DNA of 64,000 nt from Lacibacter cauensis (lineage in GTDB: Bacteria; Bacteroidota; Bacteroidia; Chitinophagales; Chitinophagaceae). The DNA lies in the NCBI RefSeq assembly GCF_007830055.1, contig NZ_VLLE01000005.1:248001-312000 (forward strand), written 5' to 3'. Every line of letters starts with the position of its first letter. The stretch's first letter is position 1. The notes beneath the pieces were generated by a model. That model did no database searches and was not told where the DNA came from. It was given only the letters and a program-made list of their open reading frames with translations. Shown here one piece after another: positions 1 through 64,000 of this stretch. Made by a program: the position numbers and the translations under genes.

Positions 1-1
1 T

Positions 2-1690
2 AAAAAAGTAGAAACAGTGCCGAAAGATTGGTTCGGTTCTGATCTTGTGTTTGATACATTAGATCGTTTGGGAACTGTGGCTGCGTTTAACTTAAACGAT
101 CTTTATAACTATATCCCCAACGGCTTTAACCGCATTGGCGGCGATTTCTTGGATGCTGCAAGCGGCGATGCAATCCCAAGCCGTAACAATACATTGGTGG
201 AGTATTATACCAACCGCCGTGTAAGTGTGGTGAGTAACCCCGATCCGTATTGGGGCAACAGTTATGCAGGCATCCGCAGAACAAATATTTTTATGCAGAA
301 CATCAACAAAGTACCCATTGTTGAAACCGATGCTGCAACCATTGCGCAGGCAAAACTTACCCGGCAGTACTGGCGTGCAGAAGCGAGATTTATCCGTTCG
401 TTGATGTATTTCGAATTGCTGAAACGTTATGGTGGCGTACCGCTTATTGGTGATAAAATTTTTACGCTGGACGATAATTTACAGATACCACGCAACACGT
501 TTGCAGAATGTGTAAACTACATTGTAAGCGAGTGTGATATTGTAAAAGACAGTTTGCGTAAAGAAGCGATTGCAGATGGCGACTGGGGACGTATACCGCG
601 TGGTGCTGCTATTGCATTAAAATGTCGTGTGTTGTTGTATGCTGCAAGTCCGCTGTTTAACGGTGGAGGTTTTGAAACCGATCCTGTTAAGCGTGCATTA
701 ACCGGTTATCCTTCGTTTGATGCAAGCCGCTGGAATGCTGTGATTGCAGCAGCGGAAGAATTGCGTAACCTGGGTTATTATAAATTGAACGATGCTGGTA
801 CGCCTAATTTCTTTGCTGCAACATTTACCACAAAGAAAAATGCAGAGATCATTCTTGCAAAACAAAGTTCAAACAATACAAGTTTGGAAAATACACAGGC
901 TCCTGTAGGTTATGCAGGTGTTGCTGCTAGCCAGGGATTCACCAGTCCTACACAAAATTTTGTAGATGCATTTCCGATGTTGAATGGACTGCAGCCCTTT
1001 AATGCAGATGGGTCTATTAATACAGCATCGGGCTATAGCGCAACTAATCCCTACGCAAATCGTGATCCCCGTTTAGATGTTACCGTTTTCCGCAATGGTT
1101 ATACATGGCTAGGCCGTACAGTAGAAACTTTTGAAGGTGGTCGTGATAAACCTAATACTTCTTCAACTGCAGTGCAAACAAAAACGGGTTATTACCTGCG
1201 TAAGTTCCTCGGCAATTTTCCTACAGGTTCAACTTACTCTAATCAAAGTCACAACTTCCCCATTTTCCGTTATGCAGAAACATTGCTGAACTATGCAGAA
1301 GCATTAAACGAAGTAGGCAGAGTGGAAGAAGCTGTCATACAAATCGGTTTGATTCGCAAACGTGCAGGTATTACTGCAGGAAGTAATAATCGTTACGGTA
1401 TAAAGGTGGGTATTACACAAGCCGAAATGCGTGATGTGGTGCGTAATGAACGCCGTATTGAACTGGCGTTTGAAGAGCATCGTTTCTGGGATCTGCGTCG
1501 CTGGAAAACAGCTGCAGCGGAGTTAACTGCTCCGGTATACGGTATGCGTATCACGTCATCAGGAAGCACGCTTACTTATCAAAAAGTACAGGTGGGCACA
1601 CTTCAGTTTGATCAGAAACTATATCACATGCCGATACCTTACGATGAGATGGTGAAGAATCTTGCACTCATTCAAAACGAAGGATGGTAA
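2..1690 (+). CDS. SusD/RagB family outer-membrane glycan-binding lipoprotein (5' end outside window)
   Basis: The frame is open back to the first bases of the window, so the start, signal peptide and lipobox lie upstream. A GTG at 17 is only an internal candidate and should not be taken as the start. The visible 560 or so residues have the SusD layout: a helical TPR-like core, including the segment RAEARFIRSLMYFELLKRYGG near residue 120, and the C-terminal RagB/SusD signature VRNERRIELAFEEHRFWDLRRW followed by a MPIP segment. SusD proteins are surface lipoproteins that bind oligosaccharide and form a lid over the SusC channel. Its own SusC should lie just upstream of the window, because the next gene is a SusC with its own SusD. 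The gap to that SusC is 33 bp, consistent with one operon. Confidence 0.93.
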   Translation, partial: KKVETVPKDWFGSDLVFDTLDRLGTVAAFNLNDLYNYIPNGFNRIGGDFLDAASGDAIPSRNNTLVEYYTNRRVSVVSNPDPYWGNSYAGIRRTNIFMQNINKVPIVETDAATIAQAKLTRQYWRAEARFIRSLMYFELLKRYGGVPLIGDKIFTLDDNLQIPRNTFAECVNYIVSECDIVKDSLRKEAIADGDWGRIPRGAAIALKCRVLLYAASPLFNGGGFETDPVKRALTGYPSFDASRWNAVIAAAEELRNLGYYKLNDAGTPNFFAATFTTKKNAEIILAKQSSNNTSLENTQAPVGYAGVAASQGFTSPTQNFVDAFPMLNGLQPFNADGSINTASGYSATNPYANRDPRLDVTVFRNGYTWLGRTVETFEGGRDKPNTSSTAVQTKTGYYLRKFLGNFPTGSTYSNQSHNFPIFRYAETLLNYAEALNEVGRVEEAVIQIGLIRKRAGITAGSNNRYGIKVGITQAEMRDVVRNERRIELAFEEHRFWDLRRWKTAAAELTAPVYGMRITSSGSTLTYQKVQVGTLQFDQKLYHMPIPYDEMVKNLALIQNEGW

Positions 1691-1723
1691 TCACAATCAA
1701 ACTAACAGCTTAAAATAACGATA

Positions 1724-4700
1724 ATGAAAAAAATAATTTATATACTGTTTATACAACTGCTTGCAATGGCGCAGTTGCAGGCACAGAACAGAGTTGTTAC
1801 CGGTGTGGTTACAGATTCTGCAGGTCCTGTAGTGGGCGCAAGTGTAGTTGAAAAAGGACTGCTGAGTAATGGTACAGTAACCAATGCCGATGGACTCTTT
1901 ACAATTACGTTAAAAGGAAAAAGTAATACGCTTGTTGTTACGGGAGTTGGCTACCAGGAACTGCAGGTAAGTGTTGCCGGTCGTTCTGATGTTCGTATTA
2001 CACTTACACAAGATGCAGGCGGCTTGGAAGATGTGGTAATTGTTGGTTACGCCAAACAAAAGAAAGTAACATCAACAGGTTCGGTAAGTAGCGTAGCTGG
2101 TAAAGAATTGCGTGATAATCCTTCGGCGAGTTTGCAAAACACATTGGCTGGTCGTTTACCGGGTTTCTTTTCGGTACAGCCTTCGGGCCGCCCAGGTGCA
2201 GATGGTGCACAGTTTTTTGTACGTGGTATCAGCACTTACAATGGTTCTACTGCACCACTGATCATTGTGGATGATATTGAATTCAGTTACGATCAGTTTG
2301 CACGTCTTGATCCCAATGAAATTGAATCGCTGAGCATTTTAAAAGATGCATCTACAACGGCGGTATATGGTGTAAAGGGTGCAAATGGTGTGGTGATTAT
2401 TACAACACGCCGTGGTAAAATTGGTGCGCCAAAAATTTCTGCCCGCATTGAAACAAGTATGCAGCAGCCAACAAAAATTCCCCGTTACCTCGATGCCTAC
2501 GAATCGGCATTGCTGTATAACCAGGCGCAGATCAACGATAACAAGATCAATCCTGTTACCGGATTTACACCCCGCTTTTCGCAAACCGATCTTGATCATT
2601 ATAAAAACGGAACCGATCCTTACGGTCATCCGAATGTTGATTGGTACAGTACTTTGTTCAAACAGTTCAGCAAACAATACCGGGCCAATTTTGATATCAG
2701 CGGAGGTACGGAACGTGTAAAATACTTTGTATCACTCGGCGGCTTGTTCCAGGATGGTATGGTGAAAAATTTCAGTAAGGCGCAGGATGTAAACAGCAAC
2801 TACTATCACATGCGTTACAACTACCGCAGCAACCTCGATATTAAAGTAACCAATACAACTGATCTGCGTCTCGATTTGTATGGTAACATCGGCGAGATCA
2901 ACACCCCAAATGTGGGCAGCCCGTTTGGTTATAACGATGTGTTTTACGAGTACAGCAGTTTTTATTCGTTAGCGCCATTTGCTTACCCGGTGTATAACCC
3001 AAATGGTACTTATGGTTATAGTACCTGGCAGGTAAACGGTGGGTACAACAATGCTTCGTACAACACCAACAATATCGTTGGCCGTTTAACGATGTATGGT
3101 TACAACCGTAACTACGAAAACAACATGAACCTGATTACTACTGCAACGCAAAAGCTCGACTTTATTACAAAAGGGCTTTCGTTAAAAGGTACGTTGGCGT
3201 ATGCAAGCAGTTATGGTTATTCAAGAAGTATGACAAGGGATCAGTTTCCTTCTTTTATTCCAACGTATGATGCGGCTACTTCAACTTACAGCTACACACC
3301 AAGGGATCCGAACGTTTACCGTGTACGTCGTTTCTTCAGCGGATACAGTGCAGGTTCAACTATCCGTACATTAACAGCACAGGTGTTTCTGAACTACGAC
3401 CGTACTTTCGGTAAACATCATGTGTATGGTTTGGCATTGGTGAGCCAGGGAACTGATTTGCGTGCAAGTTCAAATGCTATTTACAATTTCATTCCAAATA
3501 ATTACCGTGGCTTTACCGGACGTGTCGGTTACAACTTCAAAGAAAAATATCTTGTTGAATTTAATACGGCTTACAACGGATCGGATCGTTTTGCAAAAGC
3601 AAACCGTTATGGTTTATTCCCTGCAGCATCTGCCGGTTGGAATATTGCTAAAGAAAATTTTGCGAAGAAAGTACTCCGCAACTTTAACAACTTAAAAATT
3701 CGTGCATCGTACGGGTTGGTTGGTAACGATAAATTCGGCAGCGGATTTTCGTATTACTATTTACCAACGTGGAGCAACTCCGGCTCTATCAACTTTGGTA
3801 CTACCAGTAACGGCTTTACCGGTATTCGTGAAGGTGCATTGGGTAACGACCAGGTTACCTGGGAAAAAGAAAAGAAGTTTGATCTTGGTTTAGACTTTGG
3901 TTTGTCTGGTAATAAGTTTTCGGGAACAATTGAATATTTCAAAAACCAACGTTACGATATCCTTACAGCAAGAGGAACGGTATCGGCAGTATTTGGGCAA
4001 AGTCTTCCGCCGGTAAACCTTGGTATTGTAAATAACGAAGGTTATGAAGTTGAATTGAATTACAACGGCAAGATCGGTCGTGAATTTCAGTATCGTTTAA
4101 AAGCAACCTACTCGTTTGCGAAGAACAAGATTGTATTTATGGACGAGCCGAACTATACAAATAAATACCAGGCTTTAACAGGCAACAGCATTGGTGTGCA
4201 ACGTGTGTACCGCTGGATTGGTTTTTACACAGACAGTGCAGATATTGCCAACAGTGCAAGGCCCGGCCAAACACCTTATCCCGGCGATTTAAAATATGCT
4301 GATCTGAATAAGGATGGAAAGATTGATGGTTTCGACCAGGAAGTAACAGGTTATCCAAACATTCCGAATACAACGTTTGGTTTCCAGATTGGGTTCAGCT
4401 ACAAAGGTTTTTCGGTAAATACATTCTTTCAGGGATCAATGAACTTTAACGTACGTGCTGTGGCAGAAGCAATCCGTCCGTTTGCTTCGAACCTGCAGGA
4501 CATTCACAGATATGCCTGGACACCCGAGTTAGGAAATAATGCACGTTTCCCACGTCTTTCATTGGTTGCAGGTCCAAGTGATGCGTTGTCTTTCCCTTCA
4601 ACCTTCTATTTCATTTCAGGAAACTTCCTGCGCTTAAAAACTGCAGAGATCGGTTACACCATTCCGCAGAAATGGATCAAGCGGTTGAAGGTAGATAATA

Positions 4701-4849
4701 TCCGCATTTACTCAAACGGGTACAATCTATTAACCTGGACAAAGCTCAGCAAGTTGTATGAATTCGATCCGGAAATTTCAACCAACACCGATCGTACCAT
4801 TTATCCTCCGCAACGGAGCGTAAACTTTGGTGTAAACGTTACTTTTTAA
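1724..4849 (+). CDS. SusC/RagA family TonB-linked outer-membrane receptor
   Basis: This 1041-residue protein has the usual length and order of a SusC. A signal peptide ends near LQAQ (residue 20). A CarboxypepD_reg-like beta-sandwich covers about residues 22-95 and contains VVTGVVTDSAG and GYQELQVSV. The plug domain follows at about 105-230, with the typical SILKDASTTAVYG and GANGVVIITTRRGK segments, and then a 22-strand barrel to the C-terminus, which ends in an aromatic (VNVTF). SusC imports oligosaccharides across the outer membrane using TonB energy. It lies 22 bp upstream of its SusD partner and heads the enzyme genes of a polysaccharide utilisation locus. The substrate cannot be read from the receptor itself. 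The downstream enzymes point to an arabinogalactan-type glycan. Confidence 0.97.
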   Translation: MKKIIYILFIQLLAMAQLQAQNRVVTGVVTDSAGPVVGASVVEKGLLSNGTVTNADGLFTITLKGKSNTLVVTGVGYQELQVSVAGRSDVRITLTQDAGGLEDVVIVGYAKQKKVTSTGSVSSVAGKELRDNPSASLQNTLAGRLPGFFSVQPSGRPGADGAQFFVRGISTYNGSTAPLIIVDDIEFSYDQFARLDPNEIESLSILKDASTTAVYGVKGANGVVIITTRRGKIGAPKISARIETSMQQPTKIPRYLDAYESALLYNQAQINDNKINPVTGFTPRFSQTDLDHYKNGTDPYGHPNVDWYSTLFKQFSKQYRANFDISGGTERVKYFVSLGGLFQDGMVKNFSKAQDVNSNYYHMRYNYRSNLDIKVTNTTDLRLDLYGNIGEINTPNVGSPFGYNDVFYEYSSFYSLAPFAYPVYNPNGTYGYSTWQVNGGYNNASYNTNNIVGRLTMYGYNRNYENNMNLITTATQKLDFITKGLSLKGTLAYASSYGYSRSMTRDQFPSFIPTYDAATSTYSYTPRDPNVYRVRRFFSGYSAGSTIRTLTAQVFLNYDRTFGKHHVYGLALVSQGTDLRASSNAIYNFIPNNYRGFTGRVGYNFKEKYLVEFNTAYNGSDRFAKANRYGLFPAASAGWNIAKENFAKKVLRNFNNLKIRASYGLVGNDKFGSGFSYYYLPTWSNSGSINFGTTSNGFTGIREGALGNDQVTWEKEKKFDLGLDFGLSGNKFSGTIEYFKNQRYDILTARGTVSAVFGQSLPPVNLGIVNNEGYEVELNYNGKIGREFQYRLKATYSFAKNKIVFMDEPNYTNKYQALTGNSIGVQRVYRWIGFYTDSADIANSARPGQTPYPGDLKYADLNKDGKIDGFDQEVTGYPNIPNTTFGFQIGFSYKGFSVNTFFQGSMNFNVRAVAEAIRPFASNLQDIHRYAWTPELGNNARFPRLSLVAGPSDALSFPSTFYFISGNFLRLKTAEIGYTIPQKWIKRLKVDNIRIYSNGYNLLTWTKLSKLYEFDPEISTNTDRTIYPPQRSVNFGVNVTF

Positions 4850-4871
4850 TTCATTCCGAAATTATTGAGAT

Positions 4872-6644
4872 ATGAAGAAGATTATTTTTTTACTCGCTTT
4901 ACTTACAGGTTTACAGGCCTGCAAAAAGCAAAACTCTTTCCTCGATGGCCAGGCGATTACGTTGGATGAAAACATGGTGTTTTCTGACAGTATCCGCACC
5001 ATGGCTTTCTTAACCGGCATCTATTCCGATATTGCTTTCAGTTTTAATAAAGGCCGTTGGGATTCGCATGGTAATACCGAGCAAGCCACCGACGATGCAG
5101 AGTACACACTTTCAGGTGTTGCACAAATTGCAGTAATCTTATACAACGGTTCTATTTCCCCAACAACTTACGATTCGAGAAGTATTGTGGGCGATTTCTG
5201 GAACACACCTTATACCAATATCCGCAGGGTAAACCTGTTACTCTCTAAACTTCCAAGTACTCCGCTTTCTGCAAGTTTGCAGGAGCGTGTAAAAGGAGAG
5301 GCGTTGTTTTTACGTGCTTGGTATTACACGCAATTGTTAATTGCTTATGGTGGTGTGCCTGTTGTGGGCGATAAAGTATTTGGTAAGGATGATTTGATTA
5401 ACCTGCCAAGAGAAACATTTGCAAACACAGTTAAATCTATTGTGGACGATCTTGACAAGGCAGCAGCTTTGTTGCCTGTAACCTACCCGAACGACATTGA
5501 TTATGGACGGGTAACAAAAGGGGCTTGCCAGGCATTGAAGTCGAGAGCATTGCTTTATGCTGCAAGCCCTTTATTTAATGGCGGATGTATTATTCCCGGT
5601 CACCCGGCAGAAGCATTGGTGAGCTATCCTACAGCAAGTGCAAGTTACTGGCAGGCTGCAGCCGATGCGGCGAATGCCGTGATCAGCAGCGGTACGTATT
5701 CGTTAATGGTAGATAACACAACAAAGCCAGGCTATGGTTTTTACAATGTGTTTTTGCAGCGTGTAAATCCTGAATACATTTTTGGCTACTACCGTGCACC
5801 CAACCGGGATTTTGAAGGTTATTACAATCCACGCACAAGAGGCGGTAGCTCTAACCGTTCGTTGCCAACGCAGGATCTTGTTGACTGTTTCCCTATGAAA
5901 AATGGGTTGCAACCATTGAATGCCGATGGCTCAATTAATGCCGCATCGGGCTATAGTGCAACCAATCCTTATTCGAACCGTGACCCCCGTTTTAATTATT
6001 CCATTATCTATAACGGATCGAGTTACTTTAATGCAACAGGTGGTCTTTCTCCTGTGTACACATTTGTAAACGGTACGGGAACTATTCCTGCACCTACAGC
6101 AACGCAGGATGCATTTGATGTGGGTACAACTACCGGTTACTTCAGCCGTAAAATGTGCGATTCGATGATCAGTGCCAACAGCAGTGCAAACACAAACCGT
6201 GCATGGCCGTTGATCCGTTATGCAGAAATTTTGCTGAACTATGCTGAAGCAATTAATGAAGCCGGACAAACTGCATTGGCATATCCCAAGCTTATTGAAT
6301 TGCGCCAGCGTGCAGGTATTGATCCCGGCGCCAACAACATGTATGGCTTAAAAGAAAATATGACAAAGGAAGAAATGCGGGCTGTGGTACGTAACGAGCG
6401 CCGTATTGAACTGGCATTTGAAGATCATCGCTGGCACGATATCCGTCGCTGGAAAATTGCTATGGTAACAAATAACCAGTACAACAAGGTGATGAAGATT
6501 ACCAAAAATTCGAACAGTACGTATACATATGAGCGGAGAGAATCGATCCGTCGTCATAACTTCCGTCCTGAAATGTACCTGATGCCGATACCAAGTACAG
6601 AGATTAATAAGATGCCTGCCTTGGTACAAAACCCAGGCTGGTAA
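4872..6644 (+). CDS. SusD/RagB family outer-membrane glycan-binding lipoprotein
   Basis: This 590-residue protein starts with a lipoprotein signal (MKKIIFLLALLTGLQAC), with Cys17 as the lipidated residue, followed by KKQNSFLDG, a normal SusD N-terminus. The RagB/SusD core follows, with GEALFLRAWYYTQLLIAYGG near residue 140 and the C-terminal VRNERRIELAFEDHRWHDIRRW signature. It shares several blocks with the truncated SusD at the window start, for example FPMKNGLQPLNADGSIN versus FPMLNGLQPFNADGSIN. The two SusDs are therefore paralogues from tandem SusCD duplication. It should cap the SusC encoded immediately upstream. Only 11 bp separate it from the following enzyme gene, so co-transcription is likely. 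Confidence 0.96.
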   Translation: MKKIIFLLALLTGLQACKKQNSFLDGQAITLDENMVFSDSIRTMAFLTGIYSDIAFSFNKGRWDSHGNTEQATDDAEYTLSGVAQIAVILYNGSISPTTYDSRSIVGDFWNTPYTNIRRVNLLLSKLPSTPLSASLQERVKGEALFLRAWYYTQLLIAYGGVPVVGDKVFGKDDLINLPRETFANTVKSIVDDLDKAAALLPVTYPNDIDYGRVTKGACQALKSRALLYAASPLFNGGCIIPGHPAEALVSYPTASASYWQAAADAANAVISSGTYSLMVDNTTKPGYGFYNVFLQRVNPEYIFGYYRAPNRDFEGYYNPRTRGGSSNRSLPTQDLVDCFPMKNGLQPLNADGSINAASGYSATNPYSNRDPRFNYSIIYNGSSYFNATGGLSPVYTFVNGTGTIPAPTATQDAFDVGTTTGYFSRKMCDSMISANSSANTNRAWPLIRYAEILLNYAEAINEAGQTALAYPKLIELRQRAGIDPGANNMYGLKENMTKEEMRAVVRNERRIELAFEDHRWHDIRRWKIAMVTNNQYNKVMKITKNSNSTYTYERRESIRRHNFRPEMYLMPIPSTEINKMPALVQNPGW

Positions 6645-6655
6645 AAAACAGAAAG

Positions 6656-7978
6656 ATGAAGTTTTCAAATTACCTGCTCTTGTTGTTTGCTTTTCAACTG
6701 CAAAGCTTTTCTGTAGTTGCACAGGCCACTGTGCAGCATGCAAAGCTGGTGAATGTGGGCGAAGGCTGGGCAGGTAATTCTGTTAATACCGTGGTGTTTC
6801 GTAAAAACTCGTTGGTAACACACAACGATGTTCAGTTCATTAGTTACTACGATGCAGATGGGTTTGTGGTGTTGGGTAAACGAAAGTTGAATGAACAAAA
6901 TTGGCAATTGAAACGCACTGCTTACAAAGGCAATATCAAAGATGCGCACAACAGCATCAGTATTGCAGTTGATGGCAAAGGTTATTTACACATGGCGTGG
7001 GATCATCACAATCATCCGTTACGTTATGTAAAAAGTAAAGAGCCCTTATCGTTGGAATTAACCGATAAGATGCCGATGATTGGCAAGGATGAAAGCAAGC
7101 TGAGTTATCCTGAGTTTTATCATTTGCCCAATGGCGATCTGTTATTCTTTTATCGTGATGGCGGATCGGGCAATGGTAATTTGGTGATGAACAGATATGA
7201 CGTTGCTACACAACAATGGAGTCGCATGCAGACAAACTTAATTGATGGCGAAGGTAAACGCAATGCATACTGGCAGGCTTGTGTTGATGCAAGAGGAATC
7301 ATTCATGTGTCGTGGGTGTGGAGAGAAAGTCCGGATGTAGCCAGCAATCATGATATGAGTTATGCGCTGTCGAAAGATGGTGGACGCAGCTGGCAAAAAT
7401 CTACAGGCGAAGTGTATCAATTGCCGATACGCATGGCTACAGCAGAAGTTGTTTGTACTATTCTGCAAAGCAGCGAACTCATCAATCAAACATCCATGAC
7501 AACCGATGCAGATGGTAATGCGGTAATTGCGAGCTACTGGAAAGGAAAGAACAATGTACCGCAGTATAAAATCATCAGCAGAACAACGAAAGGTTGGAAC
7601 GTAACTGATCTTGGTTTTCGTACAACCAATTTTAGTTTAAGTGGAGCAGGTACCAAACAAATACCTATATCAAGGCCGCAGGTATTATGTACCAGCAGCG
7701 GAAAGAAAAAACAGATCATGCTGGTTTTTCGTGATGCGGAAAGAGGCAATAAGGTTTCCATTGCGTGCGGAACAGTACAGCAAAAAACAAACTGGAATAT
7801 TATCGATCTCACAACAGATGGAGTGGGAGCATGGGAGCCAACGTACGATACCGAGTTGTGGAAAGCAAAGCAACAACTGCATTTGTTTGTACAAAACGTT
7901 ACACAGGCCGATGCTGAAGGCGTGGTAAATACAAAGCCTCAAATGGTACAGGTGTTGGAATGGCGTTTTAAAAAGTAA
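6656..7978 (+). CDS. BNR_4-type beta-propeller enzyme, GH145/PL42/PL24-25 superfamily (candidate Rha-GlcA cap-removing enzyme)
   Basis: This is a 440-residue protein with a signal peptide ending near VVAQ (residue 23). The repeated beta-sheet pattern, with GKGYLHMAW, GIIHVSWVWR and SKDGGRSWQ (an Asp-box-like turn), is that of the BNR_4 seven-bladed propeller. Characterised relatives include GH145 alpha-L-rhamnosidases acting on Rha-alpha-1,4-GlcA, and PL42, PL24 and PL25 lyases. His56 in THND, His98 in DAHNS and the cluster His117, His118 and His120 in WDHHNHPL are candidate active-site residues. The next gene, 9 bp away, is GH105, which removes unsaturated uronic acid. That pairing favours a role at rhamnose-glucuronate ends of arabinogalactan side chains. 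I cannot decide between hydrolase and lyase from sequence alone. Confidence 0.8.
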   Translation: MKFSNYLLLLFAFQLQSFSVVAQATVQHAKLVNVGEGWAGNSVNTVVFRKNSLVTHNDVQFISYYDADGFVVLGKRKLNEQNWQLKRTAYKGNIKDAHNSISIAVDGKGYLHMAWDHHNHPLRYVKSKEPLSLELTDKMPMIGKDESKLSYPEFYHLPNGDLLFFYRDGGSGNGNLVMNRYDVATQQWSRMQTNLIDGEGKRNAYWQACVDARGIIHVSWVWRESPDVASNHDMSYALSKDGGRSWQKSTGEVYQLPIRMATAEVVCTILQSSELINQTSMTTDADGNAVIASYWKGKNNVPQYKIISRTTKGWNVTDLGFRTTNFSLSGAGTKQIPISRPQVLCTSSGKKKQIMLVFRDAERGNKVSIACGTVQQKTNWNIIDLTTDGVGAWEPTYDTELWKAKQQLHLFVQNVTQADAEGVVNTKPQMVQVLEWRFKK

Positions 7979-7987
7979 ATCAACTGA

Positions 7988-9136
7988 ATGTACAAAGCAT
8001 TTCATAAATGGAACTGGATGGTTGTTGCTTTAGCGTTGCTGATCAGCTCCTGCAGTTCATCAAAGCAAACAGCAAAAACTGTTTCGAAAGAAGCCGTTTT
8101 AAACATCATTGATCAAGCCAATACCTATTGGCAAACAACCAATCCCGTACATGGTCGTGCGTTTTGGGATAATGCTGCTTACCATACCGGTAATATGGAA
8201 GCGTATGCATTAACAAGGAAAGAATCCTACAAAAATTATTCAGAAGCATGGGCCATCCGAAACGAATGGAAAGGTGCGAAAAGTAATAATAAAGCCGAAT
8301 GGAAATTTAACTACGGCGAGAAAGATGAGTATGTGTTGTTTGGCGATTGGCAAATTTGTTTTCAAACCTATATCGATTTGTACAACCTGCAACCAAACGA
8401 ACAAAAAATTGCACGAGCAAAAGAAGTGATGGGTTACCAGGTAAATACAACTGAAAATAAATACTGGTGGTGGGCCGATGGTTTGTACATGGTAATGCCG
8501 GTAATGACGAAGATGTATAAACTTACCGGTGATAAAATTTATCTCGACAAACTTTACGAATACTATACCTACGCCAACAGCATTATGTACGATGCAGAAG
8601 AAAAGATCTATTACCGTGATGCGAAATATGTTTATCCCAAACATAAAACTGCCAGTGGTAAAAAAGATTTCTGGGCACGTGGCAACGGTTGGGTATTTGC
8701 AGGTTTAGCGAAAGTATTGCAGGACTTGCCAAAAGATGATGCGCATTACAAGGAATACGTTGAGAAATTCAAAGGCATGGCTGCGACTTTAAAAAAATAC
8801 CAGCAGGCAGAAGGCCATTGGACAAGAAGCCTGCTGGATACAGCACAGTCGCCGGGTTACGAAACAAGCGGCACTGCATTTTTTACCTATGCGTATTTAT
8901 GGGGCATCAACAATGGTTATTTAGAGAAAGCAACGTGTCAAACAACCGCATTAAAAGGCTGGAACTATTTGCAGACAATTGCACTGCAGCCCGATGGTAA
9001 AATTGGTTATGTACAACCGATAGGTGAGCGTGCAATTCCAGGGCAGGTAGTGGATAAAAATTCTACAGCAAATTTTGGTGTAGGTGCATTTCTGTTGGCC
9101 GCCTGCGAAATGGTTCGCTTCATTGAAACAAAATAA
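7988..9136 (+). CDS. GH105 unsaturated glucuronyl/galacturonyl hydrolase lipoprotein
   Basis: This 382-residue protein has a lipobox (LISSC, Cys22), so it is predicted to be a lipoprotein. The (alpha/alpha)6-barrel shows the YteR/RhiN landmarks. These include GDWQ with Asp120, and WWWADGLYMVMPVMTKMYKLTG, in which Asp164 sits at the position of the general acid. FWARGNGWVFAGLAKVL and the C-terminal ANFGVGAFLLAACEMVR are also present. GH105 enzymes hydrate the double bond of 4,5-unsaturated uronic acids left by polysaccharide lyases, releasing the residue. In this operon the likely donor is a product of the adjacent propeller enzyme or of a lyase encoded elsewhere. The family assignment is strong. 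Preference for glucuronate over galacturonate is inferred from neighbours. A hairpin follows the gene. Confidence 0.9.
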   Translation: MYKAFHKWNWMVVALALLISSCSSSKQTAKTVSKEAVLNIIDQANTYWQTTNPVHGRAFWDNAAYHTGNMEAYALTRKESYKNYSEAWAIRNEWKGAKSNNKAEWKFNYGEKDEYVLFGDWQICFQTYIDLYNLQPNEQKIARAKEVMGYQVNTTENKYWWWADGLYMVMPVMTKMYKLTGDKIYLDKLYEYYTYANSIMYDAEEKIYYRDAKYVYPKHKTASGKKDFWARGNGWVFAGLAKVLQDLPKDDAHYKEYVEKFKGMAATLKKYQQAEGHWTRSLLDTAQSPGYETSGTAFFTYAYLWGINNGYLEKATCQTTALKGWNYLQTIALQPDGKIGYVQPIGERAIPGQVVDKNSTANFGVGAFLLAACEMVRFIETK

Positions 9137-9170
9137 GAAAAAGGCAATTCCATATCAGCAGTTATAAAAT

Positions 9171-9194
9171 AACCGGCTGTTTCTACAGCCGGTT
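9171..9194 (+). terminator. Stem-loop between GH105 and GH2
   Basis: AACCGGCTGT and ACAGCCGGTT form a perfect 10-bp stem with a TTCT loop. Only a short T-run follows on the + strand, so this could be a partial terminator, an RNA-processing site or an mRNA 3'-stabilising element that separates the SusCD/BNR_4/GH105 part from the GH2-GH51 part of the locus. Confidence 0.6.
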
Positions 9195-9216
9195 TCTAAA
9201 ACAAAAAAAGTATTAA

Positions 9217-12363
<3,147 letters not shown>

Positions 12364-12388
12364 TTTTAGTACATCTATGCGGAATTTG

Positions 12389-12440
12389 TGTCCTTTATGT
12401 ATGCTCTGTGTGTTCAAATTGCAGGGATGCATAAAGGACA
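12389..12440 (+). repeat. 11-bp inverted repeat between GH2 and GH16
   Basis: TGTCCTTTATG (12389-12399) and CATAAAGGACA (12430-12440) are perfect reverse complements with a 30-base spacer, in the 113-bp gap between two PUL enzyme genes. No T-run follows, so it does not look like a standard terminator. It may be an RNA-processing or regulatory structure, or a remnant of an intergenic repeat. Confidence 0.5.
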
Positions 12441-12476
12441 TGAAGTTAAAAGCAACTTATCAATCTTTTTTCCATC

Positions 12477-13334
12477 ATGAGTATTCGTTATTGCATCTAC
12501 ACTTGTTTTATGCTTTTTGTTGCTGCATGCAACAGGCATAAGCCGGTAAAAACAAAACAAACAACCGTTACGCCAGATGGTTATACATTAGTGTGGGCCG
12601 ATGAGTTTAATAACAAGGGTAAACCTGATACGACCAACTGGAAATATGAATATGGATTTGTACGTAATGAAGAGTTACAATGGTATCAGCCGGAAAATGC
12701 GTTTTGTGAAAATGGTTTGCTGGTGATTGAAGCAAGAAAAGAAAACAAACCGAATCCACGTTACCAGGAAGGTTCAAACGACTGGAGAAGAAAACGGAAA
12801 ACGATCGATTATACTTCTTCCTGTTTGATTACCGCAGGTAAGCAGCAGTGGTTATATGGTCGTTTCGAACTACGTGCACGAATTGATATACGGAGCGGTT
12901 TATGGCCGGCCTGGTGGACACTGGGCGTAAGCAAGCCATGGCCGGGCAATGGGGAAATTGATATTATGGAATACTATCGTGGAAAATTATTGGCCAATAT
13001 TGCCTGCCTTGGCAGTAACCGCAAAGTGGAGTGGTACAGCAATACATTCAATACCGATTCGTTGGGCGGAAAGAAATGGGCCGATGCATTTCATGTGTGG
13101 CGCATGGATTGGACGGAGGATTACATTGCTTTGTTTTGCGATGAGCAGTTGTTGAATAAAGTAAATGTTGATGCATTGGTAAATAAAGACGGCAGTAATT
13201 TTAATCCCTTCAGGCAACCACATTACATGCTGCTCAATCTTGCTTTGGGAGGAATGAATGGCGGCGATCCTTCATCAACGCCATTTCCTAACAGGTTTGA
13301 AGTAGATTATGTAAGGGTGTATCAGAAAAAATAG
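12477..13334 (+). CDS. GH16 endo-beta-galactanase/glucanase-type lipoprotein
   Basis: This 285-residue protein has a lipobox at VAAC (Cys18). The GH16 beta-jelly-roll starts at LVWADEFN (about residue 38). The catalytic motif ExDxxE is intact in GEIDIMEYY: Glu160 nucleophile, Asp162 and Glu165 acid/base. The GLWPAWWTLG segment and a C-terminal FEVDYVRVYQ strand are standard for the GH16_3-like group. That group includes laminarinases and also endo-beta-1,3-galactanases used by gut Bacteroides on arabinogalactan proteins. In this locus an endo-galactanase that cuts the beta-1,3-galactan backbone is the best fit, but a beta-1,3-glucanase cannot be excluded. The lipoprotein signal suggests a surface or outer-membrane location, suited to the initial endo-attack. 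Confidence 0.88.
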   Translation: MSIRYCIYTCFMLFVAACNRHKPVKTKQTTVTPDGYTLVWADEFNNKGKPDTTNWKYEYGFVRNEELQWYQPENAFCENGLLVIEARKENKPNPRYQEGSNDWRRKRKTIDYTSSCLITAGKQQWLYGRFELRARIDIRSGLWPAWWTLGVSKPWPGNGEIDIMEYYRGKLLANIACLGSNRKVEWYSNTFNTDSLGGKKWADAFHVWRMDWTEDYIALFCDEQLLNKVNVDALVNKDGSNFNPFRQPHYMLLNLALGGMNGGDPSSTPFPNRFEVDYVRVYQKK

Positions 13335-13346
13335 AATTTAATAAAT

Positions 13347-13412
13347 CATCTTCCACCTCCGTTTGTTTCATCACGAATTGGGAAAGGAAGATGGTTCGTG
13401 ATGAAACGAACC
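13347..13412 (+). promoter_or_regulatory. Overlapping inverted repeats upstream of GH43 gene
   Basis: Three complementary pairs overlap here. GTTTCATCACGAA (13365-13377) pairs with TTCGTGATGAAAC (13395-13407), 13 bp perfect. CATCTTCC (13347-13354) pairs with GGAAGATG (13386-13393). GGTTCG (13393-13398) pairs with CGAACC (13407-13412). The first two pairs cross like an H-type pseudoknot, while the third competes with the first. It sits 28 bp before the start codon of the double GH43. Confidence 0.5.
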
Positions 13413-13439
13413 ATGAAAAAGAAAAAATAGTAAACAACG

Positions 13440-15599
13440 ATGACTGTTAACCATAAGCAAGGATTATTCTTACTCTTTATTGCAGTAAGTTCATTTGTAA
13501 CCGCACAAACAAAAAAGGCGACTTTCAAAGAAAATTATACAGCCTACCTGTTTGCCTATTTTACAGGCAATGCAAAAGCCGAAGAGCAGATCTGTTTTGC
13601 CATCAGCAAAGATGGTTACAACTATCGAGCATTGAACAGTGGTAAACCCGTTGTTCAATCAGCCGCCATCAGCGAAACAGGTGGCGTACGTGATCCGCAC
13701 ATATTGCGTGGTGCCGATGGTAAAACATTTTACATGGTGGTAACCGACATGGTTTCTGCCAATGGCTGGAGTTCGAACCGTGCAATGGTATTACTTAAAT
13801 CAACTGATCTCATCAACTGGACTTCTTCGGTTGTCAATATTCAAAAGCGATTTGCTGGACAGGATAGTTTACTGCGTGTATGGGCGCCGCAAACCATTTA
13901 TGATGCGGCTGCAAAAAAATACATGATCTATTTTTCGATGAAGCATGGCAACCAGCCCGATAAAATTTATTACGCTTATGCCAATAAAGATTTTACAGAT
14001 CTGGAGGCAGAACCGAAACAACTGTTTTACAGTCCGGATAATGCAGCCTGCATTGATGGCGATATTGCAGAGAAGGATGGCAAGTATTATTTGTTCTTTA
14101 AAACAGAAGACCGTCACCCGGGAATTAAAATTGCAATATCGGATAAACTTACCGGCGGCTATCAGATGCAAAGCCATGATTATGTGCAGCAAACCAAAAG
14201 TCCGGTTGAAGGTGCAGGCACATTTAAATTGAATGATGGCAGTGGTTATATTCTGATGTATGATATGTATACCAGCGGCAAGTATCAGTTCACTAAAACA
14301 AAAGATTTAAAAACATTTACAGTCGTTGATGAAGAAGTGTCGATGAATTTTCATCCACGTCATGGAACGGTGATGCCCATTACTGCAGCAGAAGCTGAAC
14401 GTTTGATGAAAAAATGGGGAGCTGCAGAAGATGTGTTGGGCAATGCAACATCCAAACAGATTAAAAAGATCAACACAAGAATTGATACGCTGAATAAAAC
14501 AGTTTATCTCTCAGTAAAACCAGGTACAAACCTAAAAGCATTCAATCCTGCTTTTCGTTTATTACCTGCAACAACAGTATTGCCTGTAACGCCGCAGAAT
14601 TTTACAAGAGCAGCTGTGAAGTATGTCGTAAACATAAAAGGGCAACAACCGCAAACATGGAATGTGATTGCAAAAGAAAATCATAACCCTGTGTTGGAAG
14701 GTTACTTTGCCGATCCGGATGTGTTGTATTCAGAAAAAACGAAGAAGTATTACGTCTATCCAACCAGCGATGGATTCAATGGATGGTCGGGTACATACTT
14801 CAAAGCATTTTCTTCTGCTGATTTGGTTGACTGGAAAGACGAAGGCGTAATTATTGATTTGCTTAAAGATGTAAGCTGGGCAAAACGCAATGCATGGGCG
14901 CCCTGCATTATTGAAAAGAAAGTAAACGGTCAGTACAAATACTTTTATTATTTCACCGCAGCACAAAAGATCGGCGTAGCGGTTGCTGATGATCCTGCAG
15001 GTCCGTTTACAGATATGGGCAAAGCATTGATCGATAAAAAACCGGAAGGCGTAAGAGGCGGACAGGAAATTGATCCCGAAGTATTCACTGATCCGCAAAC
15101 AGGAAAAAGTTATTTGTACTGGGGTAATGGCTACATGGCTGTTGCGGAGTTGAATGAGGATATGATTTCACTGAAGCAGGAAACACTTTCAACCATCAAA
15201 GTAGACAGAACCTTCCGTGAAGGAACAACGGTTTTTTTTCGTAATGGTATTTATTATTTTTTATGGAGTGAAGATGATACACGCAGCGAAAATTACCGTG
15301 TGCGTTACGGCACATCTAATTCGCCAACCGGTCCGATTACTATTGCTGAAAATAACCTAGTGATCGCCAAAGATCCGGCAGCCGGCATCTACGGCACAGG
15401 ACATAATTCCGTTTTGCAAATTCCCGGTACAGACGAATGGTATATTGTGTATCACCGTTTCAATTACCCGAAAGGAATTACAATGGGTGATGCAGCTGGC
15501 TTTAACCGTGAAGTGTGTATTGATAAAATGGAATTCAACCCCGACGGAAGTATTAAACGTGTGATACCTACACATAAAGGGGTGCAGCCTATTAAGTAA
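13440..15599 (+). CDS. Double GH43 enzyme (GH43 - Ig-like - GH43), probable arabinofuranosidase/galactosidase
   Basis: This 719-residue protein has a signal peptide ending near FVTAQ (residue 22). The first five-bladed propeller spans about residues 28-300 and has GGVRDPHIL, with Asp85 as likely catalytic base. A short Ig-like spacer (about 310-400) has alternating strands ending in NVIAKENHNPVL. A second complete GH43 propeller spans about 405-719, with EGYFADPDVLY (Asp425 or Asp427), WAPCIIEKK, GQEIDPEVF, REGTTVFFRNG and YGTGHNSV. GH43 enzymes are inverting exo-acting alpha-L-arabinofuranosidases, beta-xylosidases or exo-beta-1,3-galactanases. Two different domains in one protein may remove two linked or two differently bonded sugars. 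Subfamilies cannot be fixed by eye. The following GH127 gene is 26 bp away. Confidence 0.88.
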   Translation: MTVNHKQGLFLLFIAVSSFVTAQTKKATFKENYTAYLFAYFTGNAKAEEQICFAISKDGYNYRALNSGKPVVQSAAISETGGVRDPHILRGADGKTFYMVVTDMVSANGWSSNRAMVLLKSTDLINWTSSVVNIQKRFAGQDSLLRVWAPQTIYDAAAKKYMIYFSMKHGNQPDKIYYAYANKDFTDLEAEPKQLFYSPDNAACIDGDIAEKDGKYYLFFKTEDRHPGIKIAISDKLTGGYQMQSHDYVQQTKSPVEGAGTFKLNDGSGYILMYDMYTSGKYQFTKTKDLKTFTVVDEEVSMNFHPRHGTVMPITAAEAERLMKKWGAAEDVLGNATSKQIKKINTRIDTLNKTVYLSVKPGTNLKAFNPAFRLLPATTVLPVTPQNFTRAAVKYVVNIKGQQPQTWNVIAKENHNPVLEGYFADPDVLYSEKTKKYYVYPTSDGFNGWSGTYFKAFSSADLVDWKDEGVIIDLLKDVSWAKRNAWAPCIIEKKVNGQYKYFYYFTAAQKIGVAVADDPAGPFTDMGKALIDKKPEGVRGGQEIDPEVFTDPQTGKSYLYWGNGYMAVAELNEDMISLKQETLSTIKVDRTFREGTTVFFRNGIYYFLWSEDDTRSENYRVRYGTSNSPTGPITIAENNLVIAKDPAAGIYGTGHNSVLQIPGTDEWYIVYHRFNYPKGITMGDAAGFNREVCIDKMEFNPDGSIKRVIPTHKGVQPIK

Positions 15600-15625
15600 T
15601 TTCAACGTATAAATACAATTGCGCC

Positions 15626-17980
15626 ATGTTCAGATTACTTGCCGGTACATTTTTTTTGCTTTCGCTTCATGGAAATTGTTTTGCGCAGCAGAACAGTTTG
15701 CATACATTTTCGCTGCATGATGTGCGTTTGCTCAACAGTCCGTTTAAACAGGCACAGGAAACAGACAAGAAATATATTCTGTCGATGGATGTGGATCGTT
15801 TGCTGGCTCCGTTTTTAAAAGAAGCGGGCATTGAAACCAAAGCGATCAGTTATCCTAACTGGGAGAACAGCGGATTGGATGGACATATCGGCGGGCATTA
15901 TCTTTCTGCTTTGGCCAACATGTATGCCGCAACAGGCGATGCTGAGATCTTACGTCGTTTGAATTACATGATTGATCAGCTGGAGAAATGCCAGCAAAAA
16001 GATGCTGATGGTTATGTAGGCGGCATCCCCGGCGGTAAGAAGATGTGGCAGGATGTGGCTGCAGGGAAAATCAACGCAGGTGGTTTTTCGTTGAATGATA
16101 AATGGGTGCCGCTGTATAATATTCACAAGCTGTATGCAGGTTTAATTGATGCATACACGATTGCCGGCAATCAAAAAGCAAAAACAATACTGGTTAAATT
16201 ATCCGATTGGTTTTATACCATTACTTCAAAGCTGAGCGATGAACAACTGCAAACGATTTTACGTAGTGAGCATGGCGGTATGAACGAAGCCTTTGCCGAT
16301 GTGGCTGCTGTTACCGGCGATAAAAAATATTTAGAGCTGGCAAAGCGTCTTTCACACAAAATTATTTTAAATCCATTGCTGCAACAGAAAGATGCACTCA
16401 ATGGTTTGCATGCCAATACACAAATACCAAAGGTGATCGGCTTTGTGCGTATTGCATCACTCGGTGGCGACAGCAGCTGGGCCAACGCAGCAGACTTTTT
16501 CTGGAATACAGTAACGAAGCACAGGACAATTTCAATCGGTGGTAACAGTGTGCGGGAACATTTTCATCCGGCCAATGATTTCTCTTCGATGATTGATACA
16601 AAGGAAGGTCCTGAAACCTGTAACAGTTACAACATGCTTAAATTATCGAAGCAATTGTTTTTGGCACATCCCTCAGCTGCCTACATGGATTATTACGAAC
16701 GTACCCTGTACAATCATATTCTTTCGTCGCAACATCCGGATGGTGGCTTTGTTTATTTTACACCCATCCGTCCACGGCATTACCGTGTGTATTCGCAATC
16801 GCAGATGGGTATGTGGTGTTGTGTGGGTACAGGCATGGAAAATCATGGCAAGTATGGCGAGTTGATTTATGCACATACTGCAAATGATCTGTATGTCAAC
16901 TTTTTTATTCCGTCCACACTTAACTGGAAAGAAAAAGGATTGCAGGTTGAACAACAAACCACTTTTCCAAATACTGAAACAACAACATTAAAGATTACGA
17001 TAAAGAAACCGCAGCAGTTTGCAATTCTGTTCCGCTATCCTTCGTGGGTAAAGGATGGTGCGTTGAAAGCGTATGTAAATAAACAAGCCGTGCAGTTGAA
17101 GCGCAATGAAAATTCGTATGCATCTGTTACACGTGTTTGGAAAACAGGCGATGTGCTGACGATGCAATTGCCCATGGAAATTAAAGCAGAGTTTTTGCCC
17201 GACAGTTCATCGTGGGTATCGTTTGTTCGTGGACCAATTGTATTGGCTGCTGCAACGGATACAACCGGATTAAAGGGATTGAAAGCGGATGACAGTCGCA
17301 TGGGGCATGTTGCAAACGGCCCATCTTATCCGATAGATGAAGCGCCCATGATTGTAACAGCTGATAAGAAAAACATGACAGCGCTGCAACCTGTAAAGGG
17401 GAAAGCATTTACCTACACCGCCGCTTCATTGGTTTATCCGGCGAAGTATAAAGATCTGCAGTTGGTTCCTTTTTATACGATTCACGACAGTCGATATATG
17501 TTATACTGGCGTTATGCTACTCCTGCACAATTGGAAACAGTTAAAGAAGAAATACGCAAGAAGGAAGAAGTACGACTGGCATTAGAAAAGATAACGGTTG
17601 ACCAGGTAGCACCGGGTGAACAGCAACCGGAATCGGATCATAATTTTAAAGGAGAGCAGACAGAAGCCGGTGTACATAAAGACCGTCACTGGCGTACAGC
17701 AAGAAAATGGTTCAGCTATGAGTTGAAAAATACCGATGCTGCTGCACGCACATTGCGTATTACTTATTTCGGGCAGGATCGTAACCGGTTGTTTGATATT
17801 TATGTGAATGATGTGTTATTGCAAACAGTTGAGCTGAACGGATCAAAAGGCGATCAGTTTTTTGATGTGGATTATCCATTGCCTGCAGAATTGACAAAAG
17901 AAAAATTACTTACGGTAAAATTTGCTGCAAAAGAAAAATCAACAGCCGGTGGTATCTATTATGTACGGTTGCTGAAATAA
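15626..17980 (+). CDS. GH127 beta-L-arabinofuranosidase
   Basis: This 784-residue protein has a signal peptide ending near NCFAQ (residue 21). The (alpha/alpha)6 domain (formerly DUF1680) begins with VRLLNSPFKQAQE and contains NWENSGLDGHIGGHYLSA and VPLYNIHKLYAGLIDAY. The characteristic Zn-thiolate site is complete: Glu330 and Cys332 in GPETCNSYN, and the pair Cys398-Cys399 in MWCCVGTGMENHGKYGE. Cys398 is the probable nucleophile, and Glu311 in VREHFH is a candidate acid/base. A C-terminal beta-sandwich (DUF4986-like, YTIHDSRYMLYWRY) and an extra beta domain follow. The enzyme releases beta-L-arabinofuranose, found in plant hydroxyproline-rich glycoproteins and some pectic and arabinogalactan side chains. 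It is coupled to GH51 with 22 bp between them. Confidence 0.94.
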   Translation: MFRLLAGTFFLLSLHGNCFAQQNSLHTFSLHDVRLLNSPFKQAQETDKKYILSMDVDRLLAPFLKEAGIETKAISYPNWENSGLDGHIGGHYLSALANMYAATGDAEILRRLNYMIDQLEKCQQKDADGYVGGIPGGKKMWQDVAAGKINAGGFSLNDKWVPLYNIHKLYAGLIDAYTIAGNQKAKTILVKLSDWFYTITSKLSDEQLQTILRSEHGGMNEAFADVAAVTGDKKYLELAKRLSHKIILNPLLQQKDALNGLHANTQIPKVIGFVRIASLGGDSSWANAADFFWNTVTKHRTISIGGNSVREHFHPANDFSSMIDTKEGPETCNSYNMLKLSKQLFLAHPSAAYMDYYERTLYNHILSSQHPDGGFVYFTPIRPRHYRVYSQSQMGMWCCVGTGMENHGKYGELIYAHTANDLYVNFFIPSTLNWKEKGLQVEQQTTFPNTETTTLKITIKKPQQFAILFRYPSWVKDGALKAYVNKQAVQLKRNENSYASVTRVWKTGDVLTMQLPMEIKAEFLPDSSSWVSFVRGPIVLAAATDTTGLKGLKADDSRMGHVANGPSYPIDEAPMIVTADKKNMTALQPVKGKAFTYTAASLVYPAKYKDLQLVPFYTIHDSRYMLYWRYATPAQLETVKEEIRKKEEVRLALEKITVDQVAPGEQQPESDHNFKGEQTEAGVHKDRHWRTARKWFSYELKNTDAAARTLRITYFGQDRNRLFDIYVNDVLLQTVELNGSKGDQFFDVDYPLPAELTKEKLLTVKFAAKEKSTAGGIYYVRLLK

Positions 17981-18002
17981 AAAATCATTTAAAAACAGGC
18001 AG

Positions 18003-20396
18003 ATGAAAAAGGGATTACTGGCTTTGTTGTTTGTTGTTTCGGTGATGAGTGCGTTTGCACAGCAGCCCGATTCGGTTTTTGTAAAAGGATATACCACCGG
18101 CAAGAATGAGAATAAAAACGGACTGCACATTGCTTATAGTTTTGATGGCAAGAACTGGATCAGCATCGGCAATGAATTTTCTTTCTTAAGAAGTGATTAT
18201 GGTCGATGGGGTTCAAGTAAGAAAATGTTCGATCCCGTGTTGGTAAAGAATAGCACGACTGAGTGGGCCTGTTACTTTTTTACGGAAGCTGAACATAAGG
18301 TAGTTGGCATTGCTTATTCAAATGATCTTGTTTTGTGGAAGCCCCAGGATTATTTTTTATATGAAGAAGTAAAGACAAGATTTCCTGTAATTAATAAAGC
18401 TTTAAACAGTGCTGCTGTCGTTCATAAACAACCGTGGAGTTTTATACAGGCATTGATCAATCATACCGACCTGGAAGCGTATCGCAATATGCAATACAGT
18501 GTAAATGCACAAAGTTTTGCAGAAAAGAATGCTACGCTGAAACCTGTAAATGTTTCATTGTCCGTTAATATGGGCAATAAGAAAAAGATCAGCGATAAAC
18601 TGGTGGGTGTTTTTTTTGAAGACCTGAATTATGCTGCCGATGGCGGTTTGTATGCCGAGCTGATACAGAACAGGGATTTTGAATATACTTCGAATGACAG
18701 AAGAGAATGGAACAGCACCAGCTATTGGAAAAGCAGCAATGGGAATCTAAAGATTGAAAGTACACAGCCTGTTCATAAAAATAATCCACATTATGCAGTA
18801 CTGCAAAAAGATGAGCAGTTGCAGAATGAAGGGTTTGATGGCATTGCTGTTGCAGCAGGGGAGAAATACAATCTTTCTTTATTTGTACGTTCAGCAAACA
18901 AGGGTAGTTTATCGATTGTGTTAATTGACAGTAATGGAACGAAGGTTTCAAACGAAATAACAATTGCTGCGAATACTTCAAACTGGAAACAGTATCTAGC
19001 AGTGTTCACAGCAAATACTACGGTTAAACATGCAAGGCTTTCAATCACTGCAAAAAAACAAGAGACTGCTGTTGATGTTGTTTCGCTCTTTCCGCAAAAA
19101 ACATTCAGGAACAGAAAGAATGGTTTAAGAGCCGATCTGGCACAAGCTATTGCCGATATCAAGCCACGCTTTATGCGTTTCCCCGGTGGTTGCCTGGCGC
19201 ATGGAAATGGCATTGATAATATTTATCGCTGGAAAAATTCAATTGGCAAACTCGAAGAACGGAAGCCCGATTTTAATTTATGGGGCTATCACCAAACAAT
19301 GGGACTTGGCTATTACGAATACTTCCAGTTTTGTGAAGATATCGGTGCTGAGCCTTTGCCCGTGCTTGCAGCAGGTGTTCCCTGTCAGAACTCCAGTCAT
19401 CATCATCAAACAGGCATTGCAGGACAGCAAGGTGGTATTCCGCTCAATGAAATGGATGCGTATATCCAGGATATTCTCGATTTGATCGAATGGGCCAATG
19501 CAGATAAAAATACAACATGGGGCAAACTCCGTGCAGCAGCAGGGCATCCGGCACCGTTCAATTTAAAATACATTGGTATCGGTAACGAAGATCTGATATC
19601 GGAAGTGTTTAAAGAACGCTTTGCAATGATTTATAAAGCCATCAAAGCAAAATATCCTGCCATAACAGTTATTGGAACAGTAGGGCCTTTTTACGAAGGA
19701 AGCGATTACAGTTTTGGCTGGGACTTCGCATCAAAGCTGGAAGTTCCAATGGTGGATGAGCATTATTATGTGCCGCCGGCATGGTTAATCAACAACCAGG
19801 ATTTCTATGATAAGTATGATCGCAAGAAATCAAAAGTGTATCTCGGTGAATATGCAGCACATGTAAGAGGACGGCCAAACAATATGGAAACTGCATTGGC
19901 AGAGGCCTTGTATTTATGCAGTGTGGAGCGTAATGGTGATGTGGTGGAGATGACATCTTATGCACCATTGCTGGCAAAAGAAGGTCATACGCAATGGAAT
20001 CCGGATATGATCTACTTCAACAACAGTGAAATAAAACTTACGCCGGGTTATGAAGTACAAAAGATGTTTGGCAACAATGCAGGTGAAGAATATATTGAAA
20101 GCAGTGTTACTGTTGATCATGGAAATGCAGATGTTCAAAAGCGGATTGCAACATCGGTTGTAAAAGATGCAAAAACAGGTGATTTGATTATTAAACTCGT
20201 TAATCTTTTGCCGGTTGAAACAACTGTTGATGTGAAAGATCTGAATCTTAGTAATTACAACATAGCGAAAACAGTCTTACAGGGAAATCCAGATGAGAAG
20301 AATGTAAAACCTGTAACCACAACAGATGTTGTGCTCAACAATAAACTGGTTTTGCCAAAATACTCTTTTACTGTTTTAAGAATAAAAGCGAATTGA
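18003..20396 (+). CDS. GH51 alpha-L-arabinofuranosidase with N-terminal propeller fragment
   Basis: This 797-residue protein has a signal peptide ending near SAFAQ (residue 20). Residues 25-120 look like the first two blades of a GH43-type propeller (GLHIAYSFDGKNW, MFDPVLVKN and VVGIAYSNDLVLW) with no remaining blades. From about residue 180 comes the GH51 family: VGVFFEDLNYAADGGLYAEL, a CBM4-like insert, then the TIM barrel with RFMRFPGGCLAHG. The acid/base is Glu529 in GIGNEDL and the nucleophile is Glu586 in MVDEHYYVPP. It ends with the usual beta domain. It removes alpha-L-arabinofuranosyl decorations. It is the last gene of the locus, about 96 bp before tRNA-Ala. The catalytic domain is certain. 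The N-terminal piece is the odd part. Confidence 0.93.
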   Translation: MKKGLLALLFVVSVMSAFAQQPDSVFVKGYTTGKNENKNGLHIAYSFDGKNWISIGNEFSFLRSDYGRWGSSKKMFDPVLVKNSTTEWACYFFTEAEHKVVGIAYSNDLVLWKPQDYFLYEEVKTRFPVINKALNSAAVVHKQPWSFIQALINHTDLEAYRNMQYSVNAQSFAEKNATLKPVNVSLSVNMGNKKKISDKLVGVFFEDLNYAADGGLYAELIQNRDFEYTSNDRREWNSTSYWKSSNGNLKIESTQPVHKNNPHYAVLQKDEQLQNEGFDGIAVAAGEKYNLSLFVRSANKGSLSIVLIDSNGTKVSNEITIAANTSNWKQYLAVFTANTTVKHARLSITAKKQETAVDVVSLFPQKTFRNRKNGLRADLAQAIADIKPRFMRFPGGCLAHGNGIDNIYRWKNSIGKLEERKPDFNLWGYHQTMGLGYYEYFQFCEDIGAEPLPVLAAGVPCQNSSHHHQTGIAGQQGGIPLNEMDAYIQDILDLIEWANADKNTTWGKLRAAAGHPAPFNLKYIGIGNEDLISEVFKERFAMIYKAIKAKYPAITVIGTVGPFYEGSDYSFGWDFASKLEVPMVDEHYYVPPAWLINNQDFYDKYDRKKSKVYLGEYAAHVRGRPNNMETALAEALYLCSVERNGDVVEMTSYAPLLAKEGHTQWNPDMIYFNNSEIKLTPGYEVQKMFGNNAGEEYIESSVTVDHGNADVQKRIATSVVKDAKTGDLIIKLVNLLPVETTVDVKDLNLSNYNIAKTVLQGNPDEKNVKPVTTTDVVLNNKLVLPKYSFTVLRIKAN

Positions 20397-20452
20397 GCAA
20401 ACCTAGAAATGTGGGCAGATAGCGAGCTCTGTTTTTACGATCCATCAATTTT

Positions 20453-20483
20453 TTTGTTGTAATGGAGTGTACTGTTATCTTTG
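20453..20483 (+). promoter_or_regulatory. Bacteroidota-type promoter of tRNA-Ala
   Basis: TTTG at 20453-20456, a 19-base spacer and TATCTTTG at 20476-20483 match the Bacteroidota consensus TTTG-N19-TAnnTTTG. The -7 box ends 9 bases before the tRNA. Confidence 0.75.
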
Positions 20484-20492
20484 CCTCCCCTT

Positions 20493-20566
<74 letters not shown>

Positions 20567-20574
20567 CAAGCTTT

Positions 20575-20601
20575 AAGGTTCGCAGTAATGCGGGCCTTTT
20601 T
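20575..20601 (+). terminator. Intrinsic terminator of tRNA-Ala
   Basis: AAGGTTCGCA (20575-20584) pairs with TGCGGGCCTT (20589-20598) through a GTAA loop, using two G-U pairs in RNA, and is followed by a T-run. Confidence 0.75.
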
Positions 20602-20654
20602 CATTTTCTGCCCTTATCTTGCGCTAACGATTGTAATTATTAAATTTTAGCTGT

Positions 20655-22280
20655 ATGGATATTCAGTTCAACAGGAACGAAGACGCAATGAAACTGTCGC
20701 TCACCGAAATGCGGAAACGTCTGCATAAGATTTACGAGGGAGGCGGCAAAAAATCCATCGAAAAACAACGGGAACGTAACAAGCTTACAGCACGGGAACG
20801 TATCGACTATCTCAGAGATGCCGATAAGCCCTTTATTGAACTGGGTGCTTTTGCCGGGTATGATATGTATGCAGAGCAAGGCGGTTGTCCGGCAGGTGGT
20901 ACGGTAGCGGGCATCGGTTATGTGAGCGGCCGCCAGTGCATTATTGTTGCCAACGATCAAACGGTAAAAGCAGGCGCCTGGTTTCCCATCAGCGGTAAAA
21001 AAAACCTGCGCATGCAGGAAATAGCAATGGAAAATCGTTTGCCGGTGATTTATTTGGTTGACAGTGCCGGCGTATTTCTTCCCATGCAGGATGAAATTTT
21101 TCCCGATAAAGAACATTTCGGCCGCATCTTCCGTAACAATGCACGCATGAGTGCCATGGGCATTACACAAATTGCAGCGGTGATGGGGGCTTGTGTTGCA
21201 GGAGGTGCTTATCTGCCCATCATGAGCGATGAAACATTGATGGTTGAAGGAAATGGTTCCATCTTTTTAGCTGGGCCTTATTTGGTAAAAGCAGCGATTG
21301 GTGAAGATATTGATGCCGAAACATTGGGCGGAGCCGTTACACATACCGAGTTAAGTGGCATTGCCGATTATAAATTCAAAACCGAACAGGAGTGCCTGGA
21401 TGAAGTAAAGAAGTTGATGAGCAAACTCGGGGAGAAAAAGAAAGCCGGGTTCGATCGTGTGGCACCTAAACCGCCAAAGAAAAATCCGGAAGAGTTGTAT
21501 GGTTTATTTCCTGCCGATGGGAAGCCATACGATATGCTGGAGATTATTGAACGCATTGTGGATGACAGCGACTTCGATCAGTTCAAGCAAGACTATGGTA
21601 AAACCATCCTCTGCGGTTATGCCCGCATTGATGGTTGGGCGGTGGGCATTGTTGCCAATCAACGTACTATTGTAAAGAATAAGAAAAATGAAATGCAGTT
21701 GGGCGGTGTAATTTATAACGACAGTGCCGATAAAGCTGCACGTTTTATTCTCAACTGCAATCAAAAGAAAATACCATTGGTGTTTTTGCAGGATGTAACC
21801 GGTTTTATGGTGGGCAGTCGCAGCGAACACAGCGGCATTATTAAAGATGGAGCAAAGATGGTGAATGCGGTGGCCAACAGTGTTGTGCCGAAGATTACGA
21901 TTGTAGTTGGCAATTCGTATGGAGCAGGTAACTATGCGATGTGTGGTAAAGCTTACGATCCACGGTTTATTTACGCATGGCCTACCGCCAAAATTGCGGT
22001 GATGGGTGGAGACCAGGCAGCGAAAACATTATTGCAGATACAGGTGGCGGCAATGAAAGCAAAAGGCAAGGAAGTAAGTGCGGAAGAAGAAAAGAAATTG
22101 CTGGATGAAATCAAGGGCCGTTACGATGCACAAACAACGCCTTACTACGCTGCTGCACGTTTATGGGTAGACGAAATTATTGATCCCATCGAAACAAGGA
22201 AAGTGATTAGTGAAGGTATTGCTGCTGCTAACAATAATCCTGACATGGACGATTTGAGAGTGGGGGTGTTTCAGGTGTAG
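20655..22280 (+). CDS. Acyl-CoA carboxylase, carboxyltransferase (beta) subunit
   Basis: This 541-residue cytoplasmic protein has two crotonase-fold carboxyltransferase halves. The N half contains KLTARERIDYL, a GGCPAGGTVAGIGYV strand and the block FPDKEHFGRIFRNNARMSA, followed by GACVAGGAYLPIMSDE, which forms the acyl-CoA oxyanion site. The C half contains FLQDVTGFMVG and VGNSYGAGNYAMCGKAYDPRF. The wording of the N-half block resembles methylcrotonyl-CoA carboxylase beta (MccB, leucine breakdown) more than propionyl-CoA carboxylase, but the substrate is not decided. It needs a biotin carboxylase/BCCP partner, and none lies beside it. An in-frame ATG 13 codons downstream (MKLSLTEMRK) is an alternative start. 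Confidence 0.9.
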   Translation: MDIQFNRNEDAMKLSLTEMRKRLHKIYEGGGKKSIEKQRERNKLTARERIDYLRDADKPFIELGAFAGYDMYAEQGGCPAGGTVAGIGYVSGRQCIIVANDQTVKAGAWFPISGKKNLRMQEIAMENRLPVIYLVDSAGVFLPMQDEIFPDKEHFGRIFRNNARMSAMGITQIAAVMGACVAGGAYLPIMSDETLMVEGNGSIFLAGPYLVKAAIGEDIDAETLGGAVTHTELSGIADYKFKTEQECLDEVKKLMSKLGEKKKAGFDRVAPKPPKKNPEELYGLFPADGKPYDMLEIIERIVDDSDFDQFKQDYGKTILCGYARIDGWAVGIVANQRTIVKNKKNEMQLGGVIYNDSADKAARFILNCNQKKIPLVFLQDVTGFMVGSRSEHSGIIKDGAKMVNAVANSVVPKITIVVGNSYGAGNYAMCGKAYDPRFIYAWPTAKIAVMGGDQAAKTLLQIQVAAMKAKGKEVSAEEEKKLLDEIKGRYDAQTTPYYAAARLWVDEIIDPIETRKVISEGIAAANNNPDMDDLRVGVFQV

Positions 22281-22331
22281 TTTTTTGTTTTATTTTGTTC
22301 ATTGAAAAAGTTTTTTTGTAACATCACACCT

Positions 22332-22829
22332 ATGATATCCGATGAAATAATTATTTACACTGATGGGTCAGCACTGGGTAACCCAGGTCGTGGAGGGTAT
22401 GGTGCAATTTTGATGTTTGGTGAACATAAAAAAGAAATATCAGGTGGATTTCAGCATACCACAAATAATAGGATGGAGTTGATTTCCGTAATCGAGGCGC
22501 TCAAGATTTTGAAAAAAGATGGATTGCAAATAACTGTTTACTCAGATAGCCAGTATCTAGTTAAAGCTGTTGAGCAGGGCTGGTTGAATAAATGGATGAA
22601 AACAAATTTTAAAGGAGGAAAGAAGAACTCAGATTTGTGGCGTCAGTATTATTCTCTATCAAAAAAACATAACATTAGATTTGTATGGGTTAAGGGACAC
22701 GCTGAAAATCCCTATAACAATAGATGTGATGAACTTGCTAACCAAGCAGCTAGATTAAAAGATTTGCCTATTGATGAAGGTTATGTTGGAACTGACGAAG
22801 ATGGCGCATTAAGCGGAACTCTGTTTTGA
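22332..22829 (+). CDS. rnhA: Ribonuclease HI
   Basis: This 165-residue protein has a complete RNase HI active site: Asp11 in YTDGSALGNPGRGGYG, Glu49 in NNRMEL, Asp72 in YSDSQYLV, His123 in VKGHAENPYNN and Asp133 in RCDELA. It cleaves the RNA strand of RNA-DNA hybrids, for example R-loops and Okazaki primers. The ATG at 22332 places MISDEIIIYTDGS directly before the first strand as in the family. An upstream TTG at 22302 would add a poor extension and was rejected. A strong terminator follows 11 bp after the stop. The region before it is T-rich with no clear -7 box. Confidence 0.95.
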   Translation: MISDEIIIYTDGSALGNPGRGGYGAILMFGEHKKEISGGFQHTTNNRMELISVIEALKILKKDGLQITVYSDSQYLVKAVEQGWLNKWMKTNFKGGKKNSDLWRQYYSLSKKHNIRFVWVKGHAENPYNNRCDELANQAARLKDLPIDEGYVGTDEDGALSGTLF

Positions 22830-22840
22830 CGTAAAACAAA

Positions 22841-22866
22841 AGCCCCGAACATTTCGGGGCTTTTTA
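22841..22866 (+). terminator. Intrinsic terminator after rnhA
   Basis: AGCCCCGAA (22841-22849) pairs with TTCGGGGCT (22853-22861) with a three-base loop and is followed by TTTTT. It has the classical form. Confidence 0.9.
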
Positions 22867-22893
22867 TATTTTTCAGCTTTACGTTAATCGCAT

Positions 22894-22906
22894 CTCGACT
22901 GCGCTC
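22894..22906 (+). repeat. CTCGACTGCGCTC motif, possible solo unit of a REP-like intergenic repeat
   Basis: The core CTCGACTGCGCTC resembles half of the widespread Bacteroidota intergenic element whose other strand reads GAGCGCAGTCGAG. Only one arm is present here, just inside the gap between the rnhA terminator and the DUF6580 gene. The assignment rests on recollection of the motif and needs a genome search. Confidence 0.35.
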
Positions 22907-22912
22907 AGGACA

Positions 22913-23470
22913 TTATTGTGCTGTTTTCAATTCTTTTGAACTTAACAATGCATGTGCGCCAAAGAACATGGTGCAGAAAAGTATAGTTGCTGCTACACTT
23001 CCTCCATAGAACGGAATACCATCAACATAAGTAGTCATTAAACCAGCAAATGTTTTTGGATGGCCATAACCACCGCCGCCAATCCAGACTAAAAAATTGC
23101 TGATTAAAAAATATGCAGTTGGTCCGGCTAGTGCACCTGCAAAAATCTGTAACACTTTCTTTTGGTTAATGAAGAAACCAATAAAAGTTAAACCGGCAAA
23201 TAAAATATAGTTGGTCAGCTGTCCGCCATAAAAACCTTTTATTGAAGATAAGCCTGCACTGTATAAAACCTGGTACAACGCATCGCTGATGAACATGCTG
23301 AGGATGGGTAATGCAAATGCATATTTCTTATCCTTGATAACAGAACCTGCAAATAATGCAATGGCAATTTGTGGCGCAAACCCAAACGGGCGGTTAGGGA
23401 TAATGCGGTACAAGGCAGCAACAACAACAAGAGCTACTAATGAATAAACGAATGTTTTGTTCAACTTCAT
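22913..23470 (-). CDS. DUF6580 family integral membrane protein (ECF-S-like)
   Basis: The chosen start gives a 185-residue protein (MKLNKTFVYSLVALVVV) with about five or six hydrophobic helices. Landmarks are YRIIPNRPFGFAPQIAIALFAGSVIKDKK, then LPILSMFISDALYQVLY and a C-terminal GGSVAATILFCTMFFGAHALL. This matches the DUF6580 putative transport family common in Bacteroidota, whose fold resembles substrate-binding (S) subunits of ECF vitamin transporters. The substrate is unknown and no energy-coupling genes lie nearby. The open frame extends upstream to 23677, but that extension overlaps the divergent yraN promoter region and has no membrane or signal character, so the ATG at 23470 is preferred. 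Confidence 0.8.
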   Translation of the reverse strand: MKLNKTFVYSLVALVVVAALYRIIPNRPFGFAPQIAIALFAGSVIKDKKYAFALPILSMFISDALYQVLYSAGLSSIKGFYGGQLTNYILFAGLTFIGFFINQKKVLQIFAGALAGPTAYFLISNFLVWIGGGGYGHPKTFAGLMTTYVDGIPFYGGSVAATILFCTMFFGAHALLSSKELKTAQ

Positions 23471-23578
23471 AAATCGTGATTGAGCGACAAAAATAGCTAA
23501 AAACAACTCCCGACCGTTCATTTTTTCAGCGGCTTTTCCCCGATATGTGGATAAGGGGGAAACGATTATTTTAGCACT

Positions 23579-23932
23579 ATGGCCAAACACATCAAAACCG
23601 GCGAAGAAGGAGAGGAACTGGCAACAGCCTGGTTGCAGGCACAGGGTTTTGCTATCCTGCATCGGAACTGGAAGCATTCCTATTTTGAACTGGATGTGGT
23701 GGCATCAAAAGACGGCGTACTGCATTTTGTGGAAGTAAAAACAAGAACAACCGATACGTTTGGTCACCCGGAAGAAGGAGTAACCGCTAAAAAATTAGAA
23801 CGGTTAATGCTTGCAGGAGAAGAGTACCTGCAGCAATATCCCAACTGGAAACGGATTCAATACGACATCCTCAGCATTCGCCTGCACAAGTACAAAGCAC
23901 CGGAGTATTTTTTCCTGGAAGACGTCTCGTAG
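23579..23932 (+). CDS. yraN: YraN/UPF0102 family endonuclease-like protein
   Basis: This 117-residue protein has the UPF0102 layout: KTGEEGEELATAWLQAQGFAILHRNWK, then FELDVVASKDGVLHFVEVKTR and a C-terminal IQYDILSIRL strand. Asp39, Glu52 and Lys54 form a PD-(D/E)xK-type nuclease site like Holliday-junction resolvases. The cellular role of the family is still poorly defined. The ATG at 23579 is preceded by an AT-rich leader (GATTATTTTAG) that may contain its promoter. It is divergent from the DUF6580 gene and convergent with purB. Confidence 0.88.
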   Translation: MAKHIKTGEEGEELATAWLQAQGFAILHRNWKHSYFELDVVASKDGVLHFVEVKTRTTDTFGHPEEGVTAKKLERLMLAGEEYLQQYPNWKRIQYDILSIRLHKYKAPEYFFLEDVS

Positions 23933-23944
23933 GGTAGAAGGCTG

Positions 23945-24017
23945 AAGGTATAAGGTTTAAGGAAGAGCACACACGTGTTGTTTTCATGTATTCCTTCTGC
24001 CTTAAACCCTTTACCTT
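23945..24017. terminator. Imperfect inverted repeat between yraN and purB (bidirectional terminator candidate)
   Basis: AAGGTATAAGGTTTAAGG (23945-23962) and CCTTAAACCCTTTACCTT (24000-24017) are reverse complements apart from three positions. The pair lies between the convergent ends of yraN and purB, with pyrimidine-rich sequence following on the + strand. Confidence 0.5.
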
Positions 24018-24024
24018 TTCCCTT

Positions 24025-25371
24025 TTAGTATTTCGGATTAACGCCTGTATAATTGTAAGGCGTAATAGCAGCCAGTTCTTTCTTCACATCTGCACTTACT
24101 TTTAAACCTTTAATAAATGCCTGCATGGTTTTTTGGGTGATGGCTGCATTGCCTCTGGTTAATTCTTTTAATGCTTCGTAAGGATTGGGGTAGTTTTCCC
24201 GGCGCAGAATGGTTTGAATGGCCTCTGCCACAACTGCCCAGTTGTTTTCCAGATCCTGTTTAATCTTTTCTTCGTTTAACAGTAATTTATTTAATCCTTT
24301 GTTGATTGACTTTAATGAAAGTACTGTATGAGCAAACGGTACGCCGAGGTTACGCAATACCGTTGAATCGGTAAGGTCTCGCTGCAAACGTGAAACAGGA
24401 AGTTTTGCTGAGAGATGTTCCCACAGTGCATTGGCAATACCCAGATTACCTTCCGCATTTTCAAAATCGATCGGGTTTACTTTGTGCGGCATGGCACTGC
24501 TGCCCACTTCGCCCTTTTTAATTTTTTGTTTGAAGTAGTCCATCGATACATAGGTCCAGATATCCCGGCACAAATCAACCAAAATCGTATTGATGCGTTT
24601 GATGCTGTCCATTTGTGCAGCAAGGTTATCGTAATGTTCAATTTGTGTAGTGTATTGCTGGCGTTGCAGGCCCAGCTTTGTATCAACAAACTCATTGCCG
24701 AATTTTACCCAATCTTTTTTAGGGAAAGCAATATAATGCGCATTGAAATTACCGGTAGCTCCACCAAATTTTGCAGCAGTAGGTAAAGCCGATAATTGCT
24801 GCAGCTGATTTTCCAAACGCTCAACAAATACCATGATCTCCTTACCCAGTTTGGTAGGCGATGCTGCTTGTCCGTGTGTACGTGCCAGCAATGGAATATT
24901 TTTCCAGTCTTTGGCAAAACCTTTCAGCTTTAAAATAAGGGTAGAAATGCCGGGCAGTAATTCATTCTCCAGGGCTTCTTTCCACGAAAGTGGAATAGCG
25001 GTATTGTTAATGTCTTGCGATGTAAGACCAAAATGGATCCACTCTTTCAGGTGGTCTAACTTCAAAGCTTCCAGCTCACGCTTTAAAAAATATTCTACTG
25101 CTTTTACATCGTGGTTGGTAACGCTTTCAAGGTTTTTAATTTCCTGTGCCTGTGCTACAGAAAAATTGGTTACCACATCTTTCAGTGCCTGCTGTTGTTG
25201 TGCAGACAGCTTAAAGAATTTCTTTTCGCCCAGGAATAAAAAGTATTCAACTTCTACCAGCACACGGTAACGGATCAACGCAAATTCGGAGAAATAAGCA
25301 TCGAGTTGCTGTAATTGGTTACGGTAACGTCCGTCGACCGGAGAAATAGCTGTGAGGTTTTGAAGTTCCAT
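24025..25371 (-). CDS. purB: Adenylosuccinate lyase
   Basis: This 448-residue protein belongs to the fumarase/aspartase superfamily. It contains the PurB N-terminus LTAISPVDGRY, the HFGLTSQDINNTA segment with the catalytic His region, ARTHGQAASPTKLGKE, and the flexible signature loop GSSAMPHKVNPIDFENAEGN carrying the catalytic Ser. It cleaves SAICAR and adenylosuccinate in purine synthesis, in the cytoplasm. The layout near VDGRY and the length match the E. coli-type PurB rather than the shorter Bacillus type. It is divergent from mqnA with a 152-bp intergenic region. Confidence 0.96.
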   Translation of the reverse strand: MELQNLTAISPVDGRYRNQLQQLDAYFSEFALIRYRVLVEVEYFLFLGEKKFFKLSAQQQQALKDVVTNFSVAQAQEIKNLESVTNHDVKAVEYFLKRELEALKLDHLKEWIHFGLTSQDINNTAIPLSWKEALENELLPGISTLILKLKGFAKDWKNIPLLARTHGQAASPTKLGKEIMVFVERLENQLQQLSALPTAAKFGGATGNFNAHYIAFPKKDWVKFGNEFVDTKLGLQRQQYTTQIEHYDNLAAQMDSIKRINTILVDLCRDIWTYVSMDYFKQKIKKGEVGSSAMPHKVNPIDFENAEGNLGIANALWEHLSAKLPVSRLQRDLTDSTVLRNLGVPFAHTVLSLKSINKGLNKLLLNEEKIKQDLENNWAVVAEAIQTILRRENYPNPYEALKELTRGNAAITQKTMQAFIKGLKVSADVKKELAAITPYNYTGVNPKY

Positions 25372-25427
25372 GGAATAATTTACAGTTTGTAGTTAATCAG
25401 TTGACTAAAGGATTGCTGCATATCGTT

Positions 25428-25453
25428 GTTGCAGCACAAGCGTGCGACGCAAC
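25428..25453. repeat. Hairpin element in purB-mqnA intergenic region
   Basis: GTTGC-A-GCAC, loop AAGC, then GTGC-GAC-GCAAC forms an interrupted stem. Related TTGCTGCA, TTGCAGCA and GCAGCAAA words lie around it (25413-25473). It may be a regulatory hairpin for one of the divergent genes or an intergenic repeat copy. Confidence 0.35.
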
Positions 25454-25496
25454 AGGAGCTCAATAGCAGCAAATAGCCTGCCCACCAAAAAATCCT

Positions 25497-25504
25497 TTTC
25501 TTTG
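25497..25504 (+). promoter_or_regulatory. Candidate -7 box of mqnA
   Basis: TTTCTTTG differs from TAnnTTTG at one position and lies 19 bases before the mqnA start, giving a short leader. Confidence 0.35.
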
Positions 25505-25523
25505 CAGCGCAAAAGTAAATGAA

Positions 25524-26264
25524 TTGAAGAAGATTAAAGTTGGTGCAGTCAGTTATTTAAACACAAAGCCCATGATGTATGGCATGCAGAACGATGCGTT
25601 TCTGCAGGAGCATGAGCTGGTACCCGATTACCCTTCGAAAGTGGCTGAAATGCTGAAAACCGGAGCGGTTGATGTGGCACTGGTGCCCGTGGCTTTATTA
25701 AAAGAGCTGCCCGAATATTTTATTGTAAGCGATTATTGCATTGGAGCAGAGCATGAAGTGGCATCGGTTTGTTTATTCAGCGAAGTGCCCGTGAACCAAC
25801 TAACGGCAGTGTATCTCGATTACCAAAGCCGCACATCGGTTGCATTAGCAAAAATATTAATGAAAGAATTTTGGGGCATCAATCCCGAAATCATCAATGC
25901 ACAGGATGAAAGCTACCGTACAAAAATTGCCGGCACAACCGGTGCAGTGGTTATTGGCGACCGGGCATTGGAGCAACGCCGGTTATCAACTTACATCTAC
26001 GATTTGGCAAGCGAATGGCAGGCCATGACGCATTTGCCGTTCGTTTTTGCTGTATGGGTGAGCATTAAGCCGATGAGTAATGAATGGATCAGCCGGTTTA
26101 ATGCAGCCAACGCCGAAGGTTTTTTGCATATTGATGAAATAGCAGAAGCGCAGAAGTATCCGGTATACGACTTAAAAAAATATTATACGCATAACATCAG
26201 CTATTTACTTAACGATGAGAAGCGAAAAGGAATGGAGAAGTTCCTGGCTTTTTTGAACGCATAA
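25524..26264 (+). CDS. mqnA: Chorismate dehydratase MqnA (futalosine menaquinone pathway)
   Basis: This 246-residue periplasmic-binding-protein-fold enzyme has the MqnA signature VGAVSYLNTKPMMYG, then VDVALVPVALLKELP, YLDYQSRTSVALAKIL and GAVVIGDRAL. It converts chorismate to 3-enolpyruvyl-benzoate, the first step of the futalosine route to menaquinone. The start is TTG at 25524. The nearby ATG at 25519 is out of frame and hits a stop at once, and the conserved KIKVGAVSYLN must lie at the extreme N-terminus. No other mqn gene is in the window. The following sensor kinase begins 15 bp after the stop, so it may share the transcript. Confidence 0.93.
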   Translation: MKKIKVGAVSYLNTKPMMYGMQNDAFLQEHELVPDYPSKVAEMLKTGAVDVALVPVALLKELPEYFIVSDYCIGAEHEVASVCLFSEVPVNQLTAVYLDYQSRTSVALAKILMKEFWGINPEIINAQDESYRTKIAGTTGAVVIGDRALEQRRLSTYIYDLASEWQAMTHLPFVFAVWVSIKPMSNEWISRFNAANAEGFLHIDEIAEAQKYPVYDLKKYYTHNISYLLNDEKRKGMEKFLAFLNA

Positions 26265-26279
26265 TTTGTATTTTTAATT

Positions 26280-29261
26280 ATGCAGCTATCCGGAAGACAT
26301 TGTTTTTTACTGCTGGTTTTTTTTACAAGCTTTCTCGTACATACAGGTACTGCACAGCAGTTGCGTTACGCCTTTAAAAATTATACACCCAACGACGGGT
26401 TACCCAGTTCTGAAGTACACAAAGTACTGCAGGATGCACAGCATTACATGTGGTTTGCAACCGATCATGGTGTATGCAGGTATAACGGCTATGAATTTAA
26501 AACGTTTAACCTGGCCGATAATTCCATCCTTGGGTTGTACGAAGATTATAAAAAACGTATCTGGGCCTGGTCGTTTTCGGGCCGGCTGTTTGTGTTTGAA
26601 GATGGAAAGTTTGAGGAATATAAGTGGAGTGCAAAGGTTTCGAATGCCATTCGGCCCGGCGTAATTAATGCGCTGTTTTTGGATAGTACTAATTCGCTTT
26701 ACATTTCCTCAACGGGTCCTAATGCTTATGTGGTTACTGAAAAAGGAGATATGAAGGATTTAATTTCGATTCAGAATCGAATACAGTACAATTCTTTCTC
26801 TACCAACCCGGGTAGTTTTTTTTCATATGTTCGGTTCTATCCACGGAAATTTAATTCCGGGCCACTCCCAAACCTTAATACAAACATAGAAATTAGTGTT
26901 GGAAATAAAGAAATTAAGATATCAATTCCTCATCATTATAAACCGGAGCTGTTTCGTGCGAAGCAATTTTCAAATGGAACGATCTTATTTGTGTCTGATG
27001 AATTTAGTACATGGATTTATAAAGACGGCAGTTATGATTTTCAAAAAAATCAATATCGAATTTATGATGTTGAAGAAATAGACGATGTGTTCTATTTCGC
27101 TACAGAAAAAGGGTTGATGATAAAAGATAAATCGGGGAACAGCATTGGAGAATATTTTAGAGATAAGCATATCACATCTGTTTCTAAGGATTACGAAAAT
27201 GGTTTGTGGTTCACGAGTCTTTTAGATGGTGTTTTTTATTTGAACAGTGTACATGTAAAACATTTGGCCAGAAATGGCGATATTCTTAACAGGCGAATTA
27301 ATGCTTTACACACGCTTTCTGATTCAAGTTTGCTAGCCGGAACTTTCGATGGGTATGTTATACGTGCTTTGCCCGATAAATTTATTGAAGAGACAAAAAT
27401 GCTTACTAAACCTGTGTATTCATTATATGTTCGTGGAACTGAGACTTCGAGTGTGTTTGTGGGAGGACCATTGTATAAAAATGAAAACTGGCTGGAAAAA
27501 AAAGCAGGGAGAGGGATTTCTTATATTCAATTATCTGGGTTGTCCAACATAATTGAAATGGATAACGTCCTTTATTTAGGAGCAAATGATAATGTGTCGA
27601 GAATTGTATTAAAGGATACAGCCTCTTTCAGAAAAGCGCTAAGCAATAATGCGAGCGATTTGCGAATAAGTAATGAAAAGTTTCGTGCAGCAAAAATTTT
27701 CTTTACGCATAAGAAAGAATTTTTAATTGGCAATCTTTTGGGTTTATGGAAATTCGCTAACGGGAAATTGAGTCTTTATGATAGTACTAAAGTGCTTCTG
27801 AAATCCAGAATTACAGATATAGCTGAGTATAAGAATCAGGCACTAGTTTTAGGTACAAGGGGTAAAGGTCTTGTTTTGCAAAGCGTTGACACCTTCGTTC
27901 AATTAACAGAAGACCAAGGACTGGTAAGTAATAATATCAGGAGAATATTTATTGATGGCAACACAATATGGTTGGCAACAAATAAGGGGATATCCATCCT
28001 TAATCTGCTGTCGCTTAAACCATTTAAGTATACGGTTCGAAATGTCAACGTTCAGGATGGCTTGCTTTCTAATGAAGTTAATGACATTGTGAGAAATGGA
28101 GGTAAAATTATTGTAGCAACCAATGCCGGAATTTCCTATCTGGATATTGGTTATTTCAATACAAGAAAAAGTAAAAGTCTGCCATTTTATCTAACAGGAA
28201 TAAAGTTAAATGGATTGGATGTTGATTTAGATGGGTTGAAAAATATGGGATTCAGGAAGCGTAACCTTTCTGTTAATTATGAAGCATTGAAATATACAAG
28301 TTCGGGAAAATTAAGTTATCGATATCGGCTGGATGGATACGATTCAACCTGGTTTTATACGAATGATTTGCAACTTCAGTTTAACCCCATGCCTTATGGC
28401 AAATATGAGTTGCAAATACAGGCTAAGGATGAGCTGGAAGAATGGACTAATTCATTAAGCATAATTCGCATTCCTGTTATTTGCAGATCACCTTTTTGGG
28501 CAACAGCATGGTTTTGGGTAACGGCATTTGCATTCATATTAGCATTACTGATTCTTGCTTTTCGTAAAAGGATACAAGTAATCAGAAAGCGACAAAATGA
28601 AGATAAAGAACTGCAAAAACGCATTGCCGAATCGGAGCAACTTGCGCTTAAATCGCAAATGAATCCGCATTTTATTTTCAATAGTCTTAATTCTATTCAA
28701 CAATATGTGATCGATCGTGATGTGAAAGGTGCAAATAGTTTTATTTCCGGCTTCTCTAAATTAATGCGGCAAACACTCGATTTTTCATCAAAAGACAAAA
28801 TAACAGTAGCTGAAGAAATTGCATACCTGAAAAATTACCTTGAACTGGAGCGTATGCGGATGGAAAGTAAGTTCGATTTTACAATAACCGTTGATACTAT
28901 ATTGCCAGCCAGTGAACTTTATTTGCCTCCTTTGATGTTGCAGCCATATGTGGAAAATGCTTTACGCCATGGTGTACGCTATTTAAGGGATAAAAGCGGG
29001 CATATCCATCTCTCTTTTATTGAGCGTGATGAAATACTGGAATGTATAATCGAGGATAATGGTATTGGAAGAGATAAAGCAGCTAAACTAAAGGCAGTAA
29101 ACCCAATCGAATATCAATCCAGAGGAATGTCATTAACAGCAGAAAGAGTGGAGCTGTTAAATCGTAGTGCCAGCAGACTAATTACCATTACTGTTAAAGA
29201 CCTTACGAACGAAGCAGGAGAACCATGTGGTACAAGCGTTTCTGTAAAGTTTCCCGTTTAA
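26280..29261 (+). CDS. Propeller sensor histidine kinase, LytS/His_kinase (PF06580) type
   Basis: This 993-residue protein has a signal peptide ending near HTGTAQ. A two-component-regulator propeller with repeats such as NDGLPSSEVHKVLQDAQHYMW and IRRIFIDGNTIWLATNKGI runs to about residue 640. A Y_Y_Y domain covers about 650-735, with SYRYRLDGYDSTWF. One transmembrane helix (about 740-762) and a short coiled coil follow. The His_kinase domain has His797 in NPHFIFNSLNSIQQYV and YVENALRHG as N-box, then a HATPase with EDNGIGRDKA. It should sense a periplasmic signal and phosphorylate the LytTR regulator encoded next. The propeller part (about 26700-28400) looks more AT-rich than the kinase part and flanking genes. 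The ligand is unknown. Confidence 0.93.
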   Translation: MQLSGRHCFLLLVFFTSFLVHTGTAQQLRYAFKNYTPNDGLPSSEVHKVLQDAQHYMWFATDHGVCRYNGYEFKTFNLADNSILGLYEDYKKRIWAWSFSGRLFVFEDGKFEEYKWSAKVSNAIRPGVINALFLDSTNSLYISSTGPNAYVVTEKGDMKDLISIQNRIQYNSFSTNPGSFFSYVRFYPRKFNSGPLPNLNTNIEISVGNKEIKISIPHHYKPELFRAKQFSNGTILFVSDEFSTWIYKDGSYDFQKNQYRIYDVEEIDDVFYFATEKGLMIKDKSGNSIGEYFRDKHITSVSKDYENGLWFTSLLDGVFYLNSVHVKHLARNGDILNRRINALHTLSDSSLLAGTFDGYVIRALPDKFIEETKMLTKPVYSLYVRGTETSSVFVGGPLYKNENWLEKKAGRGISYIQLSGLSNIIEMDNVLYLGANDNVSRIVLKDTASFRKALSNNASDLRISNEKFRAAKIFFTHKKEFLIGNLLGLWKFANGKLSLYDSTKVLLKSRITDIAEYKNQALVLGTRGKGLVLQSVDTFVQLTEDQGLVSNNIRRIFIDGNTIWLATNKGISILNLLSLKPFKYTVRNVNVQDGLLSNEVNDIVRNGGKIIVATNAGISYLDIGYFNTRKSKSLPFYLTGIKLNGLDVDLDGLKNMGFRKRNLSVNYEALKYTSSGKLSYRYRLDGYDSTWFYTNDLQLQFNPMPYGKYELQIQAKDELEEWTNSLSIIRIPVICRSPFWATAWFWVTAFAFILALLILAFRKRIQVIRKRQNEDKELQKRIAESEQLALKSQMNPHFIFNSLNSIQQYVIDRDVKGANSFISGFSKLMRQTLDFSSKDKITVAEEIAYLKNYLELERMRMESKFDFTITVDTILPASELYLPPLMLQPYVENALRHGVRYLRDKSGHIHLSFIERDEILECIIEDNGIGRDKAAKLKAVNPIEYQSRGMSLTAERVELLNRSASRLITITVKDLTNEAGEPCGTSVSVKFPV

Positions 29262-29328
29262 AGATACTGTTGCATTCAAATGCTGCTTACTTTTATTGCT
29301 ACATTGGAATAGTTTAAAACTGTTTTTT

Positions 29329-30078
29329 ATGCTTAAAGTGTTAACCGTTGACGACGAGCCGAAGAATTTACGAATCATAAAGGAGTTGCTGAAGGAGTAT
29401 TGTCCGCAGGTGGCCCATGTTGGCGAAGCAGACAATATTGACACCGCTTATGACCTCATTAAAGAACTGCAACCTGATCTTGTGTTGTTGGACATTGAAA
29501 TGCCGCATGGTAATGCTTTTGATTTACTTGATAAAATTATGCCGGTTAATTTCGAGATTGTTTTTGTTACAGCATTCGACTCTTACTCTTTAAAGGCATT
29601 TAAATATTCGGCGTTAGACTATTTATTAAAACCGGTTGATATTGCCGAGCTGAAGGCAGTTGTGGCACGTGCAGAATTACGAGCAGGGCAAAAGAACATG
29701 AATGAGCAGCTAAAGTTCTTAATGCAGAACATTAAACAACCTGCAGGTGGATTGCAAAAAATTGCAGTGCCAACATTTAAGGATCAGCTCGATTTTATCG
29801 ACTTTCAGTCAATTTTATATTGCGAGGCAAGTGGAGCCTATACTTATATTTTCACTGTTGACGGGCAGAAACTAATTTCTTCCAAAAGCTTGAAGGAGTA
29901 TGAAGAAATTTTGCCTGAACATACTTTTTTCCGCTTACATCATTCATACCTTATCAATCTTAATAAAGTAAAAAAATACCACAAAGGAAGGGGAGGAGAG
30001 GTAGAAATGGAAAATGGCACTTTTCTTGAGGTTGCTACCCGGCGAAAGGACGATTTTATGAGGCGGATAGGGTATTAA
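29329..30078 (+). CDS. LytTR-family response regulator
   Basis: This 249-residue protein has an N-terminal REC domain (LTVDDEPKN, phospho-acceptor Asp55 in LLDIEMPHG, and YLLKPVD with the conserved Lys). A C-terminal LytTR DNA-binding domain covers about 140-249, with ILYCEASGAYTYIF, FFRLHHSYLINLNKVKKY and LEVATRRKDDFMRR. The ATG at 29329 is chosen. A TTG at 29296 would add 11 residues of low character. It forms a cognate pair with the kinase 67 bp upstream. LytTR regulators bind two direct repeats in promoters, and no obvious target site was recognised in the window. Confidence 0.93.
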   Translation: MLKVLTVDDEPKNLRIIKELLKEYCPQVAHVGEADNIDTAYDLIKELQPDLVLLDIEMPHGNAFDLLDKIMPVNFEIVFVTAFDSYSLKAFKYSALDYLLKPVDIAELKAVVARAELRAGQKNMNEQLKFLMQNIKQPAGGLQKIAVPTFKDQLDFIDFQSILYCEASGAYTYIFTVDGQKLISSKSLKEYEEILPEHTFFRLHHSYLINLNKVKKYHKGRGGEVEMENGTFLEVATRRKDDFMRRIGY

Positions 30079-30210
30079 ATGACCTCTTTACACAGTTATA
30101 AATTTTTGCTGCACGCTTATAAGATTTGTGTTTGACCGATTAAAGTATTGTATTTATTTCGAATCCTGAGGCCGTTGCGAAAGCCGTTATGATTCCATCT
30201 ATAAGCAAAT

Positions 30211-30258
30211 GAACCCCTGTTGCAGTGAATTAATGGTACTGTCCGAGGGTTCTTTTTT
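30211..30258 (+). terminator. Terminator candidate after LytTR regulator
   Basis: GAACCC (30211-30216) pairs with GGGTTC (30247-30252), followed by six Ts. The inner sequence can extend the stem through CAGT/ACTG. It lies 130 bp after the regulator stop. Confidence 0.55.
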
Positions 30259-30277
30259 CATGTTTAGCCGTGGTTTG

Positions 30278-30285
30278 TATATTTG
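30278..30285 (+). promoter_or_regulatory. -7 box of GT2 gene
   Basis: TATATTTG is an exact TAnnTTTG match 15 bases before the ATG at 30301. A T-rich stretch (TTTT at 30255-30258) lies 19 bases upstream in the -33 position. It supports 30301, not 30283, as the start of the gene. Confidence 0.55.
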
Positions 30286-30300
30286 CCGCATAAGGCAATA

Positions 30301-31245
30301 ATGAGTTCCTCTCCTTTAATATCTGTCTGTATACCTGCCTACAAAAATGTAGTTTACCTGGAAAGATTGTTTCAATCAATCCAGTCGCAAACTTTTCAAG
30401 ACTATGAGATAATTGTAACCGACGACAGCCCCGATGCGGCTGTGGGTAATTTGGTTGAGCAGTATCAAATATCTCTGCCTATTTCTTATTACAGAAATGA
30501 AAAGCCTCTTGGTTCGCCTGCAAACTGGAATGCAGCCATTGTACATGCAAAAGGCAGCTGGATAAAAATTATGCACGACGACGATTGGTTTGCAGATGAG
30601 CATAGCCTTGCAGTATTTGCCGATGCAACAACACAAACAAAAGCAGCATTTATTTTTAGCGGGTTTGTAAATGTGCAACTTGAATCTGGAGCTGAGCAAT
30701 CGTTTGTAATCAATAAAAGGCATGAGCAGATGTTAAGGCAAAATCCATTGTACCTGTTTCGTGAAAATTATATCGGTCACCCGAGTACAACACTTATCAA
30801 AAATGAATTAAAGCAGTGGTTTGATGAATCTGTTAAATGGGTAGTTGATTTCGAATTTTACATTCGAAATCTTCAGACTCATGATTTTTACGCTATTAAA
30901 CAGCCATTGATAAAAATTGGTATCGGGTCTGAGCAGATAACAACAGCTTCATTTCGGAAAAGGGAAGTTGAGTTGCCTGAAAATATATACCTGCTCAACA
31001 AACTGGGTACGCATTGCCTCAACAATATTTTTGTTTATGATTATTACTGGCGCTTAATGCGCAATCTATATATTAACGATGTTGAAGAGCTGAAGGAATA
31101 TGTGGCTTTAGAACAAGTGCCTTTTGTTTTAAAAAGTATGATCGGGTGGCAGCACAAACTTGGTATTAAGGCATTAAAAAAATACGGTGCATACTCAAAA
31201 ATAAGTATGACTATGCATTACATGTTGTTTAGATTCAGAAGCTAG
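30301..31245 (+). CDS. GT2 family glycosyltransferase
   Basis: This 314-residue protein starts MSSSPLISVCIPAYKN, the standard GT-A nucleotide-sugar-binding N-terminus. TDDSPD and the metal-binding HDDDWF motif (the DXD equivalent, around residue 98) follow, as does an acceptor-domain segment NYIGHPSTTLIKN. No transmembrane helix is evident. It should transfer a sugar from a nucleotide donor during synthesis of a surface polysaccharide or glycoprotein glycan. It opens a 12-kb region of glycan-related genes. Its stop lies only 3 bp from the stop of the convergent T9SS protein, so no space is left for a terminator between them. The donor and acceptor are unknown. Confidence 0.88.
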   Translation: MSSSPLISVCIPAYKNVVYLERLFQSIQSQTFQDYEIIVTDDSPDAAVGNLVEQYQISLPISYYRNEKPLGSPANWNAAIVHAKGSWIKIMHDDDWFADEHSLAVFADATTQTKAAFIFSGFVNVQLESGAEQSFVINKRHEQMLRQNPLYLFRENYIGHPSTTLIKNELKQWFDESVKWVVDFEFYIRNLQTHDFYAIKQPLIKIGIGSEQITTASFRKREVELPENIYLLNKLGTHCLNNIFVYDYYWRLMRNLYINDVEELKEYVALEQVPFVLKSMIGWQHKLGIKALKKYGAYSKISMTMHYMLFRFRS

Positions 31246-31248
31246 TAA

Positions 31249-34200
31249 CTATCTGATAAGATTAATAAAACCTTTTCTGTTTATTTCTCCGCAGCCGTTT
31301 ATTGCACGTATCTGGTAAATATAAACACCTGGTGGTTGCTGTAATCCGTTAAATGTTCCATCCCAGCATTTTTGGCTGTTATTTGAAGAAAAAATCTTTT
31401 GCCCCCAGCGATTGTAAATTGAAAATTCGGTTAACTCCACAAACCCCCAATGACTAATTCCAAAACAATCATTCACACCATCGCTATTCGGAGTAAATGA
31501 GTTTGCAATAAATAACTTTTGTGCAATGTTATCGGAAATAATAACTTTCATAGTGTCAGTTGAATAACAACCAATGTTATCGGTTCCTTTTACAATAAAG
31601 TCGGTTGTTAATGAAACAGTTGCCACTGGGTTCGCAATGAATGCATTATCCAAAAAAGAGCCGGGGCTCCAGATATAGTTATTTGCTCCGGTTGCTTTTA
31701 ATTGAATGGTAGATATGCCACATCGCTCAATATCTTCTCCGGCATTAATTACCGGCAATGCATTAACTGTTATTGCCTCAGAATCAAGACTGCGGCAACC
31801 TTTGTCTGTAATATATTCATATTTTATAAAATGCTTACCTGCTCCGGCAAGTGTGGGGTTAAAGAGGTTAGGTGTTATCACTCCTGTGCCCCAATAGAAA
31901 CCTGCGCCTGCCAAACCATTTGCTTCAGTTGCCTGATTAATAGTAATGGTTGTATCAATTAGACAAGTTGGAGTATAAGGTATAAAAAACGATTTCGGTT
32001 TTTTGTTAACGGTAAGAGTAGCAGATGGGTTTGTGAAGCCAGAAATCCGGGTGCAATTGTTGCCGTTGTTTTCTTTTAGCTCTGTAATGAAGTATGTTTT
32101 AGTAATGGTATTTGTGGTATTTGGAATAGCAAATTTATCGTTGTTGTTTAAATTGCTGATTGTATAAGTTGTTGTTCCGTCTGTAATTTTTATTGCAAAA
32201 GGTGCGGATCCTGCCGTTGCAGTAAATCGAAGAAAAGATGAGTCTCCTTCACATCCTTCTGCATCTGTTATTCCTCCCTGCGGTAGTGCTTTAAAAGTTA
32301 TGGAAGCATTGTTGTTTATTGTGTTTAAACAGTTTCTGTTGTCTGTTATGCTAACCAAAGTAATGGAAGAGTTGTTGTTAATCGCTTCAGCACAGAGGAA
32401 GCCAGTATTATTCGAAAGGTTCGATTGGGTATAATTCTTTCCATTAACATTATAAACAATGCTAAAAGGGCTGCTTGCTGAAGTTGATGTAAATGTAATA
32501 TTAGGCTTTTGACCCGGGCACACAGTTTCCACTGCTAAATTGCCCGTTGGCAAAGCAGTTGATGTTACAGTGAGAAGGTTTGTTATTACACGACATGAAG
32601 GAGAATTGATATTGGATCCATTGGCATAGAGAAGCCTGAACTTGTAAGTTTTATTTATGCCAGCTATCGGCATTGTATAATTAATTTGTATTGCATTGCT
32701 GTTAGGAATAGTTGTCCATGTAACAGCGTTGTCGGTACTAACCTGCCATAAATACGACGGAGAATTGTAGCCTGTACTCAGCAAACTCCCGTATAGAGTT
32801 ACAGCAGATCCTTCACAAACAGAAACAGAATCAATTTGAGCTGAAGCATTTAATGAGCTTTTTATTGTTGGTCCACATGGGCGAAAGCTAATGTCGTCTA
32901 AAGCAAGATCGTTTCCAGGTTGTGCATTTCCTCCAACACTGTTATTAATGATTTTTACAACAACTGTTGTTTCGCTAATACCAGTGGTGAAAAATAAACC
33001 GAATCTGTTCCAGGTGAAAGTCGCAGTTTCTGCAATGGGGCCGGTATTATAAAGAGCGAGCAAAGTGCCATCTGTTTTTTCAATTCTGAACGTAAGATCA
33101 GGATCAACTCCGTTTAGTACAGCCGGGTTTAAACAGTTTGCTACCCATGCAGAAAATTCATAGGTTGTTTCTCCACAAAGATTTGTGATTACTTGTTTGT
33201 AAAATTCCTGCCCAGCTGTTTGTTGCGAATTGTAGAAAGCCATATAGCCATTTGTATCTCCACTGGTATGATCAGACAGGCCTGAAAACCATGCACTGTT
33301 GTTTGGGATGTTATTGGTTATTGTATACTCTCCATCAATAGGCGTTGGAGTTGCAGGGTTGCCTGTTACCGATACATAGGTATGCGTAGTTGAAGCTCCG
33401 CTAACAATGGAAGAAAGAGGCGCTGCCGGGTTGCTGCCGCTTCCAAAGTCAACTTGTACTACTGGTGCACCTAAGCTTCCTGTACAAAACTGAGGCGGTG
33501 TTGTTACACAATTAACTAACGGGAAGTTATTACAAGCGGTATTAGTTGCATTAATTGTTGCATTTCCTTTTATAATTCCGTTCCATGCCGGATTACCTTG
33601 TTTGTTTAATAAATTATCAAAAACATAATAAGCTAATAATCCTGTTTGAGTAGTTGGAGAGGGCAGTGAAGTGTTAACATAAGTTTGAAGTTGAGTCTGT
33701 GTTCTTGCTACATTCCATATGCGCACTTCGTTGATATATCCTGTTAAATTCTCTGGTAATCCTGGAAGAAAAGGAGCAAAATCACCAATAGTTGTAATAT
33801 GATTATTTTGAATGAGATTACCAGTTGCTGCAACTTGCGTAACAAGAAATCCATTTCTATAGAATTTCAGAGTGGTGCCATCGTATACCATTGCAACATG
33901 GTATGTTTTGTTTAGTTCTAAAGCACAGGGAGGCAGCGGGGTAATGAAATATCCGTTGGTTGTGGTTATTTCTGCACTAAGGGGACGTAACAAATAGTTA
34001 CAGTCTGTAGGGTCTTGATGTTTTGAAACAATATCGCCTGCGTACACATAAGCACCCGAGTATGGGGCCGTACGATTAAAGACAGCTTCAACCGTAAGTT
34101 TGTTGCCGGTAATATCCAAATCGCCTATCTGGACAGCATCAAATTGTGCATTTGTTTTGAGCCAGTTATCACAAGCTAATGTTTGTGCTGAAGTAGTTGT

Positions 34201-34281
34201 TTGCTTTTTGCTATTTGATTGGGCTAGTGAGGAAAGGCTCAAAGCGAATAACAAAAGGATGACTAACGTATTTTTTTTCAT
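31249..34281 (-). CDS. Secreted LamG-domain protein with T9SS type B (gliding motility-associated) C-terminal domain
   Basis: This 1010-residue protein has a signal peptide ending near SLAQ (residue 21). A LamG/concanavalin-like domain covers about residues 45-260 (LTVEAVFNRTAPYSG, VYDGTTLKFYRNGFLV, INEVRIWNVARTQ). A second beta-sandwich at about 270-470 ends in LALDDISFRPCGP. Several Ig/PKD-like repeats and a SSLNASAQIDSVSVCEG segment precede the C-terminal signal at about 920-1010. That region has SFTPNSDGVNDCFGI, FSIYNRWGQKIFSS, WDGTFNG and GVYIYQIRA, the type B T9SS sorting domain. The protein is therefore predicted to be exported by the type IX system and stay on, or leave, the cell surface as an adhesin-like or glycan-binding protein. 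It sits inside the glycosyltransferase region, transcribed oppositely. Confidence 0.9.
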   Translation of the reverse strand: MKKNTLVILLLFALSLSSLAQSNSKKQTTTSAQTLACDNWLKTNAQFDAVQIGDLDITGNKLTVEAVFNRTAPYSGAYVYAGDIVSKHQDPTDCNYLLRPLSAEITTTNGYFITPLPPCALELNKTYHVAMVYDGTTLKFYRNGFLVTQVAATGNLIQNNHITTIGDFAPFLPGLPENLTGYINEVRIWNVARTQTQLQTYVNTSLPSPTTQTGLLAYYVFDNLLNKQGNPAWNGIIKGNATINATNTACNNFPLVNCVTTPPQFCTGSLGAPVVQVDFGSGSNPAAPLSSIVSGASTTHTYVSVTGNPATPTPIDGEYTITNNIPNNSAWFSGLSDHTSGDTNGYMAFYNSQQTAGQEFYKQVITNLCGETTYEFSAWVANCLNPAVLNGVDPDLTFRIEKTDGTLLALYNTGPIAETATFTWNRFGLFFTTGISETTVVVKIINNSVGGNAQPGNDLALDDISFRPCGPTIKSSLNASAQIDSVSVCEGSAVTLYGSLLSTGYNSPSYLWQVSTDNAVTWTTIPNSNAIQINYTMPIAGINKTYKFRLLYANGSNINSPSCRVITNLLTVTSTALPTGNLAVETVCPGQKPNITFTSTSASSPFSIVYNVNGKNYTQSNLSNNTGFLCAEAINNNSSITLVSITDNRNCLNTINNNASITFKALPQGGITDAEGCEGDSSFLRFTATAGSAPFAIKITDGTTTYTISNLNNNDKFAIPNTTNTITKTYFITELKENNGNNCTRISGFTNPSATLTVNKKPKSFFIPYTPTCLIDTTITINQATEANGLAGAGFYWGTGVITPNLFNPTLAGAGKHFIKYEYITDKGCRSLDSEAITVNALPVINAGEDIERCGISTIQLKATGANNYIWSPGSFLDNAFIANPVATVSLTTDFIVKGTDNIGCYSTDTMKVIISDNIAQKLFIANSFTPNSDGVNDCFGISHWGFVELTEFSIYNRWGQKIFSSNNSQKCWDGTFNGLQQPPGVYIYQIRAINGCGEINRKGFINLIR

Positions 34282-34422
34282 AAGTAGAACAGCTCAGGAA
34301 TGGTATTAAAATCAGCCGATTTACCACTGAATTTGCTACAAAATAAATAAGAAAAGCCTGTAATTGATTTAATTGCGCAACATATTTCAGAATTTCTGAC
34401 CTTAGCTGCCAAATATTTACAA

Positions 34423-35199
34423 ATGAACGATTTGGAACAGTATTTCCGGCAAAACGACAAGCGGTTGATTATGAAATGGCCTCATTATTTCGAGATTTAT
34501 GAGCGTTATTTCAGCCGTTACCGGAATAAAGAAATTGTGATATTGGAAATTGGTGTTGCAAACGGTGGTAGTTTACAAATGTGGCGATCGTATTTTGGGC
34601 CGAAGGCAAAAATTTATGGCGTAGACATTGATCCAAGGTGCAAGGAACTGGAAGAAGAGAATATTGAAATTTTTATTGGTTCACAATCTGATCGAAAATT
34701 CCTTCGTGATCTGAAAAGTAAACTTCCACAGGTTGATATTCTGATTGACGACGGTGGACATTCTATGCAGCAGCAGATTGTTACATTTGAAGAGTTGTTT
34801 GATATTGTTAAACCTGACGGTGTTTATCTTTGCGAAGATCTTCATACATCCTACTGGTTAACTTATGGCGGTGGGTATAACCGGAGAGGTACTTACATCG
34901 AATATTCCAAAAAGTTTATTGATTGGTTAAATGCCTGGCATTCTGAACAAAATGGGTTGCAAGTGAATGAGTTTACGCAAACAGTCAATGCAATTCACTA
35001 CTACGACAGCATGATTATTATTGAGAAACGACTACGCAGCAAACCATTCGCTGAAAAGACAGGACATTTATTTTTGGTTGACGAACCAAGGCCGGTTTCT
35101 CCATTTAAAAAATTTTGGGGAACTGTTAAATTTACAGGGCTTTCAGTAATTAATAAATGTTTGCGATACTTTAATCTTGCAAGTTTTCATTGGAAGTAA
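34423..35199 (+). CDS. Class I SAM-dependent methyltransferase (glycan/natural-product O-methyltransferase-like)
   Basis: This 258-residue protein has a Rossmann SAM-binding motif I at about residue 39 (ILEIGVANGGSLQMW), then KIYGVDID with the acidic ribose-binding residue, and DILIDDGGHSMQQQ as motif IV, plus a conserved VYLCEDLHTSYW block. These segments resemble the macrocin-O-methyltransferase/cephalosporin-hydroxylase-like group, often found in sugar-modifying clusters. It likely methylates a sugar of the surface glycan made by neighbouring transferases. It is divergent from the T9SS protein gene with 141 AT-rich bp in between, where no clear -7 box was seen. The exact substrate is unknown. 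Confidence 0.82.
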   Translation: MNDLEQYFRQNDKRLIMKWPHYFEIYERYFSRYRNKEIVILEIGVANGGSLQMWRSYFGPKAKIYGVDIDPRCKELEEENIEIFIGSQSDRKFLRDLKSKLPQVDILIDDGGHSMQQQIVTFEELFDIVKPDGVYLCEDLHTSYWLTYGGGYNRRGTYIEYSKKFIDWLNAWHSEQNGLQVNEFTQTVNAIHYYDSMIIIEKRLRSKPFAEKTGHLFLVDEPRPVSPFKKFWGTVKFTGLSVINKCLRYFNLASFHWK

Positions 35200-35247
35200 A
35201 TGTGCGGTAGAGATTGACTGGATCTACTTATTAATCAGAAATAGGAT

Positions 35248-36081
35248 ATGAGATTAGCAGCAGCTGTGGTATTGTTTCACCCCGACGAAACTGTTGTTTC
35301 CAATATTCAATCATACAATGCATTTGTAGATGTTGTGATAGCTGTAGATAACTCCGTTACTAAAAATAATGAAGTTGTTAAGTCATTACAGGGAATAGAG
35401 AATCTTGTGTACTTACCTAACGAAAAGAATCTCGGGATTGCTGCTGCTCTTAACCTAGCAGCAAAGCATAGCTCTGAACAAGGATTTACCTGGTTGTTAA
35501 CTATGGATCAGGATTCATCGTTTGATAGTAAAGAATTTAAGTTATATAAACAGCAAGTATTAGATATTATCATAAACGAGTCGAAAATTGGATTAATCTG
35601 TCCTTCTGAAGTAAAAAAAAGTGAGAGTTTGCAAATAACGGAACCTGCCTTTCGTATTACTTCCGGTACGTGGATTAATCTTCATGTGTGGCAGCAGGTT
35701 CATGGTTTTGATGAACAATTGTTTATAGATGAAGTAGATAAAGATTTGTCATGTAAAGTTTTTCTGGCAGGCTTCAGGCTTATTGGTTTCGACAATGTTT
35801 TGATGAAGCACAAACTTGGTACAAAAAAAAATACAGGATTTTTGAAATTGTTTTTTGTAAAAGAACGTACAGTGCATAGCCCGTTCCGGCTTTACTATAT
35901 GGTGCGAAATTACCTTGTTGTACGAAAACGATACGGAAAGTACTTTCCAGATATTTTTAAAAAAAGGGATCATGATTTTATGATTATGCTAAAGAATAAT
36001 ATATTTTTTTGTGGTAATTTTTTTTCTGCAGTTTTCCAGGCTGCAAAAGGTTTTGTTCATTATAAACGCAATAAGTTCTAG
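35248..36081 (+). CDS. GT2 family glycosyltransferase, rhamnosyltransferase-like
   Basis: This 277-residue protein begins MRLAAAVVLFHPDE, followed by VIAVDNS, EKNLGIAAALNLAA and WLLTMDQDSSF, the pattern of rhamnosyltransferase/galactofuranosyltransferase-like GT2 enzymes. The DQDSS motif replaces the canonical DXD. Glu and Asp in FIDEVDKDLSCKV form the ED(E)xD acceptor motif. The C-terminus (YYMVRNYLVVRKRYG) is a typical membrane-associating helix of this group. The stop codon TAG overlaps the GTG start of the next gene by one base, indicating translational coupling. The donor sugar is inferred only from family resemblance. Confidence 0.85.
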   Translation: MRLAAAVVLFHPDETVVSNIQSYNAFVDVVIAVDNSVTKNNEVVKSLQGIENLVYLPNEKNLGIAAALNLAAKHSSEQGFTWLLTMDQDSSFDSKEFKLYKQQVLDIIINESKIGLICPSEVKKSESLQITEPAFRITSGTWINLHVWQQVHGFDEQLFIDEVDKDLSCKVFLAGFRLIGFDNVLMKHKLGTKKNTGFLKLFFVKERTVHSPFRLYYMVRNYLVVRKRYGKYFPDIFKKRDHDFMIMLKNNIFFCGNFFSAVFQAAKGFVHYKRNKF

Positions 36082-36926
36082 TGAGTAACAACTACGATCT
36101 GGCAGTAGCATGGCGCATATATCCCGGTGTTTCTAAAACCCCGATTATTTTCCCGAATAGCAAATTTCAGCTGGTGAAAACCTGTCTGCAGTCCTTTCTT
36201 TTATCAGCAGAAGGATTGCTTGTTCGGTACTTTTTTATTCTGGACGGATGCCCGCCTTCGTACAACGAACTTATTCAATCAATGTTTCCTGCAGCTGATA
36301 CAACCATTATTGAAACGCAATCGATCGGTAACTGGGCAACTTTCAACAAACAAATTGAAATACTGTTGCAACAAACAGATGCCGAGGCGGTATATTTTGC
36401 AGAAGATGATTATTTATACAGACCCGGGAAGTTTAAGAAAATGCTTGGTATGTTGCACAATGGAACAGATGTTGATTTTTTAAGTTGCTATGTGCACATG
36501 GATACCTTTACGCATCCTATTCATCGTCATAAGAAGGAAGAGCGAATGCTTGATGACCAACTTTGGAAAACAGATAGCTCAACTTGTTTAACCTTTCTCA
36601 CCACCAAACAAACACTGTTTGAGACTCAAAATGTGTTGCTTACTTATGCAAAGGGGAATAATGATTGTGCTGTTTGGCTGGTATTAACCAAAACATTTGT
36701 TTTAAATCCTTTCGCCTATGTCCGCTTCTTTTTTATGAGCAAAGAGAGTTTTAATATTCTGAAAATGGCGGTGAAATACAGTTTCCGTCATTTTTTTTCA
36801 CGCAAGAAATACAAACTCTGGATTCCGTACCCTGCTATCGGAACACATTTAGAAAAGGATCTTGTGAGTCCGGAAGTTGATTGGGTCGAATTGAGTAAAT
36901 GTATAAATGAAAATTGGGAAAACTAA
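36081..36926 (+). CDS. Putative glycosyltransferase (GT2-like GT-A fold)
   Basis: This 281-residue protein starts at GTG (36081), sharing its first base with the preceding stop. The N-terminus YDLAVAWRIYPGVSK is unusual for GT2. The central FILDGCPPSY, IGNWATFNKQIEILL and VYFAEDDYLYRPGKF (EDDY as metal-binding motif) indicate a GT-A nucleotide-diphospho-sugar transferase fold. The basic, aromatic C-terminus suggests membrane association. I do not recognise a specific family. The position between a GT2 and an FkbM methyltransferase supports a role in the same glycan. A GTG start with one-base overlap implies its level is tied to the upstream gene. Confidence 0.75.
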   Translation: MSNNYDLAVAWRIYPGVSKTPIIFPNSKFQLVKTCLQSFLLSAEGLLVRYFFILDGCPPSYNELIQSMFPAADTTIIETQSIGNWATFNKQIEILLQQTDAEAVYFAEDDYLYRPGKFKKMLGMLHNGTDVDFLSCYVHMDTFTHPIHRHKKEERMLDDQLWKTDSSTCLTFLTTKQTLFETQNVLLTYAKGNNDCAVWLVLTKTFVLNPFAYVRFFFMSKESFNILKMAVKYSFRHFFSRKKYKLWIPYPAIGTHLEKDLVSPEVDWVELSKCINENWEN

Positions 36927-36951
36927 TTTTATAGCAACTAGCCGTTCCTGT

Positions 36952-36959
36952 TATATTTG
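36952..36959 (+). promoter_or_regulatory. -7 box of FkbM methyltransferase gene
   Basis: TATATTTG is an exact TAnnTTTG match 30 bases before the ATG at 36990. TTTT at 36927-36930 lies 21 bases upstream in the -33 region. Confidence 0.5.
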
Positions 36960-36989
36960 TCAATAATCCTAACGTAATACTATTTTGAA

Positions 36990-37718
36990 ATGATGCTTTT
37001 CAAACTTATATGGAGAAGATTTTTAAAGGGTTACCAAAACTCCAGACTTCATTATTTAGTAAGCAAATGTTTGCATGCTTTACAGTTTGAGGGTTTCATT
37101 ATCACATATTCTCAGTTTGGTGAAGATATGATACTGGAAAATTATTTTCGTGGACGGAAAAATGGCTTCTATGTTGACATAGGAGCAAACAGGCCAATAC
37201 AAGGAAGCAATACTTTTAAGTTATATCTTAATGGCTGGAAAGGGATTAATGTGGATGGTAATAAAAAACTTATTGATCAGTTTAAAAAGGTAAGGAAAAG
37301 AGATGTGAGTCTATGTGAGATTGTTTCGAATAATAAAGAACAGGTTAAATTTTTTGTTTCTGATGATGATCGTGTATCAACTGTGTCGAGAGAGTTTAAA
37401 GAATGGATCAAAGAACACAGGTCATATGATCATGAAGTAGTAATGCTGCCAATGTCGCTTGAAGAAATACTTGACGAACATCTTCCTGTATCTCAGAAAA
37501 TTGATTTTCTTTCAATAGACGTTGAAGGACATGATTACGAGGTTTTAATATCAAATAATTTTGAGAAGTATAAACCCGAAGTTATTTGTATAGAAGACCA
37601 TAGTTTTTCGTTTTCTGATATAACTTCAAGCGCAATTTGTCGCTATTTGATGCAAAAGCAATACGAGTTGCAGGGGTATGCTTATCCTAATCTTTTTTTT
37701 AAAAGAAATGGAAATTGA
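36990..37718 (+). CDS. FkbM family SAM-dependent methyltransferase
   Basis: This 242-residue protein has the FkbM pattern: YSQFGEDMILENYF, GFYVDIGANRPIQGSNT (SAM-binding motif I, about residue 53), WKGINVDGNKKLI, then KIDFLSIDVEGHDYEVL, in which DVEGxD is the family hallmark, and VICIEDHS. FkbM enzymes methylate hydroxyls of sugars or polyketides, and in polysaccharide clusters they usually cap glycans. It has its own promoter candidate and is 58 bp upstream of a GT4 gene. An in-frame ATG one codon downstream (MLFK) is an equally possible start. Confidence 0.88.
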   Translation: MMLFKLIWRRFLKGYQNSRLHYLVSKCLHALQFEGFIITYSQFGEDMILENYFRGRKNGFYVDIGANRPIQGSNTFKLYLNGWKGINVDGNKKLIDQFKKVRKRDVSLCEIVSNNKEQVKFFVSDDDRVSTVSREFKEWIKEHRSYDHEVVMLPMSLEEILDEHLPVSQKIDFLSIDVEGHDYEVLISNNFEKYKPEVICIEDHSFSFSDITSSAICRYLMQKQYELQGYAYPNLFFKRNGN

Positions 37719-37776
37719 GTTGATTGCTTATTTTTTTAGTTGGTAATATTTTAAAGCGAATTAATTAATCTCTTAT

Positions 37777-38898
37777 TTGAAAATAGCTGTAAATACAAGA
37801 CTGCTGCGTAAGAACCGGATGGATGGCATCGGTTGGTTTACGTTCAATACATTGCGGTATATTGTTCAGAAGAACCCGCAGATTGAATTTCATTTTCTGT
37901 TTGATGCTGCGCCCGATTCTTCTTTTATTTTCGGGCCGAATGTAACAGTTCATTTGCTGTTTCCACCGGCCAAGCATGCCGTATTAAATGTGCTTTGGTT
38001 CGAGTGGAGTGCAAAGCGATTGCTCAATCAACTAAAGCCCGATCTGTTTATATCGCCGGATGGAATACTTTCATTGGGTTACAAGGGCAAGCAATTTGCT
38101 GTAATACACGATATCAACTTCTTTCACAATCCGGCCGATCTGAAGTTCAGCAACCGCAAATACTACAACTATTTTTTTCCAAAGTTTGCCGACAGAGCTG
38201 CTCAAATCGCAACTGTATCGGAATATAGTAAACAAGACATTTGTACCAACTATCACATCAGTCCGCAAAAAATAGATGTGGTGTATTGCGGTATCAATGC
38301 ATTTTATCAGCCGGTCGATGCAGCAACTATCACCAGTACAAGAAATAAATATAGTAAAGGAGAGCCTTACTTTATTTTTATTGGCACACTAAGCCCACGT
38401 AAAAATATTAAGCGGTTGATGGAGGCATTTGATCTGTACAAAAGTGAAACCGGCACAGAAATCAAACTGTTAATTGTTGGTGCGAGCATGTACAAAACAG
38501 ATGAGCTGTTTGCTACACAGCGGGCATTAAAATACGGTGCTGATATTGTTTTCACAGGACGCTTAGATGATGAAGAATTGAATCGTGTATTAGCATCGGC
38601 ACTGACTTTGACTTTTGTCCCATTGTTTGAAGGATTTGGTATACCCATAATTGAGGCAATGATATGCAGAGTGCCGGTAATTGCTTCCAACGTAACCTCT
38701 GTACCCGAAGTAGCAGGTGACGCAGCGCTGATCGTTGATCCAACCGATACAGATGCTATAAAAAATGCGATGAAACAAATAGCAGCAGATGAATCGTTAC
38801 GACAACGCTTAATTAGAAAAGGAGAGGAGAGAAGTAAACAGTTTACATGGGAGAAAACAGCTGAGCTGTTGTGGCAAAGCATTCTCAAATGCTTATAA
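37777..38898 (+). CDS. GT4 family glycosyltransferase
   Basis: This 373-residue protein has the GT-B fold. The start is TTG at 37777, because MKIAVNTRLLRKNRMDGIGWF is the expected N-terminus and no ATG or GTG exists before the preceding stop. The N-domain has FAVIHDINFFHNP and IATVSEYSKQDI. The C-domain has YFIFIGTLSPRKNIKRLMEAF, and the GT4 donor-binding motif is VPLFEGFGIPIIEAM, in which the two Glu residues (E-x7-E) bind the nucleotide sugar. It ends at 38898, with its stop overlapping the stop of the convergent GT4 in the palindrome TTATAA. The role is surface-glycan assembly, with the sugar unknown. Confidence 0.92.
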   Translation: MKIAVNTRLLRKNRMDGIGWFTFNTLRYIVQKNPQIEFHFLFDAAPDSSFIFGPNVTVHLLFPPAKHAVLNVLWFEWSAKRLLNQLKPDLFISPDGILSLGYKGKQFAVIHDINFFHNPADLKFSNRKYYNYFFPKFADRAAQIATVSEYSKQDICTNYHISPQKIDVVYCGINAFYQPVDAATITSTRNKYSKGEPYFIFIGTLSPRKNIKRLMEAFDLYKSETGTEIKLLIVGASMYKTDELFATQRALKYGADIVFTGRLDDEELNRVLASALTLTFVPLFEGFGIPIIEAMICRVPVIASNVTSVPEVAGDAALIVDPTDTDAIKNAMKQIAADESLRQRLIRKGEERSKQFTWEKTAELLWQSILKCL

Positions 38899-39996
38899 AT
38901 CTGCAACCCGCCGTGTAATATTTTTCCACGAGTAAATATTGTAGAAAGCATCAGGGGTAACATGTTCCTGCCTGGATGCAGAAACGACTGCTTCAACAAA
39001 CAACGGCCAGTTATCATCGGGCACAATTACTAACTTATCGCCGCATAACTCTTTCTTCACACCACTTGCACCGGTTGCGGTAGCAACAACAGTTGTGTTC
39101 ATGCCAAGCGCTTCAATCATTTTTGTTTTTACACCGCCGCCACTTACTACCGGATTAAGCAATACGTCGGCAGCCTTGGTATAGAAATCAATATCATCCA
39201 CAAAGCCGGCGTAGCTGATGTTTACATTGTTCCATGGTTTCAGTTCGTTCAACGATTCGGGCAATCGTTTGCCTGCAATCAGAATATGATATGCAAGGTT
39301 TGAATCAAGAAGAAGCGGGTTTATTTTTTCGATGATCGTTTTGACTGCATCGGAATTGGGTTTATAATCGAGCAGCCCGTTAAAGAAGAGGATTTTTTTT
39401 GATGGATCAATATGCTGTTGTGCACAAACCTGTTTTTTACACAAAGCTTTGTTTGTAGGTACAGCCTCGGCTGTAATACCGTAAGGAACAAGTACACATT
39501 TTTCTTCATCCACCTGCATTTTGTCAATCATCCACTGCCGGTCTTCATCCGAAATACAGAATACCATGTTTGCAGAGCGGAGTACAGCTGTTTCGTACCA
39601 CTGCAGTATTCGCCACCAGGGTTTGCCTACTGTGCGGAAGCGTTCATATTCGATGTTGTGTGTATGAACAATCAAACGGGCGCTGGTTGTTTTTTTCAAC
39701 ATCCATCCCAACCATCCGAGATAGGGGTGTTCAATAATGATGGTGTCAATATTTTTTGAAACAATCAGTTTCTTTAAACGGAAAAAAGCCGTTACGTCGA
39801 AAAAACGTAAGCGGCTTTTTTGTAAATACGGATAGAAGGAATAATGTTTTGCAAGTTGAGAATCGTTGTTGGCAGTGCCCGCAACATGCAGCTCGCACTG
39901 TTCGCCAAGATGCATGTTGAACTGTGCAATCAGTTTTTGACCTCCGGAGAAGTACGGTAGAAAAGGATAAGGAACAATATTTAAAACCTTCCTCAT
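38893..39996 (-). CDS. GT4 family glycosyltransferase
   Basis: This 367-residue GT-B protein begins MRKVLNIVPYPFLPYFSGGQKLIAQFN. It contains IIEHPYLGWLGWML, VHTHNIEYERF, FCISDEDRQWMI and the C-domain strand ILFFNGLLDYKPNSDAV. The donor-binding region reads NPVVSGGGVKTKMIEALGMNTTVVAT, with the terminal Glu of the GT4 motif present and the first Glu replaced by Gly-rich sequence. That pattern is common in the GT4 subset that uses VSGGGVKTK. Its ATG overlaps the stop of the upstream YfhO gene by 4 bp (ATGA), so the two are translationally coupled. The 3' end overlaps the convergent GT4 by 6 bp. Confidence 0.9.
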   Translation of the reverse strand: MRKVLNIVPYPFLPYFSGGQKLIAQFNMHLGEQCELHVAGTANNDSQLAKHYSFYPYLQKSRLRFFDVTAFFRLKKLIVSKNIDTIIIEHPYLGWLGWMLKKTTSARLIVHTHNIEYERFRTVGKPWWRILQWYETAVLRSANMVFCISDEDRQWMIDKMQVDEEKCVLVPYGITAEAVPTNKALCKKQVCAQQHIDPSKKILFFNGLLDYKPNSDAVKTIIEKINPLLLDSNLAYHILIAGKRLPESLNELKPWNNVNISYAGFVDDIDFYTKAADVLLNPVVSGGGVKTKMIEALGMNTTVVATATGASGVKKELCGDKLVIVPDDNWPLFVEAVVSASRQEHVTPDAFYNIYSWKNITRRVADL

Positions 39997-42506
39997 GCAA
40001 CGGCTTTATTGCTGCTTCTCCATGCCATAAACAAACTGCCAAACACCACAAGATAAACCAGTATCGATGCAATCAGCGTAATCTTGTCGCCAAGAATAAA
40101 TGCTTTTGGTGCAAACTTGAATTCAATTTTATGTTTACCGGCAGGTAACGCTAATCCACGTAATGCATAGTTTACTTTAATAATCTCTGCTTCTTTGCCA
40201 TCAATGTATGCATACCAACCTCTTGGATAATACACTTCGCTGAACACAGCAAACTGATTGGTTGCAGAAGATGATTCGTACTGAATATAGTCGTTCTTGT
40301 TTTCAATAAAGCGAATGCTTGCAGTTGAATCGGCACCTGGCTGCACACCAACAGCTGTTTTGAATTTCGTTTGTACAACAGCTGTGTCACGAAGGTTGAT
40401 GCTGTCGAGCGCTTTCATTTCTTCTCTGCCATCAGCAACAAAATGTACATGCTTTACCAACCAGGCCGGTCCGTAAGCCGCAGGATTCATTTGCGCCATT
40501 GGAGCACCAGTTTGCGGATTTTGTACAATAAAATATTTCGTGTTCAGCATGTTCAACACCTGCATGTTGTTCTTTACAATCTGGTTTTCAATGAGGTCTT
40601 GATAGATCTGCAGTTTAGCAGGGTGGTAGCCACCGATTGAATTATGATAGTAGGAAGTATTTGATTCGTTGGTAAAATCGGTCGTCGTATTCAACACACG
40701 ATAGTATCCTGCATCCTGCTTAATCTGTTTGTCAGCTTCAGTCATGGTAAAGGCGTTGTCAAAATCGCCTTGCTCAACAAACTTTGTATCGTTGAGGTAG
40801 CGTTTGTCAACCAACAGCACATCAAACGAGCCGATTACCAATAATGCAATCAACGCAGGCAATGCTTTCAGCTTATTGGTTGCAAAAGCCCAGATAATAC
40901 CAATGCCTAATAAAAGTAAAATGGTTGTACGTAAAAGGTCACTACCAAATAATCCTTTTCTGTCGGCTTGGATGGCTGTCAAAAATCCTTTACCAAACGT
41001 TTCGGCCTGTTGCTGCATCTCTGCAGTTGGCTGTTTGCCTTGCTGCGCAAATTGCTGCATCATTGCACCGGCCATATTTTGTTTGATGCCGTTATCGTTT
41101 GGCGAAACATAATCAAAACTGAAATAAAGGAAAGCGGCAACAGCAATAATCGCTGCAGTTGCAATGGCTGTATTTTTCCATGCTTTCTTGATTGTGTCTG
41201 CAGTGTTGTTACCAAACAAGAGATTGTTTATTGCAACAGCGCCTAAAATAACAAAACAGATCTGTGGCATAACCAAACCCATCGATGGTGCACGGAACTT
41301 TTTGTACAGCGGCATGTAATCGAACAGGAAGTAGTTGATGGCCTCTGCATGTTTACCCCATGCCAGCACTATACCGAATACACCGGCTGCAAGTAAGCTC
41401 CATTTTAACCAACCCTTTTCAAAGAACAGGGCAAACACAAACAGCAACATAAAAATGGCACCGAAGTAAACAGGTCCTGATGTTGGCTGCTGACCACCCC
41501 AATAGGAAACACCATTTGCAAACTGCAAAGCCTGGTCTTCAGGGTAACCAACTTCCATCAGTTTATCTGCAAACTGCGATTTCTTGTATTCATCACCACC
41601 GTTACTGCCACCATAAATTCCAGGAATCAGCAAGGTGTATGTTTCTGCAATACCTACACTGTACTTAAATGCATAGTCTTTGTCTAAGCCACCGCTGGTT
41701 GTATTCTTATCGCCGGTTTGTTTTAATTCACTCACACCACCACGCATACTTTCTTTTGCATAATCCCAGTTGGTGAGGGTGTGAATAGCATTACTGCTGA
41801 AAGCGAGTATGCCAAGAAGTAAAGCAAACGAAAGACTTTTAATGGCATGTGCCAGTTCTTTCTTTTTAAAACTGTCAATTAAAAAGCCAATGCTCAGTGC
41901 ACCTAAAATGAGCAGGGTGTAATAAACAATTTGCAGATGACTGGTACTTATTTGTAAAGTAGCACCTGCAGCCAGGGCTGCTGTTCCAACCCACCATTTC
42001 TTTTGAAACAGCAAAAGCAAACCTGCAATTACAAGTGGAGCATAAGCAATAGCCAGCATTTTGGTGTCGTGTCCTGCTCCAATAATAACAGGATCGTAAG
42101 TAGAATATGCATAACCCAATGCGCCCAAAACGGCAACCCATGGGTTTAAACGTAATGCCAAACCAAGTATGTAAAAACAAATACACGCAAGAAAAAAGAA
42201 GTTGGCCGGTTTTGGTAAGCCAAGCGAAAGCACTTTTTCAACATGACCAAACAGTACGCTGTGTGTTGCTTCCATCGCAATCTGGTAACCGGGCATACCA
42301 CCAAACATGCTGTTGGTCCAGTTAGGTATATGTCCATACTTTTCTTTTGCTTCAATTGACTGCTGTGCCATTCCCTTCCAACCAATATTGTCGTGCGCAT
42401 TCAATACCATGCCTTGAAAAGCAGGCTTACAATAAATTAATGCCACAACAACAAAAATCACAACAGCAACAGCGTGTGGTAAAAGTTTCTTGAAATCAAA
42501 CTTCAT
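39993..42506 (-). CDS. YfhO family multi-spanning membrane protein (GT-C-like)
   Basis: This 837-residue protein has about 12 transmembrane helices. It starts with FKKLLPHAVAVVIFVVVALIY and continues through NSMFGGMPGYQIAMEATHS, a conserved extracytoplasmic loop of the YfhO family, and GAGHDTKMLAIAYAPLVIAG. A soluble C-terminal beta domain (YPRGWYAYIDGKEAEIIKVNYALRG) is followed by a last helix. YfhO proteins resemble GT-C polyprenyl-phosphate-sugar-dependent transferases, and the Bacillus member glycosylates lipoteichoic acid. Here it probably transfers a lipid-linked sugar on the periplasmic side. It is coupled by an ATGA overlap to the GT4 gene downstream, which might make or use the same sugar. 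Confidence 0.88.
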   Translation of the reverse strand: MKFDFKKLLPHAVAVVIFVVVALIYCKPAFQGMVLNAHDNIGWKGMAQQSIEAKEKYGHIPNWTNSMFGGMPGYQIAMEATHSVLFGHVEKVLSLGLPKPANFFFLACICFYILGLALRLNPWVAVLGALGYAYSTYDPVIIGAGHDTKMLAIAYAPLVIAGLLLLFQKKWWVGTAALAAGATLQISTSHLQIVYYTLLILGALSIGFLIDSFKKKELAHAIKSLSFALLLGILAFSSNAIHTLTNWDYAKESMRGGVSELKQTGDKNTTSGGLDKDYAFKYSVGIAETYTLLIPGIYGGSNGGDEYKKSQFADKLMEVGYPEDQALQFANGVSYWGGQQPTSGPVYFGAIFMLLFVFALFFEKGWLKWSLLAAGVFGIVLAWGKHAEAINYFLFDYMPLYKKFRAPSMGLVMPQICFVILGAVAINNLLFGNNTADTIKKAWKNTAIATAAIIAVAAFLYFSFDYVSPNDNGIKQNMAGAMMQQFAQQGKQPTAEMQQQAETFGKGFLTAIQADRKGLFGSDLLRTTILLLLGIGIIWAFATNKLKALPALIALLVIGSFDVLLVDKRYLNDTKFVEQGDFDNAFTMTEADKQIKQDAGYYRVLNTTTDFTNESNTSYYHNSIGGYHPAKLQIYQDLIENQIVKNNMQVLNMLNTKYFIVQNPQTGAPMAQMNPAAYGPAWLVKHVHFVADGREEMKALDSINLRDTAVVQTKFKTAVGVQPGADSTASIRFIENKNDYIQYESSSATNQFAVFSEVYYPRGWYAYIDGKEAEIIKVNYALRGLALPAGKHKIEFKFAPKAFILGDKITLIASILVYLVVFGSLFMAWRSSNKAVA

Positions 42507-42642
42507 ATACTGGGGTTTAAACTATGATTTGTAACGATGTGCCAAACGCTATGTTTTGCGTGGAGGCAACTGCTGATAAAATTTTCAGTTTCAGTGAGGC
42601 AAAATAATGGTATTTTGGGGTATTGAGCGCATTTTTAACGGT

Positions 42643-42918
42643 ATGAAAGGATTTTTGTTTCTAAGCAAGCTTGTGTTTGTTCTAAACCTGTTGTTTGTAC
42701 TGTGTGTAGTACTTCGGCTGGTTGCTGTAGAGTGGTCGGGGACCATTGCTTCTATATTAATTATTGGCGGCTGGATGTTGGCGTTCCCGTTAAACGCTGT
42801 TGCTGCAGTATGGGGTATTGTGGCCCTGCTACGAAAAGAAATGGAATTTCAACTAAAGAGCATTCCGTTTGTTAATGCTGTACTGCTCATTTTTCAATTA
42901 TTCTTTTTTCTCTTATGA
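42643..42918 (+). CDS. Small integral membrane protein of unknown function
   Basis: From the ATG at 42643 this is a 91-residue protein (MKGFLFLSKLVFVLNLLFVL) made almost entirely of three hydrophobic helices, with a basic cytoplasmic loop RKEMEFQLKS. An upstream ATG at 42607 would add 12 residues. No family is recognised. The stop overlaps the ATG of the queuosine-precursor transporter gene by 4 bp (ATGA), so both are made from one message with coupled translation. This hints that the small protein assists, or is regulated with, the transporter. Confidence 0.7.
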   Translation: MKGFLFLSKLVFVLNLLFVLCVVLRLVAVEWSGTIASILIIGGWMLAFPLNAVAAVWGIVALLRKEMEFQLKSIPFVNAVLLIFQLFFFLL

Positions 42919-43700
42919 TCAAACAGATACTTTCCAATAAATCAACCCGTTTGTTTTTGGTGCTGTCGGGCTTTTTTATTGCCAATGCAATGATCGCCGA
43001 GTTTATTGGTGTGAAAATTTTTTCGCTGGAAGATACAGTAGGGATAGAGCGTTTAAACCTGCCGTTGTTTGGCAGTAATTTCAGTTTTCATCTTACTGCA
43101 GGTGTGTTGCTTTGGCCGGTGGTGTTTATTATGACGGATATCATCAACGAGTATTACGGTACAAGAGGGGTGAAGTTTCTTTCGTACTTAACTGTATTGC
43201 TGATTACCTATGCTTTTATGATGTTTTCTGGTGCAATTCATTTAAAGCCTTCGGAGTATTTTACCATTGGTAATGGAATAGATAATGCCAACAATGCATT
43301 TAAAGGCATCTTTGGTCAAGGTTTATGGATCATTATTGGTTCGATGGTCGCATTTTTAATCGGGCAGATATTGGATGTGCTGGTATTTCATCGTATCAAA
43401 AAAGTAACAGGCGAGAAACGTATCTGGCTGCGTGCAACGGGCTCAACATTAATATCGCAATTGGTAGATAGTTTTGTAGTGCTTTTTATTGCTTTTTATA
43501 TCGGTCGCAGAATACAGGAAGGGCAGGGCGATGCATGGACCTTAAAGCAGATACTGGTTACCGGTACCGGCAATTATATCTATAAGTTTATTGTTGCAGT
43601 AGTGCTTACTCCTGTTATTTATTTCATCCACGGTATCATTGAACGATACCTCGGTCATGATCTTGCAAAAGAAATGAAAGACGCTGCTATGAAAGATTAG
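42915..43700 (+). CDS. Queuosine precursor transporter (YhhQ/VUT, DUF165 family)
   Basis: This 261-residue protein has six to seven helices. The family marks are NAMIAEFIGVKIF, AGVLLWPVVFIMTDIINEYYG, with the conserved D-x-x-N-E pattern, IGQILDVLVFHRIKK and ATGSTLISQLVDSFVVLFIAF. YhhQ-type proteins take up preQ0/preQ1-type queuosine precursors for tRNA modification. A long loop after residue 35 and KPSEYFTIGNGIDNANNAF are typical of Bacteroidota members. It is coupled by overlap to the small membrane protein upstream, and its 3' end overlaps the NUDIX gene on the other strand by 4 bp. No queuosine biosynthesis gene lies nearby. Confidence 0.9.
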   Translation: MIKQILSNKSTRLFLVLSGFFIANAMIAEFIGVKIFSLEDTVGIERLNLPLFGSNFSFHLTAGVLLWPVVFIMTDIINEYYGTRGVKFLSYLTVLLITYAFMMFSGAIHLKPSEYFTIGNGIDNANNAFKGIFGQGLWIIIGSMVAFLIGQILDVLVFHRIKKVTGEKRIWLRATGSTLISQLVDSFVVLFIAFYIGRRIQEGQGDAWTLKQILVTGTGNYIYKFIVAVVLTPVIYFIHGIIERYLGHDLAKEMKDAAMKD

Positions 43701-44158
43701 AAGACATGCTTCTCTTTCAGCATGTCAGCAACAATCTTATCAATCGGCAGTGTTACTGCATCCGCATTAAACTTATCCCAATCAATTAAACGGATCACTT
43801 CTGCTTCTCCTTTCGGATCGGCCACCTGGTGCGGTTGAAAGTCGAACGGTACAGTTTTATAAGGAAGGGTTATCGGCTCCAGTGGTTTTACGTAATAATA
43901 GATTGAAATAATCTGGTAAGCCAGGTTAAATGCGCTTTGTTGGTAGAAATCGGTGGTGTAAATATGGTCACCAATTTCAGCATCAATCAATAACTCTTCT
44001 TTCATTTCACGCTTCAGGCAATCTCTTGTGCCTTCACCTACTTCCAGTCCGCCACCGGGAAATTTGGTAATATAAGCTCCACGGATAAATTCATCGCTCA
44101 CCAATACCTGCTTTTGCTCGTTAATGATGATGCCGTATACACGTACGTTAACCGTCAT
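43697..44158 (-). CDS. NUDIX hydrolase
   Basis: This 153-residue protein has the NUDIX box GGLEVGEGTRDCLKREMKEELL, which matches Gx5Ex7REUxEE at about residues 37-58 and supplies the metal-binding glutamates. The fold starts with VNVRVYGIIINEQKQVLVSDEF. It probably hydrolyses a nucleoside diphosphate-linked compound or a damaged nucleotide. The substrate cannot be deduced. Only 3 bp separate it from corA upstream on the same strand, so the two may be co-transcribed. Confidence 0.9.
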   Translation of the reverse strand: MTVNVRVYGIIINEQKQVLVSDEFIRGAYITKFPGGGLEVGEGTRDCLKREMKEELLIDAEIGDHIYTTDFYQQSAFNLAYQIISIYYYVKPLEPITLPYKTVPFDFQPHQVADPKGEAEVIRLIDWDKFNADAVTLPIDKIVADMLKEKHVF

Positions 44159-44161
44159 AGT

Positions 44162-45100
44162 TTAAAACAATTTCTTTCTTAAAAAATAAATACCCAACAA
44201 CAGCGACAGCCCGAGTGAAATAAGAATAGGGAAATAAAATGCAAAGCTCGAGTGCGCCCCCGGAATCGGTACATTCATGCCATAAATACTGGCTACTAAA
44301 GTTGGCAATTGCAGCATTACGGTTACAGAAGTTAAGCGCTTCATTACCTGGTTCTGGTTATTGCTGATGATGCTGGCAAACGCATCCATGGTAGAGCTGA
44401 GGATGTTGGTATAAATGTTCGCCATCTCCAAAGCCTGGCTGGTATCTACAATTAAATCCTGCAAAAACTCATCTTCTTCTTCGTTGAGTGCAAGGAAATT
44501 GGTGCGTTGCAGTTTCATTAACAGCATTTCGTTGCTGCGCAAAGTTGTAACAAAATATACCAGGCTTTTTTGAATACGCATCAGATCCAGCAACTCTTCG
44601 TTACGGTTGGCGTCGTATAGTTTTTGTTCGAGTAAGTTGCGGCGATGGTTGATCTCTTTCAGAAATTCCATGTACGCCTGAACCACTTTCTCAAATATTT
44701 TCAACACCATCATATTCCGTTTATCGGGATGACGGTTTTGAAACGTGTTCAGAAATTTTTTGATGGCACCATTATCGAACGAATTAACCGTTACAATCTG
44801 GTTATGTGTAAGAATAATACAAATAGGAATGGTGATGTAGAATGCATCACTGTCGTTAAAAGAATTGTTTTCGGCCGGTGTCTTCAGTACAATGAGTTTT
44901 ACATTGTCTTCCAGCTCGTAACGGGAGCGTTCATCAATATCCAGCGAATCGGTTAAGAAGTCGAGCGGAATATCCAGTGCCTCTGCAATTTCTGTAAACT
45001 CTTCCTGCTTCAGCGGCGGAACAATATTGATCCACGCACCCGATTCAGGTTTTTCGATGGCAAGTGTTTTGCCGTTCTCGTTTTTAAAAAATTGCAGCAT
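44162..45100 (-). CDS. CorA family divalent-cation (Mg2+) transporter
   Basis: This 312-residue protein has the CorA layout: an N-terminal cytoplasmic alpha/beta domain, a long helix (about residues 130-255), then two transmembrane helices at the C-terminus with the selectivity motif GMN in SIYGMNVPIPG (about residue 273). The periplasmic loop GAHSS is followed by TM2 and a basic tail FLRKKLF. CorA forms a pentameric channel for Mg2+ or Co2+. It lies between the DinB and NUDIX genes on the same strand with gaps of 26 bp and 3 bp. Confidence 0.92.
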   Translation of the reverse strand: MLQFFKNENGKTLAIEKPESGAWINIVPPLKQEEFTEIAEALDIPLDFLTDSLDIDERSRYELEDNVKLIVLKTPAENNSFNDSDAFYITIPICIILTHNQIVTVNSFDNGAIKKFLNTFQNRHPDKRNMMVLKIFEKVVQAYMEFLKEINHRRNLLEQKLYDANRNEELLDLMRIQKSLVYFVTTLRSNEMLLMKLQRTNFLALNEEEDEFLQDLIVDTSQALEMANIYTNILSSTMDAFASIISNNQNQVMKRLTSVTVMLQLPTLVASIYGMNVPIPGAHSSFAFYFPILISLGLSLLLGIYFLRKKLF

Positions 45101-45126
45101 AGCGGCGCAAAGGTAAGCGCCACGGT

Positions 45127-45699
45127 CTAATCGACCGTTGAAAATTCGATGGCTTCGTTTTTACGGTTACGGATGGTTTTGTAGTGGTGCGTGTTGTGGA
45201 ACAGGTTAAAATAAAGTAGTTCTCTTATAGTAATAAACCCAAAAAGGGAATTCGGTACCTGGTATTGGTCCATTGTATCATCTTCCCAGTAATATCTTAC
45301 CTGGTCGAGATACTTATTGGCTATTTGTTCAAAGCGTGCGATTAAGCGCTGCTTTGCGTCTTTATCTTCTACAACTGTTGGTATAAAACGTTTCTCTGTT
45401 TCGTAACCGGCATCGAGTTTTTGGTAATATAACTGTACCAGTTCTTCGTAAGAGTAGGAAGGCCGGTTGGGTTTACCAAACTTCCATTTTAAAATAATTT
45501 TCGGCGTAAACAAATTAAGCCAGCCTTTATTCATGGTGAGCGATAAATGCTCAAGATTTTCTGCTACCGACCATTGTTCGGATTTGTAGAAGAAAAGATG
45601 ATCATCCATCGACCTGCATTGCTTAAGAATATCCTCGAGGGTATTCTCAGCATGGCTGATGATTTGAAATTTGTTTAAATGATAGCGTTTTGCAATCAT
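45127..45699 (-). CDS. DinB superfamily (DinB_2-like) protein
   Basis: This 190-residue protein is predicted to be a four-helix bundle. It contains QWSVAENLEHLSLTMNKG, with the first His ligand in the helix, and FGFITIRELLYFNLFHNTHHYKTI, with two further His residues. That metal-binding triad is typical of DinB/YfiT-type proteins. These often act as thiol-dependent transferases, but the activity of this subgroup is unknown. It is 30 bp after dapF on the same strand, and the order dapF-dinB-corA-nudix could be one transcription unit. Confidence 0.8.
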   Translation of the reverse strand: MIAKRYHLNKFQIISHAENTLEDILKQCRSMDDHLFFYKSEQWSVAENLEHLSLTMNKGWLNLFTPKIILKWKFGKPNRPSYSYEELVQLYYQKLDAGYETEKRFIPTVVEDKDAKQRLIARFEQIANKYLDQVRYYWEDDTMDQYQVPNSLFGFITIRELLYFNLFHNTHHYKTIRNRKNEAIEFSTVD

Positions 45700-45729
45700 T
45701 GGGTGCAGGGTTAGGGTTTAGGATATGGA

Positions 45730-46509
45730 TTAAAGGGTGATCGTACCGGAGAAAACTAATTTGGCAGGTCCACAAAGCCAAATGTTTTCAAAGGACGAAT
45801 CGGATTTTTTTTCAAACTTCACTTTCAACTCTCCGCCCGGCGTAAGAATTTTTCGTTCCTGGAAACCGATGCTGTCGTTGCTGGCAGCTATTGCCGCCGC
45901 TGTTACACCGGTACCACACGAAAGGGTTTCGTTTTCAACACCCCGCTCGTATGTTCTTACGTTTAGCGTATCGTTGTGAAGCTGAACAAAATTAACATTG
46001 ATCCCTTCTTTTGAAAAAGGGGGTGAATAGCGAATGCGTTTTCCCTCATCAAAAACTGCGGTTTTTGCGATGTCGGTTTCCCACTTGATGTAGTGGGGCG
46101 ATCCGGTGTTTAAAATCGAATGATCGGCATGTTTTTCAATGCTGTCAACATCTTTCATTTTTAATTCGATCCATCCGTTTTCAAGCACCTTCGCTTCGTG
46201 AAACCCGTCTGTAGCAAGGAATGCAGCGGTTTTGTCTATTACACCCATTTGCTTTGCAAAGGCTACCAAACAGCGTCCGCCGTTACCACACATGCTGCCT
46301 TCTTTACCATCGGCATTGTAGTAAACCATCTCAAAATCGTAGCCCTCTTTCAGCTGTAAAAGCATTAAACCATCGGCGCCGATGCCAAATCTCCTATCGC
46401 ATAAAAAGGCTATTTCTACGGTAGAGAGTTGCGTAAAATTACCGTTCCTGTTATCGATGATAACGAAGTCGTTCCCTGTACCCTGGTATTTATAAAATGG
46501 AATTGTCAT
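45730..46509 (-). CDS. dapF: Diaminopimelate epimerase
   Basis: This 259-residue protein has both catalytic cysteines: Cys74 in GSMCGNGGRCLVAFA and Cys198 in NETLSCGTGVTAAAIA. It starts with FYKYQGTGNDFVIIDN, the conserved N-terminus of the family. It interconverts LL- and meso-diaminopimelate for lysine and peptidoglycan synthesis, in the cytoplasm. The leader contains a strong hairpin 15 bp before the start codon. Confidence 0.96.
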   Translation of the reverse strand: MTIPFYKYQGTGNDFVIIDNRNGNFTQLSTVEIAFLCDRRFGIGADGLMLLQLKEGYDFEMVYYNADGKEGSMCGNGGRCLVAFAKQMGVIDKTAAFLATDGFHEAKVLENGWIELKMKDVDSIEKHADHSILNTGSPHYIKWETDIAKTAVFDEGKRIRYSPPFSKEGINVNFVQLHNDTLNVRTYERGVENETLSCGTGVTAAAIAASNDSIGFQERKILTPGGELKVKFEKKSDSSFENIWLCGPAKLVFSGTITL

Positions 46510-46523
46510 GAAATATAGTTAGT

Positions 46524-46561
46524 GGAGAGTGGTAAATGGCTGGTGGGGATTACCGCTCTCC
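46524..46561. repeat. 12-bp stem-loop in dapF leader
   Basis: GGAGAGTGGTAA (46524-46535) pairs with TTACCGCTCTCC (46550-46561) with one G-U pair and a 14-base loop. It lies just before dapF on the other strand. It could control dapF expression or be a copy of an intergenic repeat. Confidence 0.5.
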
Positions 46562-46601
46562 GAGTTTTAAGTGATACTTTTCGTACCTGCTAAATTACGA
46601 C

Positions 46602-46641
46602 AAAGCTGCATCTCAGCCTGTATGTACTGTGATGCAGCTTT
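46602..46641. terminator. Terminator between nucleoside phosphorylase and dapF
   Basis: AAAGCTGCATC (46602-46612) and GATGCAGCTTT (46631-46641) form a perfect 11-bp stem with an 18-base loop. It lies 21 bp beyond the phosphorylase stop on the minus strand. Confidence 0.65.
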
Positions 46642-46662
46642 TAGTCTGTAGAATACTGCGGC

Positions 46663-47538
46663 TTAGATGCCGGCAATGATCTCCAGTGATTTTTTGATGA
46701 GATTTTCAACTGCCAATCCGCCATCTTTACTAAACTCTTTTTTTACCCGGTTGGCAACAATGGCACTGATGGAAAGGCATTGGTGCCCCATCATCTTACC
46801 CAATCCGTAAATGGCAGAGGTTTCCATTTCGAAATTGGTGATGCGGTGCTGCCCGAACTGAAACTGGGTTAACCTGTCTACAAACGTGGGGTTAGAAAGG
46901 CCTAAACGCAATACACGACCCTGCGGCCCATAAAAGCCGGGGCAGGTAATGGTAATGCCGTGCTGATAGCCTTGTACAAAATGTTTTAATAGTTGCGACC
47001 CCGCACTGGCGATATAAGGATAAGAAAGACTATCCTGCACCTGTGTATGGGTTACAAATGCATGCACCAGTTGTTTTTCTTCTTCGTTATTATCGTGGCG
47101 ATAGAAATGCAACAGGTTGTCGATGCCTAAACCATGTGTTGAAACTACAAAGGCATCTACCGGAATATCGGCCTGCAATGCACCTGATGTGCCGAGCCGG
47201 ATGATGTGCAGGGGAGTAAGCTGTTGTTTAATGGTGCGGCTTTCAAAATCAATATTCACCAATGCGTCGAGCTCGTTCACTACAATATCAATATTATCCG
47301 GACCAATACCTGTAGAAACAACCGATATCCGTTTATTGCCGATGTAACCTGTGTGAGTTATAAATTCACGGTGTTGTAACCGGTGTTCAACCTTATCGAA
47401 ATGTTTGGATACTTCTTTTACACGATCGGGGTCGCCAACAGTAATAACAGTATTGGCCAGCTCATCGGGACGCACATTTAAATGGTAAACAGCCCCTCTG
47501 TTGTTAATAATCAATTCGCTTTCTGCAATTCTTTGCAT
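46663..47538 (-). CDS. Nucleoside phosphorylase (uridine phosphorylase-like)
   Basis: This 291-residue protein belongs to the PNP/UDP phosphorylase superfamily. The phosphate-binding segment VGDPDRVKEVSKHF is at about residue 32. VSTGIGPDNIDIVVNEL, the IIRLGTSGALQADIPVDAFVVS block and FEMETSAIYGLGKMMGHQCLSISAIVANR with the ribose-contacting MET follow. It splits a nucleoside with phosphate into base and ribose-1-phosphate, most likely for uridine salvage, judging by the uridine-phosphorylase-like order of motifs. The start at 47538 leads directly into SELIINNRG. It is divergent from tRNA-Cys, and their promoters must overlap within about 50 bp. Confidence 0.88.
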   Translation of the reverse strand: MQRIAESELIINNRGAVYHLNVRPDELANTVITVGDPDRVKEVSKHFDKVEHRLQHREFITHTGYIGNKRISVVSTGIGPDNIDIVVNELDALVNIDFESRTIKQQLTPLHIIRLGTSGALQADIPVDAFVVSTHGLGIDNLLHFYRHDNNEEEKQLVHAFVTHTQVQDSLSYPYIASAGSQLLKHFVQGYQHGITITCPGFYGPQGRVLRLGLSNPTFVDRLTQFQFGQHRITNFEMETSAIYGLGKMMGHQCLSISAIVANRVKKEFSKDGGLAVENLIKKSLEIIAGI

Positions 47539-47543
47539 AGTTC

Positions 47544-47576
47544 TTTGGGAGTATTTGTTCGAATATACTACATTTG
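47544..47576 (+). promoter_or_regulatory. Promoter of tRNA-Cys
   Basis: TTTG at 47544-47547, a 21-base spacer and TACATTTG at 47569-47576 (exact TAnnTTTG) lie 13 bases before the tRNA. Confidence 0.65.
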
Positions 47577-47589
47577 CACCTCACAAATT

Positions 47590-47660
47590 GGTCCTGTGGC
47601 CGAGTGGCTAGGCAGAGCTCTGCAAAAGCTCCTACAGCGGTTCGAATCCGCTCGGGACCT
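47590..47660 (+). tRNA. tRNA-Cys (anticodon GCA)
   Basis: The acceptor stem GGTCCTG (47590-47596) pairs with CGGGACC (47653-47659), with one T-G pair. The D-stem is GCC/GGC. The anticodon stem is GAGCT/AGCTC with loop CTGCAAA, giving GCA at 47622-47624. The T-arm is AGCGG-TTCGAAT-CCGCT. The discriminator is T, the identity base of cysteine tRNA. CCA is not encoded. The start of the downstream membrane protein frame can be read through this tRNA, but that is spurious. Confidence 0.97.
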
Positions 47661-47669
47661 CAAAAAAAG

Positions 47670-47699
47670 AAAAGCGTTGGAAACCTTCCTGCGCTTTTT
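47670..47699 (+). terminator. Terminator after tRNA-Cys
   Basis: AAAAGCG (47670-47676) pairs with CGCTTTT (47692-47698) and continues into T residues. It sits 10 bases after the tRNA and ends just before the next gene. Confidence 0.65.
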
Positions 47700-47712
47700 C
47701 TGTTTAAAGCTT

Positions 47713-48108
47713 ATGCGTTATTCAAACTACATTGGTATTGCGGCCGGTTTGCTGATGATTTTTGCAGCAACATTTACATGGATTTACATTCCTTCTATTA
47801 ATGCTACTGTTTCGGGATTTGGATCGGAAACGGTAAGCAAATTTGGCAAACCCGTGCTCATGAATATCATTATGCTGGTGCTGAATATTGCATTCTTTCT
47901 CATTCCCAAGCTGTGGGCGAAGCGTGCCAATCCTTTTGTAGGTGCTATCAATTTTGCGTGGGCGTTGCGCAATCTTTTATTACTCTCTACCTGCCGTAAT
48001 GGTGAATGTCCGCAAACGACTTCCTGGCTGTATGTTTATTTTGCAGCTTCATTGGTTGTACTTGTTATGACTGTATTGCCCGATATGAAAGTAATTGAGA
48101 AAAAGTAG
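47713..48108 (+). CDS. Small four-helix membrane protein, function unknown
   Basis: This 131-residue protein (MRYSNYIGIAAGLLMIFAATFTWIYIP) has four predicted transmembrane helices and the conserved-looking loop segments PSINATVSGFG, KLWAKRANPFVGAINFAWALRN and STCRNGECPQTTSWLY with two cysteines. I do not recognise a named family. Similar small proteins occur in Bacteroidota. The ATG at 47713 follows the tRNA-Cys terminator. A longer frame beginning at 47482 runs through the tRNA and was rejected. It is convergent with the ABC-type six-TM gene, with 70 bp between. Confidence 0.75.
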   Translation: MRYSNYIGIAAGLLMIFAATFTWIYIPSINATVSGFGSETVSKFGKPVLMNIIMLVLNIAFFLIPKLWAKRANPFVGAINFAWALRNLLLLSTCRNGECPQTTSWLYVYFAASLVVLVMTVLPDMKVIEKK

Positions 48109-48178
48109 CAGCAGGCACAAGGTCGCAAAATCCAAAAATCAAATTCCAAGGTGCAAGACTTGTTTGCCATAATTTTTA

Positions 48179-49069
48179 TTAAGCTGCGGTAACAGCCATT
48201 GGATTTTTTTCTTCTTCTTCCGGTTCTGCTTCTATTCGATGCAGAATGTCTTTCAGTGTAGCTGTTCGTTGAATCATATACGGAACAGTATCAAGTCCAT
48301 TAACAAACTTCAGAATATAAGTATAGATACCAATAAGATCACCCGCCTGCAGTGTTTTGCCATTCAATGAGGATACCGTAAGCAGCGATGCAGTTATAAT
48401 CACCATCACCAATAATTCCATTACACCAAAGTTCCATGCTTCCTGGTCGCTGATTTTTATTTGCCACTTGCGCAACTGGTTATAATGTTCGCTGATGCGT
48501 AATGGATTTTTTGTAGCAAGAATATTTACTTGTTCTTCCAGCTCATCGTTCTTTAATTGGTTTAAACGGCGCATACGTTTGCCATAAATATAACTGGTGA
48601 TGCTTACCGGAATCAACATCAGCAAACAAAGCAGCACAACCTGTGTATCGTAAAAAAACAAGAGCACCATTGACCCAACAATGTTGTAGGCAGCTTCAAT
48701 AATATAATTGAGATCGAACTCAAGGAAATCGATGAACTCACGTGAAAGCGTTGAATGTGCACTCAGCTTCGATAGTTCCTTGTTGCGGTTACGGCTCATC
48801 AGTTTTACAACCAATGTTGTGTAAATATCGGAGTAGGTACGGGAGTCGTACCGGTGACGGATGGTACCAACAACGAGCCAAAGCAAATGGGCACCTGCCA
48901 GGTAGAACAAACCATTGTACGATCCTTTGATTAGCCCGTTAACCGCTTCGCCCAGAAAATAAGGCCGCAGCAAAAGTCCCAGCATTTCTATGCCGAAAAG
49001 CGAATAGGTAAGCGCCAGTTTATATTTATATCTGCTGATAATTGTTTGAATAATCCATTTTCCGGGCAT
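48179..49069 (-). CDS. ABC-type six-transmembrane domain protein without ATPase domain
   Basis: This 296-residue protein resembles only the membrane half of type-I ABC exporters (PF13748-like). Six helices are predicted, starting with YKLALTYSLFGIEMLGLLL, followed by VGTIRHRYDSRTYSDIYTTLV, a long coupling-helix region RMRRLNQLKNDELEEQVN and a last helix pair near LVMVIITASLLTVSSL. It stops in an acidic tail (EAEPEEEEKNP) where the nucleotide-binding domain would normally begin. No Walker A or signature motif is encoded after it, so it is not a frameshifted gene in this window. It lies 131 bp downstream of the ATP-grasp-SET gene on the same strand and may serve that pathway with an ATPase from elsewhere, or have a non-transport role. 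Confidence 0.8.
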   Translation of the reverse strand: MPGKWIIQTIISRYKYKLALTYSLFGIEMLGLLLRPYFLGEAVNGLIKGSYNGLFYLAGAHLLWLVVGTIRHRYDSRTYSDIYTTLVVKLMSRNRNKELSKLSAHSTLSREFIDFLEFDLNYIIEAAYNIVGSMVLLFFYDTQVVLLCLLMLIPVSITSYIYGKRMRRLNQLKNDELEEQVNILATKNPLRISEHYNQLRKWQIKISDQEAWNFGVMELLVMVIITASLLTVSSLNGKTLQAGDLIGIYTYILKFVNGLDTVPYMIQRTATLKDILHRIEAEPEEEEKNPMAVTAA

Positions 49070-49200
49070 AACGATTCCTTCCTTTTTGATGTGTACGCAT
49101 GAATAGACTGTGCAGAATCACCGGCGTTTACTGAAGGTTCAACTTCTTTGATGGCCGGCAAATGGATTAGTTGGAAGGGCAAAGTTAGGCCGATGCCTTG

Positions 49201-50634
49201 TCAGTGTTGCCTGTTAATTTGTTCCTTCTGTGTGACAGAATTGCCTTTGCTGCCGGAAATGATTTTACGGCAGTCGGGGGTATCGCACTGGCATTCAAAG
49301 GTTTCGGCGCTTTCGTTGAGGAGTTCGGCATAGTCTAAAGTGAGTTCCTGGCCGGGTAAAATGGGGTGTAAGGCCACCAGGTTCAGTCCGCTGTAGGCAG
49401 TGTTCGGTCGGCAGGAGTGGTTTTGTGGCGCCCATTCCGATGGATTATTGTCCCATAACACATACACTTCTGTACTTAATGGAACGGCATAATGCCGGAA
49501 CAGCAGCTTTTCTTCGGGCAGCCAGTTTTCCTCCACCCAACGTTTGGTCACAATCCGCTGCGGGCGTTCTTCGCCTTTGAAAATAATTTCACCTTCAGCT
49601 ATATGGGTATTGGCATAAATGCCGAAACCTGCGATGGAGTTGCCCTTCATCACATATTTCTTTTGCCTGCGTTTATGCCGTGCAATACCTTCTTCAATAA
49701 TATGTTTCAGAAAACCAGCCTGACCAATACCGTCGGCTTTGATGATGTAATCGGCGCTGCCTTCGTATCCATCCGTATAAAAAACAGAGCAGGTAAAATT
49801 TACTTCCAGGAAAAACAGTTTACCTGCATCGTTCATACGAAAATCCATGCGTGCATAACCAACGCCGCCAAAGCTGCGGAAAATGCGCTGGGCCGCCTCC
49901 GTTAGTTGTTGTTTGATGGATGCATCGGTAACAGGTATATTACTTTCGGGATGTAGTTCTGATGTTTTGAGTGCATAAGTTTTAAACGTTCTTCCTTCCG
50001 GGAAAATAAATTCGATGGGTTGAAATACTCTGCACTTTTTTTCATCATTGGCATCGGCAGCAACAAGCACGGTGAACTCTCTGCCGGCAATATATTCTTC
50101 AATTAAAAGCTGCGGATATTCAGTGAGCAGTTGTTTTACTTTCTGCTGTAATGCTGCCAAATCATCTACACGTGATGTGTCATCAATACCCAAACTGTCG
50201 CCTGCTTTTGCCGGTTTTACAAACAAAGGAAAGTTAAGTTGTTTGATCTGCTCTTCAAGATTGTCAACTGTATCAATCAATGCATAATTGGCTGTGGCAA
50301 CGCCTTCGGTGTACGCCACATACTTCATCAATTCTTTTGGCGGATCGTACAACAAACTGTTAGGCCCGGTAAACGGCAGATTCAATAATTCCAATGTATA
50401 AATCACATCAATGGATGGCACTTCCCATTCGAGATAACCTTCGCATAAATTCACAAAACAATCGAAGCCTTGTTTGCTTAATGCCAGTAATTGTTTGTAC
50501 GTAGTGAGTTTGTTGAGCAGTACATGTTCAAACTCCACATCGGGCAACAGCGTCGATAAGTTTCTTGCAGGATCGTAATATTGGTAATCAACAGCAGAAG
50601 TAGAATAGTCGGGTTGCAATACACAGATCTTCAT
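49201..50634 (-). CDS. ATP-grasp ligase fused to a SET methyltransferase domain
   Basis: This 477-residue fusion has an N-terminal D-Ala-D-Ala-ligase-like ATP-grasp region (about residues 1-322). That region contains VNLCEGYLEWEVPSIDV, the ATP-binding LFVKPAKAGDSLGID (Lys140 and the Gly loop), LLIEEYIAGREFTVLV, and the metal site ARMDFRMND and FFLEVNFTC (Asp264, Glu277, Asn279). A C-terminal SET domain (about 328-460) has GNSIAGFGIYANTHIAEGE, the cofactor knot motif NHSCRPN (405-411), ELTLDY with the active-site Tyr435, and a post-SET Cys cluster (448, 450, 455). Both halves look catalytically competent. The likely chemistry is ATP-driven amide formation plus SAM-dependent amine methylation, on an unknown substrate. 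It starts 14 bp after a second ATP-grasp gene. Confidence 0.9.
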   Translation of the reverse strand: MKICVLQPDYSTSAVDYQYYDPARNLSTLLPDVEFEHVLLNKLTTYKQLLALSKQGFDCFVNLCEGYLEWEVPSIDVIYTLELLNLPFTGPNSLLYDPPKELMKYVAYTEGVATANYALIDTVDNLEEQIKQLNFPLFVKPAKAGDSLGIDDTSRVDDLAALQQKVKQLLTEYPQLLIEEYIAGREFTVLVAADANDEKKCRVFQPIEFIFPEGRTFKTYALKTSELHPESNIPVTDASIKQQLTEAAQRIFRSFGGVGYARMDFRMNDAGKLFFLEVNFTCSVFYTDGYEGSADYIIKADGIGQAGFLKHIIEEGIARHKRRQKKYVMKGNSIAGFGIYANTHIAEGEIIFKGEERPQRIVTKRWVEENWLPEEKLLFRHYAVPLSTEVYVLWDNNPSEWAPQNHSCRPNTAYSGLNLVALHPILPGQELTLDYAELLNESAETFECQCDTPDCRKIISGSKGNSVTQKEQINRQH

Positions 50635-50648
50635 AACACGTCATGCTG

Positions 50649-51785
50649 TTAACGTACAGCCACTTTCTTTTTTTGTTTTTGGTGATGACGCTGCATGGCA
50701 TCCTGCAGTATATGAAGGATCAAACCTGCATACGATTGATTGCTTAAACGTACAATCGCACCGATGGACGTATAATTTTCATCTTCACTTAAGCCGCATT
50801 GCGCATTAACTTCCAGTACATACAGTTTGCCGGTTGCTTTATCCATACGGATGTCAATACGGCCATAGCCTGTACCTTCCACCGCACAATATGCTTTCCA
50901 GCTCAGGTCCATAATTTTTTTATGCAGTGCAATAGGAGGTAAGTGGTATTGGTAAAAATCTTCATAATCGCCGAGTGGTTTTTCTTTTTCATAGGTCTCC
51001 CACAAACGATCGAAGGATAAAAATTTTTCTGTATCGGGAAGGTCTTTATGAAAAATACGTTCAACAGGCGGATACACTTTCCGGCTGCGGGGTGTATGGT
51101 ATGAACCCGAAAGAAATACGGTGTATTCAGGTCCGTTTATAAACTGCTCTGCCACCAAGCCGCCGAACGAAAAATCCCAGCCACGATAGCCTTCAAACAA
51201 CTCTTTCACCAATGTTCTTAATTCAGTCTCATTGTGCACTACATTCTTTACACCGAGACCCATACTGCCGCCGCTCACTGCCGGTTTTACAATCATGGGC
51301 GTGCCCACATATTCGCAAATGCCATCCAGGTTTTGATCGGGTTTACGTATGGCAGCCCATTTTGCATGCGGAACGCCTGCTTGATCAAACAACTCCTTCA
51401 TGACAATTTTGGAAGTAGTATAATCGTAAAACGGAGCATCGGCACCTGTATAAATAAGTTGCTTCTCTTTTAAGTAATGAATAACCGAAACGCCCGGTGT
51501 GCCATTCACTTCATCGCCATCACACAAATTCAAAACAATGGGTGTTTGAAACGAAGTGGTGGCGGCGATTGTATCAATGATTGATTTGTAATCATCCTGC
51601 GTTACCGGCTGCCATTTCCAATTGAGGTTAAGCTCGGTAAAAACCTTTGTGTATTCATCAATACTTTGCGAGAAATCGTAATAGTAATCAATGTTTGCAT
51701 CGCTGGTTTGCAAGTACGGCGCCAATACCCAAATAAACAGCGGATGCTGTGTAACAGGAAGAGAAGATGATGGGCTTGCGTGCAT
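50649..51785 (-). CDS. Stand-alone D-Ala-D-Ala-ligase-like ATP-grasp protein
   Basis: This 378-residue protein lacks a signal peptide. The ATP-grasp landmarks are PIVLNLCDGDEVNGTPGVSV (about residue 82), MIVKPAVSGGSMGLGVKNV with Lys167 and a glycine-rich loop, LVAEQFINGPEYTVFL, and the metal-binding YGRIDIRMD plus LYVLEVNAQCGLSED (Asp311, Glu325, Asn327). Compared with Ddl, the central domain has an insertion (about 228-290, HTPRSRKVYPPVERIF onward), and the usual N-x-x-PG loop reads NAQCG. It is related to, but clearly not the same as, peptidoglycan Ddl. The N-terminal NLC-D/E-G-x-V-P/T pattern is shared with the fusion protein downstream, so the two ligases are paralogues. It is 16 bp after the SET gene. 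Confidence 0.88.
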   Translation of the reverse strand: MHASPSSSLPVTQHPLFIWVLAPYLQTSDANIDYYYDFSQSIDEYTKVFTELNLNWKWQPVTQDDYKSIIDTIAATTSFQTPIVLNLCDGDEVNGTPGVSVIHYLKEKQLIYTGADAPFYDYTTSKIVMKELFDQAGVPHAKWAAIRKPDQNLDGICEYVGTPMIVKPAVSGGSMGLGVKNVVHNETELRTLVKELFEGYRGWDFSFGGLVAEQFINGPEYTVFLSGSYHTPRSRKVYPPVERIFHKDLPDTEKFLSFDRLWETYEKEKPLGDYEDFYQYHLPPIALHKKIMDLSWKAYCAVEGTGYGRIDIRMDKATGKLYVLEVNAQCGLSEDENYTSIGAIVRLSNQSYAGLILHILQDAMQRHHQKQKKKVAVR

Positions 51786-51801
51786 ACGTAAATGTAAAGG
51801 T

Positions 51802-52296
51802 TTAATCGTTTCGTTCGTTCAGTTTACGTTGTATAAAATCGGTTAAACGGTATCGGTTTAAAACATCGGTTGCTAATTCCTTTGCTCCTTTAATAATACC
51901 AACACAACCGTGGTCGCCACAGTTACATGCGAATGTTTCAGCCATGAACCATTCGGTACTTGGATAAAAGAATGTAAACTCATCGCCCGGCGCAATTGCA
52001 CGCAATGCAATTAATTCCATGGTAGTGGTATTAAAGAATGTATTGGGATTGCAGCTGTGATTGATGTATTGCAGAAATTCGGGCAGCAGAATAATGTGTT
52101 GTGTTTCGTTAACCTGTACGGTATAACGTGATGGAAGAGGATGAATTTCTTTTGCGCTGAAGGTGCAGATAGTTGCTTCCGGATTAAAACTTTTTGTGGA
52201 AACAAGCAGGTGATGATTTACATCGGGCAACTTGTGAATTTCGGCAAAGCCATAATGGCCCGAAAGTACGGTTGCAGAAGACGTGGTAACTGACAT
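51802..52296 (-). CDS. Stand-alone SET-domain protein (lysine-type N-methyltransferase)
   Basis: This 164-residue protein consists of little more than a SET domain. It has SGHYGFAEIHKLPD at the N-terminus, the pseudoknot motif NHSCNPN (residues 79-85), GDEFTFFYPSTEW with Tyr111 as likely catalytic tyrosine, and a post-SET Zn-type cluster Cys124, Cys126 and Cys131 in FACNCGDHGC. SET enzymes transfer methyl groups from SAM to lysine-type amines. Bacterial stand-alone SET genes are uncommon. It is the first gene of the ATP-grasp/SET group, followed after 16 bp by an ATP-grasp gene. A GTTAAT-N7-ATTAAC palindrome lies 13 bp upstream of the start. Confidence 0.88.
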   Translation of the reverse strand: MSVTTSSATVLSGHYGFAEIHKLPDVNHHLLVSTKSFNPEATICTFSAKEIHPLPSRYTVQVNETQHIILLPEFLQYINHSCNPNTFFNTTTMELIALRAIAPGDEFTFFYPSTEWFMAETFACNCGDHGCVGIIKGAKELATDVLNRYRLTDFIQRKLNERND

Positions 52297-52308
52297 GGGT
52301 GATTTTGT

Positions 52309-52327
52309 GTTAATACCTGAAATTAAC
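52309..52327. promoter_or_regulatory. GTTAAT-N7-ATTAAC palindrome before the SET/ATP-grasp genes
   Basis: GTTAAT (52309-52314) and ATTAAC (52322-52327) are perfect inverted half-sites with a 7-base spacer, 13 bp upstream of the SET gene start. The geometry would suit a dimeric repressor. No exact TAnnTTTG box was found beside it. Confidence 0.35.
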
Positions 52328-52447
52328 CATTAGAACGTAGAAGGAGGTAAGGGTTTAATAAATGTTGAAGGAATGTGTATAAGGGTGATGGATGATTTTG
52401 AATGTATAAGTCACTGTTAGGGATGTCTGTGAAGTATCACAAAAAAG

Positions 52448-52481
52448 AAAAGCCCCGTTTCGCAAATGAAACGGGGCTTTT
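52448..52481. terminator. Bidirectional terminator downstream of trxA
   Basis: AAAAGCCCCGTTTC (52448-52461) and GAAACGGGGCTTTT (52468-52481) form a perfect 14-bp stem with a 6-base loop. On the minus strand the stem is followed by a T-run, ending the trxA message and insulating the SET/ATP-grasp genes. Confidence 0.92.
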
Positions 52482-52499
52482 ATAGTTGTGTAACAATGA

Positions 52500-52817
52500 T
52501 TACATGTGTTGCTCAATCTTCTTAACAAAGTTGCCTTTTGGTTGGGCACCTACAAGTTTGTCAACCACCTGGCCGTTCTTCACAAAAAGAATAGCAGGGA
52601 TAGAAGTGATACCGTAGTTCATGCTCACCTGTGGGTTTTCGTCTACGTTTACCTTACCTACCTTCACTTTACCATCGTATTCTTTTGATAATTCTTCGAT
52701 AACCGGACCGATTGCACGGCAAGGTCCGCACCATTCTGCCCAAAAATCGATTACGCTTAATTTATCTGAGCTGAGGACTTCGCTCTGGAAGTTTGCATCT
52801 GTAAATTGGAGTGCCAT
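52500..52817 (-). CDS. trxA: Thioredoxin
   Basis: This 105-residue protein ([21 protein letters not shown]) has the canonical active site WAEWCGPC (Cys30, Cys33), the conserved cis-proline segment [11 protein letters not shown] and the C-terminal helix. It is the general cytoplasmic disulfide reductant. The frame is open further upstream to 52904, but that part is the untranslated leader containing the promoter. A -7 box lies 39 bp upstream of the chosen ATG. Confidence 0.96.
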
Positions 52818-52855
52818 AATGTATATCCTTTTAATTTTTATGTGAAATGAAGGGA

Positions 52856-52863
52856 CAAATTTA
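52856..52863 (-). promoter_or_regulatory. -7 box of trxA
   Basis: On the minus strand the sequence reads TAAATTTG, an exact TAnnTTTG match, 39 bases before the trxA start. No good -33 element was seen at the right distance. Confidence 0.5.
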
Positions 52864-53054
52864 AGTCCATTCCGCCGAAACTGATGAACTGTCATTATCC
52901 ACAACTGTTCACAAATAAAAAATGAATGGATGTTCTACAAAATTGACAGTTAAAACGGCTTTAACTGTTGTTTCAGCAGCTGGCATGCCAGCTTTTTTTA
53001 CCCACAAAAGCCGAATTGCCGCATAGCTACGACTTGTTAGTGCCGGAAACTGGA

Positions 53055-54263
53055 TCAATTCAACTGCAGTGCTGCCAGCTTAATCGTTTTTGCTTTGCTG
53101 TCGGTCCAGGCAAAGATCAGTTGATCACCTGCCTTGGTCATTTGCGGAAAGCTACTCGACCGTGCATCCGACGATTCTGCTACAACAACCGGCTTTTCTT
53201 TCGTTCCATCCTTATGCACTTTCATTGCTTTAATGGTTGCGCCTTCCATCCAGCTAACCATTGCCGTTTGCTCATCGAGCAATACCAGGTCAACACGACC
53301 AATAGTTTTGCCCTCATCAATGCGGATAGGTTGTTGAAAGGTTGCACCGCCATCAGCAGAAAAAATCACTTTCACTTCGCTTTGCTTGTCTTTCATCGAA
53401 AACCAGGCAATGGCTAAGTTGTTGCCAATGGCATCGGCTCTTGGTCCGTTTACCGGACAGCCTGCAATTTTCCATGCATCAGCAAAAATGGTTTTCGGTT
53501 GTGTCCATTCACCATTCACTAAACGTACGATCGACATATCCCTGATCTCTTCATCCGAACGATCTCTGTACACCACAACAGGTCCGTTGGTAGTAACAGC
53601 AATTGTTGTCTGACAGCAATCACAAATTCTTCCATCGAGTTCCCATTCCTTTGTTTTCTTTCCTGCTTTATCAAGCAGTGCTCCACGCAAGGTCATTTCG
53701 CCATGATGTCCTTCGTGCCCGCTATGCTCACCTTCCATAGCTGTTTTTCTTCCATCGAGCCAGGATACCATAAACTGTTCGTTGTAAGGAATGATGGAGA
53801 CAAAACCGTGTTCTGCTTTCTTGCCATCATCGTGCAATGTTGTTGGTTGGCTCCATGTTTTACCATGATCTGAAGAAGCCGTTACTTTCACATCGTACGT
53901 AAATTTTGCCGTATCACTTTTCTCTAAAAAATGAGCAAGCATGTTGCCGTTGGCATCAGAAGAAATAACCGGGTAGTCGGCCCAGTTCACGAACCAGTTG
54001 TTGCCGCTGCTGATTGCAATTGGTTTTGACCATTTTTCATTTTGTAAAGAAGAGAAAAGCAGGGTAGATGTTTTTCCTTTCTTCTCCACCCACGATAAAT
54101 GCACCATGCCTTTTGCATCGGTAAAGAGATAAGGCTCTGCACAGGAATCGCCTGCAGGAGAAGCAAGCATTGTTATGGAAGCAGCCTCTTCGGTTTTTTT
54201 CTGTTGACTCTTGCAGGCGAACAATGCTGTGCAGAGTAGTGAAACGATCAATAGTTTTTGCAT
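53055..54263 (-). CDS. Sialidase-fold (BNR/Asp-box) lipoprotein with Cys- and His-rich motifs
   Basis: From the ATG at 54263 this is a 402-residue lipoprotein (MQKLLIVSLLCTALFAC, Cys17). It is a six-bladed-propeller-like protein with Asp-box turns SSDHGKTWSQP and SADGGATFQQP. It also has a His-rich loop, EHSGHEGHHGE (His180, 183, 186, 187), the motif GRICDCCQT (Cys214, 216, 217) and WKIAGCPVNGP (Cys269). Such Cys/His clusters are not needed for sialidase activity and suggest a bound metal or redox-active thiols. The gene follows a TlpA-type thioredoxin lipoprotein by 4 bp, which would fit a thiol-maintenance partner. Automated labels would call it exo-alpha-sialidase. I doubt that activity, since the arginine triad is not recognisable. 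Confidence 0.8.
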   Translation of the reverse strand: MQKLLIVSLLCTALFACKSQQKKTEEAASITMLASPAGDSCAEPYLFTDAKGMVHLSWVEKKGKTSTLLFSSLQNEKWSKPIAISSGNNWFVNWADYPVISSDANGNMLAHFLEKSDTAKFTYDVKVTASSDHGKTWSQPTTLHDDGKKAEHGFVSIIPYNEQFMVSWLDGRKTAMEGEHSGHEGHHGEMTLRGALLDKAGKKTKEWELDGRICDCCQTTIAVTTNGPVVVYRDRSDEEIRDMSIVRLVNGEWTQPKTIFADAWKIAGCPVNGPRADAIGNNLAIAWFSMKDKQSEVKVIFSADGGATFQQPIRIDEGKTIGRVDLVLLDEQTAMVSWMEGATIKAMKVHKDGTKEKPVVVAESSDARSSSFPQMTKAGDQLIFAWTDSKAKTIKLAALQLN

Positions 54264-54267
54264 GCAG

Positions 54268-54777
54268 TTATTTGCTGTTGGTGATGATGTGTATGTTTTC
54301 AGGACTGTCCCATTTGCGATAGCCCATTTCGTTAAACACCCGCTCACCTTTGGTATTAAAGATGAACGTTGTGGGAATGGTCATAATATCTAATGTTTCA
54401 AAGTTCTCCACTTTTACATATTGAAACGGGAAAGGCTTCCGCTGCTGAAATGCTCTGATCTCTTCTGCTTCTTCTGCAGATGCAAACAAAAAAACAACCT
54501 CGTCTTTATTTACTTTCTTCATGGCATTGGCAATAGAAGGCATTTCTTCGATGCATGGTTTGCACCATGTTGCCCAGAAGTTCAGAAAAATTGTTTTGCC
54601 TTTGTACTGCGATAAATCGATGGGCTTGCCATCTAGCGAAGTAAGTTTTATTTTCTCGATATCCGCTGGTGCCTGCGATACGGTTGTGGATTTGTTTTGT
54701 TGGTCATTCTTTGTTTTTTCTTTACAACCGATGAATACAGCAAAAAAGAATATCGCCAGTTGGAGGGTTACTTTCAT
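54268..54777 (-). CDS. TlpA/ResA-type thioredoxin-fold lipoprotein
   Basis: This protein of about 169 residues begins MKVTLQLAIFFFAVFIGC (lipobox Cys18 from this start; an ATG two codons upstream at 54783 is equally possible). The thioredoxin fold has the active site FWATWCKPC, the following IEEMPSI helix and the cis-proline MTIPTTFIF. It should act as a membrane-anchored thiol-disulfide reductase in the periplasm. It lies 4 bp before the Cys-rich sialidase-fold lipoprotein, its likely client. A near-match to the -7 box (TAACATTG on the minus strand at 54800-54807) may be its promoter. Confidence 0.9.
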   Translation of the reverse strand: MKVTLQLAIFFFAVFIGCKEKTKNDQQNKSTTVSQAPADIEKIKLTSLDGKPIDLSQYKGKTIFLNFWATWCKPCIEEMPSIANAMKKVNKDEVVFLFASAEEAEEIRAFQQRKPFPFQYVKVENFETLDIMTIPTTFIFNTKGERVFNEMGYRKWDSPENIHIITNSK

Positions 54778-54922
54778 ATGCATTGTTGATAATACGCTAC
54801 AATGTTACTTTTTTTCTTGTAATGCGTGAATTTGCGCAGGCTTATAGTTCAGGCCGCTTTGGCTTTATGATCATCGATTCCAAAGGGAACGATAGCAGAA
54901 GTAATTCTACAGGCTTCCGGTT

Positions 54923-55684
54923 TTAACCTTGTTTATTTTTCTGAAACTCGGTCGGTGTCATACCAAACTGTTTTAAAAAATTACGGCCAAAGTTTGTTTG
55001 CGATCCAAAGCCAACCATATCCGACACTTCGTAAATTTTATAATCACCTGTAGACAGCAGTTCGGCCGCTTTTTTTAAACGGGTGATGTTGATGAGTTCG
55101 TTTGGCGTAAGATCGGTAACCGATTTAATTTTACGGAACAGGCTTGTGCGGCCCATGTTCAATAATTTTGCAAGTTTGTCTATATCCAGTGCATGATCGT
55201 CAATATTCTCCCGGATATGGTGGTTGAGTTTTTCGAGAAACAGTTCGTCGGGTTTGTTATGCGCCACCGATTTCAAATGTACAAACGGTGTATTTACAAA
55301 ATACTCCCTGATCTTTTTCCGGTTGTTGAGCAGACTGGCAATATGTGCCAGCAGGTATTCTGTTTCAAACGGTTTTTCTATGTATGCGTCGGCACCAATA
55401 CTCAATCCTTCAATTTTTGACTGCATTGTATTTTTTGCAGTAAGTAAAATAACAGGGATGTGGCTGTATTCGAAATTCGATTTAATTTCTTTACATAATT
55501 CAAAGCCATCCATTACCGGCATCATTACATCACTGATTACTAAGTCTACAGGTTCTGCCGTAAGCGTTTTCAAAGCTTGTGCACCGTCAGTTGCTTTTAG
55601 TACGTCATACTTTTCCAGCAGTTCATCTGCAATTACTTCCAGCAGTTCTTCGTTGTCTTCCACTAAAAGTATTGTAGGTTTCAT
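54923..55684 (-). CDS. Response regulator, REC plus AraC-type DNA-binding domain (regulator half of a split HTCS)
   Basis: This 253-residue protein starts MKPTILLVEDNEELLEVIADE. The REC domain has Asp52 in LVISDVMMPVMDG and YIEKPFE with the conserved Lys. The C-terminal AraC HTH (about 150-253) has LAKLLNMGRTSLFRKIKSVTDLTPNE and VSDMVGFGSQTNFGRNFLKQFGMTPTEFQ. This is the same domain order as the end of a one-piece hybrid two-component system, but it is encoded as a separate gene directly after the kinase. An alternative ATG at 55714 would leave a 2-bp gap to the kinase. A TACATTTG box between the two starts may give independent transcription. It is expected to control the divergent SusC/SusD genes. 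Confidence 0.9.
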   Translation of the reverse strand: MKPTILLVEDNEELLEVIADELLEKYDVLKATDGAQALKTLTAEPVDLVISDVMMPVMDGFELCKEIKSNFEYSHIPVILLTAKNTMQSKIEGLSIGADAYIEKPFETEYLLAHIASLLNNRKKIREYFVNTPFVHLKSVAHNKPDELFLEKLNHHIRENIDDHALDIDKLAKLLNMGRTSLFRKIKSVTDLTPNELINITRLKKAAELLSTGDYKIYEVSDMVGFGSQTNFGRNFLKQFGMTPTEFQKNKQG

Positions 55685-55716
55685 TGGTTGAGGTTTATTG
55701 ACAAATGTATACAATG

Positions 55717-58700
55717 TTACTGTGCTGAAGTTGTTTCGTTATGCAGGGGTAAGGTTAGGCAGAAGCAGTTCATGTTTTCTGTTGTTGATTCAAGAACAAG
55801 CGTGCCTTTATGCAATTGTGTAAGCGATAAGGCTAATGCCAAGCCAATACCTGAACCGGTTTGTGTTTCGGTTTCCCGTATACGATAGAACGGTTCAAAT
55901 ATTTTTTCTTTCAATTCTTCTGGAATAAGATAGCCATCATTTTTAACCAAGATCGTAAATGAGTCGTTGCTCTTAAAAGAAGGAGCTAAGGTTACCTGCA
56001 CATGCTTACCTGCAAACTTCACTGCATTACCAATAAGGTTGTACAAAATTTTATTAAAGGCATCTATATCAATCATTGCAAAAACAGGTTCCTCCGGAAT
56101 GTTACTCACAAAGCTGAGCTTGTTTTCTTCTGCAAGGTCTGTAAAGTCGTTGCATGCTTCTTCTGTAAGTTGTGTAATATTCGCCTGTACAAGTGTAAGA
56201 TGAAACTTGTCGATTTCCGTTTGCCTGAAATCCAGCAACTGATTCGTAAGCTCAATTAAGCGATTGGTGTTGCGGTTCATGATCTTCAGGCTTCGTTCAA
56301 GTTCTGGAAGTGCTTCTGTTTTCTTGGTGATTTTTGTCAGCGGTACTTTAATCAGCGTCAGTGGTGTTTTAATTTCATGCGCCACATTGGTAAAGAATTC
56401 AATTTTTGCGTCCAGCAATTCTTTGTTTTTTGCCAGCCGCATTTCCAGCATTTCTTTTTCCTGCGCTGCTTCCATTTGCTCCAGTTGACGCCTGTTTTTT
56501 TCTTTCATCCGCAAATGATAATAGCGGATGATGAGTCCGGAAATCAACAGTAACAGGAGAGCGTATATTGTAGAAGCTGTTGTGCTTTTCCACCAGGGGG
56601 GTAAAATGCGAATAATCAATAACCGTTCATTCGGGCTCCAGATGCCATAACTGTTCATTGCTTTTAAACGAAAATGATATGTGCCTGCGGGCAGCTCTGC
56701 AAAATCAACACGCCTGTTTTTTTTCAGGTTCACCCAATTGCCCGAAAGCTCTTTCATCTGATAGGCATATTGAAGCGTTTCTGTAGCTGTGTATTCAAGC
56801 GCAGCAAAATCTATACTGAACGTTGATTGATTATGCGTAAGCACAATGGAATCTGTAAATGAAATGGAAGCTTTCAGCGGCGATCCCTTTTTGCCGATCC
56901 CTGTTTCCTGGTTGGCAATTTCAAAGTTGGTGATGTAGATAGGTGGAGTGAATATTGTTTGCCTGAATTGTTTCGGATGGAAACTCACCATTCCTTTCAT
57001 GCTTCCAAAATACATGCGGCCATCTTCATTTTTAAATGCAGAGCTGTAGTTAAACTGATCGCTGATCAATCCGTTTGCAGTGGTAAATACATCGGCTTTT
57101 TCTGTATCGGGATTAAACCGAACAAGCCCTTTGGTTGTGCTGATCCATAGTTCATCAGCTTTTGCTTCCAGTATCGAGAACATAAAGTTGCTGGGAAAAC
57201 CATTCGCTTTGCCATAGCGTGTAAAGTTGTGCGTTGGTTCGTTCCATTTACACAAACCGTCTTCTGTTGTAAACCAGATGTTATTGCGACTGTCTTTAAA
57301 CACTGCATTTACCCTGTTACTGCTTAGGCTCGTTATATCCTGTTCTTTATAATCGTAGGTTTCGGTTGTTCCCGTAGCAGGATTGTAACAATGAATGCCC
57401 CGGCCGAAGGTTGTTGCCCAAAGTCGGCCTTTGGCATCTCTTATAATTCCTGTGTACCAATCCCATTCAGGAAAGCCCGTAAGCCGTTTCAATTGATCCT
57501 GTTTACGATCGTAGTAATAAATACCAAGCGTTGTTCCTATTAAAACAGTATCGTGGTGCAGTGCATGAATACAATAAATAAAGTTGCTGGCTAAAATACT
57601 GCCGGGACTGTTCTGGTAATGTTTAATAACTTTTCCTGTTTGAATGTTCATCACATCGAGGCCATGTTCAAATGTGCCAATCCAAGCTTCGTTACCGGTT
57701 ACTTCCAGTCCATGTATATTAAAAAACGATAAGCCGCCGGGTTTACCTGTTGCTTGGTAATGTGTAAATGTGCCGGTAGCAGGATTGTACCGGTTAAGAC
57801 CCGCATCTTCTGTTCCGATCCAGAGATTACCGGTGTGGTCTTTTTTTATTTCTCTTACCACATTGCCGGTGATTGCATTTTCGTTCCTTGCTGGAAAAAA
57901 TTTTGTAAAGGCAGTAACTTGTTTCGGATAGTAATTAACGCCGCCAAAATAAGTGCCAACCCAAACGCCGCCTTCTCTATCGGTACATATCGTTTCTACT
58001 GCATTGTCAGAAAGCGAGAAGGGGTTGCTATAATTCTTTTCAAGGCGAGCGCTTTTCCCGGTTTCAAGATGATACACCAGTATGCCCGATGCTGTACCAA
58101 GCCAAAAAATACCGGGTGAAACCTGCACAATGCGTTTTACATAAAAATCTTTCTCACGTTTTAACGGAACAATAAGATCGGTATGGGTTCCTGTTGATGT
58201 ATTGATGCGTTTTACCGTTGCGTTGTTGGTACCTGCTAATAAATCGCCAGCTGGTGTAACGGCTAAGGTTTCAATATACCGGAACTTGGCCGGCGATGAT
58301 TTGGGAAAGAGTGGAATGGTTGTAAACGATCTTTTGCCCGGAATATATTTTTTCAATTCGCCATCGGCAGTGCCTGCCCATACAGAACCATCGCTTGTTG
58401 TGCAGATAGCACTTGCAATAAAAAAATCTACATGGTTAAAATAGTCAAGTTGATTTGTTACAGGCGAATAGCTGCAAAGTGCAAAGCCGGAAATAAACCA
58501 CAGGTTACCTTTTGCATCGCCTGTAAGTTTAAAGATGCTTTGTTCTTTAGTTGAAGGCATCAAACGGAAACCTTCTGTTTTTTCATTGTACTGAAACAGC
58601 CCTTTATCGGTGCCTACATATAATATGCCTTGTTTGTCTTCGTAAAGCGATTGTACAAAGTTGTTGCCGATGCTGGTACTGTCAGTTGAATTTTTGCGAA

Positions 58701-58905
58701 ACGTTTTAAAGGAGTATCCATCAAAACGGTTGAGGCCATCTTTTGTTCCAAACCACATAAAGCCTCTTTTATCCTGCAGTGCACAAATAACACTGTTGTG
58801 CGAAAGTCCGTTCTCAACCTGGTAACGCCTGAAATAATACGGTTGTGCCGGTAATACGCAGGGCAGTGCTAGCAGTAAAAAGTATATGGCAATTAGTAAA
58901 CGCAA
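55717..58905 (-). CDS. Propeller sensor histidine kinase (kinase half of a split HTCS)
   Basis: This 1062-residue protein has a signal peptide ending near CVLPAQ. Two seven-bladed two-component-regulator propellers cover about residues 25-680 (QVENGLSHNSVICALQDKRGFMW, VREIKKDHTGNLWIGTEDAG). A Y_Y_Y domain covers about 690-775 (YAYQMKELSGNWVNLKK), then one transmembrane helix (STIYALLLLLISGLIIRYY) and a coiled coil. HisKA has His843 in NVAHEIKTPLTLI, and HATPase_c has NLIGNAVKFAGKHV and GSGIGLALALSL. It ends 11 residues after the last HATPase strand, where a classical hybrid would continue into REC. The propellers should bind a PUL-derived oligosaccharide in the periplasm. The SusC gene is divergent, 446 bp away. 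Confidence 0.94.
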   Translation of the reverse strand: MRLLIAIYFLLLALPCVLPAQPYYFRRYQVENGLSHNSVICALQDKRGFMWFGTKDGLNRFDGYSFKTFRKNSTDSTSIGNNFVQSLYEDKQGILYVGTDKGLFQYNEKTEGFRLMPSTKEQSIFKLTGDAKGNLWFISGFALCSYSPVTNQLDYFNHVDFFIASAICTTSDGSVWAGTADGELKKYIPGKRSFTTIPLFPKSSPAKFRYIETLAVTPAGDLLAGTNNATVKRINTSTGTHTDLIVPLKREKDFYVKRIVQVSPGIFWLGTASGILVYHLETGKSARLEKNYSNPFSLSDNAVETICTDREGGVWVGTYFGGVNYYPKQVTAFTKFFPARNENAITGNVVREIKKDHTGNLWIGTEDAGLNRYNPATGTFTHYQATGKPGGLSFFNIHGLEVTGNEAWIGTFEHGLDVMNIQTGKVIKHYQNSPGSILASNFIYCIHALHHDTVLIGTTLGIYYYDRKQDQLKRLTGFPEWDWYTGIIRDAKGRLWATTFGRGIHCYNPATGTTETYDYKEQDITSLSSNRVNAVFKDSRNNIWFTTEDGLCKWNEPTHNFTRYGKANGFPSNFMFSILEAKADELWISTTKGLVRFNPDTEKADVFTTANGLISDQFNYSSAFKNEDGRMYFGSMKGMVSFHPKQFRQTIFTPPIYITNFEIANQETGIGKKGSPLKASISFTDSIVLTHNQSTFSIDFAALEYTATETLQYAYQMKELSGNWVNLKKNRRVDFAELPAGTYHFRLKAMNSYGIWSPNERLLIIRILPPWWKSTTASTIYALLLLLISGLIIRYYHLRMKEKNRRQLEQMEAAQEKEMLEMRLAKNKELLDAKIEFFTNVAHEIKTPLTLIKVPLTKITKKTEALPELERSLKIMNRNTNRLIELTNQLLDFRQTEIDKFHLTLVQANITQLTEEACNDFTDLAEENKLSFVSNIPEEPVFAMIDIDAFNKILYNLIGNAVKFAGKHVQVTLAPSFKSNDSFTILVKNDGYLIPEELKEKIFEPFYRIRETETQTGSGIGLALALSLTQLHKGTLVLESTTENMNCFCLTLPLHNETTSAQ

Positions 58906-59351
58906 TGATTGATGTGTTACACTTTTACGGTGAAATACGTTTTGCAGGCAGTTCGTTCAAGGCAGCATTTAAAAATGGTACTTTTTGTTGAAATATTGGC
59001 ACGTTTCTTCGAACTAAGTACATTAATATTTGTCAAATTTACACTTATTATTCTAAACTCCTAAAACGAACTTGCTATGATTTTTTCAACACACTCCGTT
59101 GGGCCAACCTGATATTTTCTGCCTGCCTGAATAGTTTGCTTACTGAAGATTTTACAGTAAAATATTTTCAGGATTTCTCTCAAACTGTTTCGCTGTAATT
59201 GCTGTGTCCGATACAAACGTTTCGTTTACCAACGATAAACGCATGTATGCTGATGCTGATGGAAGAATTATGTGTGCAGGTCAACAAAAAGTTCTTTAGC
59301 CAAAACATACACCGTTCATTTATTTACTAATTAAACAAGTATTGATTGCTT
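58906..59351. promoter_or_regulatory. 446-bp divergent control region between split HTCS kinase and SusC
   Basis: No gene was found here. On the minus strand TAAATTTG (59034-59041) is an exact -7 box for the kinase. The odd palindrome ATTTTAC-A-GTAAAAT lies at 59149-59163, and the word ATATTTTC occurs at 59112-59119 and again at 59162-59169, 50 bp apart, possible regulator contacts. The + strand leader to SusC is AT-rich without an exact TAnnTTTG box. Confidence 0.45.
59034..59041 (-). promoter_or_regulatory. Candidate -7 box of split HTCS kinase
   Basis: The minus strand reads TAAATTTG, an exact TAnnTTTG match, about 129 bases before the kinase start. The -33 region carries GTTTTAG rather than TTTG. 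Confidence 0.4.
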
Positions 59352-62300
59352 ATGAAAGAAATGGTAACCATTAAAGCAGGGATGAAGTCGCTTGCTTTAT
59401 TCGTGCTGTTGCTATGCATTTCTGTTACATTGCCCGCACAGGATAATGAAATTACTGTACGTGGTGTTGTACGTTCCGATTCTGCGGTATTGCAGAGTGC
59501 TACTGTTCAGCTGAAAACAGATGCAAAAAAGGCTACACAAACCGACGACAAAGGAAACTTTGTGCTGCGTGTGCCATCTAAGGGAATCCTGGTTATTTCC
59601 ATCATTGGTTATGAAACGCAGGAAGTTCCCGTAAATGGTAAAACAACCATTGATGTGCTGATGAAATCAACAAGCGGCAATTTGGGCGATGTTGTGATCA
59701 TTGGTTTTGGTGGTACCAAAAAGAAAGAGAGCATGGTAAGCTCTATTACTACGGTTAACGTAAAAGAGTTAAAAGGACCAACAGGTAACCTTACCAATGC
59801 TATCGCCGGTCGTATACCCGGTGTAATTTCTTTCCAGCGTAGCGGCGAGCCCGGACTTGGTACCGATAACTCCGCCTTTTACATCAGGGGGCTTTCAACA
59901 TTCGGTACAGGTAAACAGGATCCGTTGATCCTGATTGATGGTGTTGAATCTTCTCCAACTGATCTTGCACGTTTGCAGCCCGATGATATCTCCGATTTCT
60001 CGGTATTGAAAGATGCTGCAGCGGCTTCGGTGTACGGGGCACGTGGTGCAAACGGGGTAGTGCTGGTAAACACACGTACAGGTAAAGAAGGTGTTGCAAA
60101 GTTTTCGTTCCGTGCAGAGAACCGTGTTTCATCGAACACCAAAAACTTTAAGCTGGCCGATAATATTACTTACATGGAATTGGCGAATGAAGCAGCACTT
60201 ACACGTTCGCCACTTGCTGTACAGCCCTACACGCAAAATAAAATTGAACATACGAAAGCAGGTGATGATCCTTATCTCTATCCGAACAACAACTGGATCG
60301 AGCAGCTGATAAAAAAATATACTGTTAACCAAAGTTATAACCTCAACATCAGTGGTGGTACCAACAGAACACGTTACTATGTTGCAGGTACGTATAATCA
60401 GGATAACGGTTTGTTGAAACTTGATCCGATCAACAACTTCAACAGCAATATCAAACTCAAGAACTATTCTATCCGTTCAAATGTAAATCTCAACCTGTCG
60501 AACAATACCGAATTGATTATTCGCATGTACGGTCAGTTCGATGATTATAACGGACCGATTGGCGGTGGTTCTGCAACTTTCAACAATGCACTGTGGTCGA
60601 ACCAGGTAATGTTTCCTGCAGTTTATCCGCAATCGAAATTGCCCTATATCACACATCCGTTGTTTGGTTCTGCCCGTACGGTTGATGCCAATGGGTTAAC
60701 TTCTACCTTGTATGTTAATCCGTATGCGCAAATGGTGCGTGGTTATTCGGTTTACAAAACATCGAACCTGCAACCACAGGTTGAATTAAAACAGAGCCTG
60801 AATTTTATTACACCGGGTTTAAGCTTCCGTACAATGGGTTACCTGAGAAGGTATTCTTATTACTCGGTTGACAGAAGTTATAATCCGTTTTACTATTCAG
60901 CTATTGTTGATCCTACCACACAGGATTATAACCTGGTGGTGTTGAACGATGGTAGTGCAACATCTATTGGTACAGTTGGTACAGAATATTTAGGTTACAA
61001 TGAAGGAAACAAAGTGGTTGACTCCCGTTTCTGGCTGGAAGCTTCGGTTAACTATAACCGCACGTTTAAAGATAAACATGCAGTGGGCAGCACAATCATT
61101 GCTGTTGCATCGAACTACGAAACAGGAAATGCAGGAAGTGTAACTGCTTCTTTGCCGCAACGTAACCAAACGCTCTCCGGTCGTTTTACCTATGGTTTTG
61201 ATAACCGTTACCTGGCCGAGTTCAACTTTGGTTACAACGGTTCGGAGCGTTTTGCCAAGAACAACCGTTTTGGTTTCTTCCCGTCTGCAGGTGTAGCTTA
61301 CCGTATTTCGAACGAGCAATTTTTTGAGCGTTTGAAAAATGTAATTACCGATCTTAAGTTCCGTGCAACCTATGGTTTGGTGGGTAACGATCAGATCGGT
61401 AACATCAACGATCGTTTCTTCTACTTATCTAATGTAAATCTGAACGATGGTGGTTTTGGTGCATCGTTTGGCCGTAACGATGGTGCAGGTACGTACTACC
61501 GCAATGGTGTATCTATTTCACGTTATGCAAACGAAGGTATTACCTGGGAAAAATCTCGTTCGATGAACCTTGGTATGGATATGAAATTGTTTGGCGATCT
61601 CAATATTACTGTTGATGTGTACAAACAATGGCGTTCACAAATTTTACAGGCAAAATCAACTGTTGAATCTGCTGCAGGCTTTTCTGCCATTCCTTCTTCC
61701 AACTATGGAAAAGCAGAAACGCAGGGTATCGATGTTGCCATGAACTATCAACGTTCTATTGCTAAAAATGCATGGATGAACATCAGAGGTACGTTTACGT
61801 ATGCTACCAGCAAAGTAAAAGTAACAGACGAAATTGTTTATCCTTCAGACATCGCTTATCTGTCGAGAGTAAATCATTCCATCAGCCAAACATGGGGATT
61901 GATTGCTGAGCGTTTATTTATCGATCAGAAAGAAGTAGCCAACTCGCCTGTACAGTTTGGCGATAATGGTTTATTGGCTGGCGATATCAAATACAAAGAT
62001 GTAAATGGCGATGGCCTCATCAACAACGATGATATGGTGCCGCTTGGTTATCCGCAACAGCCGGAAATCATTTATGGCTTTGGTGCATCGTTTGGTATCA
62101 AGCGTTTCGACTTCAGTTTCTATTTCCAGGGGGCAGCACGCAGTTCGTTCTTCATCAATCCATGGAATATTCAACCGTTTTATCTGAATGGCGGTTATCA
62201 AAACAACCTGTTGCAGGTTATTGCTGATAATCACTGGTCAGAAAACAATCAGAATCCTTATGCTTTCTGGCCACGCCTCAGCACATGGAGGGTGAACTCA

Positions 62301-62543
62301 AACAATCAAACCTCTACCTGGTGGATGCGTAACGGTTCGTTCTTACGCTTGAAGAGTGTAGATATGGGTTATACAATGCCCGACTGGAAAGCCCTGAAAT
62401 TAAAAGGTACACGTGTTTATTTCTCAGCAACCAATCTCTTTATCCTTAGTGGTTTTAAACTGTGGGATGTGGAAATGGGAGGCAACGGATTAAACTATCC
62501 TATTCAATCTGTTTACAGCATGGGTGTACAACTCAACTTTTAA
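59352..62543 (+). CDS. SusC/RagA family TonB-linked outer-membrane receptor
   Basis: From the ATG at 59352 this is a 1063-residue protein (a TTG two codons upstream is the only in-frame alternative nearby). The signal peptide ends near VTLPAQ. A CarboxypepD_reg-like domain (VRGVVRSDSAVLQSATVQL to GYETQEVPV) comes first. The plug (VVIIGFGGTKKKESMVSSI, SVLKDAAAASVYGARGANG) follows, then the barrel ending in MGVQLNF. It shares the general layout but little detailed identity with the SusC at 1724-4849, so it serves a different glycan. It lies 23 bp before its SusD and is probably controlled by the divergent kinase/regulator pair. Confidence 0.96.
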   Translation: MKEMVTIKAGMKSLALFVLLLCISVTLPAQDNEITVRGVVRSDSAVLQSATVQLKTDAKKATQTDDKGNFVLRVPSKGILVISIIGYETQEVPVNGKTTIDVLMKSTSGNLGDVVIIGFGGTKKKESMVSSITTVNVKELKGPTGNLTNAIAGRIPGVISFQRSGEPGLGTDNSAFYIRGLSTFGTGKQDPLILIDGVESSPTDLARLQPDDISDFSVLKDAAAASVYGARGANGVVLVNTRTGKEGVAKFSFRAENRVSSNTKNFKLADNITYMELANEAALTRSPLAVQPYTQNKIEHTKAGDDPYLYPNNNWIEQLIKKYTVNQSYNLNISGGTNRTRYYVAGTYNQDNGLLKLDPINNFNSNIKLKNYSIRSNVNLNLSNNTELIIRMYGQFDDYNGPIGGGSATFNNALWSNQVMFPAVYPQSKLPYITHPLFGSARTVDANGLTSTLYVNPYAQMVRGYSVYKTSNLQPQVELKQSLNFITPGLSFRTMGYLRRYSYYSVDRSYNPFYYSAIVDPTTQDYNLVVLNDGSATSIGTVGTEYLGYNEGNKVVDSRFWLEASVNYNRTFKDKHAVGSTIIAVASNYETGNAGSVTASLPQRNQTLSGRFTYGFDNRYLAEFNFGYNGSERFAKNNRFGFFPSAGVAYRISNEQFFERLKNVITDLKFRATYGLVGNDQIGNINDRFFYLSNVNLNDGGFGASFGRNDGAGTYYRNGVSISRYANEGITWEKSRSMNLGMDMKLFGDLNITVDVYKQWRSQILQAKSTVESAAGFSAIPSSNYGKAETQGIDVAMNYQRSIAKNAWMNIRGTFTYATSKVKVTDEIVYPSDIAYLSRVNHSISQTWGLIAERLFIDQKEVANSPVQFGDNGLLAGDIKYKDVNGDGLINNDDMVPLGYPQQPEIIYGFGASFGIKRFDFSFYFQGAARSSFFINPWNIQPFYLNGGYQNNLLQVIADNHWSENNQNPYAFWPRLSTWRVNSNNQTSTWWMRNGSFLRLKSVDMGYTMPDWKALKLKGTRVYFSATNLFILSGFKLWDVEMGGNGLNYPIQSVYSMGVQLNF

Positions 62544-62566
62544 TTTAAAACATTCAATTTTTTAAA

Positions 62567-64000
62567 ATGAAGACAAGCATTAATTATAAAGTTGTAAACA
62601 GGGGTTTGCTCTTTGCTGCAATCTTTGCACTTACAACCACACTGCATTCCTGCCGCAAGTACCTGGATGTAGTGCCGGATAATATCTCTACCATCGACAA
62701 CGCCTTTAAGCTGCGTGTGGAAGCCGAAAAGTTTTTATTTACCTGTTATTCGTATTTGCCTAAGAACGGCGATGGTTGGTACAATGCCGGTATGGCTTCT
62801 GCAGATGAAATATGGTTGCCGCAGGATGATCAAACACACTGGCATGCTGCTTTCCGTATTGCACAGGGGCAACAGAATGTAGCCGATCCTTATTTTAACG
62901 AGTGGGCTGGCTGGCGCAAAGGTGGTACAGGTAATACCCGTTACGATAACCAGAAAATTTGGAATGCCATCCGCAACTGTAATATCTTTTTAGAGAACAT
63001 GGCCGATATGACGAAGGTGCCGGATATTAATCCTGCAGAACGTTCACGTTGGATTGGTGAAGTGTTGTTCTTGAAAGCGTTTTATCATTATTACATGTTA
63101 CGCATGTATGGTCCTATTCCGTTGATTACAAAAAATGTTCCTGTTGAAGCAGATCCTGCAAGCTCTTATGTGAAGCGTGCGCCCGTTGACGAGTGTGTAA
63201 GCACCATTACTACATGGCTCGATAGTTCGATTAAGTTATTACCCGAGCGTATTCAAAACGAAAATACAGAGTTGGGCAGAGTAACACAGCCCATTGCATT
63301 GGCAGTAAAAGCAAAATTGCTGGTAATGGCTGCGAGTCCGCTGTTTAACGGTAATCCTGATTTTGTAAACTTCAAGGATAAAGATGGTGTGTCTTTGTTT
63401 AACCCAACATTTGATCCGGATAAGTGGGTGGAAGCAAGAGATGCTGCCAAAGCAGCGGTTGAAGCGGCAGAAGCAAATGGCTTTACGCTTTATTATTACA
63501 AGAACGATATTTATAACCTCAGTACTGCTACCAAAACACAACTCAACATCCGCAATGCGGTAACACAGCGTTGGGGTTCGGAAACAGTGTGGGGTAATTC
63601 GCAAATGTATTTCCCGAACGAAGCGTTGTGTATGCCACCTATGACAAGAGGCAGCAATACCAACCGCTTTCAGTTGCAAGGTGTGTGGGCTCCGCCTATT
63701 AAAATTGCAAAATTGTTCTACACGTCCAATGGTGTACCTATTGAAGAAGATAAAACGCTCAACTTTGCCAATTACGATCAATTGCGCACTGCAACCGCTG
63801 CAGAGAAATATTACATTGAACCCGGTGTTGCAACTGCACGTTTAAACTTCGACAGAGAACCTCGTTTCTATGCCAACTTAGGTTTTGATGGTGGCATCTG
63901 GTACATGAAAGATGGTAATGCAACAGGTAGTGATATTGGTACGTACTATGTAAAAGCGAAGAATGTAGAAAGCGCAGGCTTCGGGCATTTTACCAACTGG
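62567..64000 (+). CDS. SusD/RagB family lipoprotein (3' end outside window)
   Basis: The reading frame from the ATG at 62567 stays open to the window end (478 codons visible). The N-terminus MKTSINYKVVNRGLL leads to a lipobox at HSC (Cys29), followed by RKYLDVVPDN, a textbook SusD start. The SusD core follows with WIGEVLFLKAFYHYYMLRMYGPIPLI and AVKAKLLVMAASPLFNGNPD. It is the partner of the SusC gene 23 bp upstream. The C-terminal RagB signature is beyond the window. Enzymes of this second utilisation locus would follow outside, so the substrate is unknown. Confidence 0.94.
   Translation, partial: MKTSINYKVVNRGLLFAAIFALTTTLHSCRKYLDVVPDNISTIDNAFKLRVEAEKFLFTCYSYLPKNGDGWYNAGMASADEIWLPQDDQTHWHAAFRIAQGQQNVADPYFNEWAGWRKGGTGNTRYDNQKIWNAIRNCNIFLENMADMTKVPDINPAERSRWIGEVLFLKAFYHYYMLRMYGPIPLITKNVPVEADPASSYVKRAPVDECVSTITTWLDSSIKLLPERIQNENTELGRVTQPIALAVKAKLLVMAASPLFNGNPDFVNFKDKDGVSLFNPTFDPDKWVEARDAAKAAVEAAEANGFTLYYYKNDIYNLSTATKTQLNIRNAVTQRWGSETVWGNSQMYFPNEALCMPPMTRGSNTNRFQLQGVWAPPIKIAKLFYTSNGVPIEEDKTLNFANYDQLRTATAAEKYYIEPGVATARLNFDREPRFYANLGFDGGIWYMKDGNATGSDIGTYYVKAKNVESAGFGHFTNW

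Follow-up and report, generated by a model that had tools for sequence, protein, structure and literature searches.

What do two SET domains and two ATP-grasp ligases, encoded side by side in Lacibacter cauensis, make together? The window, the whole stretch of 64,000 nucleotides that was analysed, carries a cassette of four genes on its minus strand, assigned from open reading frames and Pfam matches. SET1 (51802..52296) encodes a stand-alone SET-domain protein of 164 aa, GRASP (50649..51785) a Ddl-type ATP-grasp ligase of 378 aa, FUS (49201..50634) an ATP-grasp–SET fusion of 477 aa, and ABC-TM (48179..49069) an ABC exporter-type transmembrane protein of 296 aa. The four frames, their order and the gaps of 16 bp between SET1 and GRASP, 14 bp between GRASP and FUS, and 131 bp between FUS and ABC-TM were all reproduced as given in the initial annotation of this DNA. 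A terminator-like stem on the minus strand (52448..52481), 3' of the upstream thioredoxin gene, separates that gene from the cassette, and the gene group therefore probably starts at the SET1 gene; nine terminator-like sites were found in total, with 5.4 expected. An Rfam scan of the window returned two tRNAs and no RNA control element.

The cassette is a genuine conserved unit, present in many Bacteroidota, among them the culturable Lacibacter luteus. The order SET–GRASP–FUS–ABC occurs at 44 of 78 flanked loci, and SET–GRASP–FUS at a further 16. The dN/dS values relative to genome G001 are 0.14 for SET1, 0.05 for GRASP and 0.06 for FUS. Since these values are low and the full order recurs, the cassette is more than a chance assembly. 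GRASP (E ≤1e-30) is present in exactly those 17 of 59 relatives that carry FUS, whole in 16 and split across contig ends in G004. ABC-TM is found in 15 of these 17, and elsewhere among the 59 there is one weak match. Among 395 genomes of the phylum, SET1 occurs in 15 of 17 FUS genomes and in one genome without FUS (Fisher p ~1e-12, with an over-represented genus counted once). The distant genome G267 keeps all four genes at three separate places; therefore, linkage alone does not explain the co-occurrence. Not every part is indispensable, since GRASP is absent from the two tested genomes of the distant genus f37, and in G266 and G392 FUS occurs with neither SET1 nor GRASP. The neighbourhood that had been proposed from a single sequence was thus recovered across genomes, in gene order as well as in co-occurrence, and the lack of conservation that the initial annotation had named as grounds for refutation was not observed. 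The commonest additional neighbour gene lies, on either side, at 36 of 104 loci (eight of 112 had been dropped as their FUS was identical to another), and no further neighbour is constant. Therefore, the substrates must be ordinary metabolites, or a protein.

Several other contexts were considered and rejected. None of 441 plasmid records matching FUS has one place that covers 80% of the query. A viral scan gave three ATP-grasp relatives with 27–31% identity over part of FUS, and these three loci had no match to seven other queries, which included SET1 (GRASP and ABC-TM were not queries); a virus-borne cassette was discarded. A link of FUS to FGase, MATCAP and glutathione-synthetase-like genes in G266 was uncorroborated, with FUS in one of 92 genomes of that family (E ≤1e-60). 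A role in anti-phage defence was dropped, as no family of PADLOC-DB 2.0.0 matched any of the four proteins at E ≤1.

GRASP and FUS share with the Ddl family the ATP-grasp fold, the PF07478 domain (64.7 bits for GRASP and 83.2 bits for FUS, cut-off 24), the ExN motif and the arginine of YxRxD. FUS is composed of an ATP-grasp domain at approximately residues 1–325 and a SET domain at approximately residues 330–460. ExN is kept in all 102 FUS and all 83 full-length GRASP sequences, after exclusion of five of 88 GRASP frames that were shorter than 340 aa or at least 500 aa long. In every one of these sequences it forms part of an ExNxxC motif, which replaces the ExN[ST]xPG loop of the Ddl family; its cysteine is C282 in FUS and C330 in GRASP. 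The pattern HGxxGE[DN]G (PROSITE PS00843), which we take to be the N-terminal signature of Ddl, was found in 0/102 FUS and 0/83 GRASP, and in 11 of 13 Ddl-type control genes of relatives; these controls were selected by the motif of the ExN[ST]xPG loop and are no independent check of that loop. A pattern for PROSITE PS00844 hit none of the 13 controls and was set aside. Scores lie far below the NCBIfam Ddl cut-offs: among the best 25 of 54 and the best 25 of 42 families, the best listed score is 94.2 bits for FUS (TIGR01205; cut-off 245.65 bits) and 76.8 bits for GRASP (NF002378; cut-off 243 bits). GRASP and the ATP-grasp half of FUS form one branch of the ATP-grasp tree, apart from the Ddl-type genes of relatives, in a topology flagged for long branches that meet, and with two G314 ATP-grasps on the Ddl side. 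On motifs and tree position, we rejected the reading of either ligase as the housekeeping Ddl; ExNxxC in place of ExNTxPG and, in FUS, the SET fusion are further differences.

The SET domains of the cassette were compared by their motifs. SET1 matches the Pfam SET family PF00856 with 36.1 bits, over model positions 47–104 of 105, and FUS matches it through its SET half with 36.8 bits, both above the gathering score. The signature of the SET1 family is FFYPSTEWxM. The NHxC and CxC4C motifs are kept in all 79 SET1 family members and all 102 FUS, and Tyr111 of SET1 and Tyr435 of FUS are each conserved in at least 97%. The GxG motif, which is N-terminal in ordinary SET domains, is present by its strict pattern in one of the 79 SET1 family members; 97 of the 102 FUS have a GxG-like motif. 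All catalytic motifs had been described as intact; this holds for NHxC, CxC4C, the tyrosine and the ATP-grasp ExN, but needs correction for SET1, in which the N-terminal GxG is missing by the strict pattern and the PF00856 match is partial. In relative L157, SET1 and GRASP form a single 556-aa frame; an alignment that combined SET and GRASP sequences on this fusion looked misaligned and was left out of the results. A related SET domain is fused to AdoMet decarboxylase and spermidine synthase in one genome (G258).

The best match of SET1 among solved structures, both by sequence (phmmer, E 6.8e-13; next 2.2e-5) and by fold (Foldseek, E 2.8e-10, TM 0.69; next entry E 3.2e-6), is BurB; other fold matches among the entries listed reach a TM of 0.59. 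BurB from Burkholderia thailandensis (PDB 9l4t/9l4v) is a SET-domain S-methyltransferase of free methionine, with a Streptomyces homologue, MSMT (PMC12542666). The SET fold, 30–32% identity, and the TxQ...H, YxSTE, HSC and CxC4C motifs are common to SET1 and BurB. However, SET1 keeps the asparagine of NHSC, in the place of which BurB has a leucine, and which the Eleftheria, Rhizobium and Sphingomonas relatives of BurB also lack. Therefore, S-methylation is not simply transferable to SET1. The SET tree, which has no row for BurB itself and for which a filter removed two of 29 ordinary SET loci (L222 and L235), places 14 SET1 rows on a branch of their own (100/98) and groups the SET protein of the Eleftheria bur-like cluster with those of Rhizobium and Sphingomonas. 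SET1 also differs from BurB in adjoining ATP-grasp ligases. Judged by sequence and fold, SET1 is BurB-like, yet distinct from BurB. N-methylation, as proposed in the initial annotation, is assumed, given that the SET protein closest to SET1 among solved structures S-methylates free methionine.

ABC-TM matches PF13748 with 138.9 bits, above the gathering score, and PF00664 with 39 bits, and Pfam detected no ATPase domain within its 296 residues. It had been called a six-TM protein; hydropathy gives five hydrophobic windows, of which two overlap, and the number six rests on the Pfam family. ABC-TM is missing at 33 of 94 loci that have at least 1.5 kb of sequence downstream of FUS, and was not found in genomes G034, G146 and G025, the last of which is 72% complete. 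As it has no ATPase domain and these loci and genomes do without it, export may be dispensable. In the genus f37, a full ABC exporter with an ATPase domain (PF00005, from Pfam on one protein) follows FUS, and its signature is present downstream of FUS at 8/8 loci examined. Both ABC-TM and the f37 exporter match PF00664; a profile comparison of the two yielded no match (probability 0.2%).

We propose that the cassette is a self-contained system for small-molecule biosynthesis and export with a putative methylated amide as its product, a reading to which we give an even chance. A small methylated amide fits best because SET1 is BurB-like, SET domains are fused to the ligases, and a SET domain is fused to polyamine enzymes in the one genome described above. 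A small N-methylated peptide or amide had been one of the two readings suggested initially. SET1 would use SAM to methylate a free amino acid or amine, on S or on N. GRASP would use ATP to activate a carboxylate as an acyl phosphate and couple this to an amine. A second amide bond may come from the ATP-grasp half of FUS, with the SET half methylating the substrate or the product, and ABC-TM may export the resulting short methylated amide. We infer that both enzymes of a pair act on one common substrate, that this substrate is small and that the product is exported.

The cassette would belong to ATP-grasp amide biosynthesis, a known kind of chemistry of which the SET–ligase pairing is the variant. 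In pathways such as those of carnosine synthase with its methyltransferase, and of MysD, ATP-grasp amide formation is likewise coupled to methyl transfer, and the product is small. To our knowledge, the methyltransferases of such pathways are not SET proteins, whereas the cassette pairs two ligases with two SET domains. Amidoligases were reportedly reviewed earlier by Iyer and others in 2009. Among the open-access papers listed in our literature searches, none describes a bacterial SET/ATP-grasp cassette.

Alternatively, the cassette could modify a protein, which we consider unlikely: the ligases would attach amino acids to one of its side chains or ends, and the SET domains would methylate lysine, either of the protein itself or of the residues attached. 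Tubulin ligases and lysine methyltransferases are models for such a system, and protein lysine is the classical target of SET domains. The SET half of FUS fits this role in keeping the GxG-like motif, NHxC and the post-SET cysteines; its sequence matches MLL-type SET domains weakly (6.9e-4), and BurB at 2.3e-7. However, no candidate target protein lies constantly beside the cassette, SET1 is BurB-like, and both ligases are Ddl-type by Pfam score, with far weaker matches to RimK. Eukaryotic TTLL12 also combines SET-like and ATP-grasp-like (TTL) domains in one protein (PMC3520985). It is of the TTL type, has the SET-like part at the N-terminus and is reported to lack critical residues and to be inactive in vitro in both histone methylation and tubulin tyrosination (PMC3520985). 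Bacterial FUS, by contrast, has a Ddl-type ligase with its main motifs kept.

Somewhat less probable still is a role in the cell envelope, in which the ligases would supply peptidoglycan or a membrane lipid with an alternative dipeptide or depsipeptide of D-amino acids; the SET domains would methylate it and ABC-TM would flip it. The enzymes closest to the ligases in sequence and fold are indeed D-Ala-D-Ala and related ligases, and ABC-TM has a weak match to MsbA (20.2 bits, cut-off 602). However, a further Ddl-like frame of 337 aa, 27% identical to FUS, lies in the same genome beyond the window, the ligases lack HGxxGE and form their own branch, no other neighbour gene is constant, and 42 of 59 relatives are without the cassette. 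A pathway of the S-methylmethionine or DMSP type, with SET1 making S-methylmethionine like BurB and the ligases storing or conjugating it, is improbable: SET1 is nearest to BurB and shares its TxQ...H and YxSTE motifs, but it differs from BurB and its relatives in the retained asparagine and separate branch, and neither DMSP-pathway genes nor the aminotransferase, dehydrogenase and polyketide synthase genes next to the SET gene in the Eleftheria bur-like cluster number among the cassette's constant neighbours, as judged for the DMSP genes by clusters of open reading frames.

SET domains are familiar as methyltransferases of histones and of protein lysine, and the cassette couples this histone-methyltransferase fold to amide ligases. 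BurB and Streptomyces MSMT are the precedents for small-molecule SET enzymes that we found in the literature (PMC12542666), and a widely kept SET–ligase group is a compact route to other roles of bacterial SET proteins. We speculate, with considerable doubt, that the cassette represents a natural-product class not yet described, in which paired ATP-grasp/SET modules, one SET domain per ligase, make exported short amides, perhaps carrying an S-methylmethionine-like sulfonium or a polymethylated amine, and that SET proteins have a broad and so far overlooked small-molecule role in bacteria as methyltransferases with ligase-, polyamine- and DMSP-linked branches. The cassette suggests that many Chitinophagaceae make a small product that is new, a question that can be tested with four small proteins.

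The four minus-strand open reading frames lie where the initial annotation placed them, with the gaps of 16, 14 and 131 bp that it gave. A lone SET protein (SET1, 51802-52296) is followed by a D-alanine--D-alanine ligase (Ddl)-type ATP-grasp ligase (GRASP, 50649-51785), an ATP-grasp–SET fusion (FUS, 49201-50634), and a transmembrane protein of the ABC exporter type (48179-49069). Pfam assigns SET (PF00856) to SET1, the alignment covering only the C-terminal part of the model, Ddl-type ATP-grasp (PF07478) to GRASP, PF07478 and SET to FUS, and PF13748 and PF00664 to the transmembrane protein, which has an ABC transmembrane region and no ATPase domain. No listed NCBIfam family reached its cut-off for the cassette proteins (for the ligases, the best 25 of 54 and of 42 families), and PADLOC gave zero family matches for them. 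Since a terminator-like stem (52481-52448) lies downstream of the thioredoxin gene that precedes the cassette, SET1 is probably the first gene. Rfam identified two tRNAs and no other RNA family in the whole window. Just past the cassette's 3' end, a tRNA-Cys gene (47590-47661) lies on the opposite strand.

The cassette is a conserved unit. FUS is present in 17 of 59 relatives, whole in 16 and split across contig ends in G004. GRASP (E ≤1e-30) occurs in exactly those 17 genomes, 15 of which also have the transmembrane protein; the remaining relatives gave one weak match to the latter. A FUS-profile scan with one genome per species yielded 447 relatives, the best 80 of which were retrieved, each at least 63% identical in its best segment. 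Together with 31 further stretches and the window, they formed 112 loci, reduced to 104 by removing identical FUS proteins and including the two split G004 contigs. As the loci were picked by FUS similarity, the counts are valid for FUS loci and not for a random sample: FUS is present in 102, GRASP in 88, SET1 in 79, and the transmembrane protein in 65. GRASP and SET1 are each found in 71 of the 83 loci with at least 2.6 kb 5' of FUS, and the transmembrane protein in 61 of the 94 with at least 1.5 kb 3' of it. The 78 loci with both flanks display the orders SET–GRASP–FUS–ABC (44), SET–GRASP–FUS (16), SET–FUS–small SET (5), GRASP–FUS–ABC (4), FUS alone (3), GRASP–FUS (2), and four others once each. 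One of the four GRASP–FUS–ABC loci, L157, encodes SET1 and GRASP as a single 556-aa ORF. The most frequent additional neighbour, helicase-like by eye, is present in 36 of the 104 loci, on either side, 3 to 6 kb off.

The genes also co-occur without linkage. Among 395 genomes of the phylum, FUS (E ≤1e-40) was detected in 17 and the SET1 profile (E ≤1.3e-28) in 16, with 15 in common. The exceptions are G314, with a SET1-like gene without FUS, and G266 and G392, with FUS without SET1. The Fisher p value is 4e-24, or 1e-12 when one genus's nine genomes are collapsed to one, the sole correction for kinship. In G267 the genes are spread over three contigs: C18 (SET1 and GRASP), C31 (FUS) and C120 (transmembrane gene). 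In G034, 1.7 Mb separate SET1 from GRASP–FUS. The dN/dS values relative to G001, a genome of the same genus, are 0.14 for SET1, 0.05 for GRASP, and 0.06 for FUS.

Families, order, co-occurrence and closest folds are direct observations. Our best reading of them, to which we give an even chance, is that the cassette methylates, ligates and exports a small amino-acid-derived amide. We infer the shared substrate, its small size, and the export. The export step is weakened by the lack of an ATPase in the transmembrane protein and its absence from 33 of the 94 loci with room for it. The claim that all parts are needed is weakened by G266 and G392, which have FUS without SET1 and GRASP. It is considerably less probable that the cassette modifies a protein; that it makes an envelope precursor is unlikely, and an S-methylmethionine pathway is improbable. 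The relevant precedent in the open-access literature is eukaryotic TTLL12, which unites SET-like and ATP-grasp-like parts in one protein (PMC3520985).

GRASP and the FUS ATP-grasp are both Ddl-like in sequence searches, and the 50 fold matches listed for the FUS model (mean pLDDT 87) are Ddl and Van-type ligases only. In the ATP-grasp tree, the 10 GRASP rows group as one branch, and so do the 11 rows of the FUS ATP-grasp. These two branches join each other (100/98), separately from 13 Ddl-type genes found in relatives and from two G314 ATP-grasps; the tree tool flags long branches meeting. The Ddl signature HGxxGE is found in 0 of 102 FUS and 0 of 83 GRASP proteins, versus 11 of 13 Ddl-type controls, and all of these FUS and GRASP proteins contain ExNxxC. 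Elsewhere in the genome from which the window comes, another Ddl-like frame is present. Taken together, these features make the two ATP-grasps look like an old duplication with an altered loop, and neither is likely to be the peptidoglycan enzyme.

In sequence comparison with solved structures, SET1 is closest to BurB (6.8e-13; runner-up 2.2e-5), a Burkholderia thailandensis methyltransferase that S-methylates free methionine by proximity (PMC12542666). BurB also leads the fold search with the SET1 model (pLDDT 92; E 2.8e-10, TM 0.69), ahead of the next entry at E 3.2e-6 and other listed SETs with TM up to 0.59. The Y124A exchange nearly abolished BurB activity, and Y124F kept >60% (PMC12542666). 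SET1 and BurB have TxQ...H and YxSTE in common; however, SET1 retains Asn in NHSC, where BurB has Leu and BurB relatives from Eleftheria, Rhizobium and Sphingomonas also have a residue other than Asn. The initial annotation described all catalytic SET motifs as apparently intact, which in SET1 is true of NHxC and the post-SET cysteines (79 of 79 SET1 proteins) but not of the usual GxG (1 of 79). A tree built from 66 SET domains contains a marked branch (97/86) that splits 30 ordinary Bacteroidota SETs from the other 36 rows, which comprise SET1, FUS-SET and SETs encoded close to biosynthetic genes; these 36 were gathered by SET1 likeness or FUS adjacency, so the split is no blind test. Three rows are long: one ordinary SET and the two SETs of G258.

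Several loci depart from the common arrangement. In genus g98 (f37), the order is SET–FUS–ABC exporter with ATPase–small SET, and GRASP is absent from both genomes tested. The f37 cassette ends, after the full exporter, with the small SET-like protein, which measures 118 to 123 aa across 8 loci (e.g. L068:8847-13111). G258 encodes a 617-aa SET–AdoMet decarboxylase–spermidine synthase triple fusion (L192:8464-10317) and, 24 bp away, a 483-aa SET protein (L192:6988-8439), the second half of which is ATP-grasp-like by eye with no Pfam match. Three more matches to this half are located elsewhere in the genome. In G266 (L070:5040-13098), FUS lies amid genes for FGase, a MATCAP/QEGLA-type peptidase, a glutathione-synthetase-like ATP-grasp, and gamma-glutamyltranspeptidase, a single case since only 1 of 92 genomes of the family has FUS. 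A gamma-glutamyltranspeptidase gene also adjoins the SET1-like gene of G314 (L191). G314 additionally has tandem ATP-grasp genes (354 and 365 aa) followed by an acetyltransferase-like gene, by eye (L201:9518-12160). A four-gene block encoding an asparagine-synthase-like protein, a SET protein, AdoMet decarboxylase, and a 363-aa protein without assigned function is shared by Rhizobium plasmid p7 (L241:6790-9856) and a viral contig (L250:1497-4910), and is possibly a phage-borne amine or nucleotide modification set.

SET domains thus adjoin small-molecule enzymes more than once across the variant loci. A survey from 2005 that covered proteins binding SAM describes SET as a eukaryotic invention sporadically transferred to bacteria (PMC1282579). 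None of the open-access papers listed for this topic reported a bacterial SET/ATP-grasp cassette. Amide biosynthesis by ATP-grasp enzymes with a methyltransferase is already known; what we consider new is the SET fold, along with the paired architecture.
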